Notes under the pieces: generated by a model
The model's input: the letters and a program-made list of their open reading frames with translations, nothing else
Database searches by the model: none
What the model was told of the DNA's origin: nothing
Position numbers and translations under genes: made by a program
Assembly (NCBI RefSeq): GCF_007827695.1
Contig: NZ_VITA01000010.1
Location: 124,001-188,000, forward strand
Reading direction: 5' to 3'
DNA length: 64,000 nucleotides
From: Sinorhizobium medicae
Lineage (GTDB): Bacteria; Pseudomonadota; Alphaproteobacteria; Rhizobiales; Rhizobiaceae
In this document: piece after piece, positions 1 to 64,000 of the stretch
How positions within the stretch are numbered: the stretch's first letter is position 1
How the letters are laid out: the number at the start of each line of letters is the position of its first letter

Positions 1-633
1 TATCTGAAGGACACCGGATCAGAGCGAGGTCGCAAGCCCGAACAAGGTCCCGCAGATCGCAAAGACATCCACGATATGCCGGATAGGCCCGTGAATGCGC
101 TCCTTGAGCAGCGGCTAAAGCCCCGATCGGACCGTGAGGGGTAGATTGTAGCGGTAACCGAAATAGGCCAGGGACAGTCCGACCACTGAATATATTGCCC
201 AGGCGTGTACGCCCCAATGGAAGAAGGTTACGCTCATCGCCTCACGCTGGGCAGCGATGGTCAAGGGTTCGGCCTCGGGTGGAGAGGCGAAATGCGTCAT
301 CGGCTCGCCGACGGCAAAGTACATGAGCCCGATGCCCATGCCGGCGGCGAACAGCATGGCGATCCAGGACAGGTAGCGGAACTCGGGTTCGGAATCCTCC
401 GGCCCGAGCTTCAATTCGTTATAGCGGCTAAATGCCATGAAAATCATCGAAAACAGGAAGATGGCCACTGCGAGCAGATAGAGCCAGCCGAAACCGGAGA
501 GGATCGTCGCCTGGATCCCGCTGAAAATGGATTCAGCTCTCTTGGGCGCAACCACCCCGATTGCGCCGAAAAGGGCGATGACGGTCACCGACCCGGCGAA
601 TACCGGAAAATTCACTGTGAAACGCTGGGCCAA
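1..633 (-). pseudogene. BCCT-family betaine/choline transporter, broken by two in-frame stops (partial at window edge)
   Basis: The first 172 codons encode the N-terminal part of a BCCT (betaine/carnitine/choline) sodium- or proton-coupled symporter, with family stretches such as [20 protein letters not shown] and [12 protein letters not shown]. After RSGL an amber codon (115-117) stands where relatives usually have Tyr. The same frame then continues with clear BCCT sequence ([18 protein letters not shown], then [13 protein letters not shown]) until an opal codon (19-21) where Gly is expected. Both look like point nonsense changes in otherwise intact sequence, and GPIRH in place of the usual GPIGH is a further likely change. 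The start appears to be TTG at 633 with a GGGAGG box just upstream. Family identity is clear; loss of function is inferred, since about two thirds of the transporter is missing. Stop-codon readthrough or sequencing error would be the alternatives. The 120 bases between this gene and 754 hold no gene. Confidence 0.8.
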
Positions 634-753
634 ATGCCACCTCCCGACAAGGTCTGCGCGTGAAAACGGGATTGGGAAAAGAACGCCCGATCACGGCCGA
701 TTCCCGGCCCGGTATCATAACACGGGCTCACAAGTCGGCTTTCATCCTTCGCG

Positions 754-2097
754 TCACGGCATAGTCGGGTTGAGGGGAAGCAAGGCCGGCTTGCGGCCGG
801 GCGCTTCCGTTTCCTGCATCAACCAGGCTTCCCGAGCCTTCTTCAGGCCGGGCAGAAGCAAGCCTGCTCCTAACGGCTGGGATGCTTGCTGAGAAGCGTA
901 ACGCGTTCTCTGCCAGGCCTGGTAAACCTGCTTGGTCTCGGCATCCGCGAAGCGCCCAAGCCAAAGTTCGAGCGGCATCGCTCCCGCTTTGCGCGACCAA
1001 GCGTCGAGCGCGCGCGCGATCGCGTCGTCTCGGCCGCTTTTGCACGCCTGCTCCACTTGCCGGAAAAAAGCCGGCTCCGACTGCCGCTCTCTCGAGCGGC
1101 GCTCTTGCCACCAGGCTTCCAGCCGGGACAATCCGTTGGCGGCAACCCAAAGCGAGGAGGCGGTGAGAAGCACGATCCCCCCGATCAGAGCCAGGTGCAG
1201 CCAGTCGAAGGCATCGCGTTGCGGCTCCGGCGCGGGGGGCGCAAGAGCAGGGGAGAGGGCGGCCGCCGCTGAAACCGTCACGCTGACCGCGGGAGCCGTG
1301 GCCGACTGGGTCTTCGCCGAAGCCGGGTCGAACCAGCTAACGGTCACGGCAGGCAGAACATAATTGCCGGCGTCTTGGAAGAGATAGCTTGCAACGTCCT
1401 TGCGGAGGCCCGCGATCGACTGGCCGTTGCGGTCCGTCTCTTCCGAAAGTGAAGGATCCTGCCGGTAGAGGCGGACACCCTGAGGAGCCGTAAAGTCCGG
1501 TTCGGGGATCATCATGGCGCGAAGCCCTTCGGCCCGCACCGTGACCGTGCGAACCATCGTATCGCCAGCCTTCAACTGCGCCGGATCCTGATCCAGTTCC
1601 TGGCTGACGCTGACTTTTGCCGCAACGATACCGGGACTATCGCCGGCGGTGCCCGGCGCGCTTCGAACTGTGAAGCGAAGCGGCGGAAACGTGACCTCGC
1701 CCCGGGTGGCCTGAGGGGGGACCGCTGCATAGCCGAAGGTGATCGGGACGGGGGGCAAGGTAAAATCGCCGGCCGCCTGCGGTACTATTATGTAGGTGCG
1801 CCGAATGCCGGAATAGGGCGTTCCGTCGATCGTTTCGTTGAGGTTCAGTGCCCTTCCGTCGTCAAGCGTCACTATCGCGCCTGGAATATCGATTGCGGGG
1901 AATTGAGGCGATTGCAGGAAGTAGTTCGGGACGAGGACGTCGACGTCTACAAGGATTTGCTGGCCGGCATAGAGCGTTCCCTGCGACTGCAGCGCTGCCC
2001 GGGCGAGCGGATCGGCGGAGAGTGCCGGGCCTTGGGTCGAAAGCCAGCAGAACAGGACTGCAAGAAGACGGTACAAACGGGGGGCCGCGATCGTCAT
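754..2097 (-). CDS. BatD-like exported protein of the MoxR/Bat operon
   Basis: A 447-residue protein with an N-terminal signal segment (RLYRLLAVLFCWLSTQGPALSA), a beta-rich extracytoplasmic region, and one transmembrane helix near residues 300-325 (LALIGGIVLLTASSLWVAA) followed by a basic cytoplasmic tail. This architecture and the position at the end of a MoxR operon match BatD (oxygen/aerotolerance family). BatD proteins are thought to work with the VWA proteins BatA and BatB in the cell envelope; the molecular role is unknown. ATG 2097 overlaps the stop of the upstream VWA-TPR gene (ATGA), which argues against the longer reading frame that begins further upstream. It is the last gene of the operon. 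Confidence 0.75.
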   Translation of the reverse strand: MTIAAPRLYRLLAVLFCWLSTQGPALSADPLARAALQSQGTLYAGQQILVDVDVLVPNYFLQSPQFPAIDIPGAIVTLDDGRALNLNETIDGTPYSGIRRTYIIVPQAAGDFTLPPVPITFGYAAVPPQATRGEVTFPPLRFTVRSAPGTAGDSPGIVAAKVSVSQELDQDPAQLKAGDTMVRTVTVRAEGLRAMMIPEPDFTAPQGVRLYRQDPSLSEETDRNGQSIAGLRKDVASYLFQDAGNYVLPAVTVSWFDPASAKTQSATAPAVSVTVSAAAALSPALAPPAPEPQRDAFDWLHLALIGGIVLLTASSLWVAANGLSRLEAWWQERRSRERQSEPAFFRQVEQACKSGRDDAIARALDAWSRKAGAMPLELWLGRFADAETKQVYQAWQRTRYASQQASQPLGAGLLLPGLKKAREAWLMQETEAPGRKPALLPLNPTMP

Positions 2098-3662
2098 TGG
2101 CGGTCCTCCTGCGATGCTTCGATCGCGAACTTGCGCGCCAGAAGGGCGGCAGGGGAAACCTGAATGTTGCGCATCCACATCTCGGCCGTCTGTGCGCCCG
2201 TCTGGACCTCGCCCTCCTTGCCGTGCTTGGCCTTGTCGTCAAATTGGACTTCGTCGGGATCGAGCCCCGCTGCCTCCTGCTGCTTGTCGTCTTCCTGCTT
2301 GTCCTTTTCCTCTTTGCGGCGTTCCGCCAGCGCAAGATTGGTCTTTGCCTCGGCCCAGCCGGTGCGCTGCTTGAGCGCCTGCTGATAGGCGCCGATCGCC
2401 TCTTCCGGCTTGTCGAGATGCATCAGCGAATTGCCCTGGTTAAAATAGCTCTCGGGTGCCGTCGACTGGGCAAATGCGTCGATTGCGTCCTGATAGCGGC
2501 CGGCGCGATAGAGTGAGACGCCTCGCCATTCCGGGTCGGAAAAATGTTCGGCCGCGGCAGCATAGTCGCCGCGTGAGAAGGCGCGCTGCCCTTGTTGGTC
2601 GGGCGTCAGCCACAGGTCCATGAAGTCCGCCGCCTCCGCCCGTCCGGGCATGTGGAACGACAGGATGAGCACGACGGTCCCGAGCCAGCGGACGTGATGA
2701 CCCCGGCGGAAGGTGAGCGCGACGAGGATCGCGACCACTATGGTCAGATACCATCCCATATCGCGCCAGCGGGTCAGACCTTCCTCCGTTCTTTGTGCGA
2801 AGGACGTCTGAATGCGCCGGACGATCCAGTCGACGTCGCCGTCGTCCAGGGTGACCGTCGCCACCTGCGCAGAAGAGGAAGACCTGAGTTCTTGCAGTGC
2901 GTCGACATCGAGCCGCGCCAGAACGCGGGCACCGGTGCCGTCTGTCAGATAGGCGCCGCTTTCGGTCTTCACGGGTCCGCCTGCTTCCGTGCCGATACCC
3001 AGCACCATCAGGTCGTTGCGGCCCTCATACTGCGAAAAGGCGGTGAAGGCGCTTTGCTCGATCCCGTCGGTCAAAAAGAGGATCGTGCCTGGCGCCGGCT
3101 CGTCCGCAAGAGCTGCCTCGGCGGCTTCGAGCGCCTTGGCGGTATTCTTGCCCTCGACAGGCATAAGTGCGGGCGACAGCGCCGCAAGGTACGTGGAGAT
3201 GAGTGACGCATCTTCGGTCAGGGGCAAGACCATGTGAGCCGAGCCTGCATAGGCGAACAATGCGGTTCGGGCACCTTTCCGTTTTGCCATGATGTCGCGT
3301 ACCTTGAGCTTGGCGCGCTCCAGCCGCGTCGGCGAGATGTCGGTGGCGTTCATCGTTGGGCCGAGGTCGACCGCGATGACGAGCGGGGCGGTGTCTTCGA
3401 CGAAGGGCGGACGTTCCCGCTCCCATGTGGGTCCGGCCGCGGCAAGACCGGAAAGGGCGATCAGGCCGGCGACCAGGTAGACGGGTCGAAATCCGCTCTG
3501 CCGGCCACGGTCAATGAGGAGATGATCGAGCAGGTTCGGAGCGATCAGGTGCTTCCAGCGGGACCGCATGTCCGATTGCCGCCGCATCAGCCATACGAGC
3601 AGTCCCGCTGCCAGGACCGCGAGCAGCCACCAGGGGCGGAGAAAATGGAAATCGGCAATCAT
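2094..3662 (-). CDS. VWA-domain and TPR protein (BatB/BatC-type fusion)
   Basis: A 522-residue membrane protein. Two N-terminal helices (residues 10-26 and 60-76) are followed by a von Willebrand A domain (about 93-290), another membrane helix (about 306-326), and a C-terminal region with TPR-like repeats (for example YFNQGNSLMHLDKPEEAIGA) ending in a charged Lys/Glu/Asp-rich tail. In other bacteria BatB (VWA) and BatC (TPR) are often separate genes; here they are joined. The metal-ion-dependent adhesion site is unusual: the first motif reads D99-L-G-P-T103 where the consensus is DxSxS, although the later TDG motif is kept. The start overlaps the stop of the preceding BatA-like gene and the stop overlaps batD, so translation is probably coupled. 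Confidence 0.8.
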   Translation of the reverse strand: MIADFHFLRPWWLLAVLAAGLLVWLMRRQSDMRSRWKHLIAPNLLDHLLIDRGRQSGFRPVYLVAGLIALSGLAAAGPTWERERPPFVEDTAPLVIAVDLGPTMNATDISPTRLERAKLKVRDIMAKRKGARTALFAYAGSAHMVLPLTEDASLISTYLAALSPALMPVEGKNTAKALEAAEAALADEPAPGTILFLTDGIEQSAFTAFSQYEGRNDLMVLGIGTEAGGPVKTESGAYLTDGTGARVLARLDVDALQELRSSSSAQVATVTLDDGDVDWIVRRIQTSFAQRTEEGLTRWRDMGWYLTIVVAILVALTFRRGHHVRWLGTVVLILSFHMPGRAEAADFMDLWLTPDQQGQRAFSRGDYAAAAEHFSDPEWRGVSLYRAGRYQDAIDAFAQSTAPESYFNQGNSLMHLDKPEEAIGAYQQALKQRTGWAEAKTNLALAERRKEEKDKQEDDKQQEAAGLDPDEVQFDDKAKHGKEGEVQTGAQTAEMWMRNIQVSPAALLARKFAIEASQEDRQ

Positions 3663-4663
3663 GCTTCAGCCTCGTTGTTTCGCCTGCGGGCGGCACTAAC
3701 CGAGAGAAGCCACATTAGGGCATGATAGCCGAGTACGAGGAGGACGGCAGCGCCGAGTGGGTAGTGGAACAGCTCGATGCGCGGGCGCCAGCTCAGCGTT
3801 TTCTGGTTCGCCGGTGTGATGCTGTCGAGCAGCGTGTATATCTCGGCGAGCGCTTGCTGGTCCTGACCGAAGAAATAGCGTCCTCCGGTAGCCGTGGCGA
3901 TCTTTTGCAGCGTCTCGGTATCGAGCTTTTCCTCTCCCTGGGCGTCGGGATTGCCGATGCCGACCGTATGAATACGGATGTGGTTCTGGCTCGCAATCTC
4001 GGCGGCCTTGTCCGGCGGCATCTTGCTGGCGGTGTCGTTGCCGTCGGTCAGAACGACCAGCACCTTGTCAGGAGCCTGGCTCTGCTGGAACAGTTTTATC
4101 GAAAGCCCCAGCGCATCGCCGAGAGCCGTTTTTGGGCCGGCCATGCCCGGTAAGGCGCCGGTCAGCATGGACCGGACGGTGGCATGATCCATGGTGAAGG
4201 GAACGAGCGGATAGGGGGCGTCACCGAAAGCGACGAGACCGAGGCGATCATACGGACGGCGATCGACAAAGTCTGCCACCACGGTCTTCACCGCATCTAC
4301 CCGCGCCTGAAGATTGCCCTGCGGGTCGCTGAAGTCGCGCGTGTCCATCGATTGCGAGAGGTCGAGCGCGAGCATCAGATCGCGCTGGGGCTCGGTCTTC
4401 TCGATCGGCGGCTCTACGAATTGCGGCCGGGCAAGCGCCGTCAACACCAGGAGCCAGCAGATCGGCGCGATGATCTTCTGCAGGAGGTTGGCACGCGGCA
4501 CGACCGAGCCTTCCGTCGGGCCGATGCCAGCGGCCCGGGTGATGTCCTCGAAAAAGGGAATGCGCACTGCCGGCGTCTGTTCCCGATAGGGCGGCAGCAG
4601 CCACCAGACGAACAGGGGTGCCGGCAGAAGCAGCAGGAGCCAGGGATGATCAAGGACGTACAT
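3659..4663 (-). CDS. BatA-like VWA-domain membrane protein
   Basis: A 334-residue protein with two N-terminal membrane segments (WLLLLLPAPLFVWWLLP and IIAPICWLLVLTALA), a VWA domain with an intact MIDAS (DLSQS, then TDGND), and a C-terminal helix (YPLGAAVLLVLGYHALMWLL). The two-helix/VWA/one-helix plan is that of BatA. ATG 4663 (MYVLDHPW) was chosen because the frame upstream of it is arginine-rich and overlaps the previous gene, whose stop lies only 14 bases inside this start. It probably forms a membrane complex with the other VWA protein encoded next, under control of the MoxR ATPase. Confidence 0.8.
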   Translation of the reverse strand: MYVLDHPWLLLLLPAPLFVWWLLPPYREQTPAVRIPFFEDITRAAGIGPTEGSVVPRANLLQKIIAPICWLLVLTALARPQFVEPPIEKTEPQRDLMLALDLSQSMDTRDFSDPQGNLQARVDAVKTVVADFVDRRPYDRLGLVAFGDAPYPLVPFTMDHATVRSMLTGALPGMAGPKTALGDALGLSIKLFQQSQAPDKVLVVLTDGNDTASKMPPDKAAEIASQNHIRIHTVGIGNPDAQGEEKLDTETLQKIATATGGRYFFGQDQQALAEIYTLLDSITPANQKTLSWRPRIELFHYPLGAAVLLVLGYHALMWLLSVSAARRRNNEAEA

Positions 4664-5171
4664 TGTGACCCTCGATCCATTGGCGTGCGGACGCGAGCCT
4701 CTGGCGCGCAGTGGCTTCGTCCATTGCGGCGAGCGTCGCCGGGCGGTATTCGCTTTCAGCGAAGAAACGGTAGGCCTCGCCGTCGATCCTCGCCCTTCCG
4801 GCATGAGCCTCGAGGAAATCGGACCATTCCTTTCCGCTTAGGGAAGCGACTGTTTCCCGCTGCCAGGCCGCAAGGGCCGTGCGCTTGACGAGGGCAGGGA
4901 GGCTCTGCATGGCGTGCCGGCGTCCCGACGGCTGATCGACTTCCTTCTCGAACCGCGAAAGCTCGGCGAGCGCCTCGCGGCGATAGCGGTTGCGCTTGTA
5001 CTGGCGCAGTCGGTGCCAGAGGACGGCTGCAAGGACGATCGCGACCAATCCGAAGAGTGCCGCCCAGCCCCAGGTGGCCGGCAGCATCGAGACTCGCGGA
5101 GGCAAGGCGATGTCTGCCATCTGCCGCAGAGTAGCGGCGAGCATAGGATCGGGCGCTGGGGTCGGATCCAT
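4650..5171 (-). CDS. DUF4381 membrane protein of the MoxR operon
   Basis: A 173-residue protein with one membrane helix near residues 33-49 (GWAALFGLVAIVLAAVLW) and a basic, helical cytoplasmic C-terminus. Size, topology and its place between a DUF58 gene and a BatA-like VWA gene match DUF4381 proteins, which accompany MoxR/Bat operons. No enzymatic motif is visible. GGAGG lies about 7 bases before ATG 5171, and the preceding DUF58 gene ends immediately before it. Confidence 0.7.
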   Translation of the reverse strand: MDPTPAPDPMLAATLRQMADIALPPRVSMLPATWGWAALFGLVAIVLAAVLWHRLRQYKRNRYRREALAELSRFEKEVDQPSGRRHAMQSLPALVKRTALAAWQRETVASLSGKEWSDFLEAHAGRARIDGEAYRFFAESEYRPATLAAMDEATARQRLASARQWIEGHNVRP

Positions 5172-6167
5172 CTATCGCCTCCTTTGCCGCCAGGCGAGTT
5201 GAGCGAGAAGCGTGCGCAATTGCGGGGCGACCTCCTCGGCAGCGGAAACGGGCAGCATGGGCAGGCCCATCTCCTCCTGCCAAGAAAGCAGCTCTCGGCC
5301 TCTGTTGCGCGCAAAGCTGTCGACCGCATCGCGAACATTGCTACGGCCGAACTGCAGTTCGGCCTGCAGAGCGCCGCCGCTCACCACCATGTCGCCCTGG
5401 CGCGGCAGGTCCAGGAGGAATGGATCGTAGATGAGGATGGCAATGACGTCGTTTGAGACGGACATCCGCAAGAGAAGATCGCGTGTCTCCGGCCCGTGCC
5501 CATCGAAATCGCTGATGACGATAATCAGATGGTCGTGCTGCGCGACGGCTGCGACGTTGCCCAGGACGGCATTGAGTTGACCGGGCGCCCTCTCGATATC
5601 CGAGCCCGCGCTAAGTGCCTTGTTCTGGAGCGAAATCGTTTCGGCGAAGCGGATGACGGATCCGCGGCTGCGGTGCGGCCGGATGGACTCCTGCTTCAGG
5701 TCGTTGAAGACCACGCCGCCGACGCGATCGCCAAGCGCCATAACGCGCCAGGCGCAGAGCGCCGCCGCTTCAGCGGCGGCCACCGATTTCATCGACCGGC
5801 GGCTGCCGAAGAACATATTGGTGCGCTGGTCGACGATGACGAGGGCGGGTCGGTCCTTCTCTTCGTTATAGACGCGCACGAAAGGTTGACCCGTTCGGGC
5901 GGTGACGCGCCAGTCGATCGTGCGGATATCGTCGCCCGGCATGTAGGTCCGAAGCTCCTCGAAGCTCAGCCCACGGCCGCGCATGCGCGATTCATGGCGC
6001 CCGGCAAGGAAGCGGCGGACGGGGGCCTTGCGCAGGAATGTCAGGTCGGCGGCCATCGATTCGAGCGCCACGAGATTGTCGACGGAAACGTAGGCACCGT
6101 CTGAAGCGCCGGCGGCCCGACGTAGGATTTCCTTCGTTCTTCCGAATGCGGGCAGAGAAATTGCCAT
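5172..6167 (-). CDS. DUF58 (VWA-like) protein of the MoxR operon
   Basis: A 331-residue soluble protein with the DUF58 core signature (GRGLSFEELRTYMPGDDIRTIDW followed by ARTGQPFVRVYNEEKD), typical of proteins encoded directly after MoxR. DUF58 proteins carry a VWA-like fold and are thought to be clients or partners of the MoxR chaperone-like ATPase. ATG 6167 is preferred over the TTG at 6182 because a GGAGG box lies between the two, correctly spaced for the inner ATG. The gene follows moxR by 15 bases. Confidence 0.82.
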   Translation of the reverse strand: MAISLPAFGRTKEILRRAAGASDGAYVSVDNLVALESMAADLTFLRKAPVRRFLAGRHESRMRGRGLSFEELRTYMPGDDIRTIDWRVTARTGQPFVRVYNEEKDRPALVIVDQRTNMFFGSRRSMKSVAAAEAAALCAWRVMALGDRVGGVVFNDLKQESIRPHRSRGSVIRFAETISLQNKALSAGSDIERAPGQLNAVLGNVAAVAQHDHLIIVISDFDGHGPETRDLLLRMSVSNDVIAILIYDPFLLDLPRQGDMVVSGGALQAELQFGRSNVRDAVDSFARNRGRELLSWQEEMGLPMLPVSAAEEVAPQLRTLLAQLAWRQRRR

Positions 6168-6182
6168 CGCAAGTCCTCCCAA

Positions 6183-7154
6183 TCAGGCAGTTGCCACCTT
6201 CTCCACGATCCGGTCGACCGCCTGGTCCGCTGTGACCCCGCCGGCGTGGGCCTCGTAGGAGAGCACGAGCCGGTGGCGGAATACGTCGTGCACGATAGCC
6301 TGTACGTCATCTGGCGTCACGAAATCGCGGCCTTTCAACCAGGCGTGAGCGCGCGAGACCTTGTCGAGCCCGATCACGCCACGCGGGCTGGCGCCGACCT
6401 GGATCCATTTGGCAAGTTCCGTATCGATCTTGTCAGGATAGCGCGTCGCCATGACGAGCGCGACGATATAGTCCTCGACCGGCCTGGAGACTGCGATCTC
6501 CGATATTTCCCGGCGTGCGGCGAGCACCACCTCGGCCGCAAGCTTCTGCGCCTCGGCGCCCTTGGCGTGAGGCTCCCGTTCCTCGGAGCGCACGAGCTCC
6601 ATGATCGCAACTTCCGAATTCGCGTCCGGATAGTCGACACGGACATGCATCAGGAAACGGTCGAGCTGAGCCTCCGGTAGGGGGTAGGTGCCTTCCTGCT
6701 CGATCGGGTTCTGCGTCGCCATGACAAGGAAGAGAGCCGGCAGCGGGTGGCTCTGGCCGCCGACGGTGACCTGACGTTCCTCCATCGCCTCGAGAAGAGC
6801 CGATTGCACCTTCGCCGGCGCACGGTTGATCTCATCGGCAAGGATCAGATTGGCGAAGACCGGCCCCTGCTGAAACTTGAACTCGCCCTTGCCGCCTTCG
6901 CTGAAATAGACTTCGGATCCGGTGATGTCGGAAGGCAGCAGGTCGGGGGTGAACTGAATGCGCGACAGGCTGGCTTCGAGGTTCTTGGCCAGGCTCTTGA
7001 TCGCCCTGGTTTTGGCAAGCCCTGGCAGACCCTCGACAAGAAGGTGACCGTTCCCGAGCAGACCAAGCAGGAGACGCTCGATCATCGCCTCCTGACCGAT
7101 GATCGATTGGCCGATTCTTTTGCCGAGTGCCTGGATGTCTTCCCGGTTTCCCAT
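6183..7154 (-). CDS. MoxR-family AAA+ ATPase
   Basis: A 323-residue AAA+ ATPase. Walker A appears as GLPGLAKT, Walker B as LILADEINRAP, sensor 1 as MATQNP, and the LPEAQLDRF arginine-finger region is intact. MoxR ATPases are chaperone-like proteins that help mature or insert VWA-protein complexes. It heads the operon of DUF58, DUF4381, two VWA proteins and BatD. ATG 7154 (MGNRED) has GAGGGA 6-7 bases upstream and is preferred over the ATGs 24-30 bases further out. Confidence 0.88.
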   Translation of the reverse strand: MGNREDIQALGKRIGQSIIGQEAMIERLLLGLLGNGHLLVEGLPGLAKTRAIKSLAKNLEASLSRIQFTPDLLPSDITGSEVYFSEGGKGEFKFQQGPVFANLILADEINRAPAKVQSALLEAMEERQVTVGGQSHPLPALFLVMATQNPIEQEGTYPLPEAQLDRFLMHVRVDYPDANSEVAIMELVRSEEREPHAKGAEAQKLAAEVVLAARREISEIAVSRPVEDYIVALVMATRYPDKIDTELAKWIQVGASPRGVIGLDKVSRAHAWLKGRDFVTPDDVQAIVHDVFRHRLVLSYEAHAGGVTADQAVDRIVEKVATA

Positions 7155-7211
7155 AGTGCTTCCCTCTGTCCTTCCCATATGCATGTTCGCATTCGAGCTA
7201 TTCGGCGAGGC

Positions 7212-7225
7212 GCACGGCGCCGTGC
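7212..7225. repeat. 14-bp perfect palindrome upstream of the MoxR operon
   Basis: GCACGGCGCCGTGC reads identically on both strands. It sits about 58 bases upstream of the moxR start, between moxR and the 3' end of the AspT-like remnant, so it could be an operator for the Bat operon or simply a stem-loop. No regulator is adjacent to support either reading. Confidence 0.35.
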
Positions 7226-7284
7226 ACGTCTAGGCTACATCAAGAAAAAATTTCGCGCCAAGGTCATTCGGACCCCTTCAACTT

Positions 7285-8025
7285 TCAACCTGCGATCGCC
7301 ATGTTCCGGGTCCGGAACCAGCCGAAGACGAGACGCGAGAGAAGCGCACCGCCACCGCCACCGAGCGTCAGGGGTACCGATCCAAGGCGGATCACGAGGC
7401 CTATCAGAAGGCCGACGACAAGCAGGATGTCGCCTTTTTCAAGCACCAGTCCCGGGTCGTTGCCGATGAGCTTGCCGCCGCGTTTGACGCGTTCGATCGA
7501 GATCGTCGCAGCCGGCCCTTTTCTTTCGAGTTCGGAGATGATTCTGCCGGCCGCCCTCTCGACGCTGAAAAGACGACCGACCAGCATGGGCAGCGCAGGC
7601 TGTTCGCCGACGCCGTAGACGCTGGCACCCGCTAGCATCTCTGCTTCCGCCTTGATCGCGTCGTCGCGGATGCTGCGGCCCGTGAACCATTCGACGGTGA
7701 CGAGGCCGGTGATCGCCAGCACCGCGGCCATGATGATCTCGCGTATGGATTGGCGGCCGAGCGAGCGGAAGAATTGCGGGCCGCTCTCGAAGCCGACGGC
7801 GTATATGAAGAGCGCGAACAGGACGGCCTTGATCCCGTTGCCGATAGTCACGCCGATCTGGCTGATCAAAACTGCAACGAGGAGCGAACCGGCAACGCCG
7901 CCGAGCTGGAACTTGCCGAGCTGGAACTTGCCGAACTGGAACTTGCCGATCCAATAGCCGCCCGCGAGCGCCAGGAACAGCGCGATTTCGGGAGACTGGT
8001 GCAGAAGAGACTGAATGAATGTCAC
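7285..8025 (-). pseudogene. Decayed AspT/YidE-type antiporter (internal deletions, truncated C-terminus)
   Basis: The frame encodes 246 residues, less than half of the roughly 540-560 usual for the aspartate:alanine exchanger family. The N-terminus (SPEIALFLALAGGYWIGKFQ, GGVAGSLLVAVLISQIGV, ALFIYAVGFESGPQFF) is a good AspT-type first membrane domain. It then jumps to a piece of the central TrkA-C-like domain (IGNDPGLVLEKGDILLVVG), skipping the rest of the first membrane domain. It ends soon after the start of the second membrane domain (GSVPLTLGGGGGALLS). A five-residue unit is triplicated near the N-terminus. The frame remains open, so a shortened protein could still be made, but the missing helices make transport unlikely. 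Confidence 0.65.
7903..7947 (-). repeat. Three tandem copies of a 15-bp unit
   Basis: On the plus strand the unit GAGCTGGAACTTGCC occurs at 7903 and 7918, and with one change (GAACTGGAACTTGCC) at 7933. It encodes repeated G-K-F-Q-(L/F) in the AspT-like remnant, where I would expect one copy in a normal relative. This is most simply a replication-slippage expansion. Confidence 0.85.
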
Positions 8026-8172
8026 TGATGCCCCCGCTGGAATCCGATGTGAAAAACATGTCTGTCCATTTTTGACCGTCGTTGGGGAAGACTATGGGTA
8101 CACTCGAAAATTCCGGGTCGAGATCCGGCTCTCGCTACTGGGACTCCCTCTGTCGGACCTGGATGGCCGCCC

Positions 8173-9405
8173 TCACAGAAGGAGCAGCTTCTTCATGACG
8201 GAAAAGACCTCCTTGTATGGCAGTCTGGTCGCGCCGGCGACGGCGAAGGGTATGAGTGCGGCAGCGGCCACCGGCACGACCGCCTCGCGGCTGACGAGTA
8301 CTGTCTTGAGCTTCCGCGTCGCCTCGAAAAGCTTGCTCGGATCGGCAATTTCGTCGGCCGGCTCAGGCGTCGGATCTTCGAAGATGTTTCGGCCGACAGC
8401 CTTGCGCTCCGCTGCCCGGTGATAGCGCGTCGCCTGCGCTCCGAGCAGGGCCAGCCCGTTTTCTTTCAGGCGGGCGAGCGGCGGAGTGAACGCAGAAAGC
8501 GGGTAGGCGAAAAAAGCGACGACGATCGCCAGCCAGGCGGTCATGACCATGCTGAACGTCGTCATCGAAAGGCTTTCCTGCAGAATATTCTTAGCAATTG
8601 CGGCGGCGATTGCCGAACTCATGCCGAAGACGAAGAAGACATATGCGTTCGGGTACTGCGCCAGGAAGGCGAGCCCGCCCTTGCCGTCGGGATGGGTGGC
8701 GACGAGCCGCAGGTCCATTTTCGCGATGCGGCGCAGCAGGTTCGCCCAGACGAAGTGTCGCCACATGCCCCGCAGAAAAAGAAAAACGAAGAGGGGCAGG
8801 CTGATGCAGATTGACCACCACCCAGCCGCAGTGATCCTGTTGCCCTCGGGCCGATGTTCGACCGCCCAGGAGGATACGTCGACCGTGTGAAAGTTGAAGT
8901 AGGACAGGGCTGCTGCGAATACCGCAAGCGCGAGGCAGATGAGTTCCGCTCCGCGCGAATCCCTCTGTCGCAACGCCACCGACAATTGGCGCCCTGCTTC
9001 CTCGACCGCGCCCGGCGCGATAATCGGCGCGCGGATGAATTGCGAAAGGCGTGTCCTGAGGCCGCGCTCGACCTGCTGCTCCGCCAGGATGAAGGCGCCG
9101 ATCCCGATGAAGAACTTCGCCCATACTCCGGGATCCGCGAGATAAGCATTTTGACTGTGATCGAGTGAGAAGCTGCGGGGAATGCCAAGCAGAAACGGCA
9201 CGCCCCAGGCCAGCGCCACGAAAAGGATAGCCCTTGCGCCCGACCGAAGCGTGTTTTCCCGAAGGAGTTTCAACTGCGCCTGCAGCTCGAAAAACGGTCC
9301 GCCGTGCGACGCGCGAAAGTTGGCAAGACCGGAAGAGGGGGCGTTTTCTACCGCGTCATTGTCCGTCGACGGATGTGAAGCACCGTTCACGCTCATGATC
9401 ACCAT
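8173..9405 (-). CDS. Multi-pass membrane protein of unknown function
   Basis: A 410-residue protein I do not recognise. It has about six or seven hydrophobic segments (for example AILFVALAWGVPFLLGIP, LICLALAVFAAALSYF, WWSICISLPLFVFLFLRGM, FSMVMTAWLAIVVAFFAYPL). A polar N-terminus of about 55 residues precedes them, and a cytoplasmic stretch near 330-370 lies before the last segment. No transporter or enzyme signature was seen. Two starts are possible (ATG 9405 or ATG 9396) and neither has a strong ribosome site. It is transcribed divergently from the sensor kinase at 9657, with a TGGACC/GGCCAA box about 80-90 bases ahead of it, so it may be a target of that two-component system. The 147 bases downstream hold nothing recognisable. 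Confidence 0.7.
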   Translation of the reverse strand: MVIMSVNGASHPSTDNDAVENAPSSGLANFRASHGGPFFELQAQLKLLRENTLRSGARAILFVALAWGVPFLLGIPRSFSLDHSQNAYLADPGVWAKFFIGIGAFILAEQQVERGLRTRLSQFIRAPIIAPGAVEEAGRQLSVALRQRDSRGAELICLALAVFAAALSYFNFHTVDVSSWAVEHRPEGNRITAAGWWSICISLPLFVFLFLRGMWRHFVWANLLRRIAKMDLRLVATHPDGKGGLAFLAQYPNAYVFFVFGMSSAIAAAIAKNILQESLSMTTFSMVMTAWLAIVVAFFAYPLSAFTPPLARLKENGLALLGAQATRYHRAAERKAVGRNIFEDPTPEPADEIADPSKLFEATRKLKTVLVSREAVVPVAAAALIPFAVAGATRLPYKEVFSVMKKLLLL

Positions 9406-9484
9406 TGCTCAGGAATTCAGTCGGCACCTTTATGCGCCGGGCGCTTATGGTTTATCCTTCGGCGATTTTCGGCATAAGCGATAG

Positions 9485-9500
9485 ATGGACCAAGGGCCAA
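9485..9500. promoter_or_regulatory. Candidate response-regulator box, copy 1
   Basis: ATGGACCAAGGGCCAA is a near-palindrome (TGGACC, 3-base gap, GGCCAA) in the divergent region between the unknown membrane gene and the sensor-kinase gene. Close relatives of this 16-mer occur at 13820 and 15720, upstream of two nearby minus-strand genes. Binding by the FixJ-like regulator encoded at 11502 is an inference. Confidence 0.4.
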
Positions 9501-9656
9501 TCGCGGACGCAGGCGCGGCAGTCCGCAAAACCCCTAAGACTTCATGGCTTGCAATTGAGTCGATCACGTCGCACAACGATGAATTGTCACCGGCTCGACA
9601 TGGTGCCCATTGTATTTCGGTGTGCCGGTTGGCTGCATGAACTCGGCCGGAGGGGC

Positions 9657-11492
9657 ATGGTGCTGCGAATTCGACCGCAAACGGTCATCGTTACAATGTT
9701 CGCGCTGATAGCGGGAACATTGGTCTGCCATGCCACCGAGCCAAGACGCGTACTTCTGATCTATGAAAGCGAAAGCACCCTGGTTGCCGCCATGCAATTG
9801 GCGTCCGGTTTCCAGGAATACATGGAAGCGAACGACCCCGGGCATGTCGAATATTATACGGAGTATCTCGACACCCTTCGTTTCTCATCGCCGGAGCACT
9901 CGCTCCGTCTCGCAGGCTTTCTGGAGGCCAAATACCGGCAGTTGAATCTGGATGTCGTGGTGGCGGCCGGCCCCGGCGCGCTGCGTTTCGTTCTGGAGAC
10001 GCGTGAGCGTTTTGCCAACGATGTTCCCGTTGTCTTCGGTGCAGTCACCGAAAGTTCCGTTACCGGCAACCTGCCGCCCGACGTCAAGGGCGTCGTCAGC
10101 CGTTTTGACGTGGGCAAGACAGTCCAGCTTGCCAGCCGGCTTCAACCGAGGGCGCGCAAGGTGGTCGTCATGTACGGCTCGGCGCCCTTCGACCGCAAAT
10201 GGGGCGACACAGCGACCGCCGTCCTGGGGGAGCGCTACGCCGGCCTTGACGTCGAATATGTTTCCGGCCTTTCGCTCGATGGTTTCCGCAAGACGGCCGC
10301 GGAACTGCCCTCCGATGCGGCGCTCGTGGTTCTGACCGTCTTTGAAGATGCGGAGGGAATGAAATTTGTGCCGCGGGACGCGGCAAGGGCGATCGCGGCA
10401 GCGTCTGGCGCGCCTGTCTATGGTGTGTACAGTTCCTATTTAGGCTTCAGAGTACTGGGCGGCTATGTGGGCACGTTTCCATCCATCGGCGCTCAAATGG
10501 CCGCTCTTTCCCTGGATGTCATGCGAGGCGACCTTTCGGCTCCCCGGACCACGCCCGCGCAGGAGACGGCGCTTGTCGACTGGCGCGAAGTCCAGCGCCT
10601 GGGAATTGACGACGTATTGATACCCGAAGATGCAGAAATCCTGAGTTATGCGCCAAGCGTTTGGGAGCGTTACCGACTGCCCATCAGCGCGGCACTCCTG
10701 GTGATCGCAGCGCAAATGCTCACCATTGCCGCGCTCGTCTATCAGAACCGGCGGGGCCGCAGGCTCGAAGCGACCCTCGCCTCCGAACGTGTGGAGCTTG
10801 CCCACCTCTCGAGGAGATCGCAACTGGGAGAGCTTTCCGGGGCTTTTGCGCATGAACTGACGCAGCCGCTGACTTCTATTCTCGCCAATGCCGAGGCAGG
10901 GCAGAGGCTCGCCACCGAGACCGCTCCGGACATGAACGAAATCCGCGCGATCTTCGATGACATCGTGGCGGACGACCGGCGGGCGTCGTCGGTCATTTCG
11001 CAACTGCGCAGCATGATGCTGAAGGGCGAAGCCTCGCAGGAAATCCTCGACCTGAACGACGCCGTGCGCCAGACCGTTGCCCTGGCTCACGCAGAGATGT
11101 TGGCGCGCCGCACCGAGGTGGAAGTCAAAAACGAATTGGCGAGCGTCCGCGTCAAGGCGAACCTCGTGCAGCTCCAGCAGGTGATCCTGAATTTGCTCGT
11201 GAATGCGGCCGACGCCATGGCAGACATCCCGCCCAAGCAACGAAAGGTTGAAATCGCGGTCGACAGAAGCAACAATGGATATTGTGAATTGTCGGTTGCG
11301 GACATGGGGCCTGGTATACCGGCGGGAATGCAGGGCGAGGTGTTCAAGCCTTTTGTGAGCTCGAAGAAGGGCGGTCTTGGTCTGGGCCTTGCAATCTGCC
11401 GAAGCATTGTTGAGGCGCAGGGAGGGAAATTGTTCTTTGACGATGGTGTGAAGCGGGGAGCGCGGGCCATCATTATTCTGCCGTCAGCCTAG
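9657..11492 (+). CDS. Sensor histidine kinase with ABC-substrate-binding-like periplasmic domain (FixL/NodV-class kinase core)
   Basis: A 611-residue membrane sensor. An N-terminal signal/membrane segment (residues 8-26) is followed by a periplasmic domain of about 300 residues resembling the ABC_sub_bind family (RRVLLIYESES..., VVVAAGPGALRFV). A second helix lies near 340-362, then a DHp domain with phosphoacceptor H399 (FAHELTQPLTSILANAEA) and a HATPase domain (NLLVNAADAM, DMGPGIP, GLGLGLAIC). The H-box is of the type seen in FixL/NodV kinases. ATG 9657 places the signal segment at the N-terminus; GGAGG just upstream has short spacing. It is followed at once by its FixJ-like regulator. The ligand is unknown, but the periplasmic fold suggests a small molecule. 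Confidence 0.85.
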   Translation: MVLRIRPQTVIVTMFALIAGTLVCHATEPRRVLLIYESESTLVAAMQLASGFQEYMEANDPGHVEYYTEYLDTLRFSSPEHSLRLAGFLEAKYRQLNLDVVVAAGPGALRFVLETRERFANDVPVVFGAVTESSVTGNLPPDVKGVVSRFDVGKTVQLASRLQPRARKVVVMYGSAPFDRKWGDTATAVLGERYAGLDVEYVSGLSLDGFRKTAAELPSDAALVVLTVFEDAEGMKFVPRDAARAIAAASGAPVYGVYSSYLGFRVLGGYVGTFPSIGAQMAALSLDVMRGDLSAPRTTPAQETALVDWREVQRLGIDDVLIPEDAEILSYAPSVWERYRLPISAALLVIAAQMLTIAALVYQNRRGRRLEATLASERVELAHLSRRSQLGELSGAFAHELTQPLTSILANAEAGQRLATETAPDMNEIRAIFDDIVADDRRASSVISQLRSMMLKGEASQEILDLNDAVRQTVALAHAEMLARRTEVEVKNELASVRVKANLVQLQQVILNLLVNAADAMADIPPKQRKVEIAVDRSNNGYCELSVADMGPGIPAGMQGEVFKPFVSSKKGGLGLGLAICRSIVEAQGGKLFFDDGVKRGARAIIILPSA

Positions 11493-11501
11493 AGGTGCGT
11501 G

Positions 11502-12149
11502 ATGCGGGAAAGCGTTGGTAGAGTATTGCTGCTGGATGATGACGAGCTCGTGCTGCGGTCTCTGAAGAGACTGCTCTCGGCTTCGGGATACTTGGTAGGT
11601 ACGTATCAGAGCGCCAGCGAGCTGCTTGCTTGCGACGATCTCGACACAGCCGATTGCATCATTCTGGACCTCGGGCTGCCGGACTCCGACGGTTTCCACG
11701 TGCAGGAGGCACTCGCTGCAGCAGGCGGGAGCCAATCGATCGTCTTTCTTACGGGTAAGGGGGATATTCCGGCGAGCGTCAGGGCGATGAAGGCAGGTGC
11801 CGTGGACTTCCTGACGAAACCAGTCGAGGCCGCCGCTCTGCTCGAAGCCGTGGACGTGGCGCTCCAGCGTGCACGTTCGCGTCGGGAGACCGAAGAGAAG
11901 AAGGCGAATGTGGCGATGCGGATCGACCGGCTGACGGCCCGTGAGACGCAGGTCATGCATCTCGTCGTCTCGGGCCTCCTGAACAAGCAGATAGCCGCCG
12001 ATCTCGGGACGGTGGAAAAGACGATCAAGGTTCACCGTGGCCGCATGATGTCGAAACTGGGCGTGCGGACGGTTGCCGACCTCGTGCGCCTCGTGTCCGG
12101 CGCAGAAACGATGCATGGCGGCATTGGGCCCAAGTCCAACTACGATTAG
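11502..12149 (+). CDS. FixJ/NarL-family response regulator
   Basis: A 215-residue regulator with a receiver domain (acidic DDD at 12-14, phospho-acceptor D56 in CIILDLGLPDSDG, lysine in FLTKP) and a LuxR-type helix-turn-helix at the C-terminus (LTARETQVMHLVVSGLLNKQIA, then VEKTIKVHRGRMMSKLGV). It starts 9 bases after the sensor kinase, with AGAGG before ATG 11502; the GTG three bases earlier is less likely. Phosphorylation by the upstream kinase is inferred from adjacency. Candidate targets are the genes that carry the TTGGACC...GGCCAA box. Confidence 0.9.
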   Translation: MRESVGRVLLLDDDELVLRSLKRLLSASGYLVGTYQSASELLACDDLDTADCIILDLGLPDSDGFHVQEALAAAGGSQSIVFLTGKGDIPASVRAMKAGAVDFLTKPVEAAALLEAVDVALQRARSRRETEEKKANVAMRIDRLTARETQVMHLVVSGLLNKQIAADLGTVEKTIKVHRGRMMSKLGVRTVADLVRLVSGAETMHGGIGPKSNYD

Positions 12150-12175
12150 GGGAGGCCTTGATATATTACTGACAT

Positions 12176-12577
12176 ATGAGCGAGAGCCAGCGCATTATTG
12201 CGATTGTGGATGATGACGAACTGGTTCGTCGCGCGCTTTGCCGTCTCGTTCAGTCATTGTCGTTGAAACCAGTCGCGTATGCCTCCGGCGAATTGTTTCT
12301 GAAGGAGCTTGAACAGACCAGCCCGTCCTGCGTGCTCCTGGACTTTCACATGCCGAACATGAATGGGCTCGACGTATTGCACGAGCTCAGCGCACGACGG
12401 GCGAGGTTGGCCGTCATCGTCATAACCGGCGCGGATGAAGAGGGAGTGCGCGAAAGCTGCATGCGAGCCGGCGCCTCGGGCTTCCTCAACAAGCCGCTTT
12501 CCCGCGACACGCTTTCATCGGCTATCGAGGCCCTGCGAGGTGATCAGCGCCCCGCAAAGGCGCCACGCTCCCAATGA
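12176..12577 (+). CDS. Single-domain response regulator (receiver only)
   Basis: A 133-residue CheY-like receiver with phospho-acceptor D56 (CVLLDFHMPNMNG), conserved VDDDE near the N-terminus and a lysine in FLNKPL. It has no output domain. Being third in the kinase/regulator operon, it may compete for phosphoryl groups or feed back on the kinase, as lone receivers do in FixL-FixJ-like systems. There is a 27-base gap after the FixJ-like gene and no strong ribosome site before ATG 12176. Confidence 0.88.
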   Translation: MSESQRIIAIVDDDELVRRALCRLVQSLSLKPVAYASGELFLKELEQTSPSCVLLDFHMPNMNGLDVLHELSARRARLAVIVITGADEEGVRESCMRAGASGFLNKPLSRDTLSSAIEALRGDQRPAKAPRSQ

Positions 12578-12640
12578 GCCGCGGGCCCGGAGCACATCAC
12601 GAACGTGATCAAATCTAATGGTTAGGCCAGAGCGGGGTAC

Positions 12641-12656
12641 GCGCGGAAAGCCGCGC
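12641..12656 (+). terminator. Possible terminator after the two-component genes
   Basis: GCGCGG-AAAG-CCGCGC forms a 6-bp all-GC stem with a tetraloop. It is followed on the plus strand by AAAGTTTTC, about 65 bases after the lone receiver gene, between two convergent genes. The T-run is short, so this is a modest candidate. Confidence 0.4.
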
Positions 12657-12700
12657 AAAGTTTTCGCCATCCCGCTCATCTGGACGCGCCCTATCCTGTC

Positions 12701-13705
12701 TCACTCCGGGTAAACGAGCTTCCAGTCGTCCTTGATACTGACGACGGTCCAACCGCGTGCGGGCGCCTCGTCGAGGCCGCGCGCGAGCCGGCCAAAATGC
12801 GAGTCGCGGTCGTAAGCCTTCTCGCGCTCTGCGTCGTCGTGATGGACGATCAGCCCGAACCGGCGTCCGGGGCCTGCAGTCGTCCATTCCAGCATCTCGA
12901 AATCGCCGTCGGAATTGCCAAAGGCGGCGATCGGACGTCTGCCGATGAATTTGTTGATGCCGACGGGCTTGCCCAGACCGTCGTCGATGAAGTCGATTTC
13001 CGGCAGACGCATGATCGCCGGAACACCGTCGCGCAGCTCGTACCTCGTTTTTATGCTGGATCCGACGACGTTCTGCGGCGGGATGCCGTATACGCGCTCG
13101 GTCCACGGACGCATGAACTCCACGCCGCCCCCCGAGACGATAAAGACCTCGAACTGGTTGGACTTCAAATAGTCGATCAATTCGACCATCGGCTTGAAGA
13201 TGTGCGCGGTATAGGGTTTTCCCGACGCCGGGTGGCGGGCGCTTTCCATCCAGTCGGAAACGATCCTCTCGAATTCCTCCGTGGACATGCCGGCATGGGT
13301 AGCGGCGACAAGCTCGATCAGTCCCCGTTCGCCGCTGGCCGCGACACCCGCCATGTCGCCAGCCAGCACCGATTTGAACGGTTCCGTCGTCTGCCATTCG
13401 GAATGCTGCGGCGCCAGTTGCTTGACGCGGTCGAGTGCAAAGGCCAGCTGTACATACATGGGCTGCTCGCCCCATAGTGTTCCGTCATTGTCGAATACCG
13501 CCACGCGATCGGCCGGCTCGACGAAATCGGGGCCGCCCTCTGTGGTCGTCGCCGACACGAAGTCGATGATGCGAGCCTTAGCGTCGCCATCGACCCAAGA
13601 GGGCAGGATCGAAGGCTCGGCGGCAAACGCAGCCTGGCCCATGGACGAAGCTGCAGCGGCGAGCGCGGCGATTTTCATCGCCGAGCGGCGGGTCACTTGG
13701 AACAT
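12701..13705 (-). CDS. Exported HAD-superfamily phosphatase-like protein
   Basis: A 334-residue protein with a twin-arginine-like signal (TRRSAMKIAALAAAASSM...AFA) and HAD motifs. The nucleophile/acid pair is D72 and D74 in VFDNDGTLWG, motif II is VSGGG, and the metal-binding motif is FGNSDGDFEML. It is probably a periplasmic phosphatase or phosphonatase-like hydrolase; the substrate cannot be read from sequence. ATG 13705 has AGGAG 8 bases upstream and places the signal at the N-terminus. A TTGGACC-type box lies about 115 bases before the start, as for the sulfatase gene, suggesting shared control. Confidence 0.8.
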   Translation of the reverse strand: MFQVTRRSAMKIAALAAAASSMGQAAFAAEPSILPSWVDGDAKARIIDFVSATTTEGGPDFVEPADRVAVFDNDGTLWGEQPMYVQLAFALDRVKQLAPQHSEWQTTEPFKSVLAGDMAGVAASGERGLIELVAATHAGMSTEEFERIVSDWMESARHPASGKPYTAHIFKPMVELIDYLKSNQFEVFIVSGGGVEFMRPWTERVYGIPPQNVVGSSIKTRYELRDGVPAIMRLPEIDFIDDGLGKPVGINKFIGRRPIAAFGNSDGDFEMLEWTTAGPGRRFGLIVHHDDAEREKAYDRDSHFGRLARGLDEAPARGWTVVSIKDDWKLVYPE

Positions 13706-13819
13706 GATCTCACTCCTGGCCGTATTCTTTGCGAATCGGAACCGCCGCATCACCACAGCGGCATTGCCTTGGTTCAATCCGGATCACTGATTGTCCGACT
13801 TACCTCGACGGCATGGAAG

Positions 13820-13835
13820 TTGGACCTTGGGGCAA
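13820..13835. promoter_or_regulatory. Candidate response-regulator box, copy 3
   Basis: TTGGACCTTGGGGCAA differs in the centre from the copies at 9485 and 15720 but keeps TTGGACC and the GG.CAA half. It is about 115 bases upstream of the HAD phosphatase start. Confidence 0.35.
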
Positions 13836-13914
13836 TTTGCAGCGAATAGGCTTATCTTAAGCGACCCCGCATGATGAGCTATCCGGCGCGAACCTGGCGC
13901 GTCACCCCAGAAAA

Positions 13915-13944
13915 TGGGGCCGACACCATTTGGCGCCGGCCCCA
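13915..13944 (-). terminator. Terminator-like hairpin after the sulfatase gene
   Basis: TGGGGCCG and CGGCCCCA form an 8-bp perfect stem with a 14-base loop, 21 bases after the sulfatase stop. On the minus strand the stem is followed by TTTTC, so a factor-independent terminator is plausible. Confidence 0.5.
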
Positions 13945-13965
13945 CACCATTCAGAGCTAAGTCCG

Positions 13966-15612
13966 TTAGTTTCTCATCCCGGCCTTCAGGCTCTCTTCGA
14001 TTTTGGTGAGATTGAAGGAACCGGGTGACTGGCTTGGCGGATATTCCTTCATCGTCTGCAGGAACTTCGCCGCCAGACCCTGGATCGGCACCACGACGAA
14101 GGCCCGTTCAAGGAACCAGTCATCATAGGTGTTGGCGTTGTGCTGCGCCTTCTCGAAGGGGTCGCGTCGCAGGTTGAACAAGAGCGGCACGCGCAATTCG
14201 GTAAAGGGTTCGCGCCAGACGCCGAAGGCTTCGCCGCGATTCTCGAGGAATACCACTTTCCAGTCGTCGTAGCGCGCGGCGACGACCTGCCCGTCGTCAT
14301 TCACGTACCAGAACTCGTGACGCGGCGACTGGTCGGTCTTGCCTTCCAGATATTCGAGCTGATTGTAGCCGTCGATATAGTTGCGATAGCGGCGGCCGTT
14401 GAGTTCGACACCCTCCAGGAGCTTTTCCTTGACGTCCGGTGCACCGGCAATCGCGCCAAACGTAGGCAGCCAATCCTCATGAGCAACGATACCGTTGAGA
14501 GTCTTGCCTGCCGGGAACCGGGCCGGCCAGCGCACGAAAGCCGGAACGCGATAGGCGCCTTCCCAGTTCGAGTTCTTTTCGCTCCTGAACGGCGTCGTGG
14601 CGGCATCCGGCCATGTGTTGAAATGAGGTCCATTGTCGGTCGAATACATGACCACAGTATTTTCGGCGATACCGAGTTCGTCGAGGAGCTTGAGCAACTC
14701 GCCGACATGCATGTCATGTTCGACCATACCATCGTGATACTCGTCGCCGCTTGGCCCCGATATGCCGGCATGTTCCGCCTTGACATGTGTTCTGAAATGC
14801 ATGCGCGTGCCGTTCCACCAGACGAAGAAGGGCGTGCCTGCCTGGTTCTGGCGCGTAATGAAATCCTTGGCCGCAGCAAGGGACTCCTCGTCAATCGTTT
14901 CCATCCGCTTTTTGGTGAGCGCGCCGGTATCCTCGATCTTGCCGTCGGCGAAGGAATGGATCACGCCGCGCGGGCCAAATCGACGGCGGAATTCCGGGTC
15001 CTTCGGATAGTCGCGGTTCTCCGGCTCCTCCTCCGCATTGAGGTGATACAGGTTGCCGAAAAACTCGTCGAAGCCGTGATTGGTCGGCAGGTGCTCGTCC
15101 CTGTCCCCCTGGTGGTTCTTGCCGAACTGGCCCGTCGCGTAGCCCTGGCTCTTGAGAACGGTTGCCATCGTGACATCCGTCTCCTGCCAGCCTTCCTTCG
15201 CGCCGGGGAGGCCGACCTTGGTCATGCCGGTGCGCACCGGTACATTACCGCCAATGAAAGCGGCGCGCCCGGCCGTGCAGCTCTGCTGTCCGTAATAATC
15301 CGTGAAGGACAAGCCTTCCTGAGCGATCCGGTCGATGTTCGGCGTCTTATAGCCCATCATGCCACGATTATTATGGCTGATATTCCAGGTGCCGATGTCA
15401 TCGCCCCAGATGACCAGGATGTTCGGCTGCTTGGCGGACCCGCCGGCATCTGGCGCTTGCGTTTGCGTCTGCGCCTGGGCGGTCTGCGCGCCGCCGGTTG
15501 TCAGTACGGTCGATGCCGCGGCAATGGCAGTCCCGCCAAGCAGAATGCTGCGCCGCGTGATATTGGCGCGCTCGCGTGGATCACGCTGGTCCGCAATCGG
15601 TTCTTTTTTCAT
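13966..15612 (-). CDS. Tat-exported arylsulfatase (type I, formylglycine-dependent)
   Basis: A 548-residue sulfatase. The N-terminus carries a twin-arginine signal (TRRSILLGGTAIAAAS). The catalytic region has the metal-binding pair D71-D72 (VIWGDDIG) and the modification site C112-T-A-G-R116, in which Ala replaces the Pro of the standard C-x-P-x-R. Later family regions include GQFGKNHQGD and YSTDNGPHFNTWPD. The enzyme should hydrolyse a sulfate ester in the periplasm after its Cys is oxidised to formylglycine in the cytoplasm, by the enzyme whose likely gene lies at 19580. ATG 15612 has GGAG about 8 bases upstream. Substrate unknown. Confidence 0.88.
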   Translation of the reverse strand: MKKEPIADQRDPRERANITRRSILLGGTAIAAASTVLTTGGAQTAQAQTQTQAPDAGGSAKQPNILVIWGDDIGTWNISHNNRGMMGYKTPNIDRIAQEGLSFTDYYGQQSCTAGRAAFIGGNVPVRTGMTKVGLPGAKEGWQETDVTMATVLKSQGYATGQFGKNHQGDRDEHLPTNHGFDEFFGNLYHLNAEEEPENRDYPKDPEFRRRFGPRGVIHSFADGKIEDTGALTKKRMETIDEESLAAAKDFITRQNQAGTPFFVWWNGTRMHFRTHVKAEHAGISGPSGDEYHDGMVEHDMHVGELLKLLDELGIAENTVVMYSTDNGPHFNTWPDAATTPFRSEKNSNWEGAYRVPAFVRWPARFPAGKTLNGIVAHEDWLPTFGAIAGAPDVKEKLLEGVELNGRRYRNYIDGYNQLEYLEGKTDQSPRHEFWYVNDDGQVVAARYDDWKVVFLENRGEAFGVWREPFTELRVPLLFNLRRDPFEKAQHNANTYDDWFLERAFVVVPIQGLAAKFLQTMKEYPPSQSPGSFNLTKIEESLKAGMRN

Positions 15613-15934
15613 TGGGATCACTCCATTCTCTATAAGACGCACTGGGAGGCGGGCTCGATCGGAAGCCACGTCGGCGCTGCCGGCACCAATATCATCCGGG
15701 CTTTTCAGAGGAGCGGTAGTTGGACCAAAGGCCAACTTGCCGGCTCCCGTTTCGCCGCGTAATCGGCGATTGTTGCGAGCCTTCGGCCTTTAAGTTCTCG
15801 AGTGTTGAGTCCGACCGTTTTCCGGTTTTCACGTCCTTTTGAAACGGGCAAAGCGGTACAGGCAGCACCGGGGTAAGGTTAGGGTGCCGCACCCGGACGG
15901 GTGCCGTGGTGCGCAGTTCAGGCAAGGAGAGACC
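15613..15934. other. Divergent intergenic region
   Basis: These 322 bases separate the sulfatase gene from the plus-strand outer-membrane protein gene. They contain one TTGGACC...GGCCAA box (15720-15735) and the AAGGAGAG ribosome site for the rightward gene. No further gene was seen. Confidence 0.6.
15720..15735. promoter_or_regulatory. Candidate response-regulator box, copy 2
   Basis: TTGGACCAAAGGCCAA is the most symmetrical of the three related boxes. It lies about 108 bases upstream of the sulfatase start and 200 bases upstream of the divergent outer-membrane gene. Confidence 0.45.
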
Positions 15935-16804
15935 ATGGATTATCCTGGCTGTCTACGATCCGGTTTACCCGGGTCTGGACGCAAGGCAGTCACGCCGGGC
16001 CTTGGTTGGCGCTATGCAGCGGCGTTTGTCGTTGCGACTGCCGCGGCTTGCGGTGCTGCCGAAGCGCAGGATGCCTCGGGTGAGAACCTCGCGAAGCAAC
16101 TGTCCAATCCAGTCGCTTCGCTGATCAGCGTTCCATTTCAGCTCAACTACGATCGCGGCTTTGGTCCAGATGATGGTCATCGGGTCACGTTGAACATTCA
16201 GCCAGTCATACCAATCTCGCTCAACGAAGACTGGAACCTGATCTCGCGAACGATCCTGCCGGTCATCTCCCAGAGCGACGTCGCAGGCCCCTCGGGCGAT
16301 CAGTTCGGCCTTGGCGATACCGTGCAGAGCTTCTTCTTCTCGCCCAAGGATCCGACAGCCGGCGGAATTATCTGGGGGTTTGGCCCGGTCTTTCTCCTCC
16401 CGACGGGAACGGACGATCTGCTTGGCAGCAAAAAATGGGGCGTCGGGCCGACCGCCGTCGCTTTGAAGCAGGACGGTCCATGGACCTATGGTGCGCTGGT
16501 AAATCACATCTGGTCCTTTGCGGGCAACGAAGACAGGGCCGATGTCAACTCGACCTTCCTGCAGCCCTTCATTTCCTACACGACGCCGGATGCGTGGACA
16601 TTCGCCGTCAATACCGAAAGCACCTATGACTGGGAGAGCGACGAATGGTCCGTGCCGGTGAACTTCCAGGTGTCGAAGCTCGTCAAATTCGGCGAACAGC
16701 CGGTGAGCATCACAGCCGGCGCCCGCTATTGGGCGGCGGCACCGGATAATGGACCGCAGGGCTGGGGAGCGCGCCTTGCAGTCACGTTCCTGTTTCCGAA
16801 ATGA
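15935..16804 (+). CDS. Outer-membrane beta-barrel protein, phenol-degradation MetA-like family
   Basis: A 289-residue exported protein with a signal peptide (YAAAFVVATAAACGAAEA) and a beta-rich body (VTLNIQPVIPISLNEDWNLISRTILPV, GVGPTAVALKQDG) of the kind placed in the MetA-pathway/transporter barrel family (PF13557-like). The chain ends in a hydrophobic strand (LAVTFLFPK). It is probably an outer-membrane channel or structural protein. ATG 15935 was chosen for its AAGGAGAG ribosome site. It starts a run of exported-protein genes on the plus strand. Confidence 0.65.
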   Translation: MDYPGCLRSGLPGSGRKAVTPGLGWRYAAAFVVATAAACGAAEAQDASGENLAKQLSNPVASLISVPFQLNYDRGFGPDDGHRVTLNIQPVIPISLNEDWNLISRTILPVISQSDVAGPSGDQFGLGDTVQSFFFSPKDPTAGGIIWGFGPVFLLPTGTDDLLGSKKWGVGPTAVALKQDGPWTYGALVNHIWSFAGNEDRADVNSTFLQPFISYTTPDAWTFAVNTESTYDWESDEWSVPVNFQVSKLVKFGEQPVSITAGARYWAAAPDNGPQGWGARLAVTFLFPK

Positions 16805-16961
16805 TTGGCGTCCGCGGCGAACGCTGCGGGAGCTTCGTGGAAAGTTGCGATCCGCTCTGCACCGGCGCTCCTGACGGGGACGCCGCAGAGCAATGCATGA
16901 GGCCAGATCGAGCGGTCGCTCGAGACAGTAATCTGAAGTGCAAAGCGCAGGGAGTGAGGCT

Positions 16962-18341
16962 ATGCCGACTGAGTTGCTCAGACTGATCGCCCGTCCGATC
17001 GGCGTTGCGGGGCTCGCAATCTTGATGGCTGCCGGCCCGACCTTGGTTCCCCGAGGTCTTGCCCAGCAGGCGGCCCAAGGTCAGACGGGTGCGACCGGCG
17101 ATGAACAGGCCGACCTCCTGACCGAGGAAGAGCTCGAGACTATGGTTGCGCGCATCGCGCTCTACCCGGATGAACTCGTGGCGCTCGTCAGCTCCGCGTC
17201 GCTCTATCCGTTGCAGATCGTCGAAGCCGCACGCTTTCTCGAAGAGAAGAAGACCAACAAGGATCTGCAGCCGAAGGACAGCTGGGACGACAGCGTGATA
17301 TCGCTTCTCAACTATCCCGAGATCGTCAAGATGATGAGCGACGACCTCGATTGGACGCAGGCACTCGGAAGCGCGCTCGCCTACCAGCAGAAAGACGTTC
17401 TCATCGCGGTTCAGACCCTGCGCGACAAGGCTGTGGCGGATGGCGTGATTAAGACCGACGACAAGCTGAAGGTCGTCAACGAGGGCGACAATATCGTAAT
17501 CCAGGCGGCGGATCCGGAAAAGATTTATGTTCCGAGATACGAGCCGGAAATGCTGTACGAGCCGGGCTATGCGCCGGCGCCAGTCGCCTATTATCCCGAC
17601 CCCTATCCGAGCTACTACTATCCGTCCGCGCCTTATTTTGCCGCCGCGATCACCGGCGCTGCGATCTGGGCGGCGGCGGTCGACTGGGACGACTGGGGCG
17701 TCTGGGGCGGGCACTGGGACAGCGACGTCGACATCGATTGCGACAATTGTTTCAACAACATCGATGTCGATCGAGATAAATTCAAGATGAACGACGTCGA
17801 CTGGAAGAACGTCGACCGGTCCAAGATCAAGTTCGACAAGAATCAGTTGGCGAACATCGATCGGGATAAGTTCAAAAACGACTTCAAGGCCAACCGAGGC
17901 AACAACATCGCCAATCGTGCGAGGGATGTGCGCCGCGACCATGGGGACATTGCCCGCAGACCCGGCAAGGTTTCCGTCGACGACATCCGCAAGAGCAAAG
18001 TCGATGCGAGCCGCGTTCGGGCTGAACGCAACCGGCCGCAAAATACCCAGCGGCGTGTAGAGGCGCCGCGCCGCGATGGTGGAGCGGCTGTGAACCGGGC
18101 ACGCGCAAGCACCGGCAAAGCCACCGGCGCCCGGCCGAAGGTACACCCCAAGGCGCATGCTCCGAGACCTGGAGCGCATGTACGGCACTCCTCCGGCGGA
18201 AAGCATTCGGCCCTCGGCAAGGTCGGCAACAAGCGGCAAACGCATATCTCTTCCAGTCGGGGACACCATTCCATGGGCGGCGGCCATCGAGGCGGGGGCG
18301 GACACAAGGCGGTGAAGCGTGGCGGTGGACGTCGGCGGTAA
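16962..18341 (+). CDS. DUF3300 exported protein with basic C-terminal tail
   Basis: A 459-residue secreted protein. After a signal segment comes the DUF3300 domain (about residues 50-200), recognised by ALYPDELVALVSSASLYPLQ, then PEIVKMMSDDLDWTQALG. It continues through a Tyr/Pro-rich hydrophobic stretch and Asp/Lys-rich repeats (NIDVDRDKFKMNDVD, later NIDRDKFKNDFK). It ends in a strongly basic His/Gly/Arg-rich tail. Function of DUF3300 is unknown; the basic tail could bind anionic envelope polymers. ATG 16962 has a GGAG box. A DUF2950 gene follows 18 bases later, a pairing often seen in proteobacteria. Confidence 0.8.
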   Translation: MPTELLRLIARPIGVAGLAILMAAGPTLVPRGLAQQAAQGQTGATGDEQADLLTEEELETMVARIALYPDELVALVSSASLYPLQIVEAARFLEEKKTNKDLQPKDSWDDSVISLLNYPEIVKMMSDDLDWTQALGSALAYQQKDVLIAVQTLRDKAVADGVIKTDDKLKVVNEGDNIVIQAADPEKIYVPRYEPEMLYEPGYAPAPVAYYPDPYPSYYYPSAPYFAAAITGAAIWAAAVDWDDWGVWGGHWDSDVDIDCDNCFNNIDVDRDKFKMNDVDWKNVDRSKIKFDKNQLANIDRDKFKNDFKANRGNNIANRARDVRRDHGDIARRPGKVSVDDIRKSKVDASRVRAERNRPQNTQRRVEAPRRDGGAAVNRARASTGKATGARPKVHPKAHAPRPGAHVRHSSGGKHSALGKVGNKRQTHISSSRGHHSMGGGHRGGGGHKAVKRGGGRRR

Positions 18342-18359
18342 TCAGATCGGGAGACTACG

Positions 18360-19340
18360 ATGACCAAGATCATTCGTGAAGAGATCGCACTCTCCTTCTT
18401 CGGGATGCTCCTTCTTGGCAGTGCCGCCTTGGCACCTGCTGTGCTGGTACCTGCCGCCCTGGCGCAGGAAGCAGGCGACTATGCGCCGCTTGCCGAATAC
18501 GCCGCGGCAGAGGATCCGCCTGTCTTCGATACGCCTGAGAAGGCGGTGGAGGCGTTCAAAGAGACCGTCAATGGCGGCGATTTTGACAAATTGGCGGTGC
18601 TTTTGGGTCTGGACCCGGCCAAGACAAAGTCGAGCGAGGGCGTAATGGAGACCTATGCCGACATACAGGAAGGCGTAAACGAAAAGGTCGCCGTCGAAGA
18701 TGTGGAAGGCCGCAAGGTGATCGAGATCGGCGACGAGCGGTGGCCGTTTCCCTTCCCGGTCTCGAAAGGGGAGGACGGCAAGTGGGCGTTCGACACCTAT
18801 GTCGGCCTAGAAGAGATCGCCAACCGCCGGGTCGGCGATAATGAGCTTGCCACGATTGCCACGATGCGCGCCTATGTTGGCGCGCAGGAAGAATATGCGC
18901 GCGGCGACCATGACGGCGATGGAGTTCTGGAATACGCCCAAAAGCTGATCAGCGAAAAGGGCGCGCAGGATGGCCTCTACTGGCCCGCTGAGGAGTTCGG
19001 CGGAGAGGAGAGCCCCGCTGCTGCGGCGCTTGCAGAGGGTGATGCCTTAGAACGGGCGAAGGCCGGCGAAGGCTTCCAGGGTTACCGCTACCGTATTCTA
19101 ACAGGCCAGGGCGACAATATTGCGGGCGGAAAATTCGACTATATCATCAACGGCAACATGATCGCCGGTTTCGGTCTGGTTGCTTGGCCGGTGAGATACG
19201 GCGTCACGGGAGTGAAGACCTTCGTGGTCAATCGCAACGGAATTGTATACGAGGCGGATCTCGGCGGGGATACCGAAAAGACTGCCGTCGACATCCGCAC
19301 GTTCAACCCCGGCGACCAGTGGATGGTCGTCCCGGACTGA
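18360..19340 (+). CDS. DUF2950 exported protein
   Basis: A 326-residue protein with a signal peptide (FFGMLLLGSAALAPAVLVPAALA) and a DUF2950-type body (FDTPEKAVEAFKETVNGGD, later GFQGYRYRILTGQGDNIAGG and NGIVYEADLGGDT). Role unknown; DUF2950 genes usually sit beside DUF3300 genes, as here, so the two products probably act together in the periplasm. ATG 18360 is close behind DUF3300, implying one transcript. The 239 bases after it hold no clear gene. Confidence 0.78.
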   Translation: MTKIIREEIALSFFGMLLLGSAALAPAVLVPAALAQEAGDYAPLAEYAAAEDPPVFDTPEKAVEAFKETVNGGDFDKLAVLLGLDPAKTKSSEGVMETYADIQEGVNEKVAVEDVEGRKVIEIGDERWPFPFPVSKGEDGKWAFDTYVGLEEIANRRVGDNELATIATMRAYVGAQEEYARGDHDGDGVLEYAQKLISEKGAQDGLYWPAEEFGGEESPAAAALAEGDALERAKAGEGFQGYRYRILTGQGDNIAGGKFDYIINGNMIAGFGLVAWPVRYGVTGVKTFVVNRNGIVYEADLGGDTEKTAVDIRTFNPGDQWMVVPD

Positions 19341-19579
19341 GGGGGGAACTGGAACCGGATCACCGGCTCGGCCGGGGTGAGAAGGGCCGCTGCAATCGTA
19401 AGGTGCGTCTAACGTGCAGTAGGTCGGCAACACCGGTAGATATTATGTGGGCTGCGGCCCGCGTTCCGGGCAGGTGCATGCGGACAAGGCGGCGACCCTG
19501 GGACAAGATGCGCAGGCTTGAAACGGTATGGCGCTGCCGTCACGGCAGACGCAGGAATTGGTTGCAGGGGAGATGACCG

Positions 19580-20539
19580 ATGAAGGCTTCTTTGAACAGC
19601 GTGGTTGAGCTTGAACCCGCGGCGGAGATGGTCTGGGTTCCCGGTGCGACCTTCATGATGGGATCGAACGACCATTATCCGGAGGAAGCACCGGCCCACC
19701 CGGTAACCGTGGACGGATTCTGGATTGATGAGGCACCGGTAACGAACCGGCAGTTCCTGGAATTCGTGAATGCGACGGGCCATGTGACATTCGCGGAAAA
19801 AAAGCCGCGTGCCGAAGACTATCCGGGCGCCCCGCCATCCAATCTGAGAGCCGGCTCGCTCGTATTCACGCCGCCGAAACGCCCGCTGCAGGGGAATGAC
19901 ATATCGCAGTGGTGGATCTTCACCCTGGGCGCCAACTGGCGGCACCCCCTCGGACGCAAGAGCAGCATCGGAGCCATCCTGGATCATCCGGTCGTCCATA
20001 TCGCCTATGACGACGCAAAGGCCTATGCGGAATGGGCGGGCAAGGAGCTCCCGACCGAGGCCGAGTGGGAGCTTGCGGCGCGCGGCGACCTTGACGAGGC
20101 TGAGTTTGCCTGGGGCGACGAACTTGTCCCCGACGGGAAGCACATGGCCAACACCTGGCAGGGCAGATTCCCGATCGAGAATGCGATGGAGGACGGATTC
20201 GCGCGGACGTCACCGGTGCGGTTCTACCCGCCGAACGGATATGGCCTCTACGACATGATCGGCAACGTCTGGGAGTGGACCACGGACTACTGGTCCGTAC
20301 GCCACCCGGAAGCGGCGGCGAAGCCTTGCTGCATTCCAAGCAATCCGCGCAATGCGGATGTCGAAGCGAGCGTCGACCCCGCGGCCGGAGTGAAGGTGCC
20401 GCGCCGGGTGCTTAAGGGGGGCTCTCATCTCTGCGCACCAAATTATTGCCGCCGGTATCGCCCCGCGGCACGGCATGCCCAGGAAATCGATACGACGACG
20501 AGCCATGTCGGTTTCCGTTGTATCAGACGCGTCAGTTGA
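19580..20539 (+). CDS. Formylglycine-generating enzyme (SUMF1 family)
   Basis: A 319-residue cytoplasmic protein without a signal peptide. It has the FGE-sulfatase fold markers MVWVPGATFMMGSN, LPTEAEWELAARG, YDMIGNVWEWTTDYW, and the catalytic pair C285 and C290 in GGSHLCAPNYCRRYRPAAR. Such copper-dependent oxidases convert the sulfatase-motif Cys to formylglycine before export. The only sulfatase in the window is the Tat-exported protein encoded at 13966, and cytoplasmic modification before Tat export fits. The stop overlaps the next gene by one base. Confidence 0.9.
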   Translation: MKASLNSVVELEPAAEMVWVPGATFMMGSNDHYPEEAPAHPVTVDGFWIDEAPVTNRQFLEFVNATGHVTFAEKKPRAEDYPGAPPSNLRAGSLVFTPPKRPLQGNDISQWWIFTLGANWRHPLGRKSSIGAILDHPVVHIAYDDAKAYAEWAGKELPTEAEWELAARGDLDEAEFAWGDELVPDGKHMANTWQGRFPIENAMEDGFARTSPVRFYPPNGYGLYDMIGNVWEWTTDYWSVRHPEAAAKPCCIPSNPRNADVEASVDPAAGVKVPRRVLKGGSHLCAPNYCRRYRPAARHAQEIDTTTSHVGFRCIRRVS

Positions 20540-22278
20540 TGGGCGGGGTCGGTTGCATGGTGGTCGCCAAGGTTCGGAAGTGCTTCAGCACGGTGCTGAG
20601 CGGGGCACTGCTTGCGGGGCTCTTTTGCATTGTGGGGAGCGGGGAGGCATCTGCCGCGAACTGCAGTGCAGGCGGCGGTTTGGCCTATCTCGGGAACACC
20701 CGAGGGGCAGCCCGCTCGGTCTGGCTTTCCGGGACCAGCGCCGGATCGTTCGGACTTGAGGCTGCCCAGGGCAATCAGATGGTCGATACGTGGAGCAAAA
20801 GCAAACGTGGCCTCCATCTGTCGCTCTCACCGGTCGTTTCGAACGGGAACGGCGGTACGCACAAGCTTCTTGACCTATCGGGAGGGAAGCCCTGCCTGCT
20901 CGACACGCAGAACCAGGTGCGCGATTTCATTCCGCCGGACTTCACCTGGCCCCAGGGGCGGCCCGACATCGGTCCGATTCGGTTCTTCGATTTCGACTTG
21001 CCCGAGGGGCGCCCTGACACCGGCCCGATCCGTGTCTTCCCCGATTTCGATCGGCCGGCCGGACGGCCCGACACCGGCCCCATTCGCGTTTTCCCGGGCT
21101 TCGATCGGCCTGACGGGCGGCCCGACACCGAACCGGTTCGGGTCTTCCCCGGTTTCGATCGGCCGGACGAACGACCCGACAACGATCTTCCGCGCATTCC
21201 GCCGGACCGTCCCGATGGGCGGCCCGACAATGACCTGCCGCGTGTGTTTCCCGGGTTCGACCCACCTTCACCCTCACCGAATCCCACGGCGGTTCGGGGC
21301 GGGCGTGTGGTCGGGGCTCGGACAGCGCAGAACTGCATCGACCCCCGTTCCGTGGGCTCCGATCAAAGGCGCGACGTGCCGATCTGCCCTGAGTTCGTTG
21401 CGGAAGAGGCAGCGACGCAAGGCGCCGGCCAGTCCCGCGGTGTGCCGCTGACGCCCGGCCGCGATCTGCCCGCGCCCTCGCTCTGGAATTTCTGGTCCGA
21501 CATTCGGTTCACGGATATATCAGACGAACGTTACGACCGAGACAGCGACACCTTCGCCCGCACACTTGACATGGGCCTCGATCGCCGGATCACCGACGAC
21601 CTTGTGGTCGGCATGTCATTTTCTCTGCAGGACAGTTCGACGCATGCGTTCCACGACTCGCTCGACATCGATTCGGACGGGTTCAGCTTCGGTCCTTACG
21701 CGGCCTATCGCCTGTCGAAGCACTGGGCCATCGACGCTTCCCTGACCTATGGACGCTACAACAACGATGTCGAACTGAGCGTGCTCAGCGGCAAGTATGA
21801 TTCCGAGCGTTTTGCCGGTGAGATCTCGCTCAACGGCCAATACAAATTCGACGCCTACTACGTCCGTCCGAAAGCATCCGTAACCCTGTCCCATGTCAAA
21901 AGCGATGCATACGGCCTCTCCGGAAGTCTTTTCAATTTCCCGGTGAGTGTTTCGCTTCCGGGCGACAGCTACAATTATGGCGTGCTCGACATGTCGACCG
22001 AAGTCAGCAGGTTCTTCCGCCTGCCGGACGGGCAGCCGTTCCTGGTCTTCGCGGAGCTTGGCGCGCAATATGAATTCGAGCGGCCGAACGACGGGAAGAT
22101 TCTGACGGGCGACCTGTCGGAAGTCTCTCCCTCGCCCTGGGCGTTTTCACTGCGCTCGGGATTGAGAATGCTGCTCAACGAAAACCTCCAGATCGAAGCG
22201 ACGGGAGGTTATCTAAGCCTCGGTCAGGATGATCTCGACGTATGGGAGGGCAAACTTCACGTGTCCTGGAGCTTCTAA
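20539..22278 (+). CDS. Outer-membrane autotransporter-type beta-barrel protein with proline/aspartate-rich repeats
   Basis: A 579-residue protein. A signal peptide (TVLSGALLAGLFCIVGSGEASA) is followed by a short Cys-containing region, six imperfect 18-residue repeats of the type GRPDTGPIRVFPGFDRP (20947-21264), a linker, and a C-terminal barrel of about 270 residues ending in LHVSWSF with a terminal Phe, as in outer-membrane proteins. The repeats would be displayed at, or span, the outer membrane. ATG 20539 overlaps the stop of the formylglycine-generating enzyme; ATG 20557 is a close alternative. No passenger-domain enzyme is visible. Confidence 0.72.
   Translation: MGGVGCMVVAKVRKCFSTVLSGALLAGLFCIVGSGEASAANCSAGGGLAYLGNTRGAARSVWLSGTSAGSFGLEAAQGNQMVDTWSKSKRGLHLSLSPVVSNGNGGTHKLLDLSGGKPCLLDTQNQVRDFIPPDFTWPQGRPDIGPIRFFDFDLPEGRPDTGPIRVFPDFDRPAGRPDTGPIRVFPGFDRPDGRPDTEPVRVFPGFDRPDERPDNDLPRIPPDRPDGRPDNDLPRVFPGFDPPSPSPNPTAVRGGRVVGARTAQNCIDPRSVGSDQRRDVPICPEFVAEEAATQGAGQSRGVPLTPGRDLPAPSLWNFWSDIRFTDISDERYDRDSDTFARTLDMGLDRRITDDLVVGMSFSLQDSSTHAFHDSLDIDSDGFSFGPYAAYRLSKHWAIDASLTYGRYNNDVELSVLSGKYDSERFAGEISLNGQYKFDAYYVRPKASVTLSHVKSDAYGLSGSLFNFPVSVSLPGDSYNYGVLDMSTEVSRFFRLPDGQPFLVFAELGAQYEFERPNDGKILTGDLSEVSPSPWAFSLRSGLRMLLNENLQIEATGGYLSLGQDDLDVWEGKLHVSWSF
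20947..21264 (+). repeat. Six imperfect 54-bp repeats encoding an 18-residue Pro/Asp motif
   Basis: Units begin around WPQGRPDIGPIRF, PEGRPDTGPIRVF, PAGRPDTGPIRVF, PDGRPDTEPVRVF, PDERPDNDLPR and PDGRPDNDLPRVF. The first four are 18 residues; one later unit is shorter. The middle units are most alike, consistent with recent internal duplication. Confidence 0.85.
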
Positions 22279-22544
22279 GCATGCTCAGGACTATCGGAGT
22301 CCGGCTGAAAGCGGTAGCTCTGGAGCACTTCGGGGGAACCGTGTGGTGCTCTTCTCACCGGAAGTAACTGGTTCGAAGGCAGACGATCGCATGGCCTCAA
22401 TGAAACCGTGTGATGGTTCAGGTTTGCAGCCCTTATGCGAATCGGGGATTTGTGTGCGTGCGTTCGGTACGGGAATTAGCCAAGGCCGGCGGGCGATCGG
22501 TCGATATGAGAGGTGGCGCGGCAGCGTCCCCGAGTTTGTGAGGC

Positions 22545-23822
22545 GTGGCGTTGGTGGGTAATGTAAACTCGTGCGGAGGCAGGCTCCGTGTCGCGAAAAC
22601 CGGAAGCACGACCGTGTCGGCGCTTGTCGCCCTCGTTCTTCTGGCGGGCTGCGGAGGCCACGCGAAAGGCGTGATGGCTCCTGTGGCTCTGGCGCAGCCG
22701 TCGGCCACCTCGCAGGTCGACATGCTGGTTGCGACGACCCGTGAACCCTCGGGAGACGCGGCGACATTGTTCTCGGGAGAGCGCAGCCCGACACTGTCTA
22801 TGACCGATGTTGCGGTTTCGATTCCGCCGGACTCGCGCCGCAAGCCCGGTACGGTGCAGTGGCCGCGGAAGCTTCCTCCGAATCCGGAAACCGACTTCGC
22901 TGTCACGCGGGTGCGCAAGCTGGCATCGAATGACGAAGCGCGCGACTGGTTCCAGGTTCACAATGAGGGCGGCCACGTGTTGCTCTTCGTGCATGGTTTC
23001 AACAACCGCTATGAGGATGCTGTTTTCCGGCTGGCGCAGATTGTTCACGATTCGGGCGCCCAGGCGACCCCGATCCTGTTCACCTGGCCATCGCGGGCAC
23101 GGCTGTTCGACTATAATTACGACAAGGAGAGCACCAATTACTCGCGCACTGCACTCGAGGATACGCTGCGCACGCTGGCGTCCGCGCCGCGCGTCAAGGA
23201 CATCACCATCCTTGCCCATTCTATGGGAACCTGGCTGACGATGGAGTCGCTGCGCCAGATGGGGATCCGCGACGGCGGCATCGCGCCAAAGATCGAGAAC
23301 GTGATTCTCGCTTCGCCCGACATCGATCTCGACGTCTTCGCCAAGCAATGGGTCGATATGGGCAAGGCACGCCCGAAGTTTACGATCTTCGTCTCACAGG
23401 ACGACCGGGCGCTCGCGGTATCGCGGCTGATCTCCGGCGACGTGTCTCGACTCGGCGCGATCGATCCGACCGCCGAGCCCTACCGTACACAGTTGGAGAC
23501 TGCCGGCATCACGGCGATCGATCTCACCAAGGTCCAGACGGATGACGGCCTGCATCATGGAAAATTCGCCGAAAGCCCGGAGATCGTGCAACTGATCGGG
23601 CAGCGGATCATCAAAGGGCAGACGCTGACCGATTCCGACATCTCGCTCGGCGAAGGCATCACTGCCGTCGTCGCAGGCACGGCCAAGAATGTCGGTACCG
23701 TTGCGGCGGCCACGATCACCGCGCCGGTCACCATCATCGAGCAGCGTGGAACGCCGCGCAAGAAGGTCAATCTGGAGGAGACGCTGACGAGCAGCGAGAA
23801 TGCGGGAAACACGGCCCGTTGA
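22545..23822 (+). CDS. Alpha/beta-hydrolase lipoprotein (DUF900 family)
   Basis: A 425-residue protein with a lipoprotein signal (VSALVALVLLAGCGG; lipobox LAGC) and a DUF900-type hydrolase core: oxyanion region LLFVHGFNNRYEDA, nucleophile elbow LAHSMGTWL with the Ser in HSMG, and later ASPDIDLDVF. Probably a serine hydrolase anchored in the envelope; substrate unknown. No ATG precedes the signal; GTG 22545 is the first plausible start and GTG 22554 another, so the exact start is uncertain. The 266 bases upstream contain no convincing gene. Confidence 0.75.
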   Translation: MALVGNVNSCGGRLRVAKTGSTTVSALVALVLLAGCGGHAKGVMAPVALAQPSATSQVDMLVATTREPSGDAATLFSGERSPTLSMTDVAVSIPPDSRRKPGTVQWPRKLPPNPETDFAVTRVRKLASNDEARDWFQVHNEGGHVLLFVHGFNNRYEDAVFRLAQIVHDSGAQATPILFTWPSRARLFDYNYDKESTNYSRTALEDTLRTLASAPRVKDITILAHSMGTWLTMESLRQMGIRDGGIAPKIENVILASPDIDLDVFAKQWVDMGKARPKFTIFVSQDDRALAVSRLISGDVSRLGAIDPTAEPYRTQLETAGITAIDLTKVQTDDGLHHGKFAESPEIVQLIGQRIIKGQTLTDSDISLGEGITAVVAGTAKNVGTVAAATITAPVTIIEQRGTPRKKVNLEETLTSSENAGNTAR

Positions 23823-23932
23823 GTTCGAACCGTTCCGGAGAAGCCCCGCGGACTGTCATCCGGGAATACGCAGTATTGATTTTGTCGTGCCCCGGCCGAT
23901 CGCGACGGCGGGCATTTTCTGGGAGATATGTG

Positions 23933-24730
23933 ATGACGTCTGGTTTCATACGAACCTTGGCTTTGGCCGGAACCTGCCTGCTTGCCGGCGGTGCCACGGC
24001 GGCAGACATCTATTCTCCGGTGGCTCCGGAAACCCAGCAGGTCACGACGGAGAGCGGCTGGACGTTTTCCTTCTCTCCGTACTTCTGGGCGGCAGGGCTG
24101 TCAGGGGATATCGAGCAGTTCGGTCTGCCCGCTGTCGATGTTGATGCGAGTTTCAGCGATGTCTTCGATCATCTGGATTTTGCCTTGATGGCCACCGCAG
24201 AGGCACGCAACGGGCCATACAGCATTTTCGGCGACGCGATCTATATCAAGCTTTCCGGCGAAGGCGGTACGCCCAGGGGAATTATCGCAGACGATGTCAA
24301 GCTCTCCACGGAGACATTCACCGGCACGCTCGGCGCCGGTTATGCAATTTATGAGGACAGTGCCGCGCGGCTCGATATCGTGGGAGGCCTGCGTGTCTGG
24401 TCCGTCGAAAGCGAATTGTCCTTCAGCGGCGGCATTCTCCCCCCCGGCGGTGTTTCGAGATCCGATGATGCGACCTGGGTGGATGGCATTGCAGGCTTTC
24501 GCGGGACATATTCGTTTACGCCCGAAGTCTATCTGACGGGTTGGGGGCTGGTCGGTGCCGGCGGAGCCGATCTCGACTGGGATGTCGCCGCAGCGATCGG
24601 CTACCGCTTCAGCGATACGATTTCGGCGCTTGCCGGTTATCGTGCGCTCGGTGTCGACTACAGCAATGACGGATTCGTCTTCGACGTCGTCGAGCAGGGG
24701 CCGATCCTCGGTCTGGTCGTGCGGTTCTAG
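23933..24730 (+). CDS. Outer-membrane beta-barrel protein
   Basis: A 265-residue exported protein with signal peptide LALAGTCLLAGGATA and a barrel-like body (WTFSFSPYFWAAGLSGDI, FDHLDFALMATAEARNGPYSIFGDAIYIKLSG, YRALGVDYSNDGFVFD) ending in the aromatic LVVRF. It resembles the Omp-type eight-stranded barrels common in rhizobia. ATG 23933 has GGGAG about 8 bases upstream. It ends the block of plus-strand envelope genes. Confidence 0.7.
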   Translation: MTSGFIRTLALAGTCLLAGGATAADIYSPVAPETQQVTTESGWTFSFSPYFWAAGLSGDIEQFGLPAVDVDASFSDVFDHLDFALMATAEARNGPYSIFGDAIYIKLSGEGGTPRGIIADDVKLSTETFTGTLGAGYAIYEDSAARLDIVGGLRVWSVESELSFSGGILPPGGVSRSDDATWVDGIAGFRGTYSFTPEVYLTGWGLVGAGGADLDWDVAAAIGYRFSDTISALAGYRALGVDYSNDGFVFDVVEQGPILGLVVRF

Positions 24731-24756
24731 ATTATACGAAACCGTTCAGGCTGACT

Positions 24757-24777
24757 TTCCTGTGCGTGTCACAGGAA
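24757..24777. terminator. Hairpin between convergent genes
   Basis: TTCCTGTG and CACAGGAA form an 8-bp stem with a 5-base loop between the outer-membrane gene and the convergent tetR gene. No T-run follows, so termination here is uncertain. Confidence 0.35.
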
Positions 24778-24816
24778 GCCGGTCCGCCCGATTCCGCTGT
24801 ATCGGGCGTAGCCGCG

Positions 24817-25410
24817 TCAGTCCCTTTTCACCCTCAGGCCCTCCAGCAGGGCCTGAAACCCATCCACGGCTTTTTGGGATGTCTCCTGCGGGTCGTCGGA
24901 ATTGGCGATCCACAGGGCTGCTTGGCTGCTTGCGCCATTGATCAGGCGGGCTGCGGCTTCGGTGTCGATGTCGATGACCACGCCTTCGGCCTTGAGCCGA
25001 TCGAGGCTCCCGGCCAGCGCGGTGATGCAGCCCTGGGTCATGGGCCATTGGGATATGTCCCCGAGCACGGCGGGGCCGTCACGGAACATGATGCGCTGGA
25101 TCTCCGGCTCGAGAGCCATGCGGATGTAGGCAACGCACTCGTCGACGAAGCCTTGCCAGCGCGTCGGCGCCTCTGATGAGACCTTGTTCAGGCGCGCCGT
25201 CATCTCGGCGTCGATCTCCCTTATGACGGCCTGCAGCAGACCCTTTTTGTCACCGAAGTGATGGTACAGGGCCCCGCGGGTCAACCCGGCTTCACCGGTG
25301 AAATCGTCCATAGACGAGTCCGCATAGCCGACAGTGCCGAAGGCATGCCGGGCGGCTGCGATCAGTTTCGCGCGGGTCTCTGCGATCATCTCCTTGCGCT
25401 GCTTGTTCAT
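24817..25410 (-). CDS. TetR-family transcriptional regulator
   Basis: A 197-residue repressor with an N-terminal helix-turn-helix (FTGEAGLTRGALYHHFGDKKGLLQAV) and a ligand-binding C-terminal domain. ATG 25410 follows AGGAG with 5-6 base spacing; an in-frame GTG directly before it is less likely. It is divergent from an MFS transporter gene, and the shared region contains three copies of CATACG-N3-CGTATG, almost certainly its operators. It probably represses both itself and the transporter. Confidence 0.9.
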   Translation of the reverse strand: MNKQRKEMIAETRAKLIAAARHAFGTVGYADSSMDDFTGEAGLTRGALYHHFGDKKGLLQAVIREIDAEMTARLNKVSSEAPTRWQGFVDECVAYIRMALEPEIQRIMFRDGPAVLGDISQWPMTQGCITALAGSLDRLKAEGVVIDIDTEAAARLINGASSQAALWIANSDDPQETSQKAVDGFQALLEGLRVKRD

Positions 25411-25425
25411 CACGTCTCCTATTCA

Positions 25426-25493
25426 CATACGCTCCGTATTTTATTTGACATACGCGACGTATGCAACTAACTAGATGACATACGCCGCGTATG
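25426..25493. promoter_or_regulatory. Three TetR operators, CATACG-N3-CGTATG
   Basis: Inverted repeats lie at 25426-25440 (last base differs), 25449-25463 and 25479-25493, with start-to-start distances of 23 and 30 bases. The third extends to a 9-3-9 perfect palindrome. They fill the region between the divergent tetR and MFS genes, and the middle copy overlaps a TTGACA -35 box. Confidence 0.8.
25445..25473 (+). promoter_or_regulatory. Candidate promoter of the MFS gene
   Basis: TTGACA at 25445-25450 is followed after 17 bases by TAACTA at 25468-25473. The -35 box is partly inside the second operator and the third operator lies just downstream, an arrangement suited to repression. Confidence 0.5.
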
Positions 25494-25523
25494 TCATCAG
25501 CATCCCTTTTTAAGGAGCGTCTT

Positions 25524-26741
25524 ATGTCCAATCCTTACGGAGAAATATTTAGGGCGCCGGGGGCCAAGGGCTTCTCGGCAGCCGGCTTCTTCGCGCGACT
25601 TCCGATAGCGATGGCCCCGATCGGCATCGTCGCAATGGTGTCTCAGACCCACGGCGAATACTGGCTGGCGGGCGCGGTCTCCGCGACCTTCGCCCTCACC
25701 AACGCGCTCGTCGCCCCGCAGATATCGCGTCTGGTCGACCGCGTCGGCCAGACGGCCGTTGTCGTTCCGACGACGATCGTCTCGGTCGCAGCCTTCCTGG
25801 CGCTGATCATTGCGGCCAACCGCGACTGGGCGGCGTGGACGCTGTTCGTTTTGGCTTTCCTCGCCGCCGCGATGCCGAGCATGCCCGCGCTCGTTCGCGC
25901 CCGCTGGACGGAAATATTCCGCAATCGGCCCGAGCTGAACACCGCCTTCGCATTCGAGTCTTCGGCAGACGAGCTTGTCTACATTTCCGGGGCTTCGCTG
26001 TCGGTTGGCCTGGCGGTTGCGCTGTTCCCCGAAGCCGGCATGCTGACAAGCACTATCTTTCTCGCCCTTGGGACGGCCGCATTCATTCTGCAGCGTTCGA
26101 CCGAGCCGAAGGTGCATCCCATCGAGGCCAGCGCCTCGCAAGCGTCGGCGATCCGTCAAAGACCGGTACAGATCATCACCCTTGCGCTTATCTTCGTCGG
26201 CTCGATCTTCGCGACAGCGGAGGTCAGTGTCGTGGCGATCACGAAAGAGCTCGGGCAGCCGCAGGCAGCCAGCCTGGTCATCGGCGTCTACGCCGTCGGC
26301 TCGTTCCTGGTGGGGCTGGCACTTGGCGCGCTGAACCCGACCATGCCGCTGCAGAGGCAGCTTCTGATCGCCGTCAGTGTAATCGCCATCACGTCCCTCC
26401 CTCTCCTCGTGGCCGATACGGTTCCGTTCCTTGCATTTGCTGTCTTTGTCAGCGGCATAGCCATCTCACCGACCTTCATCACAGCTTTCGGTTTGATTGA
26501 GCGCCGTGTACCGGAATCGATGCTGACGGAAGGCGTCACCTGGGTCATGACGGGAATTGGTATAGGCATGGCGCTCGGCGCATTCGTGTCAGGCTGGGTT
26601 GTCGACAATTACGGCGCGCAGAAGGGTTTCTGGGTATCCGTGGCGGCCGGGGCGGCGACCGTCGTCACGGTGGCGGCGGGTCAGCGCAGCCTTGCCGGCA
26701 GCAAAGCGATGCCGGCAGCGGTTCCGCTTCCCGCCGAGTAG
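25524..26741 (+). CDS. MFS transporter (putative efflux)
   Basis: A 405-residue, 12-segment major facilitator protein (for example GFSAAGFFARLPIAMAPIGIVAMV, AAFLALIIAANRDWAAWTLFVLAFLAAAMPSMPALVRARW, SLVIGVYAVGSFLVGLALGAL). ATG 25524 was chosen because AAGGAG lies 8-9 bases upstream; the ATG at 25491 falls inside an operator. Divergent TetR control suggests export of a toxic or signalling compound. Substrate unknown. Confidence 0.85.
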   Translation: MSNPYGEIFRAPGAKGFSAAGFFARLPIAMAPIGIVAMVSQTHGEYWLAGAVSATFALTNALVAPQISRLVDRVGQTAVVVPTTIVSVAAFLALIIAANRDWAAWTLFVLAFLAAAMPSMPALVRARWTEIFRNRPELNTAFAFESSADELVYISGASLSVGLAVALFPEAGMLTSTIFLALGTAAFILQRSTEPKVHPIEASASQASAIRQRPVQIITLALIFVGSIFATAEVSVVAITKELGQPQAASLVIGVYAVGSFLVGLALGALNPTMPLQRQLLIAVSVIAITSLPLLVADTVPFLAFAVFVSGIAISPTFITAFGLIERRVPESMLTEGVTWVMTGIGIGMALGAFVSGWVVDNYGAQKGFWVSVAAGAATVVTVAAGQRSLAGSKAMPAAVPLPAE

Positions 26742-26769
26742 TCGCGCCAGCGACGATCTTCAGGAAGTC

Positions 26770-26794
26770 GGAACAAACAGGCTGGCCGCCGGTT
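26770..26794 (+). promoter_or_regulatory. Possible RpoE2/EcfG-type promoter
   Basis: GGAAC (26770-26774), 18 bases, then TT (26793-26794) matches the loose GGAAC-N18/19-TT pattern I know for the Sinorhizobium general-stress sigma factor. It lies 36 bases before ATG 26830. The pattern is short and could occur by chance. Confidence 0.4.
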
Positions 26795-26829
26795 CATCCG
26801 TCGGCCGGTCGCCGCCAAGGGAGAGATCA

Positions 26830-27321
26830 ATGCCACGCGGGTCACTCATAGCTATAAGCGGGATATGCGCTGGCCTTGCCGCGGTAGCGGTGCTGACGGT
26901 CTCGGCCGAGCGCCGGAACAGAAGTCCCTGGCGGCCGATCAACGCGACGAGCCATTGGATATACGGCCGTCGTGCCGGCTCGGTATCGCGGCTCGACCTT
27001 GCCCACACCGGCACCGGCTTTGCGACCCATATGCTTGCCTCGTTCTGGTGGGCTCTCCCCTTCGCGGCCATGCTGGGACGAAATGCCAGACCCTCGCCAC
27101 CTCGGGCGATTGCCGCTGCGGCAGGCACCACCGTGCTGGCAGCCGTCGTCGATTACGGTCTGGTGCCGAAACGCCTCACGCCTGGCTGGGAACTCGCTCT
27201 GCCGAAATCCGACCTGGCGATGACCTATATCGCCATGGGCTTAGGATTGGCGTTTGGCGCCACCTTGCACTCGGCGGCGATCGCCACGCGGCCAGGAACA
27301 TCGCGCGGCCTGATCGGTTAG
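26830..27321 (+). CDS. Small membrane protein of unknown function
   Basis: A 163-residue protein with about four hydrophobic segments (LIAISGICAGLAAVAVLTV, ATHMLASFWWALPFAAMLG, AIAAAAGTTVLAAVVDYGL, LAMTYIAMGLGLAFGATLHS). I do not recognise a named family. ATG 26830 has AAGGGAGAG just upstream; the longer frame to the left overlaps the MFS gene and is not credible. A possible stress-sigma promoter precedes it. Confidence 0.65.
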   Translation: MPRGSLIAISGICAGLAAVAVLTVSAERRNRSPWRPINATSHWIYGRRAGSVSRLDLAHTGTGFATHMLASFWWALPFAAMLGRNARPSPPRAIAAAAGTTVLAAVVDYGLVPKRLTPGWELALPKSDLAMTYIAMGLGLAFGATLHSAAIATRPGTSRGLIG

Positions 27322-27370
27322 GTCAAACAAGACATCGGCTCTAAAACGATATGTGAGTGAGGAGGTTTCA

Positions 27371-27550
27371 ATGAGTAGCCGTCCGCCGCCGATTCCTGCG
27401 GAAAATCGCAGCGACAAGGGAACGGGAGAACCCGGAACCGTATCCACCGACGCGAAGAAGCCGGATACGGCAGAGAACCCCGAGAAGAAAGGCCAGCAAG
27501 GCAACACCAAGGTCAATACGACCCATCAGGGTTATCAACAGGACAGATGA
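27371..27550 (+). CDS. Small hydrophilic, probably disordered protein
   Basis: A 59-residue protein rich in Pro, Lys, Glu, Gln and Asn (SRPPPIPAENRSDKGTGEPG, ending in a Gly-Tyr-Gln-Gln-Asp-Arg tail) with no hydrophobic core. A strong ribosome site (GAGGAGG) lies 6 bases before ATG 27371, which supports translation. Composition resembles stress-associated disordered peptides; function unknown. Confidence 0.6.
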   Translation: MSSRPPPIPAENRSDKGTGEPGTVSTDAKKPDTAENPEKKGQQGNTKVNTTHQGYQQDR

Positions 27551-27560
27551 GGCAGAGCGC

Positions 27561-27758
27561 ATGTCCACTTCCAAGAAGACACCGGCAAGCATCCGTCAGG
27601 GCGGTCCCGGAGCCTCGCACGAAAACGCGAAGGCTCCGCTGGAGATACCAAAGCCGCCGGCCGATTCCGAGCGGCGCACGCGCAGCAAGGTTTCCGGCGG
27701 CGGAGGCGAGCCTGATCGCCACCACAGTCACGATGCGAGGCGCAAAGGCGGGCACTGA
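27561..27758 (+). CDS. Small basic hydrophilic protein
   Basis: A 65-residue polar protein (TPASIRQGGPGASHENAKAP, then PADSERRTRSKVSGGGGEPD) with a His/Arg/Lys-rich end. It starts 10 bases after the previous small gene and probably shares its transcript. The ribosome site (GGCAGAG) is weak. Function unknown; I cannot exclude that it is untranslated. Confidence 0.45.
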   Translation: MSTSKKTPASIRQGGPGASHENAKAPLEIPKPPADSERRTRSKVSGGGGEPDRHHSHDARRKGGH

Positions 27759-27790
27759 TTGGGCGAATCGGCTCGGCTGCCACTGCATGA

Positions 27791-27964
27791 ATGATCACGG
27801 ATGAACAAATCCGGCGCATGGGCGTTCTGCTTGACCCGCAACGGGTGGAGGAGTTCGCCATGCGACGCGGTTTGCACCATCACCCCACGGTCGACCTGAT
27901 CGTGTTCATCGCTGCCGTCGGACTGGTTTCGGCGATCATGATCGCTTCACTGTTCTTCGGCTAG
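27791..27964 (+). CDS. Short single-helix membrane protein
   Basis: The frame from ATG 27791 gives 57 residues, and an internal ATG at 27860 gives 34. The C-terminal part is a clear transmembrane helix (DLIVFIAAVGLVSAIMIASL, then FFG). The inner start has an excellent GGAGGAG site 6-7 bases upstream, so the 34-residue form beginning MRRGLHHHPT may be the real product. It follows the two small hydrophilic genes and is followed at once by a RIME-like hairpin pair that may end the transcript. Confidence 0.5.
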   Translation: MITDEQIRRMGVLLDPQRVEEFAMRRGLHHHPTVDLIVFIAAVGLVSAIMIASLFFG

Positions 27965-28071
27965 ATCACGATGTTTTCAGGTCGGGTCGGCCTGGAAACA
28001 TGGACGTCATCGCTTCCAGAGATGGAGCGGGAGCGGGCGGGAAACCGCACACAGTTTTCCTCAACCCGCTC
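27964..28071. repeat. RIME-like intergenic palindromic element, copy A (two hairpins)
   Basis: The first hairpin (27971-28001) pairs ATGTTTTCAGG with CCTGGAAACAT, 11 bp including one G-T pair, with a 9-base loop. The second (28025-28071) pairs GAGCGGG with CCCGCTC around a GGGAAA...TTTTCC core. Related elements are at 31255, 39619 and 54413. Such mosaics are typical of rhizobial intergenic regions. Confidence 0.7.
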
Positions 28072-28466
28072 TCCCGCGCTTCAGGAAAACCTGCGTGGCG
28101 GGTTCACATCCGGAAGCGCTCAATCTCGCCGCTCGAATGATCGTTCTCACGCCGGCGTGCTGCGGAGGAGGCACGTTCCGCAGCGACCGACGGCGCCCCG
28201 GGAGGGGGGAGGCGGGAGGACGCCGCCCGGGTCGACCCCGGCTTAGCGGAGGGACAAGAGCCGACCCGTTCTTGTGTGCACGTCGCCTTGGTCAAAGCGA
28301 CGGCGCCTAACACTCAGCCCCTCGGAAGGTTCCGAGAAAACGGACGATTTCGATAAATTCTCAAGCGGGAGCTTTGAATACGCTGATTCGGAACGCAGCA
28401 CCGCATCTGTGCGTCCAAGTGGACGTACATAAAGAAGCCTCTCCTTGTCGCATCCCCAAGGAACCA
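28072..28466. other. Non-coding stretch
   Basis: About 400 bases between a RIME-like element and the 3' end of the molybdenum-enzyme operon. No credible gene was found. It contains GC-rich inverted segments and CTCGGAA-GGT-TCCGAG near 28320, an imperfect small hairpin of unknown role. Confidence 0.5.
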
Positions 28467-28492
28467 CCCGGAACTCGAGGTCGAGTTCCGGG
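28467..28492. terminator. 12-bp perfect inverted repeat after the molybdenum-enzyme operon
   Basis: The arms CCCGGAACTCGA and TCGAGTTCCGGG are separated by two bases and lie 25 bases after the stop of the large-subunit gene. The stem is strong enough to act as a transcript end or 3' stabiliser, although no T-run follows on either strand. Confidence 0.5.
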
Positions 28493-28517
28493 CGTATGCG
28501 ATGGGGAGGATGGGCGC

Positions 28518-30728
28518 TCAGGCGTTAAGCGACTTCGCGAACGGCATGACACGTATCCGTTTGCCGAGAGCTTTGAAGGCGGCATTGGCAACTGCGGGGC
28601 CGATCGGCGGAACGCCGGGCTCGCCGATCCCCGAAGGAGGATTGGACGAGGCGACGATATGAACCTCGACCTTCGGCATCGCATCGATCCTGAGCGGCGT
28701 GTACATGTCGAAATTGCCCTGGTCGACCTTGCCATCCGTCAGCGTGATCTCCTCGCCCAGGATGGCGCTGAGGCCAAAGCCTATTCCGCCTTCGACCTGA
28801 GCGCGCACCTGATCCGGATTGATCGCGAGACCGCAATCGACCGCAGCGACAACGCGCTCGACCTTAATGCCGTTCCCATCTGTGGAAACCTCGGCGATCT
28901 GTGCCACGACCGAACCGAAGCTCTCGGCGACCGCAACGCCGCGGAAGCGCCCTTCAGGCAGCGGTTTCTGCCATTCCGCCTTTTCCGCCGCCAGCTTGAG
29001 AACGGTTGCGTGGCGCGACTGCGGCTCCAGCATCGAAAGGCGAAACTCCAGTGGGTCACGTCCCGCAGCCTGGGCAACTTCGTCCAGAAAGGCTTCGGCC
29101 GCGAAGGCGGTGTGTGTCGAGCCGACGGAGCGCCACCAGAGAACCGGAACGCGAACATCGGTGGTCGTGAGCCCGACCGTCTGGTTCTGAATGGCATATG
29201 GCAGATTGTTCGCCCCCTCCACAGACGTCGGGTCGACGCCGTTCTGAACCATGCCATCCCAAGCCGTTTTCGCCACGATTGACTGGCCGACGATGTGATC
29301 GCTCCAGGCGACGAGTTTGCCGTCTGCATCGATCCCGGCTTTCAGGCGATGTACATAGGCGGGCCGATAGCGGCCGGCGCGCGTGTCTTCCTCCCGCGTC
29401 CATTGCACCTTGACCGGTGCACGGAAGCCGAGGGCCTTGGCCACATGTACGGCTTCCACCACGACGTCGCCGTCGAACACGGCACGCCGCCCGAAGCTGC
29501 CGCCGGTCTTCATGACGTTCAGTCGGACATTTTCGACCGGCACTCCGGCAATCTCGCTGGCGAGCTTCTGGTACACGTCGGGGAGCTGGTGTCCGCCCCA
29601 GATCTCGATCGTGCCGTCCTCGTTCCTGCGTGCAACCGCATTCAGGGGCTCAAGAGCGGCATGGGCCAGATAGGGGAACTCGAAGGTCGCCTCGATGACC
29701 TTGGCGGCTGCTGCGAAGGCAGCCTCGGCGTCGCCGTCCTTGCGCGCGAAGGCCGCCGGCGTCTTGCCCGCGAGGTCGCGGTAGGTGGACATCAGCTCCG
29801 CCGTCCCCCGCTTTTCGGCGCCGGACTCGTCCCATTCGACGGTTACCGCTTCACGGCCCTTGATTGCCGCCCACATATGCTCGCCGACCACCGCAATGCC
29901 GCGTGGCGTTTCCACCACGTCCACCACGCCCTTGATGGCGCGGGCGGCCGAAGCATCGAAGGACTTGGCTTTGGCGCCGAAGAGGGGCGGGTGAATCATC
30001 ACTGCCGTCAGCATTCCCGGCAGCTTGACATCGATGGTGTATTGCTCGGTCCCGTTTGCCTTGCGGGCACTGTCGAAGCGCTTCAGTTCGGCATTGCCGA
30101 TAAATTTCCAGGCGCTCGGTTCCTTGAGCTTCACGTCGGCCGGCACCGGCATCGTCGTCGCCTTGGCGGCGTACGCGCCGAAACCACCGCTCTTGCCCGA
30201 CGGATGGGAAAGAACGCCGTTCTCGACGGTGATCTCCGCGGCGTCCACCTTCCATTCCGCTGCAGCAGCGGCAATGAGCATGGCTCGGGCGGCGGCACCA
30301 GCCTTGCGGTAGCGCTCCCATGAGGTCGACATGGATGTCGAGCCCCCGGTACCCTGCATGGTACCTCCAAAGGCGATATTGCCGTAGGCCGGGATGTTGC
30401 CGGCGGCTCCCTTGACGTCGATCGTGGACCAGTCGGCGTCCAACTCCTCCGCCACCAGCGTGGCAATGCCGTTATATGAGCCCTGGCCCATCTCGAACTG
30501 CGACGAGAGAATGGTGACCTTCCCATCCCCGCCGATCGTCAGATATGGGGAAAACGCATGTGAATCATTCCCCGCTTGCGCTTCGCCCGCAAGGGCCGGC
30601 GAAGCGGATAGGAGCCGGTACCCAACGGCGATGCCGGTGCCGGCGGCAAGCGCACCGAGCAGGAATTGGCGGCGCGAGGCTTCGACGCGAGCGGGAAGGG
30701 CCATCGATTGCATTAGTTTCGGTATCAT
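28518..30728 (-). CDS. Periplasmic molybdenum hydroxylase large subunit (isoquinoline 1-oxidoreductase beta / aldehyde dehydrogenase type)
   Basis: A 736-residue molybdopterin-cytosine-dinucleotide-type subunit of the xanthine dehydrogenase family. It begins with a twin-arginine signal ([19 protein letters not shown]) and has family regions such as [38 protein letters not shown] and [17 protein letters not shown], where the Glu is the expected catalytic base. The partner [2Fe-2S] subunit is encoded immediately upstream and lacks its own signal, so the pair is probably exported together. ATG 30728 follows the small-subunit stop by one base, with GGAGG inside that gene. Probable role: oxidation of an aldehyde or N-heterocycle in the periplasm; the c-type cytochrome electron acceptor found in related operons is absent here. 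Confidence 0.83.
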
Positions 30729-30729
30729 A

Positions 30730-31188
30730 TCAGGCCTCCAGACGCTTCGCGGCTTCGTGAATACCCGCGCGGATACGGTGATAGGTGGCGCACCGACAGA
30801 GATTGCCGGACATAGCGGCATCGATGTCCGTGTCGGTCGGCTTCGGATTGCTGGCCAAAAGGTCCGTTGCGGACATGATCTGGCCGGACTGACAGTAGCC
30901 ACATTGGGGCACGTCCAGTTCGGCCCAAACGGATTGCACCGTTTCGGCGACCTTCCCCTTCAGGCCCTCGATCGTCGTCACTTCAGCTCCGTCGATGTCG
31001 CCGATGAAGGTTTGACAGGACCGCGTCGGCGAGCCGTCGACATAGACAGTGCAGGCGCCGCATTGCGCCATGCCGCAGCCGAACTTCGTGCCCGTTAAAC
31101 CGACGAGGTCGCGGATCGCCCACAGGAGCGGCATGTCCGCCTCTGCTTCGATCGCGTGTTCGACGCCGTTGATCTTGATATTCACCAT
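30730..31188 (-). CDS. [2Fe-2S] small subunit of the molybdenum hydroxylase (isoquinoline 1-oxidoreductase alpha type)
   Basis: A 152-residue protein with both iron-sulfur domains: a plant-ferredoxin-like cluster site ([18 protein letters not shown], then Cys in RSCQTF) and the helical domain site ([12 protein letters not shown], then [12 protein letters not shown]). It passes electrons from the molybdenum site of the large subunit. No signal peptide is present. It is translationally close to the large subunit. Confidence 0.88.
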
Positions 31189-31254
31189 GGTGTTTTTCCT
31201 CGCGTTGCGGCGCGTTAATGCGGAATGCCGCGAACATTCGCCGGACTGCCGCTG

Positions 31255-31299
31255 GAGCGGGATGAGAAGATGACTGCGGTTTTCGCCCGCACCCCGCTC
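31255..31299. repeat. RIME-like palindromic element, copy B
   Basis: GAGCGGG (31255-31261) and CCCGCTC (31293-31299) flank an imperfect stem, about 70 bases upstream of the small-subunit gene. A TAGATCACG segment follows, resembling the start of copy A. It lies within the 291-base gap that must also hold the promoter of the molybdenum-enzyme operon. Confidence 0.6.
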
Positions 31300-31479
31300 G
31301 AACTTTGGGATAGATCACGTTCATAATTCAGGATGATGGCCTAAGATCATGAGCGAGATCCGGAGCTTAGAAGACCATCTCGCAGGCTGATAGATTCGAT
31401 CCTGCCGAATTATTGCCCATTCCTGCCAGGTTAACGGGATCGTGATCAGGACGTCGGCGTCGTGGGCGGTGGAATTGCT

Positions 31480-32436
31480 CTAACCTGCAGGGCTCCGCCT
31501 GGTCGAATCGTTAGAATTCAGGATCGCCCTTATGTCGCGCAGCGGCGGATGGCCGAAGGCGCGGCGGTACTCGCGGTTGAACTGGGTCGGGCTCTCGTAG
31601 CCGACGCGCAGTGCCGCCGTCGCCGCATCGAGCGACTGGGAAAGCATCAGTTCCCGGGCATGATGCAGTCTGAGGTGCTTTTGAAACTGCAGCGGGCTCA
31701 TTGCAGTCATTGCGCGGAAGTGATGATGCAGCGTGGAGACGCCCATATTGGCGATTTCGGCGAGTTCTTCCACGCGCAGCTGTTTGGTGTAGTTTTCCTT
31801 CAGCCATGCGACCGCCTTGGCCACGCGATTGCTGTTCGTGCCCGCAAGCGCGAAGCGACGAAGCCTCGCTCCCTGTTCGCCGGTGAGGAGCCGGTAGATG
31901 ATCTCGTTCTGGATGTGGCCAGCCAGGAAAGGTATGTCTGCGGGCGCGCCGGCAAGCGAGATCAGCCGGAACAGCGCATCGAAAAGCTCGCAAGTCGCAG
32001 TGCCTACAGCCACGCCCAGGTCGCGCTCGGGAAGGTCGGTCGGATGTATGTCGTGATCGGCTATGATGCGCCGGACTTTCTCCATGTCCAGGCGTAGCGC
32101 CGCTGCGACATAGGGCTCCCTTTCGCTCGCCGCGCAGATCTGCCCGGTCACGGGCAGGCCGATAGCCGTCAGGAAGAAACAGCCTTCATCGTAGACCATC
32201 GTCTCGTTGCCGACGCGGACATTCTTGCTTCCCTTGATGATGAAGGAGAGGCTTGGCTCGTAAACGCTCGAAAAGGGACCGGCGGGCTGGATGATGCGAT
32301 AGAGCGAGAGACCCGGGATGGGGTGCTCGAAAGAAAGTCCGTCCCAGGGCAACTTCGACAATCTGTCGAGAATCTGCGCGCGGAGCGGCGCCGTTTCTTC
32401 GCGCAGATTCCGCTGCGGGAACATGATGGTGCTCAT
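31480..32436 (-). CDS. AraC-family transcriptional regulator
   Basis: A 318-residue regulator with an AraC_N-type cupin-like effector domain (residues about 25-170) and a C-terminal pair of helix-turn-helix motifs (RVEELAEIANMGVSTLHHHF and AALRVGYESPTQFNREYRRA). ATG 32436 has AGGAG about 7 bases upstream. It lies directly upstream of the molybdenum-enzyme genes on the same strand and probably activates them in response to an aldehyde-type inducer; this is inferred from context. Confidence 0.85.
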   Translation of the reverse strand: MSTIMFPQRNLREETAPLRAQILDRLSKLPWDGLSFEHPIPGLSLYRIIQPAGPFSSVYEPSLSFIIKGSKNVRVGNETMVYDEGCFFLTAIGLPVTGQICAASEREPYVAAALRLDMEKVRRIIADHDIHPTDLPERDLGVAVGTATCELFDALFRLISLAGAPADIPFLAGHIQNEIIYRLLTGEQGARLRRFALAGTNSNRVAKAVAWLKENYTKQLRVEELAEIANMGVSTLHHHFRAMTAMSPLQFQKHLRLHHARELMLSQSLDAATAALRVGYESPTQFNREYRRAFGHPPLRDIRAILNSNDSTRRSPAG

Positions 32437-32564
32437 TCCCTGCTCCTCGCTCCTTGCTTTGGCCTTCACCTATGATCGCAGATTGAATCTGAAATTACAT
32501 TATCACATTTTTTTGATTCCGACAGAAATAGGCAAGACCTCGGCGTGCCACGCCCCGGCAGAAG

Positions 32565-35500
32565 TCATTCCGCCGCCAGCGGCGCCGGATAGGGCGTGGA
32601 GTCTTCGTCGGCATCTCCTTGCGCGGCCGCCGGCCCCGGGGCCGTCTTGCGCGCTTTCGGTTCCTTTCCGAAGAAGAGCGCATAGGCGGCCGGCAGCACG
32701 ACGATCGTCAAAACGGTTGCCACCAGGATACCGCCCATCATCGCATAGGCGAGCGGTCCCCAGAACACGCCGCGAGAGATCGGGATCAATGCCAGCACCG
32801 CGGTGAGCGCGGTGAGCGTGATAGGCCGGAAGCGGCGCACCGCCGCACCGATGATCGCCTCGTAACGCTCCATCCCGGCCGCGATATCCTGGTCGATCTG
32901 GTCCACGAGAATGATCGAGTTGCGGATGATGATGCCGAGCAGCGCGATAACGCCGAGGATGGCGACGAAGCCGAAGGGCGCTCCGCTGATGAGCAGCGCA
33001 GCTGCGGCGCCGATGATCCCGAGCGGACCGGTCGCGAGCACCAGCATCGCCTTGCCGAAGTGCTGGAGCTGCACCATCAGAAGGATGACGATGACCACCA
33101 GCATGATCGGCGCCTTGGCCGCGATCGAGGCCTGGCTTTCGGCACTGTCCTCGGCGCCACCCTGGATCTCCACCTTGTAGGCCGGCGGGAGACTGTCTCT
33201 CAGTCCCCTGAGTTCGTCGAAGAGCTTCATCGCGACGTCGTTCGACTGCACGCCGTCGGGGAGCGTTGCGCGCACGGTGATTGTGGGGAGCCGGTCGCGC
33301 CGCCACTCGACCCCCTGTTCCATCACGGGCACGACCTTGGCGACCTGCGATACGGGGACGAAGCCACCGAAGTCGGTGGGCACATACACCGACTGGACCG
33401 CGGAGAGCAGATGGCGATTGCCGCCGGGCTCTCGCGCCACGATCGAGACCGCCTCTTCTCCGTCCCGGAAGCTGTCCAGCGGAACGCCGGACATTGCCGC
33501 TTGCAGCATCTGGCGGATACGTTGCGAGGTGATGCCGAGGGCACGGGCGCGGTCCTGGTCGATCACAAGCTTCATCGCCGGCACAGGCTCCAGCCAGTCA
33601 TCATGAATGGCGCCGAGCAATGGATTTTCCCGAAATTTCGCCTTCACTTCGTTGGCGATGCGGCGCACTTCTTCGCGGTCGGGCCCCATCACCCGCATCT
33701 GCACCGGCCAGCCGGTCGGCGGTCCCAGGAACAATCGGTCGACTTTGGTACGGATCGAAGGGAATTCCTCGGCAAGCACCGTTCGCAACTTGCCGATCAG
33801 CCTCTCGCGGGCTGGTTCGTCCTTCGCCATGACGAGGAGCTGCGCGAAGTTCGGGTTGCGAAGCTGCTGGTCGAGGGGCAGGAAGAAGCGCGGCGCGCCT
33901 TCTCCGATATAGGTGGCGATGAAGCGCTTGTCCTTATCGTCCATCAATCGTTGCTCGAGCGCCTTTGCCTGCTTTTCCACTTCCTTGATGCTCGTTCCTT
34001 CTGGCAGCCAGAGGTCGACCAGGATTTCGGGTCGCGAGGATTGCGGGAAGAAGTTCTTCGGAATGAACTGGAACCCCCAGAGGCTCGTCATGAAAATGGC
34101 GAGCGTCATCAGGAGAACAGTGATGCGGTGGCGCACTGCCCAGCCGACGGTTGACCTCAGGCGACGATAGAAGCGCGTATCGAAGACGTCGTGATGGGTG
34201 CCGGCGTGGTGGCGCTGCTTCAGGATCATGTAGCCGAGCCAGGGGGTGAAGTAGACGGCCACAAACCAGGAGACCACAAGGGCAATACCGACGACATAGA
34301 AGAGCGAACGGACATATTCGCCGGCGGTCGATTGCGCGAAGCCGACAGGGATAAAGCCGGCGGTGGTGATCAGGGTGCCGGTCAGCATGGGAAAAGCGGT
34401 CGAGGAATAGGCGAAGCTCGCCGCATCAATCTTTTCCAGCCCTTCTTCGAGTTTTCGCTCCATCATCTCGATCACGATCATGGCGTCGTCGACGAGCAGG
34501 CCGAGAGCGATGATCAGAGCTCCGAGCGAGATGCGCTGCAGGTCGATGCCGAGTTCGTACATGATCGCAAAAGTGGCTGCGAGCACGAGCGGAATGGCGA
34601 TCGCGATCACCAGACCGGAGCGCCAGCCGATCGACAGGAAGGAGACTACGAGGACGATGATCAGCGCTTCGACAAGCGCGTGGCTGAATTCGCTTATCGC
34701 TTCGGTGACGACCTCCGGCTGATTGGAGACCTGATCGACCGACACGCCATAAGGAAGGGCGGACTCGAATCGATCGTAGGTAGCCTCGACCGCGTTGCCG
34801 ACGTCCGTGACGTTGAAACCCTTCGCCATAACGACGCCGATCTGGACGCTGTCGTGGCCGTTGAAACGGAATTTCCGGGAATAGGGGTCTTCCAGACCGG
34901 AAGTAACCGTCGCGATGTCGCCGAGCCGAATGGTCCTGTCTCCCGCCCTTAGCCGAAGCTCACGGATGTCTTCGGCCTCGGTGACGCCGCCTTCAACCGA
35001 GATGCGAACCGAGCGCGTGCCCGTATCGACGGAACCCGCGTGATCGACATTGTTCTGGCCGGCAATGGCATCGCGCAGGTCGTTGAGCGTCAGGCCGCGT
35101 TCGGCGAGCGCCTTGGAGGAGACGTCGATGAAAATCTTCTCCGGCTGGTCGCCGAGGATCACCACCTTCTCGACACCTGGCGTCGTCAGCAGCATGTCAC
35201 GGCCTTCGATCGCGAAGCGCCTCAGCTCCGGATAGCTGAAGCCGTCGCCGCTGATCGAATGCAAGGTGATGAAGGTGTCACCGAATTCGTCGTTGAAATA
35301 GGGGCCGAGCACGCCTTCGGGCAGCTCGTTGGCTATGTCGCCCACCTTCTTGCGCACCTGATAGAACGCGTCGGCGACCTCGTCTGCGTTGGTGTCGCCC
35401 TCGATCTGGACGGTGATGATGGCGCTGCCGGCGCGCGTATAGGAGCGGACGAAATCGAGGTGCGGCGTTTCCTGCAGCTTGCGCTCTATCTTGTTGACGA

Positions 35501-35717
35501 CCTGGTCTTCCATTTCCTGGATGGATGCTCCTGGCCATACGGCTTGCACCACCATGACGCGGAACGTGAATTCCGGATCCTCGCGTTGTCCCATGCGCAG
35601 GAGCCCGAGGGCGCCTGTGATGATGATCAGCGCCAGGAGGAAGCGCGCGATGCTCGGATGCCCGATCGCCCAGCGCGAAAGATTGAACGGTTTCCTGTCC
35701 TCTGTGGAGGCTTGCAT
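32565..35717 (-). CDS. RND-family multidrug efflux permease
   Basis: A 1050-residue inner-membrane proton antiporter of the AcrB/HAE1 class. There is a helix near residue 25, a large periplasmic loop, a six-helix block, a second periplasmic loop and another six-helix block. The proton-relay acidic pair is visible in ALGLLVDDAMIVIEMMER. It is encoded after its membrane-fusion protein (28-base gap), with a TetR gene before both. No outer-membrane channel gene is present, so a TolC-like protein would come from elsewhere. Confidence 0.92.
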   Translation of the reverse strand: MQASTEDRKPFNLSRWAIGHPSIARFLLALIIITGALGLLRMGQREDPEFTFRVMVVQAVWPGASIQEMEDQVVNKIERKLQETPHLDFVRSYTRAGSAIITVQIEGDTNADEVADAFYQVRKKVGDIANELPEGVLGPYFNDEFGDTFITLHSISGDGFSYPELRRFAIEGRDMLLTTPGVEKVVILGDQPEKIFIDVSSKALAERGLTLNDLRDAIAGQNNVDHAGSVDTGTRSVRISVEGGVTEAEDIRELRLRAGDRTIRLGDIATVTSGLEDPYSRKFRFNGHDSVQIGVVMAKGFNVTDVGNAVEATYDRFESALPYGVSVDQVSNQPEVVTEAISEFSHALVEALIIVLVVSFLSIGWRSGLVIAIAIPLVLAATFAIMYELGIDLQRISLGALIIALGLLVDDAMIVIEMMERKLEEGLEKIDAASFAYSSTAFPMLTGTLITTAGFIPVGFAQSTAGEYVRSLFYVVGIALVVSWFVAVYFTPWLGYMILKQRHHAGTHHDVFDTRFYRRLRSTVGWAVRHRITVLLMTLAIFMTSLWGFQFIPKNFFPQSSRPEILVDLWLPEGTSIKEVEKQAKALEQRLMDDKDKRFIATYIGEGAPRFFLPLDQQLRNPNFAQLLVMAKDEPARERLIGKLRTVLAEEFPSIRTKVDRLFLGPPTGWPVQMRVMGPDREEVRRIANEVKAKFRENPLLGAIHDDWLEPVPAMKLVIDQDRARALGITSQRIRQMLQAAMSGVPLDSFRDGEEAVSIVAREPGGNRHLLSAVQSVYVPTDFGGFVPVSQVAKVVPVMEQGVEWRRDRLPTITVRATLPDGVQSNDVAMKLFDELRGLRDSLPPAYKVEIQGGAEDSAESQASIAAKAPIMLVVIVILLMVQLQHFGKAMLVLATGPLGIIGAAAALLISGAPFGFVAILGVIALLGIIIRNSIILVDQIDQDIAAGMERYEAIIGAAVRRFRPITLTALTAVLALIPISRGVFWGPLAYAMMGGILVATVLTIVVLPAAYALFFGKEPKARKTAPGPAAAQGDADEDSTPYPAPLAAE

Positions 35718-35745
35718 GGCCGTAGTCCCGTTCTATCGGTGGAGG

Positions 35746-36900
35746 TTAGCGGAGGAGTTCGGGCGTTTCGGCCCGGGCGGACTGTTGCTCGGCCGATTGC
35801 TGTTCGTCCGCCTGCAGCCTCACTTTCAGATCCTCGGCCATGAATTGTGTGCCCGCGGCAACAACGAGGTCGCCGGCGCCGAGGCCCTCGACGACGCGCA
35901 CGCCGTTATCGGCGAAGTCGGCAAGCTTGACCGGGCGTGCATGGACGGTCGAGAAGTCACGATCAACGATCCAGACGATATTCTGGCCATCCTTCTTCGA
36001 CAGCGCACTCAGCGGGATGGAAAAGAGCGGCGCCGAGCTTCCTGCAGTCGCCTCGACCGTCGCCGTCATGCCGAGGAGCACGCGCTCGTCTTTCGGCAGG
36101 CCGACGCGCACCGAAAAGGTGCGTGAGCGCGGGTCGGCGCTGCCGGAAACTTCGCGCACATGGCCGTCGAGCACGAGCATGTCGTCCGACCAGAAACGCG
36201 CCTGCACCGGTTTGCCCGGCCTGAATTCGGCGATGTCGATTTCGGGCACCGCGACTTCGACTTCCTTCTCCCCGTCGACTGCGACAGTCACGACGGGCGT
36301 TCCGGTGCCGACGACCTGGCCTATATCGGCGTTTACGGCCGTGACGATGCCGTTCTGGTCGGCCTTGAGGTCCGTATAGTTTACCTGGTTCTTCGCCTGG
36401 CTGAGCGACGATGCCGCGGCGTCGCGCGTTGAGACCGCCTGATCGTAAAGTAGGGTTGCCTGATCGAGCTGGGCCTGTGAGGAGAAGGATTTGTTGAAAA
36501 GCTGTTCGGCTCTGAGCTTCGCAAGCCCCGTCGTCTGCACCTGCTTTTCGGCCGCGAGCAGACTTGCCTCGGCGCTCCGCACCGCAAGCTGATAGTCGGT
36601 GGCGTCGACGCGGGCGAGAACATCACCTGGTTCAACCCTATCGCCGATATTGACGAGGCGCTCGGTGATCTTGCCGCCCACACGGAAGCCCAGATTCATT
36701 TCCGTGCGCGCTCTTACCGAGCCGGAATAGTGGAGCTCCCTTGGCTTGCCCGCCGCGGCTATCTCCACGACCTTGACCGGCCGTATCACTTCCTTCGTCT
36801 CGGCCTTTTCTTCCGTGCAGCCGGAGAGAACGGCGCCAAGCAGGATCAGGCTCAGGAGACTGGAGACAGACGGTCGGTTGAGGGCACTTCGTGAAAACAT
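35746..36900 (-). CDS. RND efflux periplasmic adaptor (membrane-fusion lipoprotein)
   Basis: A 384-residue adaptor with a lipoprotein signal (LLSLILLGAVLSGC), a biotinyl-lipoyl-like domain (GGKITERLVNIGDRVEPGDVLARVD), a helical hairpin rich in Ala and Gln, and a beta-barrel/membrane-proximal part. ATG 36900 was chosen because it begins the signal peptide; the longer upstream frame overlaps the regulator gene. It links the RND pump to an outer-membrane channel. Confidence 0.9.
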   Translation of the reverse strand: MFSRSALNRPSVSSLLSLILLGAVLSGCTEEKAETKEVIRPVKVVEIAAAGKPRELHYSGSVRARTEMNLGFRVGGKITERLVNIGDRVEPGDVLARVDATDYQLAVRSAEASLLAAEKQVQTTGLAKLRAEQLFNKSFSSQAQLDQATLLYDQAVSTRDAAASSLSQAKNQVNYTDLKADQNGIVTAVNADIGQVVGTGTPVVTVAVDGEKEVEVAVPEIDIAEFRPGKPVQARFWSDDMLVLDGHVREVSGSADPRSRTFSVRVGLPKDERVLLGMTATVEATAGSSAPLFSIPLSALSKKDGQNIVWIVDRDFSTVHARPVKLADFADNGVRVVEGLGAGDLVVAAGTQFMAEDLKVRLQADEQQSAEQQSARAETPELLR

Positions 36901-36995
36901 CGCTCTTACTCTCTCTGGCCGCTCTGCGGCGGCTGGACGTTCTTTCTGTGCATGAAGTCGCGCCAAAACCGCTCCGCATGTCCGGGTGACTTGCG

Positions 36996-37601
36996 CTATT
37001 TCCTCAGCGCCCGGATGGCGAACTCGATCAGCTCCTCCGGAGTGGCGCGGTTTTCCTTGGCAAGACACTGGGCGACGATCTGCGGATGACAGAGGGTCAC
37101 GAGGCTGGCGCCGAAGCATCTGGCTGCCACCGCTGGGTCCGTATCCACGAACTCTCCGGCTTCGATCCCTTCGCGAATAATGCCTGCGAGGAGGTCGTCG
37201 AGACGGCTGATATGCTTTTCGATGACGTGCCAGTTGTGTTCGATCGCGACGACGACCATCTCATGCACTTTCTTTTCGTCGAGCATCGTCTCGACGGTGA
37301 GTTTGTGCTGACCCTGCGCATAACGCCTCAGCCGCTCTGAAGCGCTGAGAGGCAGGTGCGCGATGTCATGGGCCTGCTGATAGCTTGCTCCGAGCATGCG
37401 CGAGCAGAGCGCCTGATGGATCTCCGTTTTCGACGCGAAGAAGCGGTAGATGTTCGCCGGCGACATATCGAGCTCGCGCGCGATGTCGGCGACGTTTGTT
37501 TTGGCATAGCCGTAATGGCGGAACAGTCGCTCGGCGGCGTCGAGAATCCGCGTGACGTTTTCCTGTCTGGTTGCATCGATGCTGTCAGTTAGATCGCTCA
37601 T
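36996..37601 (-). CDS. TetR-family repressor of the RND pump
   Basis: A 201-residue regulator with an N-terminal helix-turn-helix (VADIARELDMSPANIYRFFASKTEI) and an alpha-helical ligand domain. It is first in the operon with the adaptor and RND permease, on the same strand. GGAGA precedes ATG 37601. A 22-bp imperfect palindrome 20 bases upstream of its start is a likely operator. Confidence 0.9.
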   Translation of the reverse strand: MSDLTDSIDATRQENVTRILDAAERLFRHYGYAKTNVADIARELDMSPANIYRFFASKTEIHQALCSRMLGASYQQAHDIAHLPLSASERLRRYAQGQHKLTVETMLDEKKVHEMVVVAIEHNWHVIEKHISRLDDLLAGIIREGIEAGEFVDTDPAVAARCFGASLVTLCHPQIVAQCLAKENRATPEELIEFAIRALRK

Positions 37602-37620
37602 CCTGTCTCCTGATGATGAG

Positions 37621-37642
37621 TGACGAATTTTGAATTTCGTCA
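37621..37642. promoter_or_regulatory. 22-bp imperfect palindrome, likely TetR operator
   Basis: The arms TGACGAA and TTCGTCA flank an AT-rich centre (9 of 11 base pairs match). It lies 20 bases upstream of the tetR start and 126 bases before the divergent dehydrogenase gene. It probably serves autoregulation of the efflux operon. Confidence 0.6.
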
Positions 37643-37767
37643 GTCGTAATCCGATAATCGTGAGTTGTCAATCTATTTGAGCGTGAATGCCAATCTCGGT
37701 GATATGCTCATTGACTCATTATACCAGTTCCGCTATGCGGATGAGCAAGATAGCTGAGGAGATGCAA

Positions 37768-38592
37768 ATGACATCGATTGCCCTGTTCGGCGCCGGCGGG
37801 AAGATGGGCTGCCGCCTGGCCAAGAACCTCAAAGGCTCGCGTTTCGACGTGCGCCATGTCGAAGTGAGCGAAGCGGGCAAGGTGCGGCTGGCGGAGCTCG
37901 GGCTTTCGACGGTTGACGCCGATGCGGCTCTGGATGGCGCCGAGGTGGTCGTTCTGGCCGTGCCGGATACGGCGATCGGCAAGGTCGCTTCCGCGATTGC
38001 AGATCGGCTGAAGCCCGGCACGATGGTCATCGTCCTCGACGCGGCGGCGCCCTATGCCGGTCATCTGCCGGAGCGTAGCGATCTTACCTATTTCGTCACC
38101 CATCCCTGCCACCCGCCGATCTTCAACGACGAGACGGATCCTGCGGCCAAGCGCGATTTCTTCGGCGGCGTCGCTGCCAAGCAGCACATCGTCTCGGCGC
38201 TGATGCAGGGGCCGGAAGAAGCCTATGCGCTCGGCGAGGAGATCGCCAAGATCATCTGGGCGCCGGTCATGCGTTCGCACCGGGTGACGGTCGAGCAGAT
38301 CGCGCTGCTCGAACCCGGGCTTTCCGAAACGGTCTGCGCCTCGCTGCTGGTCGTCATGCGCGAGGCCATGGAGGAATGCGTCAGGCGCGGCGTGCCGAAA
38401 GAGGCAGCGCGCGACTTTCTGCTCGGCCACATGAACGTGCTTGGCGCGGTGATCTTCGAAGAGACGCCCGGCGTCTTCTCCGACGCCTGCAACAAGGCAA
38501 TCGAATTCGGCAAGCCGATGCTCATGCGCGAGGACTGGAAACGCGTCTTCGAGCCGCAGGAGATCGCCGACAGCATCCGGCGCATCACCTGA
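37768..38592 (+). CDS. NAD-binding dehydrogenase with PDH_C domain, D-apionate oxidoisomerase (ApnO)-like
   Basis: A 274-residue protein with an N-terminal Rossmann motif (IALFGAGGKMGCRLAKNL) and a C-terminal helical domain of the phosphogluconate-dehydrogenase-like PDH_C type (VTHPCHPPIFNDE, later GHMNVLGAVIFEETPGVFSDACNKAIEFG). D-apionate oxidoisomerases belong to this group. The following sugar ABC transporter and Gfo/Idh/MocA dehydrogenase fit an apiose/apionate pathway, but the substrate is inferred only. ATG 37768 has GAGGAG upstream; the longer frame overlaps the promoter region. Confidence 0.6.
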   Translation: MTSIALFGAGGKMGCRLAKNLKGSRFDVRHVEVSEAGKVRLAELGLSTVDADAALDGAEVVVLAVPDTAIGKVASAIADRLKPGTMVIVLDAAAPYAGHLPERSDLTYFVTHPCHPPIFNDETDPAAKRDFFGGVAAKQHIVSALMQGPEEAYALGEEIAKIIWAPVMRSHRVTVEQIALLEPGLSETVCASLLVVMREAMEECVRRGVPKEAARDFLLGHMNVLGAVIFEETPGVFSDACNKAIEFGKPMLMREDWKRVFEPQEIADSIRRIT

Positions 38593-38608
38593 TTTTGCGA
38601 ACGGAATA

Positions 38609-39601
<993 letters not shown>

Positions 39602-39618
39602 TCGGTTTCAAAGAGTTG

Positions 39619-39657
39619 GAGCGGGAGCGGACGAAGAACCGTCCGCGCCGCCCGCTC
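39619..39657. repeat. RIME-like nested hairpin, copy C, after the binding-protein gene
   Basis: GAGCGGG pairs with CCCGCTC (outer stem), and GCGGACG pairs with CGTCCGC (inner stem, 6-base loop). It lies 18 bases after the binding-protein stop and 54 bases before the DUF2291 gene. Confidence 0.75.
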
Positions 39658-39710
39658 AGGCACGCGGCAGAACTAAGCTGCGTGCCTGTCCTGTGATGGA
39701 GTGAATTTCG

Positions 39711-40355
39711 ATGCCGAACTTCAAAGTCGCGGCCGCGTTTGCGGTTGCGGGCGTGATGGCACTCTCGGGCTGCAAGATCATCAAGACGCCGACCGCCGAA
39801 GAGGCTGCGGAAGCGGCCTCCGGGGGCTTCAATCCCAACCGCATGGTCGCCGAGATCTGGGACACGAAGGTGCTTTCCTATCTCGACCGGAAAGCCGGTC
39901 CATTCACCGAGGTTGCCGCACTTGCCGGAAGCGATCCGCAGGCGGCCGGCGCGAAATACGGCCATAAGGAAAAGCAGGGGAGTGCTCCCTGGACCTTCGC
40001 GGCGCGTCTTTCCGGCACGATCGTCAAAGCCGAGACAAAATCGCGTTCGGCCTATGTCGAGGTCGATGCGGATTCCGACGGCAAGGCGGATGCACGCGTG
40101 CAGATAGGTCCGGCGATAAGGGGCACGGCCATCCGCGACACCCTCGACTTCGTCAATTTCAACGAATTCAAGAACCAGATCGAGTGGGCGCAATTCGGCA
40201 AGGCCTTCAACACGCATGTCAACGGGCTGGTGCTGGAAAAGCTTCCCCGCGACGGACTTGTCGGCAAGAAGCTCGACGCTGTCGGGGCCTATCCCTTGCC
40301 GGCCAAGGGCCAGCTGCCGCTGTTCGTTCCGGCTCGATTGACGGTGGGTGGATGA
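39711..40355 (+). CDS. DUF2291 lipoprotein of a sugar ABC transporter operon
   Basis: A 214-residue protein with a lipoprotein signal (AAAFAVAGVMALSGCKII; Cys in LSGC) and DUF2291 features (FNPNRMVAEIWDTKVLSYLD, QIGPAIRGTAIRDTLDFVNFNEF). DUF2291 genes are found inside RbsABC-type operons; an accessory role in uptake is likely but unproven. Its stop overlaps the start of the ATPase gene (ATGA). Confidence 0.8.
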   Translation: MPNFKVAAAFAVAGVMALSGCKIIKTPTAEEAAEAASGGFNPNRMVAEIWDTKVLSYLDRKAGPFTEVAALAGSDPQAAGAKYGHKEKQGSAPWTFAARLSGTIVKAETKSRSAYVEVDADSDGKADARVQIGPAIRGTAIRDTLDFVNFNEFKNQIEWAQFGKAFNTHVNGLVLEKLPRDGLVGKKLDAVGAYPLPAKGQLPLFVPARLTVGG

Positions 40356-41902
40356 TCATGCAAGCCCGTGACGACGATGATTGCATCCTGCGCCTCGAAG
40401 ACGTGACGAAGGTCTATTCGGGCATTGTTGCTGTACGCCATGCGGATCTTTCTCTCCGGCGCGGCGCCGTCAACGTGCTCGTCGGCGAAAATGGTGCCGG
40501 CAAGTCCACGCTGATGCGGATCATCGCGGGCGTCGAGAAGCCGTCACTCGGCCGCATCCTGCTCGACGGCAAGGAGGTGGAATTTCACTCGCCGGCCGAC
40601 GCGCAGCGCCACGGTATCGGCATGGTCTTCCAGGAGCTCAATCTTTTCGGCAATCTCTCGGTTGCCGAGAACATCTTCGCGACCCGGGAGCTGACCAGGG
40701 GCTTTCGCGGCATAGATCACGGCGCGCAGGTCGAGAGGGCGACCGGGTTTCTCGACAGGCTCGATGCCGGGATCGATGCCGAGACGCTCGTCGAAGACCT
40801 GCCGATCGGCCAGCAGCAGCTGGTGGAGATCGCCAAGGCGATCTCGCTCGACACGCGCATCCTTATTCTGGACGAGCCGACATCGGCCCTTTCGGCGGCG
40901 GAGGTCGACGTTCTTTTCAAGGTCATCAGGGAGTTGAAGGCTCAAGGGGTGGCGATCGTGTACATTTCTCACCGGCTCGAAGAGCTGATGCGGATCGGCG
41001 ACTACATCACGGTTCTGAGGGACGGGCAGATCACTGGCCACGCCATGGTCAAGGACATCGATACCAAGTGGATCGTCCGGTCGATGATCGGCTCGGACGC
41101 AAAGGATTTCGCCAAATCGATTGCGCACCGCCTTGGCGAGGAGGCCTTCCGCGCCGAGGATATCTGCCTGCCGCGCCGAACCGGCGGGCTCGCGGTCGAT
41201 CATGTCTCGATCTCGCTTCGCGCCGGCGAGGTGCTGGGCATCTACGGATTGATGGGAGCGGGTCGCAGCGAGTTCTTCGAATGCGTCATGGGCCAGCACC
41301 GGCATTCTTCGGGCCGGGTGTTTGTCGACGGGACCGAGGTCGACGCCACCGACACCGCCGGCCGGATAAGCGCGGGTTTGGCGCTGATCCCGGAAGATCG
41401 CCAGCGCGAGGGCCTGGTTCAGGCCCTATCGATCGCCAGCAATCTGACGCTTGCGAGCCTGGATCGCTTCGTCCGCTTCGGCTTCCATATCGTCGGCGCA
41501 CGGGAGCAGGCCTCGATCGAGGCGGCCATCCGCGATCTTTCCATCAAAGCGCCGAACCCGGACTTCGAGGTAACCTCGATGTCGGGCGGCAACCAGCAGA
41601 AGGTCGTTATCGGCAAGGCGTTGATGACGAAGCCGAAGGTGCTGCTGATGGACGAACCCAGCCGTGGCATCGATGTCGGCGCCAAAGCGGATGTCTTCCG
41701 CACCATGCGGCGGCTTGCCGGCGAAGGGCTCGCAATCCTCTTTTCCACCTCGGACCTCGAAGAGGTCATGGCGCTCTCCGACCGCATCGCCGTCATGAGC
41801 AACGGACGGCTGGTCACGGTCGTCGGCCGGGCCGATGCGACGGAAGAGATGATCGTGAAGGCTTCGGCCGAAGGGCATAAAACGACAAGGGAACACGCCT
41901 GA
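40352..41902 (+). CDS. Sugar ABC transporter ATP-binding protein (RbsA-like, two ATPase domains)
   Basis: A 516-residue protein with tandem ABC ATPase domains. The first has Walker A GENGAGKST and Walker B LILDEPTSALS; its signature segment is degenerate (LPIGQQQLVEIAKAI). The second, as is usual for RbsA proteins, lacks a good Walker A (GLMGAGRSE) but has the signature MSGGNQQKVVIGKAL and Walker B LLMDEPSRGID. ATG 40352 overlaps the DUF2291 stop; ATG 40358 is possible. Confidence 0.92.
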   Translation: MIMQARDDDDCILRLEDVTKVYSGIVAVRHADLSLRRGAVNVLVGENGAGKSTLMRIIAGVEKPSLGRILLDGKEVEFHSPADAQRHGIGMVFQELNLFGNLSVAENIFATRELTRGFRGIDHGAQVERATGFLDRLDAGIDAETLVEDLPIGQQQLVEIAKAISLDTRILILDEPTSALSAAEVDVLFKVIRELKAQGVAIVYISHRLEELMRIGDYITVLRDGQITGHAMVKDIDTKWIVRSMIGSDAKDFAKSIAHRLGEEAFRAEDICLPRRTGGLAVDHVSISLRAGEVLGIYGLMGAGRSEFFECVMGQHRHSSGRVFVDGTEVDATDTAGRISAGLALIPEDRQREGLVQALSIASNLTLASLDRFVRFGFHIVGAREQASIEAAIRDLSIKAPNPDFEVTSMSGGNQQKVVIGKALMTKPKVLLMDEPSRGIDVGAKADVFRTMRRLAGEGLAILFSTSDLEEVMALSDRIAVMSNGRLVTVVGRADATEEMIVKASAEGHKTTREHA

Positions 41903-42966
41903 TGACGACGGCAACGACGACGACCACCGCAACGGACGCCGCGAGCGGCTCGGTGCTGCTCACTTTGATGAAGCTCAGGACGTTCATCGCCCTCTTCGCG
42001 GTGATCGCCTTCTTTTCGATTTTCGCGCCGAACTTTCTTTCAACCGCCAATCTCATTCTCATGTCGAAGCATGTGGCGCTCAACGCCTTCCTCGCCATGG
42101 GCATGACCTTCGTCATCATCACCGGCGGCATCGATCTTTCCGTCGGTTCGATCGTCGGGCTCTGCGGAATGGTCGCGGGCGGGCTCATCCTCAACGGCAT
42201 CGATCTGCAGTTCGGCTATACGATCTATTTCAACGTCGTCGAGGTCTGCCTCATCACGCTGGCGGTCGGTATCGTCATTGGTGCGGTCAACGGGTTGCTG
42301 ATCACAAAGCTCAACGTCGCACCCTTCATCGCCACGCTCGGAACGCTCTATGTGGCGCGCGGCTTTGCGCTGCTCTCGTCGGGCGGCCAGACCTTCCCCA
42401 ATCTCGTCGGCAAGCCTGAGCTCTCGACGACGGGCTTTGCCTTCCTCGGCTCCGGCCGGCTGCTCGGCCTGCCGGTTTCGATCTGGATCCTTATCGTTGT
42501 GGCGCTCGCCGCCGCCTACCTCGCCCGCTACACGCCGATCGGCCGGCACATCTTCGCCGTCGGAGGAAACGAGCGTGCTGCCCGCATGTCCGGCATCCGG
42601 GTCAACAGGGTGAAGATGTTCGTCTACATGTTCTCCGGCTTCTGTGCCGCGATCGTTGGGCTGGTCATATCGTCGGAGCTTATGGCTTCGCACCCTGCGA
42701 CGGGCAACTCCTTCGAGCTCAATGCAATCGCCGCAGCGGTTCTCGGCGGCACCTCGATGTCCGGCGGCCGCGGTACGATCGGCGGCACGATCATCGGAGC
42801 CTTCGTCATAGGCATTCTTTCCGACGGCCTCGTCATGATGGGCATTTCGTCCTTCTGGCAGATGGTCATAAAGGGGATCGTGATCATCGTGGCCGTCGTG
42901 GTGGATCAGGCGCAGCGTCGGCTGCAGCAACAGGTCACGCTGATGCAGCTTGCGAAAAAAGGGTGA
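41902..42966 (+). CDS. Sugar ABC transporter permease (RbsC-like)
   Basis: A 354-residue permease with about eight to ten membrane segments and the family patterns GMTFVIITGGIDLSVGSIVG, NGLLITKLNVAPFIATLGTL, and the loop GTSMSGGRGTIGGTIIGAFV. Its start overlaps the ATPase stop by one base. It has an N-terminal polar stretch rich in Thr (TTATTTTTATDAASG). Confidence 0.92.
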   Translation: MTTATTTTTATDAASGSVLLTLMKLRTFIALFAVIAFFSIFAPNFLSTANLILMSKHVALNAFLAMGMTFVIITGGIDLSVGSIVGLCGMVAGGLILNGIDLQFGYTIYFNVVEVCLITLAVGIVIGAVNGLLITKLNVAPFIATLGTLYVARGFALLSSGGQTFPNLVGKPELSTTGFAFLGSGRLLGLPVSIWILIVVALAAAYLARYTPIGRHIFAVGGNERAARMSGIRVNRVKMFVYMFSGFCAAIVGLVISSELMASHPATGNSFELNAIAAAVLGGTSMSGGRGTIGGTIIGAFVIGILSDGLVMMGISSFWQMVIKGIVIIVAVVVDQAQRRLQQQVTLMQLAKKG

Positions 42967-42970
42967 TGGC

Positions 42971-44029
42971 ATGGCAGATCTTAAAGGCGCGCTGATCGGC
43001 TGCGGCTTCTTCGCCGTGAACCAGATGCATGGCTGGCGTGACGCCGAAGGGGCGCGGATCGTCGCCATCTGCGATCGCGATCCCGAGAGACTTAGGGCCG
43101 TCGGTGACGAGTTCGCCATCACCCGCCGCTATCTATCCGTAGACGACCTCTTTGCCGATGGCGGCTTCGATTTCGTCGACATTGCCACGACCGTGGGAAG
43201 CCACCGGTCGCTGGTGGAACTGGCCGCACGACACGGGATCGCGACAATCTGCCAGAAGCCGATCGCGCCAACCATGGAGGACGCCGAGGCAATGGTCGAA
43301 GCCTGCGCGAAGGCAGGGGTCCCATTCATGGTACATGAGAACTTCCGATGGCAGTCGCCGATACGGGCGGTTAAGGCGGCGATCGACAGCGGCACGGTCG
43401 GGGAGGTGTTCTGGGGGCGGGTGAGCTTTCGATCGGGCTATGACGTCTTTTCCGGCCAGCCCTATCTAGCAACGGGCAAGCGTTTCATTATCGAGGACCT
43501 TGGGATCCATGCACTCGATGTCGCGCGCTACATCTTCGGCGATGCGACAGCGGTGACGGCGCGCACGCGGCGGGTCAATCCGGCGATCGCCGGCGAGGAT
43601 GTCGCGACGATGCTCCTGGATCATGAAGGGGCGATCACCTCCATCGTGGACTGCAGCTATGCGACCAGGTTGCCGATCGAGCCCTTTCCGGAAACCCTGA
43701 TCGAGGTTGACGGAAGCAAGGGCACCCTGCGGCTTTCGCAGGGCTATCACCTCACCATGCATTCGAAGGACGGCACGAAAGTCACGAATGTGGAGCCGCC
43801 GGTTCTTTCCTGGGCGGCGCCTCCTTGGCACAACATTCAGGAAAGCGTCTCACGCATCCAGCAGCATTGGGTGGAAGCCTTGCGTGCCGGGCGCGAGCCG
43901 GATACGTCCGGCCTGGATAATCTGGAGACCTTCGCTTTGGTGGAGGCGTCGTATCTCAGCGCCGCCGAAGGCAGGACCGTTTCATTGGCGGAGGTCATTG
44001 GAAGGCGCCCAAGTCAGTTCTCCAGGTGA
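42971..44029 (+). CDS. Gfo/Idh/MocA-family sugar dehydrogenase, possibly D-apiose dehydrogenase
   Basis: A 352-residue oxidoreductase with a Rossmann motif (GALIGCGFFAVNQMHGW), the family EKP-type motif as CQKPIAPTMEDA, and the C-terminal catalytic segment (RFIIEDLGIHALDVARYIFG, with Asp and His). It should oxidise a sugar with NAD(P). D-apiose dehydrogenases belong to this family and occur next to RbsABC-type transporters and ApnO-like proteins, which fits this operon. ATG 42971 starts 5 bases after the permease stop. Confidence 0.75.
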   Translation: MADLKGALIGCGFFAVNQMHGWRDAEGARIVAICDRDPERLRAVGDEFAITRRYLSVDDLFADGGFDFVDIATTVGSHRSLVELAARHGIATICQKPIAPTMEDAEAMVEACAKAGVPFMVHENFRWQSPIRAVKAAIDSGTVGEVFWGRVSFRSGYDVFSGQPYLATGKRFIIEDLGIHALDVARYIFGDATAVTARTRRVNPAIAGEDVATMLLDHEGAITSIVDCSYATRLPIEPFPETLIEVDGSKGTLRLSQGYHLTMHSKDGTKVTNVEPPVLSWAAPPWHNIQESVSRIQQHWVEALRAGREPDTSGLDNLETFALVEASYLSAAEGRTVSLAEVIGRRPSQFSR

Positions 44030-44093
44030 CTCCTTCCGCACGCCCTCCTGTGATATCCTCTTTGCTTGCGCTTCCTCCTGGGGGGAAAGACAA

Positions 44094-44852
44094 ATGGGAG
44101 CTCTCACAGCCTTGGCGCGAAACTGCATCGTAACGGCTCTATTGGGTTGCGCGCTTTTCGCACCTTCGATCGCGGCCGAGGAGGCCGCCGATGTCGCCAC
44201 CGGAACGCGGCTTGCCGAACTATTGCGTGCTGCCCGGAACGTGCTTTCGAATTACCAGTCGCTCATCAACGATCCGGCAATCGGAGACAAGAAGCTTAAC
44301 GGCGAGCGGTTCACAACCGAAGCGATTGCCCTTTACGGCGAGCGTACCGGCCATCCGCTGATCTCGGATGATCTCGGCGACCGCGACCGCAAGCTCCTGC
44401 AGGCACAGGTGGAGGCGATGCGCGAGGTCGTGGATGAAGAGCAGGACGACATCAACCGGCCCGGCATAGGCTTCAAGGGTTTCGTTCCTGCTATTTTTGC
44501 CCGCCTGATGAACGAGAAATTCGCCGTGAAGGCCGGCAATGAGGCGCTGGTCCGCGTTACGGCGCCGGAAGTCCTCGTGCGCAACCGCAAGTCGCTGCCC
44601 GATGCCTGGGAAGCGAGGGTCATCAACGAGATATTTTCGGATCCGAAGCGGCCGAAGGGCGAACTCTACACAGAAGTGACGCAGGTGAACGGCCGGCCCG
44701 CTTTCCGGATGCTGCTGCCGGAATATTACACGGAATCATGCCTCTCCTGTCATGGGTCGCCAAAAGGTGAAATCGACGTCACCGGCTATCCGAAAGAAGG
44801 CGGCAAGGCGGGCGACCTGGGCGGTGCGATCAGCATCGTCTTGTTCAAGTGA
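44094..44852 (+). CDS. Exported c-type heme sensor protein (DUF3365/Tll0287-like)
   Basis: A 252-residue protein with a signal peptide ([19 protein letters not shown]) and a DUF3365-like domain ([37 protein letters not shown]). The heme-attachment motif is C216-L-S-C219-H220. Such domains bind one c-type heme and are thought to sense redox state or gases. The stop overlaps the start of the hybrid kinase gene (GTGA), so the heme protein is probably its periplasmic sensory partner. ATG 44094 has GGGGGG upstream. Confidence 0.82.
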
Positions 44853-47602
44853 GCGCGTTAGAACACGGGCTGCGATCGACAGAGGCCGGTCGGCCCACGA
44901 AAAGGCTCGACAGCCGGATCATCGATCTGCCGATCTCTGCCCGCGTGGCCGCGCTTACGGCGGCCGGACTGGTCAGCCTTGTTCTTTCATCTCTTTTTCT
45001 CACTCAGGCACTTTATCGCAGTGCCGAGCGCATGGCCGAAACGAGAGAGCTCTTCGACAGGGCGGCGTCGGCAGCCTCGGCCCATGTGGCGTTCGGCGAT
45101 CTCAGATATTGGCTGACCGACCTATCCGTCAGCTTGCTGATGAATTCCCAGCGCAACGCCGACGAGGCACGCGCGCGACTACAGGTGCAGTTGGAGCGAC
45201 TTGCAAAGCATGCGCCCGTGGAGGTCCGGCAAATCGGCGCCGAGGTCGACGCTTATGTGGAAACGGCGCTGCAGGCAGCCGACAGCTACACGCAGGATAA
45301 CCGCATCGTCGGCAATGCCCTGCTGGCAAAGGCGCGCACCCACAGCGGCAAGGTGGACACAGACCTCAACAGGCTGGTCGAACAGGTAAAGGCAGAGGCG
45401 GAGGCCGCCCGCAACGAGGTTGTCGTTCGAACCGAGAAGACGGCCACGACCGCGGCCATCCTGGTGGGCGGCGTGGTGCTGATCGGCTCGCTGCTAACGC
45501 TCCTCGTCCTGCGTTCGATCGTGGGCCCTCTGCGGCGTCTCAATCGCGTGATCGGCGATCTGACGCAAGGGCGCTACGACGTCGAGATACCTCAGGAGGG
45601 CGGTGACGAATTTGGGGCGATGGCAAGGACGTTATCGCTTTTCCAGGAAAGCGCGATCGAAAAGAAGAAGCTCGAAGACGAGGCGGAGCGGCAACGGCGG
45701 ACGATCGCGGCCGCGCTCGAGGTGATTTCGGATGGCTTCGTCCTTTATGATTCCGATGACAGGATCCTGGTCGCCAACAGCAAATATTGCGAAATTTTCC
45801 CGAGCCACAAGCCCAATGCGCTTCGCGGCAGGAGCTTCCGCGAAATCGTGGAGCAGAACCTGGAGACGGGGCAGGTGGACCTCGAAGGAAAGTCGCCGCA
45901 GGAGTGGGTCGACGAGCGCGTAAGGCTTCATAGGGATCCCGCGGGCCTCGTCGACGAGAAGCGGTTTGGCGAAAGATGGGTTCGTATCAGCAAACGCAAA
46001 ATTCCGGATGGTGGAACGGTGGCCGTCTACACCGACATCACGGAACTCAAGCAGCGGCAGGTCGAACTGGAACGCGCAAAGAGCCATGCGGAATCGGCCA
46101 ACGAGGCCAAGAGCCAGTTTCTCGCCTCCATGAGCCACGAGTTGCGCACGCCTCTCAACGCGATCATCGGCTACAGCGAAATGCTGATCGAGGAGGCACG
46201 CGATCACAAGGAAGAGGAGCTCGTGCCGGACCTCGACAAAATAGCCTCAGCGGGACGGCACCTCCTCTCGCTTATCAACGACATCCTCGATCTGTCGAAG
46301 ATCGAGGCGAACAAGATGGAGGTTTTCCTCGAGACCTTCAGCCTTGCCGAGTTGCTCCGTGATGTTGCCGCAACAGTCGCGCCGCTGATGGCCAGGAATG
46401 GAAACGCGTTCACGCAGGATTTTGAGGACGATCTCGGCGAGATGCATTCCGATCAGACCAAATTGCGCCAGAACCTCTTCAACCTGCTCAGCAATGCGGC
46501 CAAGTTCACGAAAGGCGGGCGGGTGACTCTGAGGGTACGGCGGGAACAAAGAGCCGATCGCGACTGGCTCGTGTTCCAAGTCTCCGATACCGGCATAGGC
46601 ATGACGCCGGAGCAGCAGGACAGGCTCTTCAACGCCTTCACCCAGGCCGATGCCTCGACCACCCGAAACTATGGCGGCACCGGGCTGGGTCTGAGCATCA
46701 CGCGCAGCTTCTGTCGCTTGATAGGCGGTGTTGTCACGGTGGAGAGCGAAGCGGGAAAAGGCTCGGTATTCACGATGGAAGTGCCCGCGCAGTGCGAGAG
46801 CGAGGTGGATAGCCCACCACCCGAGCAGACAGCGCAGGTTCGGTCCGGACGCACCGCACTCATCATCGACGACGAACCGGCTGCGCGCAATCTCATCGCA
46901 AAGGCGCTGGCAGAAGCAGGCCTTGCCTCGATCGAGGCATCAAACGGACAGGAAGGTCTGGCCGCCGCCCGAGAGCATCGACCCGACGCCATCATTCTCG
47001 ACATCATCATGCCGCATCAGGACGGATGGTCGGTCCTGCGCGCGTTGAAGAACGATCCCGAATTGTGCACGATCCCGGTGATCCTGGCGACGATCCTGGC
47101 GGATCGCGAGCTGGGGCTTTCGCTCGGCGCGGTCGAATATCTGACGAAGCCCATCGATACTGACAAACTTGTCCGCACGATCGAGACATTCGGGGGCGGC
47201 AAACACGACGTTCTCGTCATCGACGACGACCAGGGCTCACGCGAGTTCCTTCGGCGCATTCTGGTCAAGAGGAAATGGACCGTACACGAGGCGGGCGACG
47301 GCGTCCGCGGGCTGGAGATGATGAAGCGGCTTGTGCCGCGTCTCGTCCTGCTGGACCTGCTGATGCCGGAAATGGACGGATTCCAAACGCTGAGCGAAAT
47401 GCAGAGTATCCCGGAATTGCAGAACATCCCCGTCGTCGTGGTCACTTCGAAAGACCTTTCCGCAAACGAGCTGAAATGGTTGCGCGATCGGGCGGTCGCC
47501 GTCGTGAACAAGGGCGCAAACAGCCGGGCTCAGCTGGTGGAGGCACTCGAACGCCAGATCGGATCGGTCGCTTCGATCGGTAAAGAACTGGCCGAAGGCT
47601 AA
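44849..47602 (+). CDS. Hybrid sensor histidine kinase with HAMP, PAS and two receiver domains
   Basis: A 917-residue inner-membrane kinase. Two transmembrane helices (about 32-52 and 204-227) flank a helical periplasmic domain. HAMP (about 228-280), a coiled linker and a PAS domain (about 290-400) follow. The DHp domain carries H430 ([19 protein letters not shown]), then HATPase ([28 protein letters not shown]) and two receivers with D718 (IILDIIMP) and D836 (VLLDLLMP). The first receiver has a TKP lysine; the second has NKG instead. It starts at GTG 44849, overlapping the heme protein. It probably relays a periplasmic redox signal to the receivers encoded downstream. Confidence 0.92.
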
Positions 47603-47627
47603 GGACAGGGAAGGAGGAGAGCCGCAA

Positions 47628-47993
47628 ATGACGAGAATCCTTCTGGTGGAGGACAATGAAATGAATCGCGACATGCTTTCGCGGCGGTTGTCGCGCCGCG
47701 GCTTCCAGGTGCTGATCGCAGAGAACGGACAAGCCGGCGTCGAGCTTGCCGCATCGGAAAAGCCGGACCTGATCCTCATGGATATGAGCCTCCCTGTCAT
47801 GGACGGCTGGGAAGCGACGCGGCGGATCAAGGCCGATCCGCTTACATCCGCAATACCGGTCATAGCGCTGACTGCACATGCCATGGCAAGCGATCGGGAG
47901 ATGGCGCTCAAGGCCGGTTGCGACGACTACGACAGCAAGCCCGTCGACTTGCCCCAGCTTGTCCGCAAGATCGAGCAGTTGCTCGCGACATAG
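47628..47993 (+). CDS. Single-domain response regulator (CheY/DivK-like)
   Basis: A 121-residue receiver with the N-terminal acidic VEDNE, phospho-acceptor D52 (LILMDMSLPVMDGWEA) and lysine in SKPVDLPQL. No output domain. It lies 25 bases after the hybrid kinase and 7 bases before the cyclase gene, so it is well placed as a phosphorelay intermediate. Confidence 0.92.
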   Translation: MTRILLVEDNEMNRDMLSRRLSRRGFQVLIAENGQAGVELAASEKPDLILMDMSLPVMDGWEATRRIKADPLTSAIPVIALTAHAMASDREMALKAGCDDYDSKPVDLPQLVRKIEQLLAT

Positions 47994-48000
47994 GGCGAAC

Positions 48001-49563
48001 ATGACCGCCATCAACGACTTCCAGCGTCAGGCGATCGCCGCTCACGTGGCCCAGCGACTGGCCGGCCCGGCTCGGGCAATACTGAGCTTCCAGGAACTGC
48101 TGATCGAGCAGGCGCGGGATCTCGGCTTGCTCCACACCAAGAGCGACATCGACCGGATCGGCGCCGCAGCAAGGCAACTGAACAATCTGATCGATAGCCT
48201 TCTCGATGGAACTGCCTGCGCTCTGGAGGAAGGAGCAGCGGAGGCGGAGGCAAGGTTCCGTCACGATCTGCGGACGCCGCTCAACGCCATAATCGGCTAT
48301 TCCGAAATGATTCTCGAAGAAGCAAGGGATTCGCAGCAGCATGCGCTGACAGAGGATCTCCAGGTCATACTCTCGGCGGCCGCCGAGCTTCTGAAGCAGG
48401 TCGACGCGATCGCCAGTCTTTCGCGTGGGGAGGTCGCAGAGGTGCTTCAACCGGAGGAGCGGGTCGACATTGACGCGGCCGGGCTCGAACGGCTCCTGTC
48501 GACGGCCGAACAGACGCCATTGCCGGACAGGGTCGGCAGAATTCTCGTCGTCGACGACGTGGCAAGCAATCGTGATCTTCTTTCCCGACGGCTTCGACGG
48601 GAGGGCCATCGGGTGGTCACCGCCGAATCCGGACGATCCGCGCTTGCAAGACTGGCCGAAGACGAGTTCGATCTCATCCTGCTCGACATTCTCATGCCCG
48701 ATATGAACGGCATCCAGATGCTTTCGCGATTGAAGTCAGAGGAGCGATGGCAGCACATCCCGGTGATCATGATATCGGGCCTGAGCGAGGTCACCGCGGT
48801 AGCCCGATGCATCGAGGCCGGCGCCGACGATTATCTGACCAAGCCCTTCAACCCGATACTTCTGCGCGCACGGATCAATTCGACCCTCGAGAAGAAGCGC
48901 TGGCTAGACCGAGAGCACCGCTATCTTCAGCAGATAAAAGCGGAAAAGTCGCGGGCGGATTCGCTCATTCGCGCGATTCTGCCGGACCAGATCGTTTCGC
49001 GGCTGCAGAACGGGGAAGAGATCATCGCCGACCGCTTCGAAGAAGTTTCCATTCTGTTCGCGGATATTGTGGGCTTTTCGCCCATTGCGGCGAGGCTGAC
49101 TCCGTCCGATCTGGTCAGGCGCCTGGATCGTATGTTCAGACAGTTCGATTTGCTGACCGAGCAGCACGGTGTGGAGAAGATCAAGACCATCGGAGACTCC
49201 TATATGGCCGCCTGCGGGATCCCCGAGCCTGCAACGGATCACGCCGACAGGATCGTGGCTCTCGGAAAGTCCATGCTGAGATCGTTGCGCGACATGGAGC
49301 CCGAGAAGGAGCGCTTCCGGATTCGGATCGGGATCCATTCAGGGCCGGTCGTTGCCGGGCTGATCGGACGGCTCCGGTTCGTTTACGACGTTTGGGGTGA
49401 AACGGTGAACATCGCGAGCCGGCTCGAATCCCAGGGTGTGCCCGACGGCATACAGATATCGGACGCGACGCGGCGCGCGCTTCAGGGGCAGTGGACGCTC
49501 GAACGGCGCTCTGCCCAGAACCTGCGAGGCATCGGCGCAGTCGAGACCTTTCTTGTTCGGTGA
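48001..49563 (+). CDS. DHp-receiver-class III adenylate cyclase protein
   Basis: A 520-residue cytoplasmic protein. A kinase-like dimerisation/phosphotransfer segment holds H88 ([18 protein letters not shown]) but no ATPase domain follows. A receiver domain comes next (about 180-295; D229 in LILLDILMP, lysine in LTKPF), then a coiled segment and a class III nucleotide cyclase (about 345-520). The cyclase has metal ligands D355 (ILFADIVGF) and D399 (IGDSY), and K395 and D463 (VYDVWGETVNIASRLES) at the positions that select adenine. It should therefore make cAMP. ATG 48001 begins the conserved product; the longer upstream frame overlaps the receiver gene. The DHp is very like that of the upstream kinase. 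Confidence 0.88.
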   Translation: MTAINDFQRQAIAAHVAQRLAGPARAILSFQELLIEQARDLGLLHTKSDIDRIGAAARQLNNLIDSLLDGTACALEEGAAEAEARFRHDLRTPLNAIIGYSEMILEEARDSQQHALTEDLQVILSAAAELLKQVDAIASLSRGEVAEVLQPEERVDIDAAGLERLLSTAEQTPLPDRVGRILVVDDVASNRDLLSRRLRREGHRVVTAESGRSALARLAEDEFDLILLDILMPDMNGIQMLSRLKSEERWQHIPVIMISGLSEVTAVARCIEAGADDYLTKPFNPILLRARINSTLEKKRWLDREHRYLQQIKAEKSRADSLIRAILPDQIVSRLQNGEEIIADRFEEVSILFADIVGFSPIAARLTPSDLVRRLDRMFRQFDLLTEQHGVEKIKTIGDSYMAACGIPEPATDHADRIVALGKSMLRSLRDMEPEKERFRIRIGIHSGPVVAGLIGRLRFVYDVWGETVNIASRLESQGVPDGIQISDATRRALQGQWTLERRSAQNLRGIGAVETFLVR

Positions 49564-49686
49564 CGGCTCTGCCCAGCGCGGGAGAGGTTCTTCCGGCATC
49601 CGGCTCTTGGCCGCACCATCAGCCTTTATTCCGCCCGTTTCTTCATTCTCTGTTAAGGAATACTTTCCTCTGCGGAGAACGAGCTC

Positions 49687-50988
49687 ATGGCCCTCGGCGC
49701 ATCCCAACGTTTGAATGACGGCGTTGCGGCCGTGGAAACCATGACGCGTTTCGCGCTCGCAGTGCTGGCGCTTGCCTCCGGCGTCTACACCTATCTCGGC
49801 GTCCGCAGTATCCTTGATGGTTCGCCGACGGCAGTGTTCTTCGCAGCGATCATCTACTCGGCCTCGGTCTCCGTCGGCATCTACGCCTTCTGGTCCTACA
49901 TGGCGCGCTTCTATCCGCATGTGACCACCCATGCCGGCCGGGTCGCCATGCTGGGCGTGATGGCTCTCGGTGCTGCCATGATCATCGCCATGTCCAGCTG
50001 GCTCAACGCAGCGGCGCTGGCGGGGTCGGCCGCACTCGAACAGCACCTCGCGGAGACGGTGGAAGACTATACTGCCGACCTCGACCAGGCGCATCAGAAC
50101 GCACTTGCAGCCCAGAGCCTGCTGCCCGATATCCAACGCGCATCAGAACGCTTTGCCCAGCTTGCCGCCTCGGAGCGGCAATCGGGCGCGCTCACCGGCA
50201 CCACGGGTTCGGGAAGCGTGGTGCAGCTTCTGTCGCAGATGTCGGCCCAGATGAAGGATCTGGAAAACGGCATCAATGCTTCTCGGGAACAGGTCGCGAT
50301 GCTGTTCAATCAGGGACAGAAGCGGCTCGAGACCATGCGGACGCTGGTATCTGCGCCTGGTGCGGTCACGCCGCGTGCCGATCAGTTCTCCTCCGAAGTG
50401 GTGGCGCTTACGGGGGTGATAACATCGCTCGGACAGACTTCGATCGCGCCTTCGATCCGCCGCGCCGCAGACGACCTGTCCCTCGGCTTCATCGCGCCGG
50501 TGGCCGATGGCGGCGATGCCGACCTCGTCACCCGCCAGGACCAGGTGATGGAGACGGTGCGGGCTTCGGTGGCAGCGCAGTCCAAGGTTCTCTCGGATGC
50601 GGCAGACGAAATACTGGGTCGGACGCCGGTGGCGGAGCGACGCTTCGTTCCGCTTTCATCCGCCGAGGCGGTTCTGCGCTACGCGGCCGATTTTATTCCC
50701 GCCTGGGCCGGTGCCATTTCCATCGACCTGCTGCCGGGCGTGTTGGTCTTCATCCTCGCGACCGTGCACGGGGCGATCCGCAGGCAGGAGGAGAAACTGC
50801 CCTTTGCCGAGCGCATCACGGCCGCCGAGCTTCTGCAGGCCCTGGAAGTCCAGCGCGCGGTGATGGCGAATGGGGGCCAGAACGGCGAGGCAGGCGATTT
50901 GGTGGAAATGGAGGGCGATGAGCCGAACAACATCACCAGCCTCGACCCGAGGGTGCGCGTAAAGGACCGGTCGCATGAGGATCGATGA
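49687..50988 (+). CDS. Membrane protein with long coiled/helical periplasmic or cytoplasmic region, unknown function
   Basis: A 433-residue protein with three N-terminal membrane segments (FALAVLALASGVYTYLGVRS, AVFFAAIIYSASVSVGIYAFW, VAMLGVMALGAAMIIAMSSW). A long helical region (about 125-330) rich in Gln, Ala and Asp follows, then a fourth membrane segment (AISIDLLPGVLVFILATVHG) and a short acidic tail. No named family was recognised. It overlaps the next gene, a ClpP-like periplasmic protein, by 14 bases, so the two probably work together. Confidence 0.75.
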   Translation: MALGASQRLNDGVAAVETMTRFALAVLALASGVYTYLGVRSILDGSPTAVFFAAIIYSASVSVGIYAFWSYMARFYPHVTTHAGRVAMLGVMALGAAMIIAMSSWLNAAALAGSAALEQHLAETVEDYTADLDQAHQNALAAQSLLPDIQRASERFAQLAASERQSGALTGTTGSGSVVQLLSQMSAQMKDLENGINASREQVAMLFNQGQKRLETMRTLVSAPGAVTPRADQFSSEVVALTGVITSLGQTSIAPSIRRAADDLSLGFIAPVADGGDADLVTRQDQVMETVRASVAAQSKVLSDAADEILGRTPVAERRFVPLSSAEAVLRYAADFIPAWAGAISIDLLPGVLVFILATVHGAIRRQEEKLPFAERITAAELLQALEVQRAVMANGGQNGEAGDLVEMEGDEPNNITSLDPRVRVKDRSHEDR

Positions 50989-51763
50989 CGCTTTCAGGGC
51001 GCTGATGCGGCTCGACGACGGTGTGCTGATGCGCGGCGCCTTTTTCGTGATGCTCTCGGCTGCCGGGATCTTCCTGCTGATCGACATGCGCGAGATCGCG
51101 GCCATGAATGCAGGGTTGCCGGGTTTTGATCCGATGCTGGAGGATAGTCCGGTTCTGCCTCCGGCGGTGACGGAGGCTGCGCCCAAGGGGCCGCCGGTTC
51201 ATCCCGCAAGCTCCGATGAAGTCCTGCGTCAGCCGATGAGGTTCGAACTAGGGTCCGGCGGTGTCCTGCTTGCCGAGGGTACGATCGATCTCGGAGCCGG
51301 TGAGCGCTTCGCGCAAGAGATCGAAGCGCGCGGGGAGTATGTGAAGACCGTGGCCCTCAACTCGCCCGGTGGATCTGTCGACGATGCGCTCGCCATGTCC
51401 AAACTGATCCGTGAAAAGAAGCTCGATACAAGAATAGCCTCGAGGGCACTCTGTGCCTCGTCCTGTCCGATCGTTTTCGCCGGGGGTGTGGCGCGTGTCG
51501 CGGCCAGCGATGCGCTGATCGGCGTGCATCAGGTCTTCAGCGGCGGCGGCGACGACCGGCCGACGCCGGCGCAAGCCATGTCGTTTGCACAATCCACCAC
51601 CGCCCGTGTTGCTCGCCATCTCGACACGATGGGCATCGGCGCCGGGCTCTGGATCAATGCTCTCGAAACGCCACCCGACCGGCTTTACTATCTGACCGCC
51701 AAGGAGATGGCCGAGTTCCATCTGATCACCGAGCCGGTCGAGACAGCCAAGAAGAAAGAATGA
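50975..51763 (+). CDS. Membrane-anchored periplasmic ClpP/SppA-like protein
   Basis: A 262-residue protein with an N-terminal membrane anchor (GAFFVMLSAAGIFLLIDM) and a ClpP/crotonase-like domain (VKTVALNSPGGSVDDALAMS, SRALCASSCPIVFAGG, LIGVHQVFSGG). The Ser of ASSCPIVFAGG and the His of GVHQ are placed like the catalytic residues of ClpP-type serine proteases. It is probably an envelope protease or a catalytically modified relative. ATG 50975 overlaps the upstream membrane gene. Confidence 0.72.
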   Translation: MRIDDAFRALMRLDDGVLMRGAFFVMLSAAGIFLLIDMREIAAMNAGLPGFDPMLEDSPVLPPAVTEAAPKGPPVHPASSDEVLRQPMRFELGSGGVLLAEGTIDLGAGERFAQEIEARGEYVKTVALNSPGGSVDDALAMSKLIREKKLDTRIASRALCASSCPIVFAGGVARVAASDALIGVHQVFSGGGDDRPTPAQAMSFAQSTTARVARHLDTMGIGAGLWINALETPPDRLYYLTAKEMAEFHLITEPVETAKKKE

Positions 51764-51801
51764 TCTCTCCTGCAGAACGCGGACCATGTCTGACGTATGG
51801 C

Positions 51802-52599
51802 TCAATCGCCTTCATCGGGTATGTTGAGCATGTAGCCGCACGCCTTGCAATGGACGGCGTCCGTGTCATGCCTCTGCAACCCGCATTGAGGGCAGGGAAA
51901 GTTGACCTTGTAGGGTCTGACCACGGCCTGGGCCAGCCTTACGAAAAGCGATATCCCGACGATCATCGTCACCACGGAAGTGAGCTTGCCGAGCGTGCCC
52001 GGCAAGGTGATGTCCCCAAAGCCCGTCGTCGTGATCGTGGCCACCGTGAAATAGAGGGCGTCGACGAAGCCCTCTCCGCCTTCCCGGTGATAGAAAAACG
52101 TCGTGTAGACGAAACCCGTTACGACGAAGAGGAATGCGAGAAAATTCAGGCACGCACGGACGACTTCCTGCAGGTGCGACCAGCCCGCGCGGCGGAGACC
52201 CTCGAGCAGCAGCGGACTCTTGCCTATCGCCCATATGCGCATGACCCTGAGGAATGCGAAGTTGAAGAGGAGATCGGGGAAGAGCAGCGTCCCTAGAATG
52301 ACCACGTCCACCCAGGTCATCGGCCGACGCAGGAAACGCTTGACCGAAGGAGCAGCAAACGCTCTTGCGATGAGCTCGCAGCCGATCCATGCAGCGATGA
52401 TATAGTCGATGATGAGATAGGAGGGACCCGCCCTCAGATAGGGACCGAGGATGAAAAACGCGAGGATACTGAGGTCGATGATGGCCAGCAGCGCCTGCCA
52501 CCGCAGCGCCCAGGGATCCCGCCCGCGTTCCAGCCTTTGCAGCGCCAGCCTTATCGAGTTCAACTTCGAATGCGCGCGCGGCTGGTCGGTCATGTCCAT
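51802..52599 (-). CDS. Potassium channel protein with C-terminal zinc ribbon
   Basis: A 265-residue ion channel of the six-helix voltage-gated type: helices S1-S4 (with LRVMRIWAIG in the S4 position), a pore loop with selectivity filter TTTGFGDI, and an S6 helix (LGKLTSVVTMIVGISLFVRLAQA). The cytoplasmic C-terminus carries CPQCGL...CKACGY, a likely zinc ribbon. The S4-like helix has few basic residues, so voltage sensing is doubtful. ATG 52599 or 52593 is the start; the frame further upstream overlaps the SDR gene. Confidence 0.82.
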   Translation of the reverse strand: MDMTDQPRAHSKLNSIRLALQRLERGRDPWALRWQALLAIIDLSILAFFILGPYLRAGPSYLIIDYIIAAWIGCELIARAFAAPSVKRFLRRPMTWVDVVILGTLLFPDLLFNFAFLRVMRIWAIGKSPLLLEGLRRAGWSHLQEVVRACLNFLAFLFVVTGFVYTTFFYHREGGEGFVDALYFTVATITTTGFGDITLPGTLGKLTSVVTMIVGISLFVRLAQAVVRPYKVNFPCPQCGLQRHDTDAVHCKACGYMLNIPDEGD

Positions 52600-52661
52600 G
52601 AGAGTTGAGATAGGGGACGCCGAATCCCCGGTCAAGGGCGCAGCCGCTCGGCCTAAAGGCG

Positions 52662-53561
52662 TCAACCCTTGGCCCGGCGTCCTCCACTGACCTCGGTTCC
52701 ATCCTGAACCGGGCTATGCACTGCACCGGGAGAGTTTGTAGCCGGTGGGGCGCCCATCTGCGTCTTGTGCATCATGCGTGCCATCACCGCATCGGCAGCG
52801 CCTGGTAGGAACCGCTTCGCCGCAATCTTGATCGCCCCGTCCCATCCGACGATATCCTCGTTGCTCGGATCGCGTGCCGCGGCCAGGATCGCATCGGCTA
52901 CGTTCTCGGGATCGTGCAACGGCGTCGGCGGCCGGACCTCGTGCCCGCTATAGTTTGCCACGTGATCGAAGAAAGGCGTGTCATGGGCCGTCGGCATGAT
53001 CGCGCATATGTGGATGTTCTCCTGCCCCGCCTGCTTAACCTCCTGCCGCAGCGAATCGCAGAGGCCGATCACCCCGTGCTTGGACGCGGTGTAGGCGGCG
53101 TAATATGGCACGGTTTCTCTGCCGAGTTCGGAGGCTATGTTGATCAGGATGCCTGATCCTTGCTGTCGAAACTGGCGGTAGGCATGAAAGCTGCCGTAAA
53201 GCGTGCCGAGCAGGTTGGTTTCGACGACTTTGGCCTGATCTTCGAGCGGGATGTCCTCAAATGGGCCGATAGCACCGACGCCGGCATTGTTCACCCATAT
53301 GTCTATGCGGCCGTACTCGGCGAGTGCGGCGGAGGCAAGCCTGGCGACCCTCTCTCTGTCGCTGACATCGGCCTCGATCGCCAGCGCCGGAGCGCCGAGT
53401 GAACGGCATTCCCGCGCAAGCTCATCCAGGAGATTTCCTCGTCGGGCGGCGAGCACCAGCGAGCAGCCCTCCCGGGCAAAGCGCCGCGCTGCGCCCTTTC
53501 CGAAGCCACTTGAAGCGCCTGTGATTACGACTACTTTGCCGCTCAAGTCTTGCCGCGCCAT
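52662..53561 (-). CDS. Short-chain dehydrogenase/reductase
   Basis: A 299-residue SDR with TGASSGFG (cofactor loop), NNAGVG, and the catalytic YxxxK as YTASK, preceded by Ser in INIASELG. NADP preference is suggested by the basic AARRG after strand 2. The C-terminal 60 residues extend beyond the core. It lies upstream of the potassium-channel gene on the same strand. Substrate unknown. Confidence 0.88.
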   Translation of the reverse strand: MARQDLSGKVVVITGASSGFGKGAARRFAREGCSLVLAARRGNLLDELARECRSLGAPALAIEADVSDRERVARLASAALAEYGRIDIWVNNAGVGAIGPFEDIPLEDQAKVVETNLLGTLYGSFHAYRQFRQQGSGILINIASELGRETVPYYAAYTASKHGVIGLCDSLRQEVKQAGQENIHICAIMPTAHDTPFFDHVANYSGHEVRPPTPLHDPENVADAILAAARDPSNEDIVGWDGAIKIAAKRFLPGAADAVMARMMHKTQMGAPPATNSPGAVHSPVQDGTEVSGGRRAKG

Positions 53562-53730
53562 GACACGGTCCTTTCATGATTGAGGGCTACTCAATTTTTG
53601 CGCGTCCATTGAGATGCGCGCTTGGTAGCGACGCCTTGCATCCCAACCGTCCCGCCGGCCCTCTGTTCCAGAGTTCTCGCACGGCGGCATCCAACCGTGC
53701 CGACACCGTAGCCGCTCGGGACACGGCACC

Positions 53731-53931
53731 TCAGGCCGCCGCTAAGCGCCACCCAGGAAATGTGCCCGCAGATTGTCTCCCGAACGGAATGATGCCGACC
53801 ACAACGACGGTCAGTGCCGAGATAACCGATACGATGACCAGGCCGAGCTGCAGGGTGCGCTGATAATTGGGCCCCAGCCCGATACTGACATCGCGGCCGA
53901 GCGACAGCACCGTCAAGCGATCGGCGGCCAT
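53731..53931 (-). pseudogene. Fragment of a FecCD-type siderophore-iron permease
   Basis: The segment RLTVLSLGRDVSIGLGPNYQ, then LGLVIVSVISALTVVVVGIIPF, is a central piece of a FecCD/BtuC-type permease (the expected continuation is LGLIVPN). Homology stops at GIIPF, near 53780, and the rest of the frame is unrelated. Only about 45 residues of a protein of about 330 remain, with no proper start. It is a deletion relic, next to a frameshifted DUF2218 gene that commonly belongs to siderophore loci. Confidence 0.65.
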
Positions 53932-53952
53932 TATTGTGTTCTTCCCGTCGTC

Positions 53953-54233
53953 CTAGAAATCGGTCCAGTGAAGCGGTCCCGCGTTCTCGCGAAACGCAGG
54001 AGGTGGCCTTCGATGACGTGCTTGGACTTGCGCGAGGTCGGCGTCGTCGGCCGACACGACACGGATGTGCAAGCCGTCCGGGGCTGACTTGAGATAACCC
54101 GTTCCGCAGGAAAAACGCAGTTCGGCGCAGTCATCGACCTGCTCTACGGCGATCTTATGCGCAAAATGCTTGCACAACTGAAGGAGGTATTTTCCACCGG
54201 TCTCCGTCAGAAAAGTGTTGCCCCTTCACGCAT
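53953..54233 (-). pseudogene. DUF2218 gene with a single-base frameshift
   Basis: The downstream frame encodes TETGGKYLLQLCKHFAHKIA and continues to AFRENAGPLHWTDF, a typical DUF2218 protein. That frame has no start codon and meets a stop just upstream. In another frame a good start (ATG 54233, GGGAG 7-8 bases upstream) gives MREGATLF then TGA. One extra base near 54209-54215 would join them into a normal protein of about 94 residues. This is most likely a real frameshift, but an assembly or sequencing error is possible. DUF2218 proteins are linked with siderophore utilisation. Confidence 0.65.
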
Positions 54234-54412
54234 CTTATTCTCCCAATTGACATCATTCGGATGCGGCGTCACTAGCACAGACGTATAAAGTTGTCTCTTC
54301 AATCATGTTTGTTTTGCGGAAATCGGCACAAGATTTCGTGCCGGCCGCCTTGGGCAACGGGGGCGCGGGAATAGGGTGCTGAAGCACGATTGCTGTAGGT
54401 AGGCTCGACCTG

Positions 54413-54456
54413 GAGCGGGATGAGGAAAACCGCGCACGCTTTTCCTCGTCCTGCTC
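54413..54456. repeat. RIME-like hairpin, copy D
   Basis: GAGCGGGATGAGGAAAA pairs with TTTTCCTCGTCCTGCTC over 17 bp with two mismatched pairs and a 10-base loop. It lies about 55 bases after the stop of the IMPase-family gene and could end or protect that operon's transcript. Confidence 0.75.
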
Positions 54457-54512
54457 TGCGCGAGCGCTCCCCGAACGCCGGCGGGCAGATGCCCCAGAAC
54501 CAGAAGCGCGTG

Positions 54513-55313
54513 TCAGATGCCTGCAAGCTTTCTCAGGTCCTCGACTGCGCCGGGTGCCGCGGCAAGCACCGCTGCACCCTTGGTCAGCCCTTCGCCATCG
54601 GTGGGGAAGGGCAGGTACCAGCCTCCCGCTTCCTTGACCAGGCAATAGCCGGCGAGGCAATCCCACGCGTGCATATAGGGCTCGTAGTAGCCTACAAGGC
54701 GGCCGGCCGCGACATAGGCCAGCATGAGTGCGCCGGAACCGTTGCGAATGAAGGTGCCGCCGGCTTCCAGAAGATTTTCGACCATCTTTCCGACGAAGGC
54801 GGGTTTTACGTAGTTGTTGGCGCCAAGCCCGGTCACGTGGTTGCGAATGGTCCGGGAGCCATCGATCGCGAGCGTCTTGCCGTTTAGGCGTGCGCCAAGC
54901 CCGAGTGCCGCCGCATAGAGTTCACCGTAGCACGGTGCGGCGATGACTCCCACCACCGCTACGCCGGCATGGACAAGGGCGATGGAGACGCACCAGTTGG
55001 GCATGCCGTTGACGAACGGGCTGGTGCCGTCGATCGGATCGACCGCCCATGTGAAGCCCGAACTGCCGGGAACAAGGCCATACTCCTCGCCGAGCACGCC
55101 ATCTTCCGGGTAGGCTTCCGCGATCCGGTCGCGGATCAGTGTTTCGACCTCCCGGTCGGCGATGGAAACCAGGTCCTGGGGATCGCGCTTCGTTTCTATG
55201 ATCAGCGTCTCGCGGCGCGTGAAATATTCGAGCGCCACGGCGCCTGCCTCGCGCGCGATGGTTTCGGCCAATGCCAGGCGGGCTTCCAGCCCGGGAACGA
55301 CGTGAGATGTCAT
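54513..55313 (-). CDS. Inositol monophosphatase-family phosphatase
   Basis: A 266-residue Mg-dependent phosphatase of the IMPase/FIG family, with GEEYG, the metal site WAVDPIDGTSPFV, and the C-terminal metal site YMHAWDCLAGYCLVKEAGG. It should remove phosphate from a small phosphorylated alcohol such as an inositol or sugar phosphate. It is the last gene of the ABC operon (54 bases after the ATPase), which suggests that the imported solute carries a phosphate ester. Confidence 0.88.
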   Translation of the reverse strand: MTSHVVPGLEARLALAETIAREAGAVALEYFTRRETLIIETKRDPQDLVSIADREVETLIRDRIAEAYPEDGVLGEEYGLVPGSSGFTWAVDPIDGTSPFVNGMPNWCVSIALVHAGVAVVGVIAAPCYGELYAAALGLGARLNGKTLAIDGSRTIRNHVTGLGANNYVKPAFVGKMVENLLEAGGTFIRNGSGALMLAYVAAGRLVGYYEPYMHAWDCLAGYCLVKEAGGWYLPFPTDGEGLTKGAAVLAAAPGAVEDLRKLAGI

Positions 55314-55366
55314 CAGGAATTCCTTGGTTGCGAAATGTTGAGGGATCGCTCTGTCATGATCTCGGG

Positions 55367-56428
55367 TCAGCCGCTGATGACGGCGATGCCGCGCTCCTTG
55401 AAGGCGATTGCCACGTTCGTTTGCGGCGCAAGTGCGCGCTCCACTGCTGTATCGACGACGAAAAGCGTGCCTGCGGCGGTCTTGACCTCGTACTCGACAT
55501 GGTCGCCGAGATAGGCCGTGTGGGTGATCTCGCCTGAGAAGCTGCCGCCGGTTGCCGCCTCGAGCGCGATCGCGTTCGGGCGGACCGCGAGCTTCGCCGG
55601 ACCGGGACGCATGCCGCGGCCGCGCACGCGATGCGTCAGCTGCTCCACGCGGACCGTGGCCTCGTGGCCGTCCACGTGGATGACGTCGCAGGCGACGACA
55701 TTCGCCTCCCCCATAAAATCGGCGATGAAGGCCGAGGCAGGCGTCTCGTAAAGTTCGCGCGGCGCACCCTCCTGGGCGATGTTCCCGTCCTTCATGACGA
55801 TGATGCGGTCTGAGACGGCAAGCGCTTCGTCCTGGTCGTGCGTGACGTAGACGGCCGTGAAACCCAGTCGCTGCTGCAGCTCGCGGATTTCGGTTCGGAC
55901 GCGGCGCCTCAGCCTCGCATCGAGATTTGATAGCGGCTCGTCAAGGAGCAGAACCTGAGGCTCCAGTACCAGCGCACGCGCAACGGCGACGCGCTGCTGC
56001 TGTCCGCCGGAGAGCTCCGCCGGCAGGCGCTGACCCATGCCGGGAAGGCCAACGAGCGCCAGTCCCTCTTCGGCTCTCTGCCGCGCCTCATTGCGCTTAA
56101 TTCCGGAGGACTCGAGGCCGTAGGCGACGTTGTCGAGGGCATTCATATGCGGGAAGAGCGCGTAGGACTGGAAGACCATCGACACGTCGCGTTCGTTTGC
56201 GGGCAGCATCGTGACATCCTTGCCGCCGATCAGAATGCGCCCCGATGTCGGATGCTCGAGGCCCGCGAGCATACGGAGCGTCGTCGTCTTGCCGCAGCCG
56301 GATGGTCCGAGCAGCGTCACGAGCGTACCCGGTTCGATGGTCAGCGACAGATCGGGAATGGCGGTAAAGACACCGAATTGCTTTCGCACGTTCCGGAAGA
56401 CGACGGAACCGGGAGCCACGATGGTCAT
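55367..56428 (-). CDS. ABC transporter ATP-binding protein (FbpC/AfuC/PotA type)
   Basis: A 353-residue ATPase with Walker A GPSGCGKT, signature LSGGQQQR, Walker B VLLLDEPLSNLD and a C-terminal TOBE-like regulatory domain (about 255-350). This class serves iron, phosphonate, sugar-phosphate and polyamine importers. ATG 56428 overlaps the permease stop (ATGA). Confidence 0.92.
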   Translation of the reverse strand: MTIVAPGSVVFRNVRKQFGVFTAIPDLSLTIEPGTLVTLLGPSGCGKTTTLRMLAGLEHPTSGRILIGGKDVTMLPANERDVSMVFQSYALFPHMNALDNVAYGLESSGIKRNEARQRAEEGLALVGLPGMGQRLPAELSGGQQQRVAVARALVLEPQVLLLDEPLSNLDARLRRRVRTEIRELQQRLGFTAVYVTHDQDEALAVSDRIIVMKDGNIAQEGAPRELYETPASAFIADFMGEANVVACDVIHVDGHEATVRVEQLTHRVRGRGMRPGPAKLAVRPNAIALEAATGGSFSGEITHTAYLGDHVEYEVKTAAGTLFVVDTAVERALAPQTNVAIAFKERGIAVISG

Positions 56429-58653
56429 GCGGTTTTCTCCTGGGGAAGAGGAACGGGTACGCCGGCAACGGCCTGGATCCGGTTTTCGCGCCGAAGCCTC
56501 CGTTCGCCGACGATAAGCTGGAAGCCGGCAATGACCGCAATCATCACTACGATCAGCATGGAGGAATAGGCGATCGCCACACCGTATTCGCCGTTCTCGA
56601 CCAGCCCGACGATGTAAGCCGTCGCCATGTTGTACTCGGCGCTGACCAGGAAAATCACCGCGCTTATCGAAGTGATCGCGCGCACGAACGAGTAGACGAG
56701 GGCTGCCGTGATCGCCGGCCGCAGCAGCGGCAGTATGACCTTGCGGATGGTGCGGAAGCTATCGGCCCTGAGCGTCAGCGACGCCTCGTCGAGGCTTCGG
56801 TCGAGCTGGCTCATCGCAGCCACCCCGCCGCGGACGCCGACCGGCATGTTGCGGAAGACGAAGCAGGCGACAAGGATCAGCGCGCTGCCGGTCATTTCAA
56901 GGGGCGGCAGGTTGAAAGCCATTATATAACTGATGCCGATGACGGTCCCGGGAATGGCGAAGCTCATCATCAGGGCGAATTCGAACAGTTCCCTTCCGGC
57001 AAACTTCTGACGCACGATCAGATAGGCGGTAAGAAGGCCGACGGCTGCCGTCAGCGGGGCCGAAATCAGGGCGATCTCCATGGTCGTCCAAAAGGAATTC
57101 CAGGCAACCCCCGTCCAGGCGATGCCGCCGTCGCGAAGCTCGACGGAGAATGCCTTGGCGTAATGTGCGAGCGTAAGCGAGTTGTCCAGCCCCCAGGTCT
57201 TGACGAAGCCGCCGACGAGAATCATGCCGTAAACGACGAGGGTGAAGAGCGCCCACGGGATGACCAGGACATGCACCGCGATCGAAACCGTGCGAGGCAG
57301 GGCAGCGTGAGCGCCGCTGTCGCCCTTGCCGGTGACCGTGGCGTAGCTCTTTCCCGAAAGCCAGAAGCGCTGTGCCAGGAAGGCCGTGAGCGTGAAACAC
57401 AGGAGGATGATGGCGAGCACCGCGGCACGGGAGGGATCGTTCTGCGAGCCCACGACAGCGAAGAAGATCTCCGTCGAAAGCACGCCGTGGCTGCCGCCAA
57501 GGACAAGCGGGTTGCCGAAATCGGCCATGCTTTCGATGAAGCCGATGAGGAATGCATTGGCCAGCCCCGGTTTCATCAGCGGCAGCGAAATGCGCCAGAA
57601 GGTCCGCCAGCGGTTCGCCCTCAACGTTTGCGAGGCTTCTTCCATCGAGGGGCTGACGCCCTCGACGACGCCGATCAGCACCAGGAAGGAGATGGGGGTG
57701 AAGGACAGAACCTGTGCAATCCAGATGCCGGTCAGCCCATAGAGCCAGCGGCCGGGCTCGACCCCGATCAGCGTCGACATGGCTTCGGTGATGACGCCGG
57801 AGCGGCCGAAGAGCAGCGTGAGCGCTAGACCGACCACGAAGGGGGGCGTGATGATCGGCAGCACCGTGAGAAGCCTGAGGCTCCGCTTGTAGGGGAATGC
57901 CGTGCGGGTCGCGAGCAGCGCGAAGGCGAGCCCGAGGATGGTCGAGCCGCCGGCGGTCATCACCGCCAGCCAGAACGTCCGCCAGGCAATGCCGCAGCGC
58001 CGGCCGCCGATCACGCAGTCAAGGCTCCAGATCGACGGGTCGACTATATTGCGGCTGAAGCCCTCGGGGTTGAAGGACCCGTCAAAATCCTGGAAGGCGC
58101 CGACCAGCATGCTGCCGACAGGGTAGAAGACGAAGACGGCGACGAGAAAGACAAGCAGCGAGATGGACGCAACCGCGAAGGCGTCGCCCTTCATCACGCC
58201 CCGCTCGGCGAGTCCGAAGGCGAAAATAAAGACGAAGACGAGCGCGGCAAGCACGGCTCCGGCGCCCATCGGGGGCTGACCGTCCGCAAGCGTGCCCAAC
58301 ATCGCCTCGCTGATCGTCCAGTTCCAGCCGGATAAACCGATGGCGAGGCCCTGAAGAGCCATGATCACGATACCGGCGGCGCCCGCCCAGGCGAGGAGGC
58401 TTCCTCGTCGCGCCGCATCGCCAATGAAACGAACGGAGAGGGCGGCGAGAACGGCAAGAGCCGGAAGCACCAGCCACCATTTGCCAAAGGCGGCAATCTG
58501 AAGGAAACCCGGCGCGACCGCCGGTTCGACGGGGAAGCCGGATAGCCAACCGAATCCGAAGAATCCGCCGTCGATCCTGTACCAGGGAAAGATGGTGAAG
58601 GCTGCGAGCCCGAGAGCCAGCACGATATCCAGTCTACGATTGTGCGTTTTCAT
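56425..58653 (-). CDS. Double-domain ABC transporter permease (FbpB/AfuB type)
   Basis: A 742-residue permease in which two binding-protein-dependent transport domains are fused. The EAA-like loops are visible as LRANRWRTFWRISLPLMKPG and LRADSFRTIRKVILPLLRPA. About 150 extra N-terminal residues with four membrane segments precede the first domain, making it longer than typical FbpB proteins of about 500-570 residues; this long form resembles AfuB-type permeases. Confidence 0.9.
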   Translation of the reverse strand: MKTHNRRLDIVLALGLAAFTIFPWYRIDGGFFGFGWLSGFPVEPAVAPGFLQIAAFGKWWLVLPALAVLAALSVRFIGDAARRGSLLAWAGAAGIVIMALQGLAIGLSGWNWTISEAMLGTLADGQPPMGAGAVLAALVFVFIFAFGLAERGVMKGDAFAVASISLLVFLVAVFVFYPVGSMLVGAFQDFDGSFNPEGFSRNIVDPSIWSLDCVIGGRRCGIAWRTFWLAVMTAGGSTILGLAFALLATRTAFPYKRSLRLLTVLPIITPPFVVGLALTLLFGRSGVITEAMSTLIGVEPGRWLYGLTGIWIAQVLSFTPISFLVLIGVVEGVSPSMEEASQTLRANRWRTFWRISLPLMKPGLANAFLIGFIESMADFGNPLVLGGSHGVLSTEIFFAVVGSQNDPSRAAVLAIILLCFTLTAFLAQRFWLSGKSYATVTGKGDSGAHAALPRTVSIAVHVLVIPWALFTLVVYGMILVGGFVKTWGLDNSLTLAHYAKAFSVELRDGGIAWTGVAWNSFWTTMEIALISAPLTAAVGLLTAYLIVRQKFAGRELFEFALMMSFAIPGTVIGISYIMAFNLPPLEMTGSALILVACFVFRNMPVGVRGGVAAMSQLDRSLDEASLTLRADSFRTIRKVILPLLRPAITAALVYSFVRAITSISAVIFLVSAEYNMATAYIVGLVENGEYGVAIAYSSMLIVVMIAVIAGFQLIVGERRLRRENRIQAVAGVPVPLPQEKTA

Positions 58654-58777
58654 GAAAACTTCGTCCGGTGCCGCAGTGTCACGATGAGCTCGCCCGGCAT
58701 GCAGGCGAACGGATGATTGCTGCCGTCGGAGGGGGCGCGATGCGATCGGACCTGCACAGCGCTGAATTTTGCGGGCG

Positions 58778-58805
58778 TCGAGCCGGCGGATTTCCGCCAG
58801 CTCGA
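58778..58805. terminator. Intercistronic hairpin after the binding-protein gene
   Basis: TCGAGC-C-GGCGGA pairs with TCCGCC-A-GCTCGA around a 2-base loop, interrupted by one mismatch. It lies within 60 bases of the binding-protein stop and 125 bases before the permease gene, so it may raise binding-protein mRNA relative to the permease. Confidence 0.6.
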
Positions 58806-58830
58806 CCGTGCCGCGGCTGAAAGGCGCGGA

Positions 58831-59859
58831 TCAGTTCGCGGCCGCGCCGATCTCCCGGTCCCACCGCTCCAGGAGCTCCTTGCGCTTGGCCGGATCGCCA
58901 TAGGTCTTGAAGTCGTAGTCAATCAGCTTGATGTCTTCGAACTTCGGGGCCTCCTCGGGCACCTTGGCCGTCTTGTTCGAAGGAAGCTGGAACGATTTCG
59001 CCTCCTTCATGCTGGACTGCACGTCGGCGGAGAGAGCCCAGTCATACCATTTCTTGGCATTGTCGAGGTTTTTTGCGCCCTTGATGATCGACATCGAGCC
59101 GATTTCGTAGCCGGTGCCTTCGCACGGCGCCACCGACTTTACCGGAAACCCTTCGACCGTCTGCGCCACAGCATCATGCATGAATACGATGCCGATTGCG
59201 GTCTCTCCCCGTGCTGCGGCTTTCACCGGTGCGGAGCCGGATTTCGTATATTGCGAGACGTTCGCGTTCAGCTTCTTCAGGTAATCGAAAGCCTCTTCCT
59301 CACCCATGATCTGGACGAGAGTCGCGAGCGCGGTATAGGCGGTTCCGGAAGAGTTGGGATTGGCGATTTGCACTTCGCCCTTGAAGGAGGGATCGAGCAG
59401 ATCCGCCCAGCATTTCGGCTCCTTCAGGTTCTTCTGCTTGAGGATCTCGGTGTTGTATCCCCAGCCGAGTGCGCCGGCATATACGCCGACCGTGCGATAG
59501 CCGGCGCTCTCGGCCTGCTTCACCGCCCATTCGTGTAATTCGCCGAGCATCGGCGACTTGTACTCGACCGTCAGCCCCTCCGAAGCGGCCTGCAGATGGG
59601 GATCACCCGTCCCGGCCCACCAGATGTCAGTCTTGGGGTTGCGCGCCTCGGCCCGGATCTTCGCGTAGGTTTCGCCCGAAGAGAGGCGCACCATGTTGAC
59701 GGAGACGCCGGACTTCTTTTCGAAGGCGCCCTTCATCTGTTCGCAGATCACCACATCGGCCGAACAGATCAGATTGAGATTTCCATCGGCCTTCGCCGAA
59801 TAGGCAAAAAACGTCGCGCCCGCGGCGAGCGCTGCCGCGGCCAGTTTAACCAAACCCAT
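58831..59859 (-). CDS. ABC transporter substrate-binding protein (FbpA/AfuA-like)
   Basis: A 342-residue periplasmic protein with a signal peptide (LAAAALAAGATFFAYSAKA) and a type II binding fold (LNLICSADVVICEQMKGAFE, WWAGTGDPHLQAASEG, GWGYNTEIL, NSSGTAYTALATLVQIMGEE). It resembles the iron(III)/AfuA group, but no tyrosine pair typical of iron-binding FbpA was evident. ATG 59859 has GGAGG about 8 bases upstream. Divergent from the LacI regulator. Confidence 0.85.
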   Translation of the reverse strand: MGLVKLAAAALAAGATFFAYSAKADGNLNLICSADVVICEQMKGAFEKKSGVSVNMVRLSSGETYAKIRAEARNPKTDIWWAGTGDPHLQAASEGLTVEYKSPMLGELHEWAVKQAESAGYRTVGVYAGALGWGYNTEILKQKNLKEPKCWADLLDPSFKGEVQIANPNSSGTAYTALATLVQIMGEEEAFDYLKKLNANVSQYTKSGSAPVKAAARGETAIGIVFMHDAVAQTVEGFPVKSVAPCEGTGYEIGSMSIIKGAKNLDNAKKWYDWALSADVQSSMKEAKSFQLPSNKTAKVPEEAPKFEDIKLIDYDFKTYGDPAKRKELLERWDREIGAAAN

Positions 59860-59906
59860 TGGTTTCCTCCCAGATTGTGCCGGCGCCTCCTTGCCGGGCG
59901 CCGTTG

Positions 59907-59922
59907 TTGCAAGCGCGTGCAA
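59907..59922. promoter_or_regulatory. LacI operator 1 (TTGCA-N6-TGCAA)
   Basis: TTGCAAGCGCGTGCAA lies 48 bases upstream of the binding-protein start, just downstream of a TTGACA -35 box on the minus strand (59946-59951, read as TGTCAA on the plus strand). This position would block transcription of the ABC operon. Confidence 0.65.
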
Positions 59923-59984
59923 ATGCTGCACGAGGATGACGAGGGTGTCAACAAATTTGTAAGGTATCGAACGCCGCGACCGCG

Positions 59985-60000
59985 TTGCACGCAATTGCAA
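59985..60000. promoter_or_regulatory. LacI operator 2 (TTGCA-N6-TGCAA)
   Basis: TTGCACGCAATTGCAA lies 40 bases before the lacI-type gene and shares arms and spacing with operator 1, 78 bases away. A third, looser GTGCA...TGCAG pair follows at 60005-60022. Autoregulation or loop formation is plausible. Confidence 0.65.
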
Positions 60001-60040
60001 AATGGTGCAAACCTGCGTGCAGGATGGAAGCGAGGTCGCG

Positions 60041-61048
60041 ATGCCGCAGAAGCCGTTTGTCAGCGCACAGGAAGTCGCAGAGCGTGCGGGCGTGTCACGC
60101 TCAGCCGTCTCCCGCACATTCACGCCCGGCGCGAGCGTCTCGCCGGAAACCCGAAGGAGGGTGGTAGAGGCTGCGGAAGCGCTCGGCTATCATGTCAATC
60201 ATCTCGCGCGCGGGCTGATGCGCAACGAGAGCGGCATCGTCTGCCTTATCGTTTCGGAGATGAGTACCCCCTACCGCGCCAACCTGATCCGCGCAATGAC
60301 GCAGCAATTGCAGAACGCCGGTAAGATCGCGATGCTGATCAATACCGACCGTTCCGACGGCAGCGTCGATCTCGCGCTGCGCCAGGCGATCCGGTACCGC
60401 GCCGATGCATCGATCATCCTGTCCGGCATGCCCGACAGGTCGATTACGCAGCTTTGCCTCAAGAACGGCCAGCGCCTCGTGCTCATCAATCGCGACGACG
60501 ACCAGCAGGGGCCGCTTCGCATCAATCTCGATGACGCGGAAGCGGCCGGCCGGGTCGTCACCGCTTTCGTGCGTGCCGGCTGCCGGCGGCTCGCTTTTGC
60601 GAATTCGCAGGCGGGCACCCCGAGCCTGATGGCGCGCGAGCACGGCTTCGTGGCGGCGGCGAAAACGATGGGACTCCCGGTTCGGGTCGAGCGCCACGGA
60701 CCGACGGATTACGAAAGCGGCCGCGTTCTGGCGCAGCGCCTGCTGACGCTGAGCGAACGTCCCGATGCGGTCTTCTGTGCCACGGATCTTCTGGCCTGCG
60801 GCTTCATGGATGCCGCTCGCCACCAGTTCCGGGTCGCCATTCCGGACCAGCTCTGTGTCGTGGGCTTCGACGACATAGAGCAGGCAGCCTGGTCCTCGTA
60901 TGACCTGACGACGTTCGCGCAACCGGTCGAGATGATCGCCCGGGAGGCCGTGGCTTGGCTTGTAAACGAGAGCGGCCAGGCGGCGGGCGACGACTCGGTC
61001 CGCTTCCAACCGAATCTGGTCTGGCGCTCATCCGTTCGGGGAGGGTAA
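60041..61048 (+). CDS. LacI-family transcriptional regulator
   Basis: A 335-residue repressor with an N-terminal helix-turn-helix and hinge (SAQEVAERAGVSRSAVSRTF, then LGYHVNHLARGLMRNES) and a periplasmic-binding-like effector domain (RADASIILSGMP, RRLAFANSQAGTPS, LCVVGFDDIEQAAWSSYDLT). ATG 60041 has GAGG 6 bases upstream. Divergent position and matched operators indicate that it controls the adjacent ABC/phosphatase operon. Confidence 0.9.
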   Translation: MPQKPFVSAQEVAERAGVSRSAVSRTFTPGASVSPETRRRVVEAAEALGYHVNHLARGLMRNESGIVCLIVSEMSTPYRANLIRAMTQQLQNAGKIAMLINTDRSDGSVDLALRQAIRYRADASIILSGMPDRSITQLCLKNGQRLVLINRDDDQQGPLRINLDDAEAAGRVVTAFVRAGCRRLAFANSQAGTPSLMAREHGFVAAAKTMGLPVRVERHGPTDYESGRVLAQRLLTLSERPDAVFCATDLLACGFMDAARHQFRVAIPDQLCVVGFDDIEQAAWSSYDLTTFAQPVEMIAREAVAWLVNESGQAAGDDSVRFQPNLVWRSSVRGG

Positions 61049-61168
61049 GTCCAACTTCCGTGGATAGATCGTCGAGGCGGAAGGCGTCATCATCGCCAGT
61101 AAACGAAGTATTCACGGAGTCGCTTTGCCGAATACCCCTAATTTGTTACTGGTCCTTATAATACGTTC

Positions 61169-61320
61169 GTGTAATATCCGTTCTGCACCGACACATCCTC
61201 TAGCATCGCTATGGCTTGCAATGGGCTATGCGGGGGACTGTATTGCCGTGTCCGTGCTGACTTTCAAAGCTGGTGGGAAATGAATGGGGCCCTGGCCGGC
61301 ACAGGCCAGGGCCTTTTTTT
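61169..61320 (+). ncRNA. Candidate small RNA
   Basis: The 518-base gap between the lacI-type gene and the next tetR gene contains no credible coding frame. It does contain a TATAAT box (61157-61162) and, about 125-160 bases later, a near-perfect intrinsic terminator. A transcript of about 150 nt starting near 61169 is the simplest explanation. No clear -35 box was found at the usual spacing, and the terminator could instead end a long lacI mRNA tail. Similarity to known rhizobial sRNA families could not be judged. Confidence 0.45.
61288..61320 (+). terminator. Strong intrinsic terminator
   Basis: GGCCCTGGCC and GGCCAGGGCC form a 10-bp perfect GC-rich stem with a 6-base loop, followed by seven T. 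It is the clearest factor-independent terminator in the window. The following 246 bases, up to the tetR stop, show nothing recognisable. Confidence 0.92.
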
Positions 61321-61566
61321 GAACGAGCCCCGGCTTGGCCGAGGCATCGAGCTGCGAAGGGGTCGTCAGACCGTTTTGCCGGCGGCAGAGGTCTCAGCCC
61401 CGGCGAGGCCAGTCGCTGAAGCGCCCGACCCCTAACCGTCCTCCCCCGTCTGAGACGGCTACTCATGGACTAGCACAGGCAAGGCTTCGCCTCTACTGAT
61501 CCATCAGGGCTACCGCCGGTGGATATCGGGGAAAATCCAGAGAGCGATGGAGAAGATCATCGTTTT

Positions 61567-62259
61567 CTAGACGGTGGCTTCCAAAAACGCGCGCGCGAAG
61601 CCCGGTTCGGTTATCTCGATCGCTCCTTCAGGAATTTTCAACAGTCTTTCGACGGCAAGCCCGTATGTGCGCATCCAGCCATCCAATATACGCGCCGCGC
61701 CGTCCAGGTCTCCGGCTTCTGTCTGCTGCAGAGCCCGATGCATGGTCTTGGCGACACCGAGCCGCAAATTAAGCAGCATCAGTGCGGTGGCTTCCGGATC
61801 GGGTGCATCGAGGCTCCCTTCTTTGTGGCCCCGCTCTAGAAGCCCGGTCAAATATGGGAGCGTCACCGCGCTGACCGCCGCGTCGATACGGTGGTAGAGA
61901 ACGATATTCTCCGGTTTGAAAAGTGCGTTGAACGTATTCTTCAACTGTGGCGCCATTTCCACTTTCAGGCGCCGCGATCCGGCGAAAAGCGCGTTCAACT
62001 GGCCGACCGCATCGAGGGTGGGATCCTCGAAAAGAGCCTGCAGTTCCTTCAGGCTCTGGTGCGCCATGCGCGAGGCGACCGCCTCGAGCAGTGCCTCCTT
62101 CGACACGAAGTAGTGGTAGAACGCCCCCTTTGAGACATTCGCCTCCCGGATGACGTCGTTAACGGTCGTGTTCTCGTATCCCTGCTCAAAGAAGAGCCGC
62201 TGCGCGCACTCGATGAGCTCATTCGTTCTGACATCAGGTGATTTCTTGACACGTGGCAT
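61567..62259 (-). CDS. TetR-family transcriptional regulator
   Basis: A 230-residue repressor with an N-terminal helix-turn-helix (TVNDVIREANVSKGAFYHYFVSKEALLEAV). ATG 62259 follows AGGA with suitable spacing; the frame upstream of it is less likely. It is divergent from the adaptor/permease genes, with a 19-bp perfect palindrome between them, so it probably represses that exporter. Confidence 0.9.
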   Translation of the reverse strand: MPRVKKSPDVRTNELIECAQRLFFEQGYENTTVNDVIREANVSKGAFYHYFVSKEALLEAVASRMAHQSLKELQALFEDPTLDAVGQLNALFAGSRRLKVEMAPQLKNTFNALFKPENIVLYHRIDAAVSAVTLPYLTGLLERGHKEGSLDAPDPEATALMLLNLRLGVAKTMHRALQQTEAGDLDGAARILDGWMRTYGLAVERLLKIPEGAIEITEPGFARAFLEATV

Positions 62260-62331
62260 AAGTTTTTCCTGGAGCGGAGAAGTATGTTCTACACGTATCG
62301 GCACGATGCGCGAAGCCCGTCCGTGCCATCA

Positions 62332-62350
62332 TAGACCGACGGTCGGTCTA
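62332..62350. promoter_or_regulatory. 19-bp perfect palindrome, TetR operator
   Basis: TAGACCGAC-G-GTCGGTCTA is symmetrical around a single G. It lies 73 bases before the tetR start and 46 bases before the adaptor gene, the position expected for a shared operator. Confidence 0.8.
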
Positions 62351-62395
62351 ATGCTATTGTCATGAGAAGAGGTGGTGAGAACTCAGGAGTAGCAG

Positions 62396-63418
62396 GTGCG
62401 GTCGAAGCAGCAGATGAGGCGATATGTGGTGGCTGTTGCTGCAGCCGCCGCTGTCGGTGCCGCGGCTTTTTGGTATGCCCTACGGCCGGTGCCCCTTTCA
62501 GTCGTGGCCCCAAAGCGTGGTGATGCCGCGGAGATAGTCTATGCCAGCGGCGTTGTAGAGCCCCGCGTCTGGGCCAAGGTAACGTCGACCGTGCGCGAGC
62601 GGATCGTCGAGCAGTGCAACTGCGAAGGCGAACGTGTGGAGACGGGCGACGCGCTCGCGCGGTTGGACGACACGGAGGCGCAGGCGATACTGGGCGAACT
62701 GCAGGCACGCTTGTCTCTTGCGCAAGAAGAATATCGGCGCAAGCTCGCTTTGGCCGAAAGAAATACGATCAGCGAGCAGACGGTGGACCGGGCGCGCACC
62801 GACGTTGCTCAATTGGAAGCCTTGATAGCCGGCCAGGAGGCACGGCTCGCGGCCTACGTACTGCGCGCGCCCAGTGCCGGACGAGTGCTTCGGCAGGATG
62901 GAGAGATCGGCGAAGTGGCCGAACTCGGGACCGTTCTCTTCTGGGTCGGCGAGCCGCGGCCGCTGATCGTCGAAGCCGAGGTCAACGAGGAAGATATTCC
63001 CCGCGTCGAGGTTGGACAGAAGGCCTATCTTCGCTCCGATGCCTTCCCGGAGCGCGCACTTGAGGCGGTTGTCGACAGCATTACGCCGAAGGGGGATCCT
63101 GTGACGAAGACCTACCGTGTTCGTCTGGGTCTGCCGGAGGACACGCCGCTCAGAATCGGCATGTCGACCGATGTGAACATCGTGGTCCGGCTGTCGCGCA
63201 ACGCACTGATCATTCCTGCGGCGGCGGTGAGCGGCACGAAAGTCGCGGTGGTCAAAAGCAGGAAGGCGATGCTGCGCGAGATCAAGACAGGCATCCGGGG
63301 CACGAACGGCGTCGAAGTCCTCTCCGGCCTTGAGGAATCGGAGCGAATAATCTCGCCCTTGCCCCCTGATCTTGCCGACGGCACGCGGGTGGATGTGGTG
63401 CGAACAGAGGCGAAATGA
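62396..63418 (+). CDS. HlyD/MacA-like efflux adaptor
   Basis: A 340-residue membrane-fusion protein with an N-terminal anchor (YVVAVAAAAAVGAAAFWYAL), a lipoyl-like domain (RERIVEQCNCEGERVETGDALARLDD), a short helical hairpin (LQARLSLAQEEYRRKLALAE) and a beta-barrel part. GTG 62396 has AGGAG six bases upstream; ATG 62414 is an alternative. It overlaps the following permease gene (ATGA), so the two form a MacAB-like export system. Confidence 0.85.
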   Translation: MRSKQQMRRYVVAVAAAAAVGAAAFWYALRPVPLSVVAPKRGDAAEIVYASGVVEPRVWAKVTSTVRERIVEQCNCEGERVETGDALARLDDTEAQAILGELQARLSLAQEEYRRKLALAERNTISEQTVDRARTDVAQLEALIAGQEARLAAYVLRAPSAGRVLRQDGEIGEVAELGTVLFWVGEPRPLIVEAEVNEEDIPRVEVGQKAYLRSDAFPERALEAVVDSITPKGDPVTKTYRVRLGLPEDTPLRIGMSTDVNIVVRLSRNALIIPAAAVSGTKVAVVKSRKAMLREIKTGIRGTNGVEVLSGLEESERIISPLPPDLADGTRVDVVRTEAK

Positions 63419-64000
63419 GTGCCATGCGGCTGATCTTCGACATCGCCCTGACGCATGTCGCCGGCCGCGGTCGCCAGACCCTGGTTGCGGTGATCGGCGT
63501 GGCCGTCGGCGTGGGTTTCTCGATCGCGATGGCGGCGCTGATGCAAGGCGGGCAAGACGATTTCGTGCGCCAGCTCGTCGACACGATGCCGCATGTCGAC
63601 GTGACCGATGAACAACGTACGGCGCGGCGGCAGCCGGCGGAAGACCTCTTCGAAGCCGTTGCCATATCAGGGCTGAGGCCGCGGGACGACCGACGCGGCA
63701 TCATCAATCCGACAAAAGCGGTCTCCTGGCTGGAGGAGTGGATGCCGGGCAGGCTTGCCGCGGTGCTCAACGTGCAAGGCGTCATCCGCTACTCCGGCCG
63801 CGAAGTCGGCGCCGTGGTGATCGGCATCGAGCCGGAGAAAGAAATGAGGGTCTCGCCCATCGTCGAGGATTTCGAGTCGGGCAGTTTCTCCGCCCTAGCG
63901 GCCGGCGGCAACAACGTCGTGATCGGCGACACCATGGCCTCGAGGCTGGGAGCCGCGCTCGGCGATACGATCACTGCCATATCGTCGGAAGGCCGCGCCC
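63415..64000 (+). CDS. MacB/FtsX-type ABC transporter permease (partial, cut by window end)
   Basis: The frame stays open for 195 codons to the window edge. It begins MSAMRLIFDIALTHVAGRGR, continues with a first membrane helix (TLVAVIGVAVGVGFSIAMAA), and then a long extracytoplasmic domain (for example GIEPEKEMRVSPIVEDFESG). This is the MacB periplasmic-core plus FtsX arrangement; the remaining helices and a probable ATPase gene lie beyond the window. ATG 63415 overlaps the adaptor stop. Confidence 0.75.
   Translation, partial: MSAMRLIFDIALTHVAGRGRQTLVAVIGVAVGVGFSIAMAALMQGGQDDFVRQLVDTMPHVDVTDEQRTARRQPAEDLFEAVAISGLRPRDDRRGIINPTKAVSWLEEWMPGRLAAVLNVQGVIRYSGREVGAVVIGIEPEKEMRVSPIVEDFESGSFSALAAGGNNVVIGDTMASRLGAALGDTITAISSEGRA

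Follow-up and report, generated by a model that had tools for sequence, protein, structure and literature searches.

A four-gene unit of Sinorhizobium medicae, found in a window of 64,000 nucleotides (the whole stretch of DNA that was analysed), appears to encode a single relay, in which a periplasmic NO or redox signal would be turned into cAMP by way of a phosphorelay, with a tandem of two DHp-like hairpins as the histidine transferase. We place the probability of this reading, which is drawn from sequences and models, at about 0.5. The unit and its parts are as follows.

44094..44852, + strand: DUF3365/Tll0287-like (sCache_heme) protein, 252 aa (Pfam PF11845, 7.9e-19)
44739..44753, + strand: CLSCH heme c attachment motif, residues 216-220 of the DUF3365 protein, read from the sequence
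44849..47602, + strand: hybrid histidine kinase, 917 aa, with a GTG start (Pfam HAMP, PAS_7, HisKA, HATPase_c and two Response_reg)
45008..45457, + strand: helical sensor domain of the kinase, between its hydrophobic segments, carrying an 11-residue motif
46106..46309, + strand: HisKA (DHp) domain of the kinase, residues 420-487 (Pfam; H430 invariant in the kinase alignment)
47628..47993, + strand: single-domain response regulator, 121 aa (Pfam PF00072, 4.6e-28)
48001..49563, + strand: tandem-DHp/REC/class III adenylyl cyclase, 520 aa (Pfam HisKA, Response_reg and Guanylate_cyc)
48037..48204, + strand: first hairpin of the cyclase protein, a degenerate DHp, residues 13-68, with Gln at the His position and unseen by Pfam HisKA
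48247..48438, + strand: second hairpin, a DHp, residues 83-146, with H88, D89 and T92 (Pfam HisKA)
48541..48876, + strand: receiver domain with D185, D186, D229, S259 and K281 (Pfam; residues present in 61/61 cyclases)
49027..49557, + strand: class III cyclase domain with K395/D463, D355/D399 and N470/R474 (Pfam, 1.6e-53)

The first-pass annotation had listed a CxxCH-bearing periplasmic DUF3365 protein, a hybrid kinase of the HAMP-PAS type with two receivers, and a lone receiver, all of which were borne out by the Pfam matches and, in the case of the DUF3365 protein, by the CLSCH motif on the same strand. Its statement that the genes overlap holds for the first pair (4 nt), but not for the later pairs, which are separated by gaps of 25 and 7 nt, and its DHp-receiver-cyclase, while matched in each of these domains, possesses two DHp-like hairpins and not one. 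The start of the cyclase was taken as the ATG at 48001, which gives the base length of the annotated S. meliloti gene. In the annotation of S. meliloti CP050512 the four genes stand as one DUF3365 protein and three 'response regulators', and the copy of the stretch in S. meliloti 1021, a laboratory strain amenable to genetics, is found in NC_003078 at 363808-369404, where the four genes would by counting be SMb20355-SMb20358. The heme protein is 99-100% identical to copies on 12 S. medicae plasmid records of 1.51 to 1.59 Mb.

Gene order, the conservation of which had been proposed as a check, turned out to be identical in all the Sinorhizobium loci. The DUF3365 protein is encoded in 31 of the 32 other genomes of the genus, the same 31 encode the full-length cyclase, and the order DUF3365-kinase-receiver-cyclase is present in all 31 loci, every one of which was examined; the remaining genome encodes neither the DUF3365 protein nor the cyclase. 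Such conservation across the genus excludes a chance arrangement and supports the view of the four genes as one unit. Outside the genus, DUF3365 matches occur in 10 of the 87 genomes of the same sample, of which three possess the whole four-gene set (in one of these, G111, the cyclase is partly masked); the remaining seven are weak matches, without relatives of the other genes nearby. In a wider genome scan, 233 relatives were found and 80 loci were kept for counts (further loci overlap with this set and were not added). All four genes, in the same order and with the cyclase at full length, are present in 60 of these 80 loci, nearly all from Alphaproteobacteria, including the genera Sinorhizobium, Mesorhizobium, Rhizobium, Phyllobacterium, Stappia, Bauldia, Actibacterium, and Tropicimonas, along with MAGs labelled Kiloniellaceae, Rhodovibrionaceae, and Rhodospirillales, and one labelled Competibacteraceae; in two of the 60 the kinase ORF is short (806 aa in L107, 774 aa in L131). 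The 4-nt overlap between the DUF3365 and kinase genes is seen in 61 of the 80 loci, with starts chosen by script. In evenly drawn samples the presence of this DUF3365 type is patchy, with 8 of 385 genomes positive at the level of the class, 20 of 397 at that of the order and 5 of 398 at that of the phylum (own genome included). The layout is thus widespread, if patchy, and is not a one-off of the S. medicae genome. A search of the literature by locus tag or description, with most subscription papers outside it, returned no account of the operon. As far as the searches show, no description exists of the arrangement, of the tandem hairpin, or of the kinase sensor domain; the parts belong to known families.

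The heme protein matches PF11845 at 68.9 bits, against a cut-off of 24.1, and has a single hydrophobic segment (residues 4-22) in a signal peptide-like N-terminus. In an alignment of 49 DUF3365 sequences (the window and 48 of the 80 kept loci), C216, C219, and H220 are present in 49/49, and the only cysteines of the mature protein are the two of the CxxCH motif, again in 49/49, so that an axial Cys is absent. No His or Met column besides H220 is conserved at 80% or more in this alignment. Invariant in it are Lys 66, Lys 128, Tyr 211, and Tyr 212, which are candidate heme ligands only. The AlphaFold2 (AF2) model of the protein has a pLDDT of 91; with it, Foldseek returned no match at E 0.001 or better, and the best of the weak fold matches are CitA (8biy, probability 0.87, E 0.08) and GSU0935 (3b42, probability 0.89, E 0.15), while no credible solved relative was found in the PDB by sequence. 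CcmE is encoded in the genome, which we count in favour of a relay with a c-heme protein. In one locus outside this alignment (L201, from the same genome as L187) a DUF3365 relative has the first Cys of CxxCH replaced (GRLTCH), and therefore at most one thioether bond can be formed there.

Comparison with the sCache_heme proteins of a recent preprint (PMC12889525, 2026), cited here from the portions available to us, is instructive as to the ligand. The window protein shares with them the PF11845 match, the CxxCH motif, and predicted export. In that work, stand-alone DUF3365 proteins are assigned redox-related roles, and fused ones NO sensing: the signalling-type protein of P. azotoformans, which lacks the axial Cys, binds NO tightly, and a stand-alone protein with the Cys does not, being redox-like (PMC12889525). 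The window protein resembles the P. azotoformans protein in lacking the axial Cys but differs from both classes in being stand-alone and yet without this Cys, and encoded in a kinase operon; the portions available hold no mention of a four-gene operon. Lacking the Cys is not by itself enough for an NO sensor, because the C59A (Cys-to-Ala) mutant of the redox-type protein still lost NO fast (PMC12889525). The absence of an axial Cys from the window protein is thus consistent with NO sensing but is not proof of it, and the ligand may be NO or the signal a redox one.

The kinase possesses two hydropathy segments, at residues 24-42 (1.62, borderline) and 203-221 (2.71), and the HisKA, HATPase_c, and C-terminal receiver families are each present in 46/46 kinases scanned, as is characteristic of hybrid histidine kinases. 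Between the two segments lies the helical sensor domain, for which no Pfam family was found in the window kinase and no credible solved relative in the PDB; weak Pfam hits are scattered among the other members, with no family in common. A profile of this domain matches the kinases of all 80 DUF3365 loci, of which 31 were used in building it, including kinases of the Hpt type and non-hybrid ones, and it matches none of six kinases (two of them near-identical) from tandem-hairpin loci without this DUF3365 type. That one sensor domain accompanies the DUF3365 type in 80/80 loci, although the kinase type and the output vary, argues for the relay. Counting against a tight link, the domain is found in 6 of 179 genomes of the class, with DUF3365 beside it in four, and none within the fetched flank in the other two. 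In those two (L203 and L204) the helical sensor domain is part of what by eye appear to be methyl-accepting receptors, and a small ORF of about 155 aa for an exported product lies beside it. Most simply, the sensor domain would receive its signal from a separate periplasmic partner. Separate sensors encoded beside hybrid kinases are familiar from TorT-TorS and from H-NOX and NosP with their partner kinases, and the periplasmic domain of TorS is likewise helical; in the unit described here, unlike in these systems, a DUF3365 protein with heme c serves as the proposed partner, and no Pfam family matches the sensor domain of the window kinase.

These data bear on another reading, in which the DUF3365 protein would be a redox cytochrome of the periplasm with no link to the kinase, and the kinase would respond to a different signal. 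The redox roles given to stand-alone DUF3365 proteins and the fast loss of NO from C59A (PMC12889525) would agree with it, but it leaves the overlap of the two reading frames in 61/80 loci, and the link to one kinase sensor domain in 80/80, to be accounted for, and we consider it quite improbable.

The cyclase protein is the most unusual part of the unit. A single DHp was rejected in favour of two hairpins, as judged by alignment, AF2 helices, conservation, and a recount on 61 cyclases (the window and 60 kept loci), which replaces a count on 94 with only 76 distinct sequences. Residues 20-67 align with residues 90-137 at a local score of 66, which none of 1000 shuffles reached (maximum 59), and they align still better with the DHp of the kinase (score 102). 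H88, D89, and T92 of the second hairpin are present in 61/61 cyclases, and position 18, the acceptor place of the first hairpin, is occupied by Q in 55, E in 4, D in 1, and R in 1, and by His in 0/61. The two hairpins are conserved to a similar degree (0.73 and 0.74), and the linker between them less so (0.42). Two hits to a first-hairpin profile (iE < 1e-5) were found in 43 of the 60 cyclases, the other 17 pairs resting on alignment. In a FastTree analysis of 147 hairpins, the first hairpins cluster together (support 0.95), as do the second hairpins (0.70), and a further split (0.95) sets the two clusters jointly apart from every kinase DHp. The tree agrees with a single ancient duplication, with the caution that these are short sequences. 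The AF2 model of the cyclase (mean pLDDT 81, pTM 0.51) predicts helices at 3-41, 44-68, 79-110, and 114-140 in the N-terminal part, and we infer that the two hairpins would pack as a helix bundle of one chain. HATPase_c was recognized in 0/50 cyclase members, with the reservation that a badly degenerate domain could escape Pfam. A linker of about 38 residues separates the second hairpin from the receiver. The best other match of this hairpin in its own genome is the DHp of the partner kinase (56.2 bits; the next of 22 candidates scores 25.7), with which it shares most of helix 1.

A tandem of pseudo-DHp and DHp that lacks a kinase domain points to a transferase step of the Spo0B/ChpT/PhyT kind, fused to the output. 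In the Spo0F-Spo0B-Spo0A, CckA-ChpT-CtrA, and SdrG-PhyT-PhyR relays, according to the part of the source consulted, a kinase-derived histidine transferase similarly stands between upstream and output receivers, and in the Spo0 and PhyT relays a single-domain receiver is involved, as in the window operon; Spo0B and ChpT form dimers, and PhyT carries a degenerate ATPase domain (PMC5898713). The window protein differs from all three in possessing two hairpins in one chain, fused to a receiver and a cyclase. A DHp hairpin with an acceptor His is present, as in these transferases, and the degenerate ATPase domain is not recognized, so our best reading is that the tandem works like a transferase of this type, without being filed as a member.

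The distribution of HPt domains offers a further view. Phosphorelays need a histidine transferase between receivers, and Pfam Hpt (PF01627) was found in none of the window proteins, in 0/46 kinases of tandem loci (45 of these loci and the window; the L143 and L144 kinases were scanned too), and in 0/50 cyclases. A search for an HPt hidden in the operon gave nothing, the three Hpt matches of the genome all being located off the contig of the window. Among 74 loci with hybrid kinases that could be judged, 64 possess the tandem only, 6 Hpt only, 0 both, and 4 neither (Fisher p 1.1e-6 with kinship ignored, a value that overstates the exclusion, because the loci are related). The 64 include the 60 full loci, two with a partly masked cyclase (L125, L127), and two in which the tandem is split off (L143, L144); 17 of them were scanned with a two-sequence Hpt profile only, and their kinases were taken as hybrid from full-length similarity. 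Six loci remain outside the 74, one at a contig end (L115) and five with kinases lacking receivers (L112, L113, L122, L150, L153). In the six Hpt loci without a tandem (L147, L149, L152, L156, L157, L160) the Hpt is found at the end of the kinase, recognized by Pfam in five and in L149 by the two-sequence profile only, as a separate ORF; receiver matches lie inside the kinase ORF, and no lone receiver was seen. The kinases of these loci are distant (33-34% identity), which counts against the argument from exclusion. Two of the same loci (L147, 12909-14429, and L149, 11835-13652) encode, downstream of the DUF3365/hybrid-kinase pair, a receiver fused to an EamA-type transporter domain. The loci with neither tandem nor Hpt (L146, L154, L158, L162, and, by the two-sequence profile only, L178-L181, L186, and L187 outside the 74) imply that a transferase is not always needed. 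With these reservations, the tandem hairpin may stand in for an HPt domain.

The tandem is also found apart from its usual neighbours. In L143 and L144, near relatives of each other (879 of 911 kinase residues), it is encoded by an ORF of its own (153 aa in L144), with a REC-SpoIIE gene next in line, and its first hairpin is weak (iE 0.03). Seven genomes in which this DUF3365 type gave no hit at E 1e-25 (G185, G205, G216, G266, G410, G445, G492) encode a full-length tandem, and in loci of this kind the output is a cyclase (L190, L192, L193) or SpoIIE (L191, L195, L196), and the hybrid kinases nearby have GAF (L194), PAS (L192), or sub-threshold dCache (L196) sensor parts. Other outputs and other kinase sensors together make the tandem hairpin a portable unit. 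In L196 and L197, from genomes of 1.2 Mb, the tandem hairpin is part of a REC-SpoIIE gene (SpoIIE recognized by Pfam in L196) whose neighbourhood includes a hybrid kinase, a DUF3047 gene, and pseudopilin-like ORFs. A broader proposal, to which we would give somewhat less than even odds, is that the tandem represents an undescribed phosphotransfer module, an ATPase-free analogue of the Spo0B or ChpT dimer in one chain, which replaces HPt and connects interchangeable outputs (an adenylyl cyclase or a SpoIIE-type phosphatase) to hybrid kinases whose sensors are likewise interchangeable, in the present case a periplasmic c-heme protein paired with a new kinase sensor domain.

Two other readings of the hairpins have to be weighed. 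In one, the kinase would phosphorylate the cyclase receiver and the lone receiver directly, as in plain two-component control, with the tandem as only a platform for dimerisation or docking. The four judged loci in which a receiver-cyclase is encoded with neither tandem nor Hpt are in its favour, as are the likeness of the second hairpin to the DHp of the partner kinase and the fact that class III cyclases act as dimers, but an acceptor His followed by D89 and T92 in 61/61 cyclases is unexpected of a mere scaffold, and the encoding of the module apart from its output in L143 and L144, together with the mutual exclusion of tandem and Hpt, also argues against it; we regard this reading as somewhat unlikely. 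In the other, the hairpin would be phosphorylated in trans by the ATPase domain of the kinase, as in a split kinase, or would act as a receiver phosphatase setting the off-state, and here the sharing of most of helix 1 with the kinase DHp, and the location of D89 and T92 at the places of the E/DxxT/N phosphatase motif, are suggestive. This reading leaves the conserved pseudo-hairpin and the exclusion with Hpt unexplained, and we judge it unlikely.

Under the preferred reading, a phosphorelay with the tandem as transferase, the sequence comparisons above establish which parts are present, that they are conserved and linked, and that the catalytic residues are kept, and the route may be pictured as follows. 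The c-heme protein, with no conserved Cys, Met, or second His at the sixth site, would read NO or the redox state and, as a separate partner, would signal to the helical periplasmic domain of the kinase; the kinase would autophosphorylate and pass phosphate to its own receivers, to the lone receiver, or to both; H88 of the tandem would take the phosphate, the first hairpin completing the helix bundle without itself being phosphorylated; and from H88 the phosphate would move to the fused receiver, switching adenylyl cyclase activity in one direction or the other.

As to the output, the Guanylate_cyc match (181 bits) and the conservation in 61/61 cyclases of D355, K395, D399, D463, N470, and R474, which we take to be the metal, adenine (ATP-type), and transition-state residues, identify a class III adenylyl cyclase with predicted activity; the top fold match is 5o5k, a bacterial adenylyl cyclase, at 40% identity. 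The CyaC-type receiver-cyclases of cyanobacteria likewise have phosphorelay parts joined to a class III cyclase, but CyaC joins a full kinase to the cyclase, whereas here the kinase is separate and the cyclase possesses DHp hairpins only. Upstream (up to 300 nt) of the unit in the window and in 44 relatives, neither the Clr box TGTTN8AACA nor the FixK/FNR box TTGA[T/C]N4[A/G]TCAA was found; one loose TTGN8CAA lies upstream in L145. In the part of the literature consulted, S. meliloti is described as using cAMP via Clr in nodules, and CyaD1, CyaD2, and CyaK, which are class III cyclases from this genus and feed cAMP/Clr, are called receptor-like cyclases, with no kinase relay mentioned, which sets them apart from the cyclase described here (PMC4222275).

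Downstream of the cyclase lies a 433-aa ORF (49687-50988) with only a sub-threshold Pfam hit; among the loci compared, just those nearest to the window have it next to the operon. It is followed by a ClpP-like ORF (50975-51763), the second gene after the cyclase. To judge from gene order, the latter should be SMb20360 of S. meliloti, which, in the portions of the report available, is expressed in nodules (moderately according to the abstract, strongly according to the results) and not in free-living cells, and is not required for symbiosis (PMC3462710).

In 2013, 26 class III cyclases were counted in S. meliloti, their overall function being then unknown, as stated in the part of that source consulted (PMC4222275). 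The relay proposed here would give a concrete, testable account of how a heme signal from the periplasm leads to cAMP in rhizobia. It would also put to the test the rule, as given in the available portions of the preprint, that stand-alone DUF3365 proteins are redox-related and fused ones sense NO (PMC12889525), by presenting a stand-alone group without the axial Cys in a kinase operon. Finally, it suggests a new way to build the transferase step of a phosphorelay, with the natural exchange against HPt as support.
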